32,300 nucleotides of DNA, from contig JAAZKG010000112.1 in assembly GCA_012799935.1 (NCBI GenBank), positions 1-32,300 of the forward strand, written 5' to 3'. This stretch comes from Erysipelotrichia bacterium (GTDB taxonomy: Bacteria; Bacillota_I; Bacilli_A; Erysipelotrichales; Erysipelotrichaceae). This document shows positions 1 to 32,300 of this stretch, in pieces (position 1 is the stretch's first letter; each line of letters opens with the position of its first letter). The notes beneath the pieces are model-generated. The model was not told the DNA's origin and did not search any database. It saw nothing but the letters and a program-made list of their open reading frames with translations. The translations under genes were made by a program, and so were the position numbers.

Positions 1-407
1 GTCATGTCTATCAAAATCAGTATGGTGTTTTAAACAAAGAATTTGATAATAATGCTGATAAATTGCTTTGGCAATTATATACAGAAGGTATTGCCAGATA
101 TTTTGAGAAAAATATTATTGGTAATGTAATTGCTAATTATCAAAATACAAATTCTTGGGAAGTTGGTTTAGGAAAGATGCTTCCACAATTAAAAGAAGAT
201 TTTAAAAAAGATATGTATATATTAAATGATAGATTTACGCAAAGATATTTTGGGGATTGGGTTTCATATAATGGCTATTCAGATGCTGGATATTTTTTGG
301 GCGAAAAGTTTATTAATTATCTTTGTCAAAAAAGATTGTTTAATGATATTTTAGATTTAAGTATTGAAGAGATTAAAACTGAATATGATAATTTCTGTTG
401 CATTTAA
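1..407 (+). CDS. C-terminal part of a putative zinc-dependent peptidase (DUF2268/YjaZ-like), 5' end outside window
   Basis: The frame is open from base 3 and begins HVYQNQYG, so the gene enters from the left edge and the internal TTG at 63 is not its start. The opening H could be the second histidine of an HExxH motif lying just outside the window. About 22 residues later comes W-x-L-Y-T-E-G-I-A-R-Y-F, where a gluzincin-type peptidase would place its third zinc ligand (Glu). The later G-Y-F-L-G-E-K-F-I-N-Y-L segment resembles the C-terminal helix of predicted Zn-dependent proteases of the DUF2268 type. The decisive HExxH is not visible, so the family call is inference. About 134 residues are visible. 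Confidence 0.5.
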   Translation, partial: HVYQNQYGVLNKEFDNNADKLLWQLYTEGIARYFEKNIIGNVIANYQNTNSWEVGLGKMLPQLKEDFKKDMYILNDRFTQRYFGDWVSYNGYSDAGYFLGEKFINYLCQKRLFNDILDLSIEEIKTEYDNFCCI

Positions 408-422
408 TTCTAAAAGGTTCAA

Positions 423-590
423 ATGAAAAGAGATATATCAAAATATCTAATAAAAAATGAATTGTTTATTGACTAGTAACGTTATTGGCATCTTACTTGC
501 TAGTATTATTGGAATAATGCTAACAAACAATTATATAGCCACTATACTGAAATTACTGAATATGGCACATATCCAATATATGGTTTGTAA
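423..590 (+). pseudogene. decayed small gene, possible membrane or exported peptide
   Basis: An AAAAGG Shine-Dalgarno lies 5 bases before ATG 423, which opens a short reading MKRDISKYLIKNELFID and then meets a stop at 474. Protein-like sequence continues in the next frame as a hydrophobic stretch (SNVIGILLASIIGIML, about 476-523). It returns to the first frame as NKQLYSHYTEITEYGTY up to a stop at 588. Two compensating shifts would restore one reading of roughly 55 residues with an N-terminal charged part and one membrane segment. A frame-1 ORF of 66 codons (457-657) covers the middle but has no good ribosome site. I do not recognise the family. Bases 591-713 show nothing else. Confidence 0.33.
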
Positions 591-713
591 TATGGATTAT
601 ATGTATAGTATTGGGATTTTTAATAAAAATTATAATATAAATAAAGAAAAAGTTTAAAGAAATAATATGTAGTTAAAATACAGGTGAAAAACAGAAGCAT
701 TAAGAAAGTATAT

Positions 714-1880
714 CTATATTTTTTTACGATATTCTGTAGGAGTAACTCCTATTATTTGTTTAAAAACACGATTGAAGTGTGAACTAGATGAATAACCAAG
801 ATAATCACTAATCAAGGTAATGCTTTTAGAATTATCCAGTAATAGTTCTTTTGATTTATCTATTTTTATTCTATGGATGTAGTTATTTAAACTAATTCCA
901 GTTTCTTTTTTAAATATAGTAGATAGATAACTTCGTGATACATATAAAGCTTTAGCGATTTCTTCAGTTTTTATTGGTTCGGATATATTTTTAATGATAT
1001 AGAAATAGACATCTTTTGATATTTTAGCTTCAGTAGTTAACTTAATAAGATTGTCAATTTCTTTAGTATAGGCAAACGTCATTTCATAAAACAAGTAATT
1101 TATATCATCAAGGTTATTACAATTTTCACATTTTTGAATAAACAAGTCACTAAGTTTAAAAGATTCATCTACCTTTATTCCACTTTCAATAGCAGCTCGT
1201 GCTATTAGGGTGGTAGTAACAATGAATGTATTTTTTCGATGTCTTAAAAGATTGTCAGAGAGTTTACCACTTCTTAATGTGGGAGCCTGTTTTGCCCATT
1301 TTTCCAGTGTTTGTAAATCGCCTGTTTTAACAATTTCCAATATCTGTTTTTCGATATTATAGCCCTTATAAGCATCAGCTGAACTTGAATCCTGGTGATA
1401 ATCAATCCTTTCTGAAATTGGTGATTCTTTAAGATGAAAATCAGAGATACTCAGTTTATCGCCATTAAGAATATGATTTATTGTACACATCATTTGAATC
1501 ATACTTTCTAAAGGCATAGGAACAATTGATAAAATAAAGTCTGAGAAATTTCCATAGTCTTTATTGGTAATATTAAGTTGAAAAGCTAAATCTTTAATTT
1601 GTTGGTTATCTAAAGGGTTTTCTCTACCAGGTCCAATAACAATCACAATCTCATTGGATTTAATAATTCCGTAATATTCATAGCGTTCAGTAAGAAAATA
1701 TGAAACATTTTCTTCTTTTTTTAGTAGAACATCAATATAGAGGTCTGCGGGGTCAACTAAAAAATCTACAACAGAAAATCTTCTTTTTAGTTGGCTATTT
1801 TCATATATTCTGATAGGTAGACCGGACATATCTGTCATTTTGCTACAAAGATATTCCAAATCAAAAGTAAGCGTTTTCAT
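714..1880 (-). CDS. AraC-family transcriptional regulator of the rhamnoside operon
   Basis: A 388-residue protein. The last ~100 residues form a typical AraC double helix-turn-helix: a first helix-turn-helix E-E-I-A-K-A-L-Y-V-S-R-S-Y-L-S-T-I-F-K, then the second with the family signature D-Y-L-G-Y-S-S-S-S-H-F-N-R-V-F-K and the ending G-V-T-P-T-E-Y-R. The first ~280 residues are an unassigned sensor region. It is transcribed away from the transporter-glycosidase operon, and a perfect 14-bp direct repeat sits in the 91-bp gap, so it most likely activates that operon in response to a rhamnose-type ligand and may regulate itself. Oddly, no Shine-Dalgarno is visible before ATG 1880, where the repeat occupies the leader. 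The ligand is inferred from neighbours only. Confidence 0.88.
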   Translation of the reverse strand: MKTLTFDLEYLCSKMTDMSGLPIRIYENSQLKRRFSVVDFLVDPADLYIDVLLKKEENVSYFLTERYEYYGIIKSNEIVIVIGPGRENPLDNQQIKDLAFQLNITNKDYGNFSDFILSIVPMPLESMIQMMCTINHILNGDKLSISDFHLKESPISERIDYHQDSSSADAYKGYNIEKQILEIVKTGDLQTLEKWAKQAPTLRSGKLSDNLLRHRKNTFIVTTTLIARAAIESGIKVDESFKLSDLFIQKCENCNNLDDINYLFYEMTFAYTKEIDNLIKLTTEAKISKDVYFYIIKNISEPIKTEEIAKALYVSRSYLSTIFKKETGISLNNYIHRIKIDKSKELLLDNSKSITLISDYLGYSSSSHFNRVFKQIIGVTPTEYRKKI

Positions 1881-1881
1881 T

Positions 1882-1915
1882 ATAAAACAAATATATCAAA
1901 AATAAAACAAATATA
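1882..1915. promoter_or_regulatory. tandem 14-bp direct repeat, likely AraC-type operator
   Basis: ATAAAACAAATATA occurs at 1882-1895 and again, identical, at 1902-1915. The 20-bp period, about two helical turns, is what AraC-family dimers use for half-sites. The downstream copy ends ten bases before the TTGACT -35 of the transporter operon, the geometry of an activator contacting polymerase. The upstream copy begins two bases from the start codon of the regulator gene. Confidence 0.65.
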
Positions 1916-1925
1916 CAAGAAAGTG

Positions 1926-1953
1926 TTGACTTTTATGTTTTATCATATAGATG
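1926..1953 (+). promoter_or_regulatory. activator-dependent promoter of the rhamnoside operon
   Basis: TTGACT at 1926-1931 is a good -35. The -10 is poor: TAGATG (1948-1953, 16-bp spacer) or TATAGA (1946-1951, 14-bp spacer). A strong -35 with a weak -10 directly behind the direct repeats fits a promoter that needs an activator. The mRNA leader would be short, with GAGGG at 1959-1963 serving the ATG at 1972. Confidence 0.45.
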
Positions 1954-1971
1954 TAAAAGAGGGATAATAAT

Positions 1972-3441
1972 ATGAAAAAACAATTTATGAAAAACAGTAT
2001 CTTTGAAAAACCATATATGAATTCAAAAATCACAACTGAAGAAATGACTATGAAGGAAAAGATTCTTGGATTTTTGGTTGGTCCATTTGGCATGCTATCT
2101 TTGCAAGCAGTTATTAATCAGCTTGCTGAATTATACTATACCGAGATTTTCTATATTGATCAGATATTTAAAGTAGGTACATATCTGGTAATGTCTTGGG
2201 TCACAAAGATAGTATCCATCTTAGCAGGTTTACTGGTAGCTTACATTGTAGAACATAGTTCTTCATCGCAAGGAAAAATCAGACCTTTTGTTTTAATTGG
2301 CCAATTGTTGTGTGCTTTTTCTGGTTTTTTTATGTTTTTGATTCCAGAAATTGGACAGGTTGGAAAGCTTATCTGGGTTTATATTTTTAATATTCTATAT
2401 AATGGTTTTGGTATAACAATGTTCATGTTAAGAAAAAATATGATTACTCTGGCTACTAGAAATCAAAATGATCGTAATCAAATTAATTTATTTGATAGAG
2501 TATCTAATTTTATGCTGGTAGGTGTAGCAGTTACCCTGGTTGTTGGTTCAATTTTGTACTATACTATGCTTCACGGTTATCCAAAAGAAAACTGGCTTCT
2601 GATTATTGGAGTTATTGCTTTTTTCAGCATCCCATTATCATTTATTAACTATTTTTATACCAAAGAAAGAGTTACTTTGGAGGCTGAAGATATTGAAGGA
2701 GCTATATATAATAAGGAACATAGTACAGATTGGAAGAAGTTTTTAGATTTATTCAAATGTAAGTATTGGAATATGGCTTTTGCGATTACAACTTTAAATT
2801 TGATTGTTGCTAATTTACAAGGTTATAATCTAAACACCAACTTTTGTACGGTAATATTAGGTGCCAATGCTCAAAATAATTATAATTTATTCTATACAAT
2901 AGCATCAGGTTTACCGATGGGTATAGGCATTTTGATAATCTATCCATTAAGCAAGAAGTTTACTATCCGCAAGACCACAATGGCTTTTACATTGATTTCT
3001 ATTATTGGTTGTATAATGGGACTTTTTGTCAAAGATAATTTTACTGGTGCTGTTATTGCATTTTTCATCAATAATGTTGGAACTTTAGCCAGTGTTTATG
3101 TTTTAGATTCACTCCTTTTATCTGCTAATGATGAAGTAGAATATAAATTTCATTTTAGACCTGAAGGAACGGTTGCTTTAGCAGTAACTACTGCAATTGC
3201 CACCATAATTTCAGGAGCTTTTGCAGGAGCATATGAAACAGGTTTAAGTTTTTTTGGTTATCAAGCTCATCTTGGCGTAAATCAATCACAAGGAGTTATT
3301 AACTGGTTATATTTTGTTAGATATATAGTTCCGATTGCTCACTATGTCACTGTATTTGTCATTTTGTATTTTATGGATTTAGAAGAAAAACTTCCGCAAA
3401 TGCAAAAAGAAATTCGTGCTAGAAAGACTATTGAAAAATAA
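1972..3441 (+). CDS. GPH-family sugar:cation symporter (MFS)
   Basis: A 489-residue polytopic membrane protein with about twelve hydrophobic segments. Its general layout is that of glycoside-pentoside-hexuronide:cation symporters (MelB/XylP/YicJ type), including an N-terminal L-G-F-L-V-G-P-F-G-M segment, an FDRVSNF loop and a charged central loop after Y-F-Y-T-K-E-R. GAGGG lies 8 bases before ATG 1972. It is first in an operon with a rhamnosidase, a beta-glucosidase and rhamnose catabolic genes, so the probable cargo is a rhamnose-containing glycoside or rhamnose itself. The nearest alternative would be another oligosaccharide. The cargo is inferred from context; the family is seen from fold and length. 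Confidence 0.85.
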   Translation: MKKQFMKNSIFEKPYMNSKITTEEMTMKEKILGFLVGPFGMLSLQAVINQLAELYYTEIFYIDQIFKVGTYLVMSWVTKIVSILAGLLVAYIVEHSSSSQGKIRPFVLIGQLLCAFSGFFMFLIPEIGQVGKLIWVYIFNILYNGFGITMFMLRKNMITLATRNQNDRNQINLFDRVSNFMLVGVAVTLVVGSILYYTMLHGYPKENWLLIIGVIAFFSIPLSFINYFYTKERVTLEAEDIEGAIYNKEHSTDWKKFLDLFKCKYWNMAFAITTLNLIVANLQGYNLNTNFCTVILGANAQNNYNLFYTIASGLPMGIGILIIYPLSKKFTIRKTTMAFTLISIIGCIMGLFVKDNFTGAVIAFFINNVGTLASVYVLDSLLLSANDEVEYKFHFRPEGTVALAVTTAIATIISGAFAGAYETGLSFFGYQAHLGVNQSQGVINWLYFVRYIVPIAHYVTVFVILYFMDLEEKLPQMQKEIRARKTIEK

Positions 3442-3472
3442 AACCAATAGCTATTCTAAAGGAGATCTTAAG

Positions 3473-6031
3473 ATGAAAGTAATAAGACTAAAAACCGAAT
3501 ATTTAACTAATCCGATTGGTATTAATATTACTTCTCCGCATCTTTTCTGGAATGTAGAAGGATGTATTAAACAGAGCGCTTATCAAGTAATTGCCAAAGA
3601 TGAAAATGACAGGTTGCTTGTTGATACTGGCAAAGTAAATAGTTCCTCGATGAATTATGTTTGGAAAGAAAAACCAGTAAACTATTGTACCAGAGTAAAC
3701 TGGAAGGTAAGAGTGTTTGATGAAAATGATAATGTTTCGGATTATGCAAAAGCTTACTTTGAAATAGGTTTACCTGAAAATAAAAAATGGCCAGCTAAAT
3801 GGATTACTGGCAATTATCAGATTAACAAGAAAAATCGTTATCCTGTTGATTGTTTTAAAAAAGAATTTGAATGTGAAAAGATAAAAAAAGCTAGATTATA
3901 TATTACTGCCTGTGGATTATATGAAGCTAGCATAAATGGTAAAAAAGTTGGAGATGCTGTAATGACTCCAGGTATTACTGATTATCGTAAAAAGGTTCAT
4001 TATCAAAGTTATGATGTTACTGATTATTTAAAACAGGGAAGTAATTTTATAGAAGTATTGCTGGCAGATGGTTGGTATCGTGGTTCAGTTGGTTCTTGGG
4101 GTTTAAGAAATCAATATGGTAAAGAAACAAAAATATTGGCTCAACTGATTATAGAGTATAATAATGGTAGAAAAGAAACCATTATTACCGATAAAAGCTG
4201 GAGCTGGTCTAATAATAGCAGTATTCGTTTTGCGGATAATAAAGATGGTGAGATTGTTGATGCTAATATGATGGTTTTTTATAGTGATTATGCTAAAGAA
4301 ACAACTCATAATGTCATTCCAACCGCTTCCAATAATGTTTTGGTAAAGGAGCATGAACACTTTAAACCAAAACTGATTGTTACTCCAAAGGGCAAAAAGG
4401 TTTTAGATTTTAGTCAAAATATAGCTGGATATATCAGTTTTAAAGTTAATGCAAAAGCTGGACAAAGAGTATATCTGCGCTTTGGTGAAATGCTAGATTT
4501 TGATGGTGAGTTTACTCAAAGAAACATCCAATTAAAAACGAAAAATAAAACAACCCCTTTACAGGAAATTAAATATATCTGTAAGGAAGGGTTAAATGAA
4601 TATAAGACTAAATTTGCAATTTTTGGGTTTCAATATGTACTGGTAGAAACTGAAATAGATTTTAATCAGAATGATTTTACTTCAATTGCTGTATACAGTG
4701 ATATGGAGCAGACTGGTTGGTTTGATAGTTCTAATAAATTATTAAATCAATTCTTTAAAGCCACTATCTGGAGCACTAAAGGTAATAGTAATGATCTTCC
4801 AACTGATTGTCCGACTAGGGAAAGACATGGTTGGACTGGTGATGCTCAGATTTTCTGCAATACCGCTTCATACCTTTTTGATTATAAAACATTTGCAGAA
4901 AAATTTATCAAAGATATGTATAGTTGGCAAAGAAAAGATGGTTGTTTGCCACATATCGTTCCTGATGGAGGAGCTGACTTCTATATGTATGCGATGAATG
5001 GTTCAAATGGTTGGGCTGATGCTGGAATTATCATGCCTTATGTACTATACAAGAAATATAATGATAAAGATATTTTAAAAAGATATCTTAAAGGTATGAG
5101 AAAATATGCTAGATTCATACAGAAAAGGTTTGGTAGTTTTTATCCAACAGCTAAAAAATTGAATTTAAATAAAAAAGAAAAAAAATTTATCAATAATGCT
5201 GGACAGCACTATGGTGAGTGGGCTGAACCTGAAGATGTTCATAAGATGCAGTGGAAAGATTGTGTAATTACTCATCCAGAAACAGCTACATCTTATTCTA
5301 TCTATATAATGGATTTAATGAGTGAAATTGAAATGGTGCTAGACAATTATGAAGAAGCTGTAGCTTATAAAAAATTCGCCGATAAATGTCGCAATTCTTA
5401 TCAAGCTTTAAGAGAAAAATGTCAGAATTATACTTTGGATACTAATCGACAAGCTAGACTTGTCAGGCCATTGTATTTTAATTTATTAAATGAAAAACAG
5501 AAAGAATATGCTGAAAAAAGATTAATTCAAGCTTTGGATAATTACGGTTGGAGACTGGGAACAGGTTTTTTATCAACACCCCTTATTCTATATGTGCTTG
5601 AAAAAATTGATAAGGAATATGCTTATAGATTGTTAGAAAATGAAGAACTACCAGGTTGGCTATCTATGCCAAAACATAAAGCTACAACTATCTGGGAAGC
5701 TTGGGAGGGCAATGCTAACTCTAATGTAGGTTTATGTTCCTTAAACCATTATTCTAAAGGTGCAGTCTGTAGCTGGTTATTTGAATCAATGTGTGGCATC
5801 AATGTTTCTTGTGAAAACCACTTTGTGATTAAACCTGTGCCAGGTGGTAATTTCAATTATGCTAATGCCCAGTATCAAAGTATCTATGGACTGGTTAAAT
5901 CAGGTTGGCAGAAAACTGCTGATGGATATAAATATACTATCAAAATACCATCTAATTGCACTGCCAAGGTAATTCTTCCCAGCGGAAAAATATACACTCA
6001 GCAGGCAGGCGTAACAATTTATGAAGAATAA
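3473..6031 (+). CDS. alpha-L-rhamnosidase, GH78
   Basis: An 852-residue protein starting at ATG 3473, which has AAAGGAG 6-7 bases upstream; the in-frame GTG at 3416 lies inside the transporter gene. It shows the GH78 plan: N-terminal beta domains beginning R-L-K-T-E-Y-L-T-N-P-I-G-I, the W-I-T-G segment, then the catalytic (alpha/alpha)6 barrel. The signature D445-C-P-T-R-E-R-H-G-W-T-G-D457 is clear and contains the family's catalytic acids (D445, E450, D457 region). The W-E742-A-W-E745-G motif later supplies the likely general base. There is no signal peptide, so it hydrolyses terminal alpha-L-rhamnose from glycosides inside the cell after uptake by the neighbouring symporter. Typical GH78 substrates include rutinosides and neohesperidosides; which one is used here is not visible. 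Confidence 0.93.
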   Translation: MKVIRLKTEYLTNPIGINITSPHLFWNVEGCIKQSAYQVIAKDENDRLLVDTGKVNSSSMNYVWKEKPVNYCTRVNWKVRVFDENDNVSDYAKAYFEIGLPENKKWPAKWITGNYQINKKNRYPVDCFKKEFECEKIKKARLYITACGLYEASINGKKVGDAVMTPGITDYRKKVHYQSYDVTDYLKQGSNFIEVLLADGWYRGSVGSWGLRNQYGKETKILAQLIIEYNNGRKETIITDKSWSWSNNSSIRFADNKDGEIVDANMMVFYSDYAKETTHNVIPTASNNVLVKEHEHFKPKLIVTPKGKKVLDFSQNIAGYISFKVNAKAGQRVYLRFGEMLDFDGEFTQRNIQLKTKNKTTPLQEIKYICKEGLNEYKTKFAIFGFQYVLVETEIDFNQNDFTSIAVYSDMEQTGWFDSSNKLLNQFFKATIWSTKGNSNDLPTDCPTRERHGWTGDAQIFCNTASYLFDYKTFAEKFIKDMYSWQRKDGCLPHIVPDGGADFYMYAMNGSNGWADAGIIMPYVLYKKYNDKDILKRYLKGMRKYARFIQKRFGSFYPTAKKLNLNKKEKKFINNAGQHYGEWAEPEDVHKMQWKDCVITHPETATSYSIYIMDLMSEIEMVLDNYEEAVAYKKFADKCRNSYQALREKCQNYTLDTNRQARLVRPLYFNLLNEKQKEYAEKRLIQALDNYGWRLGTGFLSTPLILYVLEKIDKEYAYRLLENEELPGWLSMPKHKATTIWEAWEGNANSNVGLCSLNHYSKGAVCSWLFESMCGINVSCENHFVIKPVPGGNFNYANAQYQSIYGLVKSGWQKTADGYKYTIKIPSNCTAKVILPSGKIYTQQAGVTIYEE

Positions 6032-6066
6032 TCAAATACTCTTTATTTGAGGAAAGGATAAATAAT

Positions 6067-8418
6067 ATGAAGATAAAAGAAATATTAACTAAAATGACTT
6101 TGCAGGAAAAAGTCCAGCTATGTGTCGGTAAATCTTTTTGGGAAACCAAAAAATTTGAGAAATATGGTATTCCTTCTTTCTTTATGTGCGATGGTCCTGC
6201 AGGACTTAGAAAACAGCAGTTAGGAAGTGGTACTGATATGTTGGGGATTAATGATTCCCTGCCAGCAACCTGTTTTCCATCAGCAGTATCGACAGCAAAT
6301 ACTTGGAACAAAGAGCTACTATATCAAATGGGGAAAGCTATTGGCGAAGAAGCCCGAGATCAAGATGTAGCATTAGTGTTAGGTCCAGGAATCAACATTA
6401 AAAGAAACCCACTGTGTGGAAGAAATTTTGAATACTTTAGTGAGGATCCATTGCAAACAGGTCTATTAGCAGCTGAATTTGTCAAAGGTTTGCAGTCACA
6501 GGGAGTTGGTTGTTCATTAAAGCACTTTGCTTGTAATTCACAAGAAAAAAACCGTTTACTTTCAGATAGTGTTATTGATGAAAGGACATTAAGAGAAATC
6601 TATCTCAAGGCTTTTGAAATTGTAGTAAAAACTGCTAATCCAATAACTGTAATGAGTGCCTATAATAAAATTAATGGTGTTTATTGTAGTGACAATAAAA
6701 AACTATTAAATGATATTTTAAGAGAAGAATGGGGTTTTAATGGTTTAGTAGTGACAGATTGGGGGGGAATGAATAATCGTATTAAAGCTTTTATCGCTGG
6801 CAATGACTTAATGATGCCAGGAGGCAGTGATTATATGGAAAAAGATGTGATTGAAGCAGTCAATAAAGGAGAGTTAAGTGAAGAATATATTGATAAGTGC
6901 TGTGAAAGAATCATAAAAATAGCATTAAAGGCAAAAGAACTATTTAAAAATGAATATAAAGCTGATTATAATAAAAATCATAAGTTAGCTGTAAAAATAG
7001 CTGAAGAGGGTGCGGTATTACTTAAAAATGAAAATAATATTTTGCCTTTGAAAGAAGATAAGAAAATTCTTATTGTCGGTGATATGGCAAAATCTGTTCG
7101 TTATCAAGGTTCTGGAAGTAGCCATGTTAATCCAACAAACTTAGAGCATCCAATTGATTACTTAGGTAAGTATCAGTATGCTCAAGGTTGTGATACTGAT
7201 GGCGAGACAACTGAAGAATTACTTTCTGATTTACATACAAAAGCAAAAGAAGCTGATGCTGTGGTTGTTTTTGCTGGTTTACCAAGCAAGTATGAGTCAG
7301 AGGGATTTGATAGAGAACATATGAAAATGCCAAAAGGGCATATTGAGATGATTGAAACAGCAGCTAAAGCTAATGAAAATACAATTGTGGTACTTTTATG
7401 TGGCAGTGCGGTAGAGTGTCCATGGACAGATGATGCTAAGGCAATTCTGTACATGGGCTTGCCAGGACAAGGGGCAGGTCAGGCATGTTATAATTTGCTG
7501 TTTGGAAAAATAAATCCATCAGGAAAACTATCGGAAAGTTGGTCATATAGTTATAGTGATGTTGTCTCATCTTCTTATTATTCTAAGAGCAGAGATGCTT
7601 TATATTTAGAAAGCATTTATGTTGGCTATCGTTATTATGACAAGGCTGATATTAAAGTTAGATGGCCATATGGTTATGGCTTAAGCTATAGCAGTTTTAA
7701 ACTTGATAATTTTAAAATAAGTGATAATAAAGTTAAAGTGAAAGTTATTAATACTGGCAAATATGCTGGCAGTGAAGTAGTACAATTATATGTTGGCCAA
7801 AACAATCCTACATTACATCGACCTTTAAGAGAATTAAAACATTTTGAAAAAGTGAGTTTAAATCCTGGTGAATCAAAAGAAGTTATTTTTGAATTAACAG
7901 ATAATGATTTTGCGGTTTGGGATAATTCCTTTAAAAAGGTTAAAGGTAATTATCGTATAGAAATAGGTACATCAAGTCGAGATATTTATTTCCATAAGGA
8001 TGTTGATATTGATGGAGAAATGGTAAATATACCACAGTGGCAAAAGGACAGTTGGTACGAAAATTGTAAAGGAAGTATCAATCAAACACAGTGGGAAAAA
8101 ATGCTGGGTCGAAGGTATGAACCAGTAAAACTTATAAAAGGGCAATTTACAATGGATAATTCTGTTGCAGAGATGAAAGAGCATTCTTGGATTATGAAGA
8201 TAATTTATAAAGCTGTTGAAAAGGTAATTTCTAAAGGTTTTGATGGAAAAATTGATTACAATAATCCTGATTTTGTGATGTTAATGAATTCCAGTGCTGG
8301 AGCACCTTTAAGATCAATGCAAATAAGCGGTGGGATTAATGGTGGTGTCTTTAAAGGGTTGGTGGAAATGGCTAATGGTCATTTTATTAAAGGCATAATA
8401 AAAATGATAAAAGGTTAA
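6067..8418 (+). CDS. beta-glucosidase-like glycoside hydrolase, GH3
   Basis: A 783-residue cytoplasmic GH3 enzyme with GAGGAAAGGA before ATG 6067. Domain order: TIM-barrel N-domain (M-C-D-G-P-A-G-L-R near residue 40, K-H-F-A-C-N-S-Q-E substrate loop), the nucleophile Asp231 in V-V-T-D-W-G-G-M, the alpha/beta C-domain (G-S-G-S-S-H-V-N), then a fibronectin-III-like domain (V-V-Q-L-Y-V-G-Q). About 150 further residues at the C-terminus lie outside the usual domains and I do not recognise them. It sits 35 bp after the rhamnosidase, so it probably removes the beta-linked glucose left once rhamnose is gone. Specificity inside GH3 (glucose, xylose, others) cannot be read directly. Confidence 0.9.
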   Translation: MKIKEILTKMTLQEKVQLCVGKSFWETKKFEKYGIPSFFMCDGPAGLRKQQLGSGTDMLGINDSLPATCFPSAVSTANTWNKELLYQMGKAIGEEARDQDVALVLGPGINIKRNPLCGRNFEYFSEDPLQTGLLAAEFVKGLQSQGVGCSLKHFACNSQEKNRLLSDSVIDERTLREIYLKAFEIVVKTANPITVMSAYNKINGVYCSDNKKLLNDILREEWGFNGLVVTDWGGMNNRIKAFIAGNDLMMPGGSDYMEKDVIEAVNKGELSEEYIDKCCERIIKIALKAKELFKNEYKADYNKNHKLAVKIAEEGAVLLKNENNILPLKEDKKILIVGDMAKSVRYQGSGSSHVNPTNLEHPIDYLGKYQYAQGCDTDGETTEELLSDLHTKAKEADAVVVFAGLPSKYESEGFDREHMKMPKGHIEMIETAAKANENTIVVLLCGSAVECPWTDDAKAILYMGLPGQGAGQACYNLLFGKINPSGKLSESWSYSYSDVVSSSYYSKSRDALYLESIYVGYRYYDKADIKVRWPYGYGLSYSSFKLDNFKISDNKVKVKVINTGKYAGSEVVQLYVGQNNPTLHRPLRELKHFEKVSLNPGESKEVIFELTDNDFAVWDNSFKKVKGNYRIEIGTSSRDIYFHKDVDIDGEMVNIPQWQKDSWYENCKGSINQTQWEKMLGRRYEPVKLIKGQFTMDNSVAEMKEHSWIMKIIYKAVEKVISKGFDGKIDYNNPDFVMLMNSSAGAPLRSMQISGGINGGVFKGLVEMANGHFIKGIIKMIKG

Positions 8419-8482
8419 AGATAAGCAACAAGGGGTAAATATAATTTGTAATAAGTTATAAAGAAAGTTTGAGGGATAAATA

Positions 8483-9739
8483 ATGAATGGGTATAAAAAG
8501 GCAAAAGAAAGATATGCTGAAGTATCAGTAGATACAGAAAAGGCAATTGAAACACTAAAGAATGTTTCTGTTAGTCTACATTGCTGGCAGGGAGATGATG
8601 TTAGAGGGTTTGACACTGATCCCAGCAAGCCATTAACTGGTGGAATCCAAACTACGGGCAATTATTTAGGAAGAGCTGGAAATTATCAGCAGTTAATGGA
8701 TGATATTGACCTAGTATTAAAGCTAATTCCAGGAAAACCAAAGATGAATCTTCATGCTTCTTATGCAATTTTTGAAGATGGAAATTGGGCTGATAGAAAT
8801 AAACTTCAGCCTAAGCATTTTGAAAAGTGGGTAAACTTCTGTAAAGAAAGAGGGCTGGGATGTGACTTTAATCCAACTTTCTTTTCTCATAAAAAATGTG
8901 ACCCATTAACTTTATCTTCAGCAAATGAGGAAACAAGAAAGTTTTGGATAGATCATGGTAAAGCATGTATTCGTGTTTCCAATTATCTAGCTCAAGAGTT
9001 AAACGACACCTGTGTTATGAATATTTGGACAGGAGATGGCTTAAAAGATATTCCAGGGGATAGATTGGGACCAAGAGTTCGTTATAAGGAAAGTTTAGAT
9101 GAGATATTAAAGGAACCTTATGATTTCAATAAAGTAAAACCATGTATTGAGTCAAAGGTTTTTGGTATTGGTGTAGAAGCATATACAACTGGTTCAGCTG
9201 AATTTGCACTTAGTTATGCTGCTTTTAATAAAGATAAATGTATTCCTTTAATGGACAATGGTCATTATCATCCAACGGAAGTAGTTTCTGATAAAATTTC
9301 AGCCTTATTAACTTTTTTTGATGAAATTGCTTTACATATTACTAGACCAATTAGATGGGATAGTGATCATGTAGTGTTATTTGATGATGAAACAAAAGAA
9401 ATTGCTAGAGAAATTGTTAGATGTGGTATTGATAAGGTAAATATCGCTTTAGATTATTTTGATGCATCTATTAATAGAGTTGCTGCCTGGGTTATAGGTT
9501 ATAGAAATGTTCAAAAAGCTTTGTTATATGGCTTACTTCAACCTATTGAACAATTAAAGAAATTGCAAGAGGAGCAAAAATTTACTGAATTAATGGTAAA
9601 ACAAGAAGAATTAAAAACCATGCCATTTAATGAAATTTGGGATGAATATTGTAATAGATGCAACGTTCCAAAAGATGGCCAATGGTTTGAAATAGTAGAA
9701 GAGTATGAAAGAAAAGTGCTTTCAAAGAGAACACAATAA
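8483..9739 (+). CDS. rhaA: L-rhamnose isomerase
   Basis: A 418-residue protein matching the usual RhaA length, with family segments S-L-H-C-W-Q-G-D-D-V near the N-terminus, K-M-N-L-H-A-S-Y, the C-D-F-N-P-T-F-F-S-H strand, and the metal-site motifs M-D-N-G-H-Y-H-P-T-E and R-W-D-S-D-H-V-V-L. It converts L-rhamnose to L-rhamnulose using divalent metal ions. GAGGGA precedes ATG 8483. Its place after the two glycosidases shows that released rhamnose is consumed in the same operon. Confidence 0.96.
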   Translation: MNGYKKAKERYAEVSVDTEKAIETLKNVSVSLHCWQGDDVRGFDTDPSKPLTGGIQTTGNYLGRAGNYQQLMDDIDLVLKLIPGKPKMNLHASYAIFEDGNWADRNKLQPKHFEKWVNFCKERGLGCDFNPTFFSHKKCDPLTLSSANEETRKFWIDHGKACIRVSNYLAQELNDTCVMNIWTGDGLKDIPGDRLGPRVRYKESLDEILKEPYDFNKVKPCIESKVFGIGVEAYTTGSAEFALSYAAFNKDKCIPLMDNGHYHPTEVVSDKISALLTFFDEIALHITRPIRWDSDHVVLFDDETKEIAREIVRCGIDKVNIALDYFDASINRVAAWVIGYRNVQKALLYGLLQPIEQLKKLQEEQKFTELMVKQEELKTMPFNEIWDEYCNRCNVPKDGQWFEIVEEYERKVLSKRTQ

Positions 9740-9755
9740 ATAATGGTAAAAGAAA

Positions 9756-11018
9756 ATGAAATATTATTTGGCAATTGACATTGGGGCTTCTAGTGGTAGA
9801 CACATTGTTGGGTGGAAAAAAGATGAACAAATACATACTGAAGAATTATACCGTTTTGATAATGGAGTTATAGAAAAAGATAATCATTTAATTTGGGATG
9901 TAGAGTATCTTTTAAGTGAAATAAAAAAGGGAATAACTATAGTAAAAAAAAGATACAATATTGAGTCTCTATCTATTGCTACTTGGGGAGTTGATTATGT
10001 TTTAATGAAAGAAGGTCAAGAAGTTTTCCCAGTATATTCTTATAGAGATAATAGAACCGAAAGAATAATTAATGAAGTGCATTCAATCATCCCTTTTGAA
10101 GAACTATATCAACGCACTGGAAGTCAGTATCAGCCATTTAATACTATTTATCAGCTCTATGATGATAAAAAACAGGGGAGACTAAAAGGGGTTACTGATT
10201 TTCTAATGATGCCAGAATATCTACTTTACAAATTGACTGGTGTCAAGAAAAAAGAATTTACCAATGCCACAACCACAGGAATGATTAATCACGAAAGTCT
10301 AATGTTTGATGAAATGATTATTAATAAACTTGGCATGCCAAAAATTTTGTTTAAAAAACTATATCAACCAAAAGAAATGCTTGGTTATTATGATGGCATA
10401 AAAGTTGTTTTATGTGCTACTCATGATACTGCCAGTGCAGTAGAGGGAATACCTATGAGAGATAATGAACTTTATATTTCTTCAGGGACCTGGTCACTTT
10501 TAGGAGTCAAAACAGAAAAACCAATAACTGATATTAATAGTATGAAAGCCAACTATTCCAATGAAGGAGGAGTGGGATATAACAGATATCAGAAAAACAT
10601 TATGGGCTTGTGGTTAGTTAATGAATTAAAAAAGGAATTATGTCCCAACGAAAATATTAGAGATATTGTTGAAAAAGCTAGCAAAAGTAGTTTTGAAGAA
10701 ATAATTAATGCCAATGATAGTTCTTTATTAGCTCCTGAAAGCATGAAGGATGCTTTTGACAAACTATTAAAAAATAAACCAGAAAGCATTTATGATTATT
10801 TTAGATGTGCTTATAACTCACTTGCACTTTCTTACAAAAAAGCTATTGAAGAGTTAGAAAAAAATACTGGAAAAACTTATTTTAATCTTTATATAGTTGG
10901 AGGAGGTGCCAAAAACAGTTTTCTTAACAGTTTGACTGAAAAAGAAACAGGAAAAAAAGTTATTGCTTTACCAATTGAAGCAACAGCAATAGGAAATATT
11001 AAAATGCAGATGTGGTAA
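9756..11018 (+). CDS. rhaB: rhamnulokinase, C-terminally truncated
   Basis: A FGGY-family sugar kinase beginning Y-Y-L-A-I-D-I-G-A-S-S-G-R, the ATP phosphate loop typical of RhaB. W-G-V-D-Y, T-H-D-T-A-S-A-V (catalytic Asp) and S-S-G-T-W-S-L-L-G follow. It phosphorylates L-rhamnulose. At 420 residues it is short: it stops right after E-A-T-A-I-G-N, where the family normally continues for some 45 residues of C-terminal helices (usual length about 460-490). Other frames beyond 11018 give no convincing remainder. The Shine-Dalgarno before ATG 9756 is weak. The gene may be inactive or only partly active, and no rhaD follows. Confidence 0.88.
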   Translation: MKYYLAIDIGASSGRHIVGWKKDEQIHTEELYRFDNGVIEKDNHLIWDVEYLLSEIKKGITIVKKRYNIESLSIATWGVDYVLMKEGQEVFPVYSYRDNRTERIINEVHSIIPFEELYQRTGSQYQPFNTIYQLYDDKKQGRLKGVTDFLMMPEYLLYKLTGVKKKEFTNATTTGMINHESLMFDEMIINKLGMPKILFKKLYQPKEMLGYYDGIKVVLCATHDTASAVEGIPMRDNELYISSGTWSLLGVKTEKPITDINSMKANYSNEGGVGYNRYQKNIMGLWLVNELKKELCPNENIRDIVEKASKSSFEEIINANDSSLLAPESMKDAFDKLLKNKPESIYDYFRCAYNSLALSYKKAIEELEKNTGKTYFNLYIVGGGAKNSFLNSLTEKETGKKVIALPIEATAIGNIKMQMW

Positions 11019-11098
11019 TAGGAATGCTATAACTAATAATCATCTTTAATGAATTATTTAAACATTTAGATAAATGCATCATTTTTATTAAAATTGTG

Positions 11099-11128
11099 TT
11101 GACAACTGTGAACGCTTACAAGTATAAT
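11099..11128 (+). promoter_or_regulatory. promoter of the beta-glucoside PTS operon
   Basis: TTGACA at 11099-11104 and TATAAT at 11123-11128 are both perfect sigma-A boxes, with an 18-bp spacer. Transcription should start near 11135, just ahead of the RAT/terminator leader. Confidence 0.85.
11107..11120. promoter_or_regulatory. cre-like site (CcpA) in the promoter spacer
   Basis: TGTGAACGCTTACA differs from the cre consensus TGWAANCGNTNWCA at one position. It lies wholly between the -35 and -10 boxes, so CcpA bound there would block polymerase and give glucose repression of the beta-glucoside genes. Confidence 0.7.
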
Positions 11129-11146
11129 AATAGTAGTTATAGATCA

Positions 11147-11183
11147 AGACTTGTTACTTAATCAGAGCTATTAAGGCAAATTC
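11147..11183 (+). promoter_or_regulatory. RAT ribonucleic antiterminator (LicT/BglG target)
   Basis: The leader holds A-G-A-C-TTGTTACT at 11147-11158 and AGGCAAATTC at 11174-11183, matching the two conserved sides of RAT elements (GGATTGTTACT ... GGCAAAACC). Its 3' side is the same sequence as the 5' arm of the following terminator, so the two folds exclude each other. The antiterminator protein is encoded immediately downstream. Confidence 0.75.
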
Positions 11184-11230
11184 TAATTAGTTTATTTGAG
11201 ATAATAAACTAGCATGGATTTGCCTTTTTT
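11175..11230 (+). terminator. conditional leader terminator of the PTS operon
   Basis: GGCAAAT (11175-11181) pairs with ATTTGCC (11218-11224), and an inner stem TAGTTTATT (11188-11196) pairs with AATAAACTA (11203-11211). Six T residues follow at 11225-11230. The outer arm overlaps the RAT, the classical arrangement for antitermination by a BglG-family protein. Confidence 0.85.
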
Positions 11231-11257
11231 GATTAAAAAAAGAAAGGGGTGATGATT

Positions 11258-12139
11258 TTGGGGTTTAATAGAGATCAGATTTATAAAACTATCAAAGTGA
11301 TTAATAACAATATAATAATCGTTAAAGACTTAAATGGCCATGAGATGATAGCGATTGGTAAGGGACTGGGATACAGAAAGAAAAAGTATGACTTTGTGTA
11401 TTCTGATGAAGTTATGAAAACTTATGTTTATGTCGACAAACATAAAAATTCAAACCTATTATTATTTGAAGAAGTCCCTTTTGAAATTGTGGAAGTAGCT
11501 CAGAAAATAATAGATTATGCTACAAAAACTTTGAAACAAAAGTATAATGTAAATCTGCTCGCAAGTCTTTCTGATCACATTAATTTCAGTGTAAATGAGT
11601 ACCATAAAGGAAATGTTACACCAAAATTAGTAAATGAAGAGGTAAAAAGATTTTATAAGGAAGAATATCAGGTTGGTGTTTATGCTATAAAATTAATTAA
11701 CCAAACTCTCGAAATTGAACTACACAAAGATGAAGCTACATCAATTGCGTTTCACTTGATAGTTGCATCGCAAGAAATAACAAATTTTGAAACAAGGGAA
11801 CTGATGTTTAGTGTTAAGAAGATAGTGGATATCACAGGAAAGCATCTAAAAATAGAAATTGATGAAGATTCATTGGCTTATTCACGTTATATTATTCATT
11901 TAAAATTCTTTTTAAGTAGAATTATTCGCAAGCAAACTTTTAATAATACTAGTGAGTTATCAAGCATATTTGGTCAACTTGTAACTAAGTATAAAGAAGT
12001 TGAGAATTGTGTTTTTGAAATAAAAGATTTTATATTTGATGAGTATAACTATAATTGTACTAATGAAGATTGTATATATTTAATGATTCATATTGTAAGA
12101 TTACACGAATTACAAAGAAAGGAAAATAATAATGTCTAA
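11258..12139 (+). CDS. BglG/LicT-family transcriptional antiterminator
   Basis: The layout is an RNA-binding CAT domain (I-K-V-I-N-N-N-I-I-I-V-K-D, G-K-G-L-G-Y) followed by two PTS regulation domains. The four expected regulatory histidines are seen in L-S-D-H-I, I-A-F-H-L, Y-I-I-H-L-K-F-F and Y-L-M-I-H-I. I choose TTG 11258 as start because AAAGGGGTGA lies 6-8 bases before it; ATG 11252 and GTG 11249 overlap the ribosome site. The 293-residue protein would bind the RAT and allow read-through into its own operon when the EIIBC is busy transporting beta-glucoside. It overlaps the EIIBC gene by 8 bp. Confidence 0.93.
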   Translation: MGFNRDQIYKTIKVINNNIIIVKDLNGHEMIAIGKGLGYRKKKYDFVYSDEVMKTYVYVDKHKNSNLLLFEEVPFEIVEVAQKIIDYATKTLKQKYNVNLLASLSDHINFSVNEYHKGNVTPKLVNEEVKRFYKEEYQVGVYAIKLINQTLEIELHKDEATSIAFHLIVASQEITNFETRELMFSVKKIVDITGKHLKIEIDEDSLAYSRYIIHLKFFLSRIIRKQTFNNTSELSSIFGQLVTKYKEVENCVFEIKDFIFDEYNYNCTNEDCIYLMIHIVRLHELQRKENNNV

Positions 12140-13520
12140 AATTAATTATGATGATTTAACTAAAAAAATAGTTGAATATTTAGGTGGTATTGAAAACATC
12201 AATACTGTTACACATTGCGTTACACGATTAAGATTATATTTAAATGATATAGATAAAGCTGATGAAGAAAAGATTAAAAACCTTCCAAATGTATTAGGGG
12301 TTGTATATGGAAATCAGCAATATCAAATAATTTTAGGGGAACATTTATTCCCAGTTTATGATAGTTTAGTTAAAAACTACACTGTTAAAACCGAAGAAGC
12401 TATTGATGAAAATTTAGATGAAGAATTGATTAAGCAAGCTAGTAAAAAGGATTTTAAATATTATTTTGAAAGCGTTATTACTTTCATGGCACAATCATTA
12501 ACACCATTTATTACAGTAGTATATGGCGCGGGCATGTTAAAAGTAATTCTTTCATTATTGAATTATATTGTTCCGACTGTATCAGCTACAACAACGTATA
12601 AAATGTTGAATTTTATGTCTAGTGCACCATTCTACTTTATGCCAGTTTTAGTAGCATATGGAGCTAGTAAGGTGTTAAAAGCAAATCCTGCATTTTCAAT
12701 GGCTATTGCTTTGACTTTAGTATTCCCAGCATTTAATACTATAATGGAAGCTGGGGAACCTATTAAAATGCTTGGACTCCCTGTGCATTTAACAACATAT
12801 GGAAGTACATTACTTCCAGGTATTTTTACTGCAATTTTGTGTGCATATTTAGAAAAGTTATTTTATAGAATTATTCCAGGTGTATTAAGAAGCGTGTTTG
12901 CTCCTTTATGTGTATTCCTTGTTGGTTTCCCAATTGTAATATTATTGTTAGGACCTGTAGGTAATGTAGTTGGTTCTTGGATTGTTGCTGGAATTATTTG
13001 GCTTCAATCAAAAGTTGGTGGGTTTGCTCCTGGCATTATAGCTGCAGCTCAACCATTCTTGGTTATGATGGGTGTTAACATGCTTCCTGTAGCTCCAATG
13101 ATGGAATTATTTACACGTACTGGTTATGACAATGTATTTAGACCAGGATGGATTTTACATAATATTTCAGAAGGTGGTTCTTGTTTTGCAGTGGCATTGA
13201 AGACTAAAGACAAAGAATTCAGGACTACAGCAATATCTGCAGGTATTGGAGCGTTAGTATCTGGCGTATCAGAACCAGCATTATATGGAGTTAACCTTCG
13301 TTTAAAGAAACCTATGCTTAGTTTGGTTATAGGCGGGCTTGCTGGTGGTGCTGTTGCTGGATTTATGGGTGCTAAAGCATTTTCAATGGGTTATTCTTCA
13401 ATTCTTGGAGTTGTAATATTTGAAAAAACAATGGGAGCTATTTTAGCTGGTGTTGCTGTGTCATTTGCTGTTTCGTTTATATGCACATACTTCTTATATG
13501 ATGGAAAGAGTATCAAATAA
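12132..13520 (+). CDS. PTS beta-glucoside transporter EIIBC
   Basis: A 462-residue protein. The EIIB domain comes first, with the phosphorylated Cys29 in V-T-H-C-V-T-R-L-R. An EIIC membrane domain of about ten segments follows from residue ~105, with G-V-S-E-P-A-L-Y-G and R-P-G-W-I-L-H-N as typical loops. It imports and phosphorylates beta-glucosides (cellobiose, salicin, arbutin type). Unlike BglF/BglP, which end in a fused EIIA (about 610-640 residues), this protein stops after EIIC and the EIIA is the next gene. The homologous sucrose/trehalose EIIBC are alternatives, but the LicT-type regulator and GH1 enzyme point to beta-glucosides. Confidence 0.92.
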   Translation: MSKINYDDLTKKIVEYLGGIENINTVTHCVTRLRLYLNDIDKADEEKIKNLPNVLGVVYGNQQYQIILGEHLFPVYDSLVKNYTVKTEEAIDENLDEELIKQASKKDFKYYFESVITFMAQSLTPFITVVYGAGMLKVILSLLNYIVPTVSATTTYKMLNFMSSAPFYFMPVLVAYGASKVLKANPAFSMAIALTLVFPAFNTIMEAGEPIKMLGLPVHLTTYGSTLLPGIFTAILCAYLEKLFYRIIPGVLRSVFAPLCVFLVGFPIVILLLGPVGNVVGSWIVAGIIWLQSKVGGFAPGIIAAAQPFLVMMGVNMLPVAPMMELFTRTGYDNVFRPGWILHNISEGGSCFAVALKTKDKEFRTTAISAGIGALVSGVSEPALYGVNLRLKKPMLSLVIGGLAGGAVAGFMGAKAFSMGYSSILGVVIFEKTMGAILAGVAVSFAVSFICTYFLYDGKSIK

Positions 13521-13522
13521 CG

Positions 13523-15443
<1,921 letters not shown>

Positions 15444-15508
15444 GTTATTGGTAGTTTATTAAACTAAAGCAATAGAAAAAATGAATAAATATATTTATTA
15501 AACTTTAT

Positions 15509-15545
15509 AAGCTCTATTAGATTTTTTAAATGGAGCTTTTTCTTT
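15509..15545 (+). terminator. intrinsic terminator of the PTS operon
   Basis: AAGCTCTATT (15509-15518) pairs with AATGGAGCTT (15529-15538), with one G-U pair, and is followed by a T-rich run. In the 310-base gap 15444-15753 the only structures I see are this hairpin and the opposite-strand terminator at 15663-15702. Confidence 0.8.
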
Positions 15546-15662
15546 AATCAGCATGATTTTTTTATTTTATACGTTTTTTTCTGAATTTTATATGATTTTA
15601 TACTTACATATTTTTATATGTAATCTAAATATTAATTATTTGTTTATTTAAAAATTATTAGA

Positions 15663-15702
15663 ATTTTTTTAAAAAAAGACACATATATTTTCGAATGTGT
15701 CT
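15663..15702 (-). terminator. intrinsic terminator of the minimal SUF operon
   Basis: On the minus strand AGACACAT (15702-15695) pairs with ATGTGTCT (15684-15677), followed by seven T residues. It lies about 50 bases beyond the stop of the SufB/D-like gene. Confidence 0.82.
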
Positions 15703-15753
15703 GACACTAGTATAACTTTTAGATGAAATTTTAAAAATGTAGTATTACTGTAA

Positions 15754-16671
15754 CTAGCGTAAGAATGCAGCAACAATTTCTTGCTCTGCTTCTTCATAAT
15801 TTAAACCTAAAGACATTAGTTTGGTAATTTGTTCACCAGCAATTTTACCAATAGCAGCTTCATGAATAAGCTGAGCATCGACATGATTAGCTGTTACATC
15901 AGGAACAGCTTTTACTGTTGCGTAATCCATAATAATAGCATCACAGGCTGAATGTCCTTGACACTTGTTGTTGCCATTTATTACTGAATAAAAGAATTGC
16001 TTAGACTGTCCTTTGGCAACTGAGCGTGAAACAATACTAGCACTAGAATTTTCGCCATCTAGGTCAATATGGAAATCAGTATAAGCTGTTTGATTGCCGG
16101 TAGTTAAGATGACTTCTTTGGTAATTAAAGAAGCATTATCACCGATTGTAGCTTTGGTAAGGCGTTTGGTAAAATCAACTCCTTTAATTTGAGCACTATC
16201 TATTTCCAAAGTGCTTCCTTCAGCTAAATGGATTATTGTTTGAGGACTGATAATTTTATTTCCTGTCCCCACACCTTGACCATAATGTTTTTCTTCATAT
16301 TTCACTTTAGCGTTTTTACCAACATAGAAAGTATGAATACCACTGTGCTGGGTTGCATGTAGTCCATCGTTATGGATCCCACAACCTGCCAGAATATGAA
16401 CCTCACTGTTTTCTCCAATAAAGAAGTCATTATAAACCAAATCATCAAGACCGCTTTCATCTATAAGAGTAGGAATATGGATTAATTCACCTTTGGTATT
16501 AGCTTTTACTACTACATCAATTCCAGACCTATCTAGTTTTTTAACAATTTCAGTGTTTTCACTATTGTTGTGTAATTCACTAATTCCGTTAATACGGAAA
16601 TTATAAGCCCCATTAGGAATATCATCTATTCCTGAAACTTGTTTTAATATTTGTTTTAATTCTGTTTTCAA
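15754..16671 (-). CDS. SufB/SufD-like Fe-S scaffold of a minimal SUF system
   Basis: A 305-residue SufBD-domain protein. I choose TTG 16671 as start: GGAAGGAGAG precedes it and TTGA joins this start to the SufC stop, a four-base overlap; the frame upstream lies inside sufC. It shows the beta-helix pattern of SufB/D (A-E-G-S-T-L-E-I-D, G-D-N-A-S-L-I-T-K) and the C-terminal core C-Q-G-H-S-A-C-D-A-I-I-M-D with I-H-E-A-A-I-G-K-I-A-G-E-Q. It is much shorter than SufB or SufD (about 420-480) and has no partner SufB/D, SufS or SufU nearby. Such single SufB-like/SufC pairs are known as minimal or ancestral SUF-like systems in anaerobes. It probably works as a homodimer with SufC; that is inference. 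Confidence 0.87.
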   Translation of the reverse strand: MKTELKQILKQVSGIDDIPNGAYNFRINGISELHNNSENTEIVKKLDRSGIDVVVKANTKGELIHIPTLIDESGLDDLVYNDFFIGENSEVHILAGCGIHNDGLHATQHSGIHTFYVGKNAKVKYEEKHYGQGVGTGNKIISPQTIIHLAEGSTLEIDSAQIKGVDFTKRLTKATIGDNASLITKEVILTTGNQTAYTDFHIDLDGENSSASIVSRSVAKGQSKQFFYSVINGNNKCQGHSACDAIIMDYATVKAVPDVTANHVDAQLIHEAAIGKIAGEQITKLMSLGLNYEEAEQEIVAAFLR

Positions 16672-17402
16672 AAGTTTACTCTCCTTCCATAGAAGTGGCA
16701 AGAATCTATCCCAAACATTAAATGAGGTATAATTTCTTCGCTTCTTCCATCTTGTACAATGCGTCCTTCTTCAATTACGATAACACGATCAGCAATTTCT
16801 AAAATACGTTCTTGATGAGAAATGACAATGACAATGCCATTGTTTTTAGCTATCAAGTTTTTAAAAACTTGGATTAAGTTTTGAAAACTCCATAAATCAA
16901 TTCCCGCTTCAGGTTCATCGAAGATATATAAGTTAACATTTCTAGCTACCAACATGGCAATTTCAATACGCTTTAACTCACCTCCAGATAAGCTATTATC
17001 TAATTCACGGTAGATATAATTAATAGCGCATAGGCCAACTTGTGATAAGAAACTACAAGCTTCTTCAACACCAAGTTTATGTCCAGCAGCTAAACTAAGT
17101 AGATCAATTACCTTCATTCCTTTAAAGTGGACTGGTTGCTGGAAAGAAAAACCAATACCTGCTTTGGCTCTTTCGTCAATACTGGCATTAGTGATATCTT
17201 TTCCTTCAAAGATAATTTGTCCTTCTGTTGGTTTTTCAATGCCCATAATCATCTTGGCAAGAGTAGATTTACCACTGCCATTTGGCCCTGTAATAGCGAC
17301 AAAGCTACCAGAAGAAATACTTAAATTGATATTGTCAAGGATTTCTTTTTCTTCTGTTGTATCATTTTCAACTTGAAATGATAAGTTTTTAATTTCAAGC
17401 AT
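16668..17402 (-). CDS. SufC-like ABC ATPase of Fe-S cluster assembly
   Basis: A 244-residue soluble ABC ATPase with Walker A G39-P-N-G-S-G-K-S-T47, the signature L-S-G-G-E-L-K-R, Walker B I-F-D-E-P-E-A-G-I-D and the switch histidine in V-I-S-H-Q-E-R. The D-E-P-E-A-G-I-D form and L-S-G-G-E-x-K-R are typical of SufC rather than of import ABC proteins. AAAGGAGA precedes ATG 17402. It overlaps the MarR gene upstream by 8 bp and the scaffold gene downstream by 4 bp, so the three are translated as a unit. It would power conformational change of the SufB/D-like scaffold. Confidence 0.9.
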   Translation of the reverse strand: MLEIKNLSFQVENDTTEEKEILDNINLSISSGSFVAITGPNGSGKSTLAKMIMGIEKPTEGQIIFEGKDITNASIDERAKAGIGFSFQQPVHFKGMKVIDLLSLAAGHKLGVEEACSFLSQVGLCAINYIYRELDNSLSGGELKRIEIAMLVARNVNLYIFDEPEAGIDLWSFQNLIQVFKNLIAKNNGIVIVISHQERILEIADRVIVIEEGRIVQDGRSEEIIPHLMFGIDSCHFYGRRVNF

Positions 17403-17886
17403 GTTGTTCTCCTTTACTTTCTAATGCACAATCGTGCCCTAAACAGTCAAAACGACTAATATCTAAGGTATTTATTTTATTTAAAAACATCATAATAGCT
17501 TTTAATTCATTAGCTTCAAGGCTCCTAAGAAAATTGCACATTTCCCTATTGGCATTCTGATGATTTTTATCTTTTTCTTTTTTAATCTCTTTTCCTAAAG
17601 AGGTAAGTTGAATTATTTTTTCTTTGCGATTTCCTTTAACTGGAACACGTTCTACAACATCAATTTGTTCAAGACGATTTACTATTTGGGTAATAGCTCC
17701 TCTAGAAACATTTAAGATAGTAGCTAGTGTTGTAGCATTTTGATTTAGGTTTAAAGATATAGTATCAATAAACTTGATATCAGCCTTATTTAAACCATCA
17801 ATACCTTTTAAAATCATTGGCTCTTTTTGCCTAAGTTTAATGTTATTAATGGTGTTGTATAGATTTCCAATTATTTTACATTGCAT
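17395..17886 (-). CDS. MarR-family regulator with four cysteines, first gene of the minimal SUF operon
   Basis: A 163-residue winged-helix protein with the MarR core: T-L-A-T-I-L-N-V-S-R-G-A-I-T-Q-I-V-N-R-L as recognition region, then a wing P-V-K-G-N-R-K-E-K-I-I-Q-L-T. Cysteines are at 3, 117, 148 and 153, the last two in C-L-G-H-D-C in a C-terminal tail after the dimer helix. AAGGAG lies 8 bases before ATG 17886. A palindrome overlaps the upstream edge of its promoter. The position ahead of sufC and the clustered cysteines suggest that it senses redox state or an Fe-S cluster and controls the operon, as IscR or SufR do elsewhere; no sequence proof of cluster binding exists here. Confidence 0.87.
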   Translation of the reverse strand: MQCKIIGNLYNTINNIKLRQKEPMILKGIDGLNKADIKFIDTISLNLNQNATTLATILNVSRGAITQIVNRLEQIDVVERVPVKGNRKEKIIQLTSLGKEIKKEKDKNHQNANREMCNFLRSLEANELKAIMMFLNKINTLDISRFDCLGHDCALESKGEQHA

Positions 17887-17907
17887 ATAAACATCTCCTT
17901 CAGAAGT

Positions 17908-17936
17908 AGTATATATAATTAATATTTTCTTGTCAA
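17908..17936 (-). promoter_or_regulatory. promoter of the MarR-SUF operon
   Basis: On the minus strand TTGACA (17936-17931) and TATACT (17913-17908) are separated by exactly 17 bp. The start would fall near 17901, giving a leader of about 15 bases that just contains the AAGGAG ribosome site. Confidence 0.75.
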
Positions 17937-17959
17937 TATTGTTTAGTAACTAAACAATA
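17937..17959. promoter_or_regulatory. palindromic operator, likely bound by the adjacent MarR protein
   Basis: A perfect inverted repeat with 11-base arms and one central base; its core is TTGTTTAGTAACTAAACAA (17939-17957). It abuts the -35 box of the minus-strand promoter for the MarR-sufC-sufB-like operon. Size and symmetry suit a MarR dimer. Confidence 0.75.
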
Positions 17960-17965
17960 AGTTTT

Positions 17966-17999
17966 GATAAAAAAAGCAAACAAAGTTAACTTTGTTGCT
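17966..17999 (-). terminator. intrinsic terminator of the ABC transporter operon
   Basis: On the minus strand GCAACAAAGTT pairs with AACTTTGTTTGC (one bulged T), followed by seven T residues. It lies some 35-65 bases beyond the permease stop and separates that operon from the SUF promoter. Confidence 0.7.
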
Positions 18000-18034
18000 A
18001 TTATGGTGCAATCAATAGTTAAATTGTTGGACAA

Positions 18035-18766
18035 TTATTGATTTTGTTTTTTCTCAATGGCATATTTACTGACAGTAAATAATCCAACTGTAAAGATTAA
18101 TAGCATTACAAAACATAATGTATAAGAAAAAGAATTATTACTAGTTATTGCACCTTTAAGGATGTCTGCTCCATAGGTAAGTGGCAGACAATAAGAAAGT
18201 GGTTTTAAAAATACTGGTAAACTTGAAATAGGAATAAATAATCCACAAAGAAACAGCATTGGAAAACGAAAAAAGTTAGAAATTGTTTGTGCTTCAAAAA
18301 CTTGCTGAGCAGAAACAGCTATTAATAGTCCCATTAATGAAGAAGTTACAGCAATTAAAAATACAGCAAGTATGACAATTATCCAATTTATATCACTTAG
18401 ATTAATAAAGAAACCAGCAAAAATGATTGGAACAAAAGCATTAAACATTCCAAAAAGGATAGTCCCAGTAATTTTAGCAAGCATCAAGGTGTTTAAGCTA
18501 ATTGGTGCCAATAGCAATCTTTCAAAAGATCTTCCACTGCGTTCAAAGGTGATAGTTACAGCCAACATTGAAGTTGTGCCAAACAATACACTAGTTGAAA
18601 TTAACCCAGGAAGTAGTTCTAATATACTGCTGTCAACAGAACGTAATAACTGCATCATTGTCCAAGAAAGAGGAAAGATAATCCCCCAACTGATATTTGG
18701 TGGTTTTAGATAATAGTTAGTAATATCTTTTTTTAAGATGTTATAAAATGCAATTAAACTTTTCAT
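18035..18766 (-). CDS. ABC-2 type transporter permease
   Basis: A 243-residue membrane protein with about six hydrophobic segments and the ABC-2 coupling segment F-E-R-S-G-R-S-F-E-R-L-L-L-A-P-I-S between the second and third. Its ATG shares one base with the ATPase stop (TAATG), so the two are coupled. Such DrrB/NodJ-type permeases export drugs, lipids or other hydrophobic molecules; the cargo is unknown here. The ArsR-type gene in front suggests induction by a metal or thiol-reactive agent. Confidence 0.88.
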   Translation of the reverse strand: MKSLIAFYNILKKDITNYYLKPPNISWGIIFPLSWTMMQLLRSVDSSILELLPGLISTSVLFGTTSMLAVTITFERSGRSFERLLLAPISLNTLMLAKITGTILFGMFNAFVPIIFAGFFINLSDINWIIVILAVFLIAVTSSLMGLLIAVSAQQVFEAQTISNFFRFPMLFLCGLFIPISSLPVFLKPLSYCLPLTYGADILKGAITSNNSFSYTLCFVMLLIFTVGLFTVSKYAIEKKQNQ

Positions 18767-19725
18767 TAAAAACCTCCTTTTTCCTTTTGTAAAACAGAAG
18801 TTTCGATGCCAGTAAGTTTTACAAAGACATCTTCTAATGATGGATGAATTTCTTTTGCTTCATATACTTCAATGTCTTTTTCATGTAAAAATTTTAATAT
18901 TGGTAGCAGGGGAATGCGTTTAGCTGTTTTAATTACAAGTTCATCAGGTTTTTTGACGGTAACTGTAATTTCTTTAAAACGTTTCTGAAGAGCTGTAGTA
19001 TAATCTTGAACATCTTTATTTGTGATTAGATTAATATTATGACTATGAGAAACATTATTCATAAGTTGAAAAACTGTACCAGAAGCTACAATTTTTCCTT
19101 GTACTATAAAGGCGATGCGATCACAAAGTCTTTCTGCTTCTTCTATATAATGAGTGGTGATAAAAATAGTGGTTCCTTGATTTTTCAACTGTAAAATAAG
19201 TTCTCTGATTTGACGAGAACTTTCAACATCAATTCCAGTTGTTGGCTCATCTAAAAACAACATTTCAGGGGAGTGGATTAATGCAGCAGCAATAGTAAGT
19301 TTTCGCTTCATACCTTTAGAGTAGGCTTTAAAAGGTCGATTGCCAGCATCTTGTAGTCTAAAAAGTTTTAAAAGTTCTCTTGCTTTAGATTCACGCTCTT
19401 TTTTACCCATTCCATATAAAGCCCCACAAAAACAAAGGTTAGCAAATCCATCCATTTCGTTATATAGGTTACTTTCATCAGCAACAATACCCATTATTTC
19501 TTGAGCCTTTTTAGCCTGTTTAATTACATCAATTTCATTAATCGTAATCTTTCCTGAGTTTGGTTTTAATAAACCAATCATCATGTTTATGGTAGATGTT
19601 TTCCCAGCACCATTGGGTCCTAAAAAACCGAATATTTCTCCTTTTTTAACATCGAAAGAAATATCATCTACAGCAGTGAAATTTCCGTATTTTTTTGTAA
19701 GATTTTTTACACAAATCATTGTCAT
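18766..19725 (-). CDS. ABC transporter ATP-binding protein (DrrA/CcmA type)
   Basis: A 319-residue ATPase with Walker A G36-P-N-G-A-G-K-T43, the signature region Y-S-K-G-M-K-R-K in place of the standard LSGGQ, Walker B L-F-L-D-E-P-T-T-G-I-D and the switch H in T-T-H-Y. The ~90-residue C-terminal extension (ending with the S-L-E-D-V-F-V-K-L-T-G motif) is typical of DrrA-like exporters. The ribosome site at ATG 19725 is weak; only 10 bases separate it from the ArsR stop. It pairs with the permease. Confidence 0.9.
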   Translation of the reverse strand: MTMICVKNLTKKYGNFTAVDDISFDVKKGEIFGFLGPNGAGKTSTINMMIGLLKPNSGKITINEIDVIKQAKKAQEIMGIVADESNLYNEMDGFANLCFCGALYGMGKKERESKARELLKLFRLQDAGNRPFKAYSKGMKRKLTIAAALIHSPEMLFLDEPTTGIDVESSRQIRELILQLKNQGTTIFITTHYIEEAERLCDRIAFIVQGKIVASGTVFQLMNNVSHSHNINLITNKDVQDYTTALQKRFKEITVTVKKPDELVIKTAKRIPLLPILKFLHEKDIEVYEAKEIHPSLEDVFVKLTGIETSVLQKEKGGF

Positions 19726-19735
19726 ACATTTATCT

Positions 19736-20125
19736 TTATTTATCGTTATCTAGACCATGACAAAATGATTTGACTTCATCATTACAGTGGTCTTTTTTAG
19801 GGCATTGTTTTATCTCTAAAGTGGGACATTCAATTGCTTTTGAAGGTGTACATCCTTCTTTTGTGATGTTTGATAAATCTTCAATTTCTTTAGCTAATTG
19901 TTTTAAAGCTAAACGATTAACATCATAATGCATAAAATATCCGCGTTTTTCTCCTTCAATTAATCCAGCTTCTCTTAAAACTTTTAAGTGCTGAGAAATT
20001 GATGCTTCACTGAGTTCTAGCTTTTTGGCTAAAGCTCTAACACAGTAGTTATACTTTAAAAGTAAAATAATAATATTCATACGCGTATTATCGCTAAGAG
20101 CTTTTAACATTTTTATCTTATCCAT
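19736..20125 (-). CDS. ArsR-family regulator with cysteine-rich C-terminal tail
   Basis: A 129-residue protein. I use ATG 20125, which has GGAGG 7 bases upstream; the TTG at 20131 touches the ribosome site. The winged helix contains K-L-E-L-S-E-A-S-I-S-Q-H-L-K-V-L-R-E-A-G-L and a wing with G-E-K-R-G-Y-F-M-H-Y. Cys28 (N-Y-C-V-R-A-L) precedes the recognition helix. A tail of about 40 residues holds Cys92, 100, 108, 114 and 122, nearly evenly spaced. ArsR proteins usually bind metals, metalloids or react through thiols and leave DNA on binding. It probably represses the ABC exporter operon it leads; the inducer is not evident. Confidence 0.9.
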   Translation of the reverse strand: MDKIKMLKALSDNTRMNIIILLLKYNYCVRALAKKLELSEASISQHLKVLREAGLIEGEKRGYFMHYDVNRLALKQLAKEIEDLSNITKEGCTPSKAIECPTLEIKQCPKKDHCNDEVKSFCHGLDNDK

Positions 20126-20142
20126 ATTCAATCCTCCAAATT

Positions 20143-20164
20143 TGATTAAGTGTTTACTTAATCA
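20143..20164. promoter_or_regulatory. ArsR operator 1
   Basis: TGATTAAGT (20143-20151) and ACTTAATCA (20156-20164) form a perfect inverted repeat with a 4-base gap. It covers the expected transcription start of the ArsR-ABC operon. The core ATTAAGT-N4-ACTTAAT recurs in operator 2. Confidence 0.75.
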
Positions 20165-20165
20165 G

Positions 20166-20194
20166 AGTTTAACAAAGCCTTTTAATTAAGTCAA
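20166..20194 (-). promoter_or_regulatory. promoter of the ArsR-ABC operon
   Basis: On the minus strand TTGACT (20194-20189) and TAAACT (20171-20166) with a 17-bp spacer. The -35 lies inside operator 2 and the start region inside operator 1. Confidence 0.65.
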
Positions 20195-20207
20195 TACTTA
20201 ATTAAAA
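20180..20207. promoter_or_regulatory. ArsR operator 2
   Basis: TTTTAATTAAGT (20180-20191) and ACTTAATTAAAA (20196-20207) are a perfect 12-base inverted repeat with a 4-base gap. It shares the core of operator 1, 40 bp centre to centre, and overlaps the -35 box. Confidence 0.75.
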
Positions 20208-20248
20208 TGATTTTACATTTATTTTACTTATTGTTTATCAATTCTTTA

Positions 20249-20277
20249 TTGACAGGTATATCGTAGTTCGATATAGT
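20249..20277 (+). promoter_or_regulatory. promoter of the PadR-DUF2812 operon
   Basis: TTGACA (20249-20254) and TATAGT (20272-20277) with a 17-bp spacer. The start is expected near 20284. Confidence 0.8.
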
Positions 20278-20299
20278 ATAGATGTATCGAGGTACGATA
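20258..20299. promoter_or_regulatory. two inverted-repeat operators for the PadR regulator
   Basis: TATCG-N5-CGATA occurs at 20259-20273, where the arms extend by one base on each side, and again at 20285-20299. The first covers the promoter spacer and the start of the -10 box; the second covers the first transcribed bases. Centres are 26 bp apart. Two copies at the promoter of a PadR gene point to self-repression. Confidence 0.75.
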
Positions 20300-20329
20300 T
20301 ATCGCGTTGAGATATAAGGAGAGATTTAT

Positions 20330-20653
20330 ATGGACTCAAAATTAAGAAAAATATATGTTCCAATGTCTGAAACAGCCTTCTATATCTTGTATAGTTTACA
20401 GCAACCTCAACATGGATATGGTATAGGTCAAGCTGTTAAAGAAATGACAAATGACGAAGTAAGTATTAGTCCAGGAACAATGTATGGCACCCTTTCTAAA
20501 ATGGAAAAAGATGGTTTGATTGATCTAGTAAAAGAAGAGGATAAAAGAAAGATTTATCAGATTACTGATTTAGGAAAAGAAGTATTAAAAATTGAATTAA
20601 ATCGAATTAAAAGAATTTATAAAAATAGTTTAGGAGAAAAGTATTATGGCTAA
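20330..20653 (+). CDS. PadR-family transcriptional regulator
   Basis: A 107-residue winged-helix protein with the PadR pattern: F-Y-I-L-Y-S-L-Q-Q-P-Q-H-G-Y-G-I at the N-terminus, I-S-P-G-T-M-Y-G-T-L-S-K-M-E-K-D-G-L-I as recognition helix, then the K-R-K-I-Y-Q-I-T wing. It is of the short PadR subfamily 1 type. AAGGAGA precedes ATG 20330. It overlaps the DUF2812 gene by 8 bp, a pairing common in Bacillota, and probably represses its own operon. Confidence 0.92.
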   Translation: MDSKLRKIYVPMSETAFYILYSLQQPQHGYGIGQAVKEMTNDEVSISPGTMYGTLSKMEKDGLIDLVKEEDKRKIYQITDLGKEVLKIELNRIKRIYKNSLGEKYYG

Positions 20654-21197
20654 AACAAAAACACAAATGAAGATATTTACCATTGCGGATTATAAGGAAG
20701 AAGAAAAATGGTTAGAAAATCAACACAGCAATGGTTGGAAGCTGATAAAAATTAACTTACCTTTTTTCTATACTTTTGAAAAAGTTCAACCAGAAAAGGT
20801 AATTTATCAACTTGACTTTAAGGAAAAAGAAGCAACTGATGATTACATCAAGATGTATGAGGATTATGGTTGGCAGCATTTGGGATATTATCTGGGCTGG
20901 AATTATTTTAGAAAGTATGAAAGTGCAGCAACAAGTGAAAGTGATAAGGAAATATTTTCGGATACGGAATCAAAAATAGAGATGATTGAGCAAGTATTTA
21001 AAACAAGAATGCTTCCTGTACTTACCATATTTGTAGCAGTAATGTTACCAAATTTCTGTGGATTAGATAAGTTGGATTTTAGTCCATCAGAGATAGTATT
21101 TACCATTATTTATTTAGTTGTATTTGCTTTATATATTTGGGGAATAATTCACTGTGGAATAAAGTTAACTAAAATGAAAAAAGAATTAGAAAAATAA
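20646..21197 (+). CDS. DUF2812 domain membrane protein
   Basis: A 183-residue protein. The first ~100 residues carry the DUF2812 pattern (Y-K-E-E-E-K-W-L-E-N-Q-H-S-N-G-W-K-L, later Y-E-D-Y-G-W-Q-H-L-G-Y). Two hydrophobic segments follow near residues 118-137 and 147-168, and a charged end. The function of this family is not known; its partner PadR usually responds to membrane or antimicrobial stress, which would fit a membrane-anchored sensor or effector, but this is inference. Confidence 0.83.
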   Translation: MAKTKTQMKIFTIADYKEEEKWLENQHSNGWKLIKINLPFFYTFEKVQPEKVIYQLDFKEKEATDDYIKMYEDYGWQHLGYYLGWNYFRKYESAATSESDKEIFSDTESKIEMIEQVFKTRMLPVLTIFVAVMLPNFCGLDKLDFSPSEIVFTIIYLVVFALYIWGIIHCGIKLTKMKKELEK

Positions 21198-21211
21198 TTG
21201 TGAAAAGGCAA

Positions 21212-21249
21212 AAAAGTTAGATTTGTATTTCAATTCAAATCTAACTTTT
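21212..21249. terminator. bidirectional terminator between convergent genes
   Basis: AAAAGTTAGATTTG (21212-21225) pairs perfectly with CAAATCTAACTTTT (21236-21249) around a 10-base loop. A- and T-runs on the two sides let it serve the DUF2812 gene and the convergent EamA gene. Confidence 0.85.
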
Positions 21250-21280
21250 ATTTAGTTTAAATTTAGTTAGAATCTTTATT

Positions 21281-22201
21281 TTATTGATTGGAATTTTTAG
21301 CTACATAGTTAACCAAAAGAGTTCCTAGAGTTATTAAACCAAGAGAAATTAATAGTCGAATATTAAAAATGTCTTCATTTAATAATAACCAACTAAATAA
21401 TGCTCCAAATATTGGGGTAAATGATTTAAAGATTACTACCTGACTGGTAGCTTTAATCTTAAGTAAAAGCGACCAAATTCCATAAGCTAATGAAGCAATT
21501 AGCATTAAAACTAACATTACTATCATACCACTTGCTTTTGGCATATTGATGGTTCCATTTTTTATTATTGCAATAATTACCATTAATAGACCACCAACTA
21601 AAAACTGATAGCCAGTTACAGCCATTAGATTATGTTTTTTACTAAATTTACTCATTAAAAAATTGGCAAAAGCGTTCATCAGTGATGATAGTAAAATAAG
21701 ACCTTCACCAGAAAAACGAAACTGCAAAGTAAAGTTTTGATCGATATTTAAAACAATGCTTCCTAAAAGACCTAATATCGTGGCGAAAATTTTTCTGGCT
21801 GTTAAGGCTTCAGTTTTAAAGATTATAGTTACTAAAATAACAGTAAAGAAAACACTGGTAGCTGTTAAAACTGAGCCCACAGCAGCTTCAACTACCGCTA
21901 AACCCAAATAGAAACAGGTGTATTGACCAGCTGTTTGTAAGATAGCTAAGACAATAACTGGACCAATCATGCTTTTATCCAATTTGGGACTTTCTTTAGT
22001 AAAGACTTTAGTTAAAAGCAGGGCAATAATACCAGCTCCTACAAATCTGATACCAGCAAACAAAATGATATTAAAGGGGTTTGAAGTATCTACTGGAAAA
22101 AGCTGATAGCCTAACTTAATTGTTGGTGATGCTAATCCCCAAAGCATAGTGCAGAAAAGGGCAGCTAAAATCCACAGATATTTCTTAATAAATTCTTTCA
22201 T
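21281..22201 (-). CDS. EamA/DMT-family transporter
   Basis: A 306-residue protein with ten hydrophobic segments in two EamA repeats. The first starts with L-W-G-L-A-S-P-T-I-K, the second with L-L-S-S-L-M-N-A-F-A-N-F-L-M-S-K. The length and repeat layout are those of drug/metabolite exporters (YdcZ/RhaT/PecM-like). GAGG lies upstream of ATG 22201. It stands alone between the DUF2812 gene and a divergent hydrolase. The substrate is not inferable. Confidence 0.9.
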   Translation of the reverse strand: MKEFIKKYLWILAALFCTMLWGLASPTIKLGYQLFPVDTSNPFNIILFAGIRFVGAGIIALLLTKVFTKESPKLDKSMIGPVIVLAILQTAGQYTCFYLGLAVVEAAVGSVLTATSVFFTVILVTIIFKTEALTARKIFATILGLLGSIVLNIDQNFTLQFRFSGEGLILLSSLMNAFANFLMSKFSKKHNLMAVTGYQFLVGGLLMVIIAIIKNGTINMPKASGMIVMLVLMLIASLAYGIWSLLLKIKATSQVVIFKSFTPIFGALFSWLLLNEDIFNIRLLISLGLITLGTLLVNYVAKNSNQ

Positions 22202-22306
22202 ATGCTTAATCTTACCTCAAATAACGTAATTGTTGAAATACTTAAACATTATAGGACAGAAAGGTTAAAAATAAAAGTTACTTAAATATCTCTGGAAAAT
22301 GAAAAG

Positions 22307-22315
22307 TGGTATAAT
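22307..22315 (+). promoter_or_regulatory. extended -10 promoter element upstream of the hydrolase
   Basis: TGGTATAAT is a perfect extended -10. No good -35 is seen, which such promoters tolerate. The leader would be about 70 bases. Confidence 0.45.
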
Positions 22316-22394
22316 CTATATGGTGATAAAGTATTTAACTTAAAAATTACTTTACTGCCAGATTAGTTAAAATACTTGTAGGAGGTTATGACTA

Positions 22395-23159
22395 TTGAAT
22401 TATAAAGAATTTGGAATAGATAATAAAGAAGTTATTATTTTGCTTCATGGTGGTGGATTATCTTGGTGGAATTATCGTGATCAAATAAAGTTATTAGAGA
22501 AAAATTATCATGTTATTTTGCCTATCCTTGATGGACATGCTGAAAGTGACAGAGCATTTACTTCCATTGAAGATAATGCTACAAAGATAATATCTTTTAT
22601 TAATGAACATTTAGAAAAAAAAGTACTATTGATTGCTGGTTTGTCTTTGGGTGGACAAATTTTATTGGAGATGCTTTCTTTGCAAAGCGATATTTGTCGT
22701 TATGCAATAGTGGAAAGTGCCTCAGTTTTTCCTTCAAAGGTTGCTAGTGTTTTAATTACTCCAGCTTTAATGAGTAGTTATAGTCTAATTAAAAATAAAG
22801 GTTTTGCGAAATTGCAATTTAAGTCTTTAAAAATAAAAGAAGAGTTGTTTGATGACTATTATCAAGATATATGTAAAATCAGTAAGGACAATATAGTTTC
22901 CTTTATTAAAGCCAGCACTTCTTATACTCTTAAGAAAGAAATAAGTAATACTACAGCAAAGGTTTATGTCTTAGTTGGCCAAAAAGAAAGCCAACAGATA
23001 CTTAAATCAGCAAAAATAATTTGTAATAAAATTGAAAATAGTGAATTAAAGATTTTTAAGAATTTATACCATGGACAGTTTTCTATCAATTACCCTGAAA
23101 ATTATGTCAGATTAATAAAAACAATATTAAACAAGGAAAAAGAGTTAGTAAACAAGTGA
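22395..23159 (+). CDS. alpha/beta hydrolase
   Basis: A 254-residue cytoplasmic alpha/beta-fold hydrolase. TTG 22395 is the start: GGAGG stands 9 bases before it, and the ATG at 22388 is in another frame that stops at once. The oxyanion region H-G-G-G-L-S-W-W-N (18-26) and nucleophile elbow G-L-S84-L-G-G are clear; the late H in N-L-Y-H-G-Q-F is the likely catalytic histidine. Resembles esterase/haloperoxidase-like family members with a lid domain. Substrate unknown. The next gene follows after 6 bp. Confidence 0.87.
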   Translation: MNYKEFGIDNKEVIILLHGGGLSWWNYRDQIKLLEKNYHVILPILDGHAESDRAFTSIEDNATKIISFINEHLEKKVLLIAGLSLGGQILLEMLSLQSDICRYAIVESASVFPSKVASVLITPALMSSYSLIKNKGFAKLQFKSLKIKEELFDDYYQDICKISKDNIVSFIKASTSYTLKKEISNTTAKVYVLVGQKESQQILKSAKIICNKIENSELKIFKNLYHGQFSINYPENYVRLIKTILNKEKELVNK

Positions 23160-23165
23160 AAAAAG

Positions 23166-23612
23166 ATGAATTATAAGTTTGAAAGTAACAATAAAGAACA
23201 CTTTAGTCTTCATGATTGTTTAGTGACTAAAGCAAAATTAGAAGATAATAAATTAACATTATATTTTCCTGAAGGAATATTCTATAGTGAATATGGTGAT
23301 CATTGGCCAAATACATCTAAAGCAGCAGTAGAGTATGTGGTAGATTATTTAGATGAAGTGTATGTTTATGTTTTTAAAAAAGTGGGAAAAAAGAAAGTTG
23401 TCAAAGAGTATAATGTAGAACAATTAGTAAAAAAAATAAATAGTAATAAGTGGAAGTTAGAGTTTTTATATCGTTATGATGGTTACAAAGAAATAATGCA
23501 TACTGTTTTTGTGTGGCTTGATAAAAAACCTTATAGTTATGAAGGTCAGATTTTTATTGGCGCAAATAGTGAAAAGTTTAGGTGGAATCCACCACTAGAA
23601 TCAAGTGATTAA
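23166..23612 (+). CDS. hypothetical protein, 148 residues
   Basis: I do not recognise this protein. It is soluble, rich in Lys, Tyr and aromatic residues, and starts with N-K-E-H-F-S-L-H-D-C-L-V followed by an alternating hydrophobic pattern suggesting beta strands. An L-H-D-C opening of this sort is seen in several small uncharacterised and immunity-like proteins, but nothing toxin-like is adjacent. It sits 6 bp after the hydrolase gene with GTGAAAAAAG as a weak ribosome site, so the two may be co-expressed. Confidence 0.7.
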   Translation: MNYKFESNNKEHFSLHDCLVTKAKLEDNKLTLYFPEGIFYSEYGDHWPNTSKAAVEYVVDYLDEVYVYVFKKVGKKKVVKEYNVEQLVKKINSNKWKLEFLYRYDGYKEIMHTVFVWLDKKPYSYEGQIFIGANSEKFRWNPPLESSD

Positions 23613-23625
23613 TAAAAGAGTAATT

Positions 23626-23925
23626 ATGGAAGATTTAAATAAACTGAAAAAAATATACAATTATAGTACAAATAGAAAATCTTCTATTTACCTATAAAGC
23701 AATATTAGATTTCATTGGTAAACTAAAAGCTTATTTTATAAAGAACTATTCTAATTATGATACAAGTAATATCTATTAAGGCTATCTTGATAGGTCTTAT
23801 TTTTCAATAATTACAAAACAGTTGAAAGATAAAGGATTAAAGTTACCCTTAGTATAAATGATGCTATTATAGAAATGGTTATAACTGATTATCCTGATTT
23901 TAAATTAAAAATTGTTAAATTATAA
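23626..23925 (+). pseudogene. decayed gene of an uncharacterised small-protein family
   Basis: This fills the 328-base stretch between coding genes. Reading opens at ATG 23626 (MEDLNKLKKIYNYSTNRK), shifts frame near 23690 into YKAILDFIGKLKAYF, meets an in-frame stop at 23777, continues as GYLDRSYFSIITKQLKDKG up to a stop at 23855. It then continues in another frame as NDAIIEMVITDYPDFKLK to 23925. The I-Y-x-G-Y-L-D-R-S-Y-F ... L-K-x-K-x-L-K segment resembles, from memory, a small family with a G-Y-M-D-M-T-Y-F motif (DUF7000-like). At least two frame changes and one stop show that it is not functional. Confidence 0.6.
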
Positions 23926-23940
23926 TTGGAGTTGATAAGT

Positions 23941-24423
23941 ATGGATAAAAACGAAATTTACAGCTTATTGGATAGTTGTAATATAAAATATGAAGTAACT
24001 AATCATAAAGCTGTTTTCAATATGGCAGAACTGGAAAGTGTTAATCTACCTTATCCTGATTATCAGGCGAAGAATCTGTTTGTTAGAGATAATAAAAAAA
24101 GAAATTATTATTTAATAACTATCAAGGGAGATAAGCGTGTTAAGCTTAAAGAATTTGCTGAAATGCAACAGTTAAAATCTCTTTCTTTTGCTTCTAATGA
24201 TGATTTAATGAAGCTATTAAAACTTGATCCAGGTTCAGTTACACCTTTTGGACTTTTAAATGATGCTGAACGCAAAGTCATATTGTTTATTGATGAAGCT
24301 TTTAAAGATGGTTTGATTGGGATTCACCCAAATGATAATACCGCCACAATTTGGTTGAAGACAGATGATTTAATTGAGGTTATTAAAAGACACGGAAATG
24401 AAATAATTTCAGTGCAGATATAA
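23941..24423 (+). CDS. prolyl-tRNA editing protein (YbaK/ProX family, PrdX-like)
   Basis: A 160-residue free-standing editing domain. ATG 23941 is chosen because GGAG lies 9 bases upstream; the in-frame TTG at 23926 has none. Family marks are A-V-F-N-M-A-E-L near residue 25, K-N-L-F-V-R-D-N-K-K-R-N-Y-Y-L, and G-S-V-T-P-F-G-L-L-N-D (the GxxxP loop). Such proteins hydrolyse tRNA-Pro mischarged with alanine or related amino acids. Length and motifs fit PrdX/ProXp-ala rather than YbaK proper. Confidence 0.92.
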   Translation: MDKNEIYSLLDSCNIKYEVTNHKAVFNMAELESVNLPYPDYQAKNLFVRDNKKRNYYLITIKGDKRVKLKEFAEMQQLKSLSFASNDDLMKLLKLDPGSVTPFGLLNDAERKVILFIDEAFKDGLIGIHPNDNTATIWLKTDDLIEVIKRHGNEIISVQI

Positions 24424-24432
24424 TTTGGATAG

Positions 24433-24936
24433 ATGAAGATGAAAACAATAAATGAAAAAATAAAGGTTTTAACTAATATAGCTAAACAGTTTAACAAGGA
24501 TAATATTGTTTGGGCAGTTGGGGCTTCAACAATGCTTTACTGTCGAAATATAGTTGCTGAGTTTAATGATTTAGATTTAATGGTAGTTGAAAAAGATGCT
24601 TTAAAAGCAAAAGAGATATTGATGAATATGGGCGATTTAAAAGAATCAACTTCTGGAAGTTATGCGACAAAATACTTTTATGAGTTTATAATTGCTGGTG
24701 TTGAGGTTGATGTTATGGCGGGATTTAAAATTATTAAAGATGATGTTATATATGACTGCAGTTTAAAAGTAGAAGATATTAAAGAAAGTGTCCTAATAAA
24801 TGATGAAGATGTACCATTAGATTTACTGGATAATTGGCTATATTACTATAAACTAATGGATAGAAGTCAAAAGGTTTCCTTAATAGAAAACTATTTAGCA
24901 AAACAGCAATTGACTAACAGGGAGGAAAAGAAATGA
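24433..24936 (+). CDS. small nucleotidyltransferase-fold protein
   Basis: A 167-residue protein with the nucleotidyltransferase pattern W-A-V-G-A-S-T-M-L-Y-C-R-N followed by E-F-N-D-L-D-L-M-V, which supplies the G-S and D-x-D metal site, and a later V-E-V-D-V-M strand with the third acidic residue. It resembles small NTases related to aminoglycoside-type or AbiEii-like proteins, but the substrate cannot be told. It overlaps the phosphoesterase gene by 4 bp (ATGA), showing coupled translation. Confidence 0.75.
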   Translation: MKMKTINEKIKVLTNIAKQFNKDNIVWAVGASTMLYCRNIVAEFNDLDLMVVEKDALKAKEILMNMGDLKESTSGSYATKYFYEFIIAGVEVDVMAGFKIIKDDVIYDCSLKVEDIKESVLINDEDVPLDLLDNWLYYYKLMDRSQKVSLIENYLAKQQLTNREEKK

Positions 24937-25778
24937 AAAGAAAAATGAGATTATCTATTTTTCTATTATTAGCAATATTTTTTACATTATGGACTATTTG
25001 GGGAAATTTAACAGTAGGTGTTACTAGGTATAGTGTTGGAAGCAGTAAAGTGCCTGAAAGTTTTGATGGATTTAAAGTTGCGGTTATTTCTGATTTGCAT
25101 AATGCTGAATTTGGCAAAGACAATAGTGATATTGTAAAAAAAGTAAAACAACAAAATCCGGATATCATAGCAATTACTGGAGATTTTGTTGATTCAAATA
25201 AAACTGACATTGATTTGGCTGTTAGTCTGGCAAAACAATTAGTAGAAATAGCTCCCTGTTATTATGTGATAGGGAATCATGAAGTATGGCTTTTTAACCG
25301 CTATGAAGAATTACAGCAAAAGCTACTAGATGTTGGTGTGATTGTTTTGCGTAATGAAGTAGTAGAAATAAAAAGAAATGATGAAATAATTCAAATTGCT
25401 GGATTAGATGATCCTGATTATTATAATCCTGATATTTATTATCATGAAGGTATTTTGGATAAACACCTAAAAGAGATGAATTTAACCGATGATTATTGCA
25501 TCTTGTTATCTCATCGACCAGAAACTTTTAGTGTCTATGTAGAAAATAACATAGATTTGGTGTTAGCAGGTCATGCTCATGGAGGTCAATTTCGAATTCC
25601 TTTTGTGGGAGGTTATTATGCTCCCAATCAAGGCAAATGGCCAAAATATGATGCAGGTAAATTTACAGAAGAGTTTACTACCATGGTTGTAAGCAGAGGA
25701 ATAGGAAATAGTATTGTTCCTATCAGAATTAACAATCGACCTGAAATTGTTATTGTAGAACTTGTTAGTAGAAAATAA
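24933..25778 (+). CDS. membrane-anchored metallophosphoesterase (YkuE/YaeI-like)
   Basis: A 281-residue calcineurin-like phosphoesterase with one N-terminal hydrophobic segment (residues ~7-30). Metal ligands are D54-L-H56, G83-D84, G-N115-H116-E, then L-L-S-H-R-P-E and A-G-H-A-H-G-G-Q. The G-G-Q-F-R-I-P ending of the last motif is typical of the YkuE/YaeI group, which acts on lipid-linked or membrane-near phosphoesters. GGGAGG precedes ATG 24933. Confidence 0.93.
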   Translation: MKRKMRLSIFLLLAIFFTLWTIWGNLTVGVTRYSVGSSKVPESFDGFKVAVISDLHNAEFGKDNSDIVKKVKQQNPDIIAITGDFVDSNKTDIDLAVSLAKQLVEIAPCYYVIGNHEVWLFNRYEELQQKLLDVGVIVLRNEVVEIKRNDEIIQIAGLDDPDYYNPDIYYHEGILDKHLKEMNLTDDYCILLSHRPETFSVYVENNIDLVLAGHAHGGQFRIPFVGGYYAPNQGKWPKYDAGKFTEEFTTMVVSRGIGNSIVPIRINNRPEIVIVELVSRK

Positions 25779-25801
25779 TTGAATTTGTGGAAGTAAATAA
25801 T

Positions 25802-26077
25802 ATGTGGTTATTTCTAGGATTAGGAGCAATAATATTTGCGTTATTAAATTTAGCAAGTAAAGTTAATGATAAAAAAACTCAGTGGTATAGATTTATCAGT
25901 TTATCATTAACAACTTTAACATTATATGATTTTTATTTGGATGGAGCCAAAAGAGTGATAAATGAAGACTGGTCTGCACTTATGGACTCAATGCCAACTT
26001 TAAGTGGAATGCTGCTATTTTGTGTAGTAGCATCAATTTTAATAAATTCAGTTTCATTATTTAAAAAGAATAATTAG
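25802..26077 (+). CDS. small membrane protein
   Basis: A 91-residue protein with three hydrophobic segments (roughly residues 2-16, 31-49 and 66-86) separated by short charged loops. I use ATG 25802, which has GGAAG 8 bases upstream; GTG 25787 has no ribosome site. It follows the phosphoesterase by 23 bp, so it may belong to the same operon. No family recognised. Confidence 0.7.
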   Translation: MWLFLGLGAIIFALLNLASKVNDKKTQWYRFISLSLTTLTLYDFYLDGAKRVINEDWSALMDSMPTLSGMLLFCVVASILINSVSLFKKNN

Positions 26078-26085
26078 CATTCAAT

Positions 26086-26112
26086 AAAAACAAGTTCAGT
26101 TTTTTGAACTTG
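26086..26112 (-). terminator. terminator of the LysR gene
   Basis: CAAGTTCA (26091-26098) pairs perfectly with TGAACTTG (26105-26112) around a 6-base loop. On the minus strand it is followed by TTTTTATTG; on the plus strand a weaker T-run follows, so it may also end the small membrane protein transcript. Confidence 0.75.
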
Positions 26113-26120
26113 CTTTCAAC

Positions 26121-27002
26121 TTATCTATTTTCTTCAATATACTGTATAATGCAGTTTTTTAATTTTCTAACACTAGGAGATTCTTTTTTTCTTTTATGGG
26201 TACCCATTCCCAATTCTCGTATAGCAGGTGGATCAACAGGTACAGCCAGCACATTATTTGTTCTACCTTTAATCATTAACTCAGCCATCATAGTTACTCC
26301 TAATTTTTTTTCTACCATCCTAATTACGGTTTCATCATCAACCAAAAATGATTTGACATTCATTTTTATTATATTAGGATCAATGTTTTTATAAACATCA
26401 AGATCAAAGTTACCATAAGGCATCAAAAACTCTTTACCAGCAAATTCAGTTATTGGGAAAAAATTTGGGTCTTTTAAAGGATAATCTTTTGGCAATACTG
26501 CATACATTTTTTCATTATGTAAAGGAGTCCAGTCACAGAAACTATAATCTTGTTTACTGGCAAAGATTAAATCTGCTTCTCCTTTGTCTAACAGTTCAAA
26601 AGGTTCAAGAGCATGGTCCACCATTCTTAAGTCAATACCTACATCTGGACAGATACGTTTATAACGATAGAATATTTCTGGCATCCAGTGCATGGCAACA
26701 CTAGCATAGGCAGCAATTCTTATTACTTCTTCACTTTTTATTTGGGTGATTTCTTTTATTTTCTTTTCTAAATTTTCGCCAGCAAATAAAAACTCTCTCA
26801 TAGCTGGTACAAGTTTTTGTCCATTTTCAGTAAGTTTTATGCCATTATGATCTCTTTCCAGGACATCAAAACCTATTTCTTTTTCTAAAGAATCCATTAA
26901 ATGAGTAAGACCAGATTGAGTATAACCAACAACTTCACTGGCTCTGGTAAAACTGCCTAACTCAACAGCTTTTAATAATATTTCTATTTTTTTGCTATCC
27001 AT
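26121..27002 (-). CDS. LysR-family transcriptional regulator
   Basis: A 293-residue protein with the LysR N-terminal helix-turn-helix (L-K-A-V-E-L-G-S-F-T-R-A-S-E-V-V-G-Y-T-Q-S-G-L-T) and the periplasmic-binding-like effector domain. ATG 27002 has AGAGG 6 bases upstream; the ATG at 27023 would start before the ribosome site. It is divergent from brnQ with a gap of 120 bp, so it may control that transporter or its own gene, with the effector unknown. Confidence 0.92.
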   Translation of the reverse strand: MDSKKIEILLKAVELGSFTRASEVVGYTQSGLTHLMDSLEKEIGFDVLERDHNGIKLTENGQKLVPAMREFLFAGENLEKKIKEITQIKSEEVIRIAAYASVAMHWMPEIFYRYKRICPDVGIDLRMVDHALEPFELLDKGEADLIFASKQDYSFCDWTPLHNEKMYAVLPKDYPLKDPNFFPITEFAGKEFLMPYGNFDLDVYKNIDPNIIKMNVKSFLVDDETVIRMVEKKLGVTMMAELMIKGRTNNVLAVPVDPPAIRELGMGTHKRKKESPSVRKLKNCIIQYIEENR

Positions 27003-27122
27003 ATTATACCTCTTGACATTCATTACCTATTACATTTTATCATACCCATATTATAATAAGTTGTTTCTCAAGTTTCAAGTATAATGATAAAATGAAAAAA
27101 ATAGAAAGAAAGATAGTGTTAT

Positions 27123-28485
27123 ATGACAAGCAAATTAACCGCAAAACAAAGGCTTTTAGTAGCCGTAACTTTATTTGGAATGTTTTTTGGGGCTGGTAAT
27201 TTAATATTTCCGGTTCATTTAGGACAGTTGGCTGGTAAAAATGTTGTACCTGCTATGATAGGATTTATAATTACCGCAGTTACGATTCCAATTTTAGGAG
27301 TGGCAGCTATTGGTAATACTCATAGTGATGGCTTACATTCACTTTCAACTAAAGTATCGAAAGGATATGGTTATTTTTTCACTTGTTTACTTTATTTAAC
27401 AATTGGACCATTTTTTGCGATTCCAAGATGTGCAACAACTTCATTTACTACTGGCGTTGAACCGATGCTTACTCAAAGTGTAAATAAATCTTTGGTGTTT
27501 GTTCATCTTTTCTTTTATCTTTTTTGCTTGGGTTTTATTTTTCTCACTGCGACCAAGTAAGATTACTGTTTGGATTGGGAAAATTATAAATCCATTATTT
27601 TTGCTTTTCTTAGGTATTTTAGTAGTAACTGCACTGTTAAATCCTTCAATCAATGTCAGTGAAGTAATTCCAGTTGATGCTTATCAAAGTTCAGCCTTAT
27701 TTTCTGGTTTTATTGAAGGTTATGGCACGATGGATGCTATTGCAGGACTTGCTTTTGGTATTGTAGTTATTGATATTATCAGAGATATGGGTTTAAAAGA
27801 TAATGGTGATATTGCTAAAGAAGTCTTAAAGTCAGGAGTTATTACTGGTATTTTAATGGCTGTTATCTATATCGCGACTATTGTCATGGGCGCTCAATCT
27901 AGAGGCTTATTTGAACTTTCAGCTAATGGTGGTATTGCCTTAGCTCAGATTTCTAACCATTATTTAGGTAAAGTTGGAAGTTTAGTATTAGCTTTAACTA
28001 TTACCTTTGCTTGTTTAAAAACATCTATTGGACTGGTAACAAGTTGTTCGCAAGCTTTTGTAAGAATGTTTCCAAATGGTTTGTCTTATAATCTTTGGGC
28101 AATTATTTTTACTGTTTTCTCATTTGCGGTTTCTAATATCGGTTTATCAAATATTATTAATTATTCTATACCAGTGTTGATGTTTTTATACCCACTGGCT
28201 ATTACTTTAATTTTATTGGCTTTAACAGGAGATTTATTTAATCATGATAAAGTTGTTTATCTAAGTGTTAGCAGTTTTACACTATTAGCAGCAATCTTTG
28301 ATTTGATTAAAACCTTACCTGCTAATTTACAAAATATATTAAATGCTGATATTTTATTGCAGTTTGCTAAAAAGATTTTACCATTCTTTGAAATAAATTT
28401 AGGTTGGATTGTTCCATCATTAATTGGTTTAGTATTAGGTTTATTATTACGTTTTACTTTAATAGAAAAACGGGACAGTACATAA
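27123..28485 (+). pseudogene. brnQ: branched-chain amino acid symporter BrnQ, interrupted by a frameshift
   Basis: The first reading (27123-27560) starts with L-F-G-M-F-F-G-A-G-N-L-I-F-P, the hallmark BrnQ N-terminus, and runs to G-V-E-P-M-L then N-K-S-L-V-F before turning into T-A-T-K stop. The second (from about 27500 to 28485) begins F-I-F-S-F-I-F-F-A-W-V-L-F-F-S-L-R-P-S-K and carries the remaining LIVCS domain. Joined, they give one ~453-residue symporter of normal length. A single extra base in the T-rich run around 27491-27502 accounts for the break. In vivo inactivation, phase variation at the run, or an assembly error are all possible. Confidence 0.9.
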
Positions 28486-28513
28486 ATAAGGTTTTTCTTA
28501 ATCTTTAACCTCC

Positions 28514-28544
28514 GGGGGCTACACATGTAGCCCCCACCCCTTTT
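28514..28544 (+). terminator. GC-rich hairpin after brnQ, probable terminator
   Basis: GGGGGCTACA (28514-28523) pairs perfectly with TGTAGCCCCC (28526-28535) with two bases between, followed by ACCCC and four T residues. Its composition is strikingly GC-rich for this region. The T-run is short and five bases away, so a plain terminator is likely but not certain. Confidence 0.6.
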
Positions 28545-28555
28545 AAATATAATTT

Positions 28556-28583
28556 TTGACTTTGAAAGGAAAAATGTTATAAT
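28556..28583 (+). promoter_or_regulatory. promoter of the M28 peptidase gene
   Basis: TTGACT (28556-28561), 16-bp spacer, TATAAT (28578-28583), preceded by TGT as in extended -10 sites. Confidence 0.75.
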
Positions 28584-28629
28584 AATTTCTTAATATTTTT
28601 GAAAACGAAATTAAGATAGGAGAGAAATA

Positions 28630-29550
28630 ATGAAAGACTATTTAAATGAAATTAATGAGTTATTTCCAACAAGAAGAAAATATGAAGATAAAACAAAATT
28701 TATTGAATATATTAAACAAGAAGTAACTGAATATGATATTGATATACAGCAACAAAAGAAGACTAGAAATATCGTTATTGGAAATATTGAAAATGCCAAG
28801 GTAGTTTTTAGTGCCCATTATGATACACCAGCAAGATCAGTAATTCCTAATATTATGATGCCAGTAAATAAAATAATTTATTTTGGTTATACTATTGTAT
28901 TTGCGATGATAATTGTAACTGTTAGTATAACTTTGGCTAGATATATAAGTGGAGTGTTTGGAATTGACAATCGTCAAATAACCATCCTAATTTATTTAGT
29001 TATTTATTTTGCATCTTTCTATTTAATGATGATGGCTTTTGATAATAAAAACAATAAAAACGACAATACCTCTGGAGTAGCAACGGTACTATCACTGATA
29101 AAAAGCATTGATAAAAATAGCAATGTGGCATTTATTTTCTTTGATAATGAGGAAAAAGGTTTAGTTGGATCTAAACAATTTAAAAATAAGCATAAAACAT
29201 TAATGGAAGATAAAACACTGATTAATTTAGATTGTGTCGGTAATGGTAATGAAATAGTAGTTATCTTAAATAATGAAGAAATGCCACTGGCAAACTTGTT
29301 AAAAGAAACAGTTGTCAACAGTTTAAGATATAATGTGCATTTCTATAATAAGAAACAGGCAATGGGTAATTCTGACCAAAAGCATTTTAAAAATGGTGTA
29401 GGAGTGTTTGCTTGCCACAAAGGAAAAATCATTAAATTATATACACCATACATTCACACAACTAAAGGTACAGTAGCTGATGTGGAGAATATAGATTTCT
29501 TAATAAATAGACTGACAAATTTTGTTAATAGAATGAATGAGGAAAGATAA
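28630..29550 (+). CDS. M28-family metallopeptidase, membrane-attached
   Basis: A 306-residue protein with M28 zinc-peptidase motifs: A-H63-Y-D65-T-P, N-D-N-T-S-G, F-F-D-N-E-E-K-G-L-V-G-S and N-L-D-C-V-G-N-G. Unusually, two hydrophobic helices (residues ~80-103 and ~117-138) lie between the first metal motif and the N-D-N-T-S-G motif, in place of a soluble insert. Most aminopeptidases of the family lack this. AGGAGAG precedes ATG 28630. Probably an aminopeptidase or related hydrolase on the membrane; substrate unknown. Confidence 0.87.
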   Translation: MKDYLNEINELFPTRRKYEDKTKFIEYIKQEVTEYDIDIQQQKKTRNIVIGNIENAKVVFSAHYDTPARSVIPNIMMPVNKIIYFGYTIVFAMIIVTVSITLARYISGVFGIDNRQITILIYLVIYFASFYLMMMAFDNKNNKNDNTSGVATVLSLIKSIDKNSNVAFIFFDNEEKGLVGSKQFKNKHKTLMEDKTLINLDCVGNGNEIVVILNNEEMPLANLLKETVVNSLRYNVHFYNKKQAMGNSDQKHFKNGVGVFACHKGKIIKLYTPYIHTTKGTVADVENIDFLINRLTNFVNRMNEER

Positions 29551-29570
29551 ATAACATCTTTCTTTTCTTT
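29542..29570 (+). terminator. weak terminator overlapping the peptidase stop codon
   Basis: GAAAGAT (29542-29548) pairs with ATCTTTC (29556-29562) around a 7-base loop, followed by TTTTCTTTTT. AT-rich 7-bp stem, so only moderately convincing. Confidence 0.4.
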
Positions 29571-29571
29571 T

Positions 29572-29580
29572 TGGTATAAT
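29572..29580 (+). promoter_or_regulatory. extended -10 promoter element upstream of azlC
   Basis: TGGTATAAT is a perfect extended -10 box 21 bases before the azlC start. No clear -35 is seen. Confidence 0.5.
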
Positions 29581-29601
29581 GTTTAACAAAGGTAAAAAAA
29601 T

Positions 29602-30273
29602 ATGAAGAAAGAAATTGTTAAACAAGCCTTTATTAAAACTATCCCTGTTATGGCAGGGTATTTAGTTTTGGGTGTTGGTTTTGGTGTTTTGTTAGCTAAG
29701 ATTGGTTATGGACCATTATATGCCATTTTAATGAGTGTAACTATTTATGCTGGTTCTATGCAATATGTAGCAATTTCATTAATTGATTCTGCTGCTTCTT
29801 TAATATCTGTTGCGATAACTACTTTGTTAGTTAATGGTAGACACTTGTTTTATGGTTTATCAATGTTGGAAAAATATCAAAACATTAAAAGAAAACCATA
29901 TTTGATTTTTGGCATGACTGATGAAACTTATTCTTTACTATGTCAAGAAGAAAGTAAAGAGGAAGACTATTATTTTTATATCACAATATTCAACCATTGT
30001 TATTGGATAATTGGATGTTTAACTGGTAATCTAATTGGAACTCTTATCCCATTTAATAGTGCTGGCATTGAGTTTTCAATGACTGCTTTATTTGTCGCTA
30101 TTGTAGTTGAGCAGTGGTTAACTACTAAAGATCATTTGCCTGCTATCCTTGGATTTGTAAGTGCAATAGTATGTTTAATTTTATTTGGACCGGAACACTT
30201 TTTAATTCCAGCAATGTTAGCGATAATGGTGTTACTAATTGTTATTAGAAAAGGGGGTAATGAAAATGAATAA
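29602..30273 (+). CDS. azlC: branched-chain amino acid exporter subunit AzlC
   Basis: A 223-residue membrane protein with the AzlC pattern: P-V-M-A-G-Y-L-V-L-G-V-G-F-G-V-L-L at the N-terminus, Y-A-G-S-M-Q-Y-V-A, L-V-N-G-R-H-L-F-Y-G-L-S, and F-G-M-T-D-E-T-Y-S-L. Together with AzlD it exports branched-chain amino acids. ATG 29602 follows AAAGG. Its last 8 bases overlap the azlD start. Confidence 0.95.
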   Translation: MKKEIVKQAFIKTIPVMAGYLVLGVGFGVLLAKIGYGPLYAILMSVTIYAGSMQYVAISLIDSAASLISVAITTLLVNGRHLFYGLSMLEKYQNIKRKPYLIFGMTDETYSLLCQEESKEEDYYFYITIFNHCYWIIGCLTGNLIGTLIPFNSAGIEFSMTALFVAIVVEQWLTTKDHLPAILGFVSAIVCLILFGPEHFLIPAMLAIMVLLIVIRKGGNENE

Positions 30274-30589
30274 TTATTTCCCGTTACTTCAAATAATTAC
30301 TATCTCCTTAGTAACAATGTTAGTTAGATTTTCTCCATTTTTAATCTTTAACAAACAAGAAAAACTACCAGATATTATTTCTTATTTAGGAAAAGTTTTG
30401 CCAACAGCTATTATGGCAATGTTAGTTGTTTATTGTTTAAAAGATGTTAACATTACCATTTTTCCTTATGGCTTAAAAGAACTTATTGCAGTACTTGTTG
30501 TAGCAATGTTACATATCTATAAAAGAAACACTTTACTAAGTATTGTTTGTGGAACAATTTGTTATATGTTATTAATTCAACTATTTTAA
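30266..30589 (+). CDS. azlD: branched-chain amino acid exporter subunit AzlD
   Basis: A 107-residue membrane protein with about four hydrophobic segments and the AzlD motif V-T-M-L-V-R-F-S-P-F and L-G-K-V-L-P-T-A-I-M. I choose ATG 30266 because AAGGGGG sits 8 bases upstream; ATG 30260 is too close to it and TTG 30239 lies deep within azlC. It is the partner subunit of AzlC in the export complex. Confidence 0.92.
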   Translation: MNNYFPLLQIITISLVTMLVRFSPFLIFNKQEKLPDIISYLGKVLPTAIMAMLVVYCLKDVNITIFPYGLKELIAVLVVAMLHIYKRNTLLSIVCGTICYMLLIQLF

Positions 30590-30633
30590 TCTAAATAGCA
30601 TCATTTTGGTGTAGAATATAGATAGGAGAATTT

Positions 30634-31053
30634 ATGAACAAAGAAAAATCATGTGGAGCAGTTATCTTTACTAGAGATAAAGAAGAAATAAAGTTTGTGA
30701 TAATTAAAGACTTAGAAGGTAACTATGGTTTTCCTAAGGGACATGTTGAAGATTATGAAACAGAACTGCAAACAGCATTGCGTGAAGTAAAAGAAGAAGT
30801 AGGCTTAGATGTTGATATCATTGAAGGTTTTAAAACTTTTGATGTTTATTTAACAGGGAAAAATAAAGAAATAGTTAAAACAGTCATCTATTTTCTAGCA
30901 ACCTACTGTAATCAACCTTTAGTAGTTCAAAAAGATGAAATAGATTCAATTTTATTATTAAACTTTAAACAAAGTCTACAAAAACTAAAGTTTAAAGGAG
31001 CAAAGAAAGTCTTATCAGAAGCTTATGAGTATATTTTGGAAAATAAGCTTTAA
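30634..31053 (+). CDS. NUDIX hydrolase, diadenosine-tetraphosphatase-like
   Basis: A 139-residue protein with a complete NUDIX box at residues 36-58 (G-H-V-E-D-Y-E ... R-E-V-K-E-E-V-G-L) and the S-C-G-A-V-I-F start and Y-G-F-P-K-G-H run typical of asymmetrical bis(5'-nucleosyl)-tetraphosphatases. It would cleave dinucleoside polyphosphates. AGGAGA precedes ATG 30634. It stands alone in front of cas9. Confidence 0.92.
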   Translation: MNKEKSCGAVIFTRDKEEIKFVIIKDLEGNYGFPKGHVEDYETELQTALREVKEEVGLDVDIIEGFKTFDVYLTGKNKEIVKTVIYFLATYCNQPLVVQKDEIDSILLLNFKQSLQKLKFKGAKKVLSEAYEYILENKL

Positions 31054-31200
31054 TGAAAGAATAACTAATTTTTATTATATTTTCAATAATAGATAAAATT
31101 CAATAATATCACATCAATCATTTAATTAGTGTACAAAAAAGAGGACATTGTATTAATTGAATATATTATATACTTGGTATAAAGTAATGGAGGGAATAAT

Positions 31201-32300
31201 ATGACTACTACGTTTAGTTATGACATTGGTATAGCCTCAATTGGTTCAGCTGTTGAAAAAGATAATAAATTAGTTTATATGGGAACCAGAGTCTTTAATG
31301 AGGCTATTTCTGCTAAAGAAGCAAGATTGAATAGAAGTTCAAGAAGAACAACTAGAAGAAAAACTTGGCGAAAAAATCAAATGAAAAATGCATTTATAGA
31401 TTTTAGAGTTATAGAAGAAAAAGATCTTAAAATGCCTGGTTTTATGAGTTTCACTACAGATAATGAATATTTTAAAAGACCTATAGATAATTCGGTATAC
31501 CACTTAAGAAAAAGAGCACTTTCAGAAAAAGTTACAAAAAGAGAACTGTTATTAGCTCTTTACAACATTTGTGGAACAAGAGGTCATTTTCTTCTTGAAA
31601 CAATTGATTTTTCAAAAGGTGGAATATCTTTTGAAATGTACAAAGATAGATTTTATCAGTTAACAGATAGTTATGTAGATTTCGTGCAAGATACAAACGA
31701 ATTTGATAAAATTCTAAGAAAACTTTTTGATGGAGATTTAAATGACCGAGAAATAAAAAATACAATTTCTAAAAATAGGTTCACTATTGATGAGGAAAGC
31801 GAAACGATTTTAATAGTTTTTTTAAGAATGCTTTGTAACTATAAGGTTAAACCTCAAAGAATTTCTGAAAAATTAGATGAATTTAGTACCCCTGTTAAAA
31901 TTGATGATTTAAAAAAACAAGATGAGTTAAGCTCTTTCTATGAAGAAGTTATTGAACTTTATGATTTATCGAATGTTGCCAGAATATTGAAAAATTACAA
32001 TTACTTATGTGAACTTGCGGTTGATAATATGGATGAATATAGAAAGTCTCAACAAGAAGGCGAAGAAGCGTATGAATCAATAAAGGAAAGTATTAAAAGT
32101 AAAGCAGCAAATAATGCGAGTCACTCAAGATCTGTTAAAAATCTTGCAAACTCTTTTCCTAATGGTTTATATGTAAAAGAAGCAAGTGATATATTAAGAA
32201 AACAACAAGAGTATTATCCAGAAATAACTGATCGATTTATTGAAGTTTGTACATCAATTATTTCAGCTAGAATACCTTATTATATTGGACCTTTGGATGA
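31201..32300 (+). CDS. cas9: Cas9 N-terminal part (type II CRISPR), 3' end outside window
   Basis: An open frame from ATG 31201, with GGAGGG 6-7 bases before it, runs without a stop to the window edge (366 codons). It starts with a RuvC-I motif, F-S-Y-D8-I-G-I-A-S-I-G-S-A-V, where D8 is the expected catalytic Asp. An arginine-rich bridge helix follows (residues ~40-60: A-R-L-N-R-S-S-R-R-T-T-R-R-K). REC-lobe markers follow: Y-H-L-R-K-R-A-L, E-L-L-L-A-L-Y-N-I and R-G-H-F-L-L-E, then I-P-Y-Y-I-G-P-L-D near the end. This order is specific to Cas9. The usual W of the G-W-A-V motif is S here. HNH, RuvC-II/III and the PAM domain are not visible, nor is an array, tracrRNA or cas1/cas2. Confidence 0.95.
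   Translation, partial: MTTTFSYDIGIASIGSAVEKDNKLVYMGTRVFNEAISAKEARLNRSSRRTTRRKTWRKNQMKNAFIDFRVIEEKDLKMPGFMSFTTDNEYFKRPIDNSVYHLRKRALSEKVTKRELLLALYNICGTRGHFLLETIDFSKGGISFEMYKDRFYQLTDSYVDFVQDTNEFDKILRKLFDGDLNDREIKNTISKNRFTIDEESETILIVFLRMLCNYKVKPQRISEKLDEFSTPVKIDDLKKQDELSSFYEEVIELYDLSNVARILKNYNYLCELAVDNMDEYRKSQQEGEEAYESIKESIKSKAANNASHSRSVKNLANSFPNGLYVKEASDILRKQQEYYPEITDRFIEVCTSIISARIPYYIGPLD

What the first reader, a model, noticed from the sequence alone, without database searches (positions are those of the whole stretch)
31201..32300. Start of a Cas9 gene at the right edge, with an altered RuvC-I motif
A stop-free frame carries RuvC-I, bridge helix and REC-lobe motifs of Cas9. The motif reads G-I-A-S-I-G-S-A-V where most Cas9 have G-W-A-V. 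The subtype cannot be fixed from one third of the protein. The preceding 147 bases show no repeat or anti-repeat, so array, tracrRNA and cas1/2 should lie downstream.
Basis: partly seen in the sequence, partly recalled or inferred. Interest (0 to 1): 0.75.

Follow-up and report, generated by a model that had tools for sequence, protein, structure and literature searches.

The report
Truncated ordinary type II-A Cas9 gene
The window ends inside the front third of a normal, selectively maintained Cas9 gene of an uncultured Erysipelotrichia-type bacterium, and the supposedly altered motif residue varies freely among Cas9 proteins, so this is an ordinary new member of a known CRISPR system.

Summary
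In detail: an ATG at 31201, behind a good ribosome-binding site, opens a frame that runs without a stop to the contig end (the window is the whole 32,300-base contig) and encodes the first 366 residues of a Cas9 (TIGR01865, E 3e-52). The 'altered' RuvC-I motif is not a novelty: the catalytic Asp is kept, and the Trp position is Trp, Ser, Val, Phe or Tyr across Cas9s of the same order; Ser recurs in two other relatives, and Val stands there in solved St1Cas9. A sister species' cas9 (90% identical, open for 634 codons) shows purifying selection (dN/dS about 0.16). Relatives at 42-49% identity form one clade; complete loci read cas9 - tracrRNA - cas1 - cas2 - divergent csn2 - array. So the gene most likely heads a type II-A system with the tracrRNA in the cas9-cas1 gap. 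The remainder is missing from the assembly (84% complete MAG), so HNH, RuvC-II/III, array and tracrRNA of this organism were not seen. In a congeneric genome the same site holds other defence genes. Verdict: new member of a known kind, low interest.

The parts
31189..31194 (+). likely ribosome-binding site (GGAGGG) of cas9
   Evidence: read directly from sequence
31201..32300 (+). cas9, first 366 codons; cut by the end of the contig
   Evidence: contig length 32300
31219..31254 (+). RuvC-I motif YDIGIASIGSAV with catalytic Asp (codon 8, 31222-31224); Ser at codon 16 in the usual Trp column
   Evidence: alignment of 25 Cas9s
31327..31386 (+). arginine-rich bridge helix (LNRSSRRTTRRKTWRKNQMK, approximate limits)
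   Evidence: alignment
31498..31608 (+). REC-lobe signature YHLRKRALSEKVTKRELLLALYNICGTRGHFLLETID (approximate limits)
   Evidence: alignment; PDB matches
31054..31200 (+). gap between NUDIX gene and cas9; cas9 leader region, no anti-repeat

Best explanation
This is the 5' third of a normal cas9 gene heading a type II-A CRISPR-Cas locus in an uncultured Erysipelotrichia-type bacterium. In the intact chromosome it is most likely followed by a short tracrRNA gene in the cas9-cas1 gap, then cas1, cas2, a divergent ~290-residue csn2 and a CRISPR array with 36-base repeats near GTTCTTRAGGAYT...TTTGNAC. It should work as other Cas9s do: the tracrRNA pairs with pre-crRNA, RNase III trims it, and the dual-RNA-loaded Cas9 cuts matching phage or plasmid DNA with HNH and RuvC. 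Shown here: Cas9 identity of the fragment, its catalytic Asp, purifying selection, its clade, and the locus plan of clade members. Inferred: the downstream parts and the activity in this organism.
For: TIGR01865 178 bits; 90% identical orthologue in a sister MAG, open for 634 codons with a Pfam REC-lobe match; dN/dS NG86 0.056/0.359 = 0.16; 14-member clade at 100/100 support, window in it; complete loci with cas9-cas1-cas2-fourth gene-array in clade members; Cas1 is the type II form (TIGR03639, 265 bits); fourth-gene profile resembles Csn2 (hhalign E 3.5e-6, score 47.7; 20 shuffles at most 20.8; Cas1 control 14.7); anti-repeat in the cas9-cas1 gap next to a terminator-like hairpin in eight loci; full-length relatives carry HNH_4 and Cas9_RuvC.
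Against: Only 366 of about 1,330 residues are seen. No further cas9 piece, cas1 or repeat array was found in the organism's own assembly; the simplest reading is an incomplete MAG (83.8%), but loss of the downstream part is not strictly excluded. The cas1 search had no positive control genome.
Confidence: 0.92

Rival explanations
1. The Trp-to-Ser change in RuvC-I marks a functionally altered Cas9, for instance a nickase or nuclease-dead form.
For: Ser replaces a bulky aromatic residue eight positions after the catalytic Asp; it is kept in both species of the genus.
Against: The catalytic Asp is intact. The same column is W, S, V, F or Y in Cas9s of the order, with HNH_4 and Cas9_RuvC matches in the Ser-bearing relative L076; S. 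thermophilus St1Cas9 (PDB 6rj9) has Val there (alignment). Within the clade the column has changed repeatedly.
Confidence: 0.03
2. The gene is a decaying remnant or a genuinely truncated Cas9 whose end happens to coincide with the contig end.
For: The rest of cas9 and all other cas genes are absent from the assembly, and the sister MAG also breaks inside cas9.
Against: No stop before the contig edge; dN/dS 0.16 between two species; the two assemblies break at different codons (366 and 634), as expected of assembly gaps; both MAGs are only 80-84% complete.
Confidence: 0.04
3. The protein belongs to an IscB/TnpB-like or Cas9d-like compact family.
For: Weak Cas9d match, 25 bits.
Against: The curated Cas9d cut-off is 375 bits; relatives at 42-49% identity with complete genes are about 1,317-1,355 residues long with a large REC lobe, in four-gene loci.
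Confidence: 0.01

Closest known systems
Type II-A CRISPR-Cas9 of S. thermophilus CRISPR1 kind (St1Cas9)
   Same: Best-scoring solved structure for the fragment (E 3.5e-9); non-Trp residue in the same RuvC-I column (Val); fourth gene longer than the ~220-residue Csn2; tracrRNA location departs from the S. pyogenes plan (PMC3936727 notes this for S. thermophilus CRISPR1; that it lies between cas9 and cas1 there is from my own knowledge).
   Different: Relatives are ~1,330 residues against 1,121; larger REC region; fourth gene ~290 residues rather than ~350 (PMC3936727) and not recognised by Pfam, NCBIfam or PADLOC.
SpyCas9-type II-A systems, including FrCas9 of Faecalibaculum rodentium (PMC8931148)
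   Same: Gene order, protein length, REC signatures; the full-length Ser-bearing relative L076 scores best against long Cas9s such as 9vj8 and SpyCas9.
   Different: SpyCas9-like sequences of the same order (with PF09711 Csn2) lie in another clade; FrCas9's tracrRNA lies upstream of cas9 (PMC8931148), whereas in this clade the anti-repeat lies downstream.

Membership tests
Cas9 (TIGR01865) | curated family score | tested here: met
   178 bits over a cut-off of 100
Cas9 (TIGR01865) | RuvC-I catalytic Asp, Arg-rich bridge helix, REC lobe | tested here: met
   alignment with 24 other Cas9s; Cas9_REC in the 634-residue sister copy
Cas9 (TIGR01865) | HNH domain and RuvC-II/III | not testable with these tools
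   contig ends at codon 366; present in full-length clade members
Type II-A CRISPR-Cas | csn2 as fourth gene after cas9-cas1-cas2 | tested here: inconclusive
   absent from this contig; in relatives a fourth gene related to Csn2 by profile, below library thresholds
Type II-A CRISPR-Cas | type II cas1 and cas2 | tested here: inconclusive
   met in relatives; not found in own assembly
Type II-A CRISPR-Cas | CRISPR array and tracrRNA | tested here: inconclusive
   present in relatives; not found in own assembly with the relatives' repeat pattern, controls positive
IscB/TnpB or Cas9d | compact protein without the large REC lobe, or Cas9d cut-off score | tested here: not met
   Cas9d 24.8 bits against a cut-off of 375; REC region present

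The most novel reading that the evidence does not exclude
The clade is a distinct II-A subgroup: a ~1,330-residue Cas9 with a compact tracrRNA tucked into the short cas9-cas1 gap, and a ~290-residue Csn2 family that current libraries do not recognise. Whether it equals one of the Csn2 types already proposed by Chylinski et al. 2014 could not be checked.
Probability: 0.3. Interest if true: 0.3.

Novelty: new member of a known kind. Interest (0 to 1): 0.12.

Why it matters
It adds one more Cas9 to a little-sampled II-A clade of Erysipelotrichia-type bacteria. The use of the result is mainly corrective: the Trp in the RuvC-I 'GWAV' string is not a conserved catalytic feature and its replacement should not be flagged as unusual. 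The clade's compact tracrRNA position and unrecognised Csn2 would be useful for annotation.

Tried and rejected
Looked for the rest of cas9, cas1 and the array in the own and sister assemblies: nothing. A first repeat pattern was off by one base and missed its own positive controls; corrected. Viral contigs, phages and plasmids gave no relatives, so no sign of a mobile or phage-borne origin. A single-domain HNH_4 search in the own genome was empty, as expected for a cut gene. Sequence search of the fourth gene against solved structures was empty. The ~290-residue fourth genes of the shorter-Cas9 loci (L085, L087) did not align with this Csn2 group, judged from only two sequences.

Full report
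What is there. The window is the whole of contig C38 (32,300 bases) of a 1.54 Mb metagenome-assembled genome, 83.8% complete. The last gene, ATG at 31201, is open to the contig end: 366 codons, with GGAGGG at 31189-31194. It is the N-terminal third of a Cas9: TIGR01865 178 bits, E 3e-52, five PADLOC Cas9 models, PDB Cas9 chains from E 3.5e-9. The short fragment alone matches no Pfam model, but the 634-codon sister copy matches Cas9_REC at 108 bits.

The motif. The catalytic Asp of RuvC-I is present at codon 8. In Cas9s collected from the same order it is Trp, Ser, Val, Phe or Tyr. Ser also occurs in L076 (DIGIGSIGSAV) and L077 (DIGITSIGSAA), from another genus of the same family; Val in L036 and in solved St1Cas9 (alignment). 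In the tree the Ser rows do not form one branch (two changes needed among the labelled rows), and the smallest well-supported set beyond the sister pair holds four Ser and one Val. The Ser-bearing L076 has HNH_4 and Cas9_RuvC domains above Pfam's cut-offs. There is therefore no reason to see a change of function.

Maintenance. A second species of the genus (G154, public contig JAAZJL010000063.1, 'Erysipelotrichia bacterium') has the same gene at the same place next to the same NUDIX gene, 90% identical in protein, open for 634 codons until its own contig ends. Between the two, dN is 0.056 and dS 0.359 (NG86), a ratio of about 0.16: purifying selection. The breaks lie at different codons and the rest of the gene is not elsewhere in either assembly, which fits assembly gaps in 80-84% complete genomes.

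Subtype. Searches of 196 genomes of the family and 316 of the order found a compact set of relatives at 42-49% identity; with the window and its sister they form a 14-member clade at 100/100 support. Where the contig is long enough the locus is usually cas9, cas1, cas2, a ~290-residue fourth gene, then an array of 36-base repeats beginning GTTCTT(A/G)AGGA; one member (L041, G054) has a split cas9 frame with no cas1 next to it. Cas1 is the type II form. The fourth gene is not recognised by Pfam, NCBIfam or PADLOC, yet its profile aligns with canonical ~225-residue Csn2s of other loci in the order (two of which match PF09711) over 192 columns at E 3.5e-6, score 47.7, against at most 20.8 in 20 column shuffles and 14.7 for Cas1. 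II-A is the subtype marked by csn2 (PMC3936727), so II-A is the best placement, by inference from relatives.

tracrRNA. In seven clade loci a scan places a partial anti-repeat directly after the cas9 stop, in the cas9-cas1 gap; the eighth (L039) shows it by reading the gap sequence. A G+C-rich hairpin followed by T-rich sequence comes next, on the cas9 strand. This explains why the window's 147-base gap upstream of cas9 has no anti-repeat. PMC3936727 states that tracrRNA location in S. thermophilus CRISPR1 differs from other II-A loci; FrCas9 of Faecalibaculum rodentium has it upstream of cas9 (PMC8931148). Expression of these RNAs is inferred from sequence only.

Surroundings. The five other genomes of the genus have no cas9 hit. 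In G026 (99% complete) gene order matches the window up to the NUDIX gene, but instead of cas9 there follow a PLD-SNF2 helicase protein and a type IIG restriction-methylase-like protein. The site next to the NUDIX gene thus seems to hold alternative defence genes; this rests on one comparison. Absence from phage, plasmid and viral collections gives no hint of a mobile carrier.

Verdict. The gene is an ordinary member of a known kind. What could not be shown is the C-terminal two thirds, the array and the guide RNAs of this organism.

Noticed in passing
27123-28485: brnQ (branched-chain amino acid carrier) is split into two overlapping frames of 145 and 328 codons, whereas the sister species has one 465-codon gene (L043 5892-7289); a frameshift or an assembly error.
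   Followed up: partly
L104:1-4514 (G026): At the site next to the NUDIX gene where the window has cas9, a congeneric genome has a PLD-SNF2 helicase (C3a139-like) and a type IIG restriction-methylase-like gene: possible defence hotspot.
   Followed up: partly
15754-17402: A SufC-like ATPase and a short (315 aa) SufB/D-like protein beside a MarR-like regulator; reads like a minimal SUF/SMS iron-sulfur pair, below curated cut-offs.
   Followed up: partly
1972-15443: Sugar-use region: transporter, rhamnosidase-like protein, beta-glucosidase, L-rhamnose isomerase, rhamnulokinase, beta-glucoside-type PTS and 6-phospho-beta-glucosidase; only the isomerase was checked against a library.
   Followed up: no
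L036:13702-14580, L035:3475-4359 and relatives: Fourth cas gene of ~290 residues, unrecognised by Pfam, NCBIfam and PADLOC, distantly related to Csn2 by profile comparison.
   Followed up: yes
L085:2035-2907, L087:11239-12102: Another ~290-residue fourth gene in loci with ~1,100-residue Cas9s; the L085 copy has no Pfam match, and neither Csn2 group here aligns with it.
   Followed up: partly
L041:8383-12376 (G054): The cas9 relative in G054 is split into two frames (734 and 602 codons) and is followed by restriction-modification-like genes rather than cas1-cas2; a possible decayed or rearranged locus.
   Followed up: no
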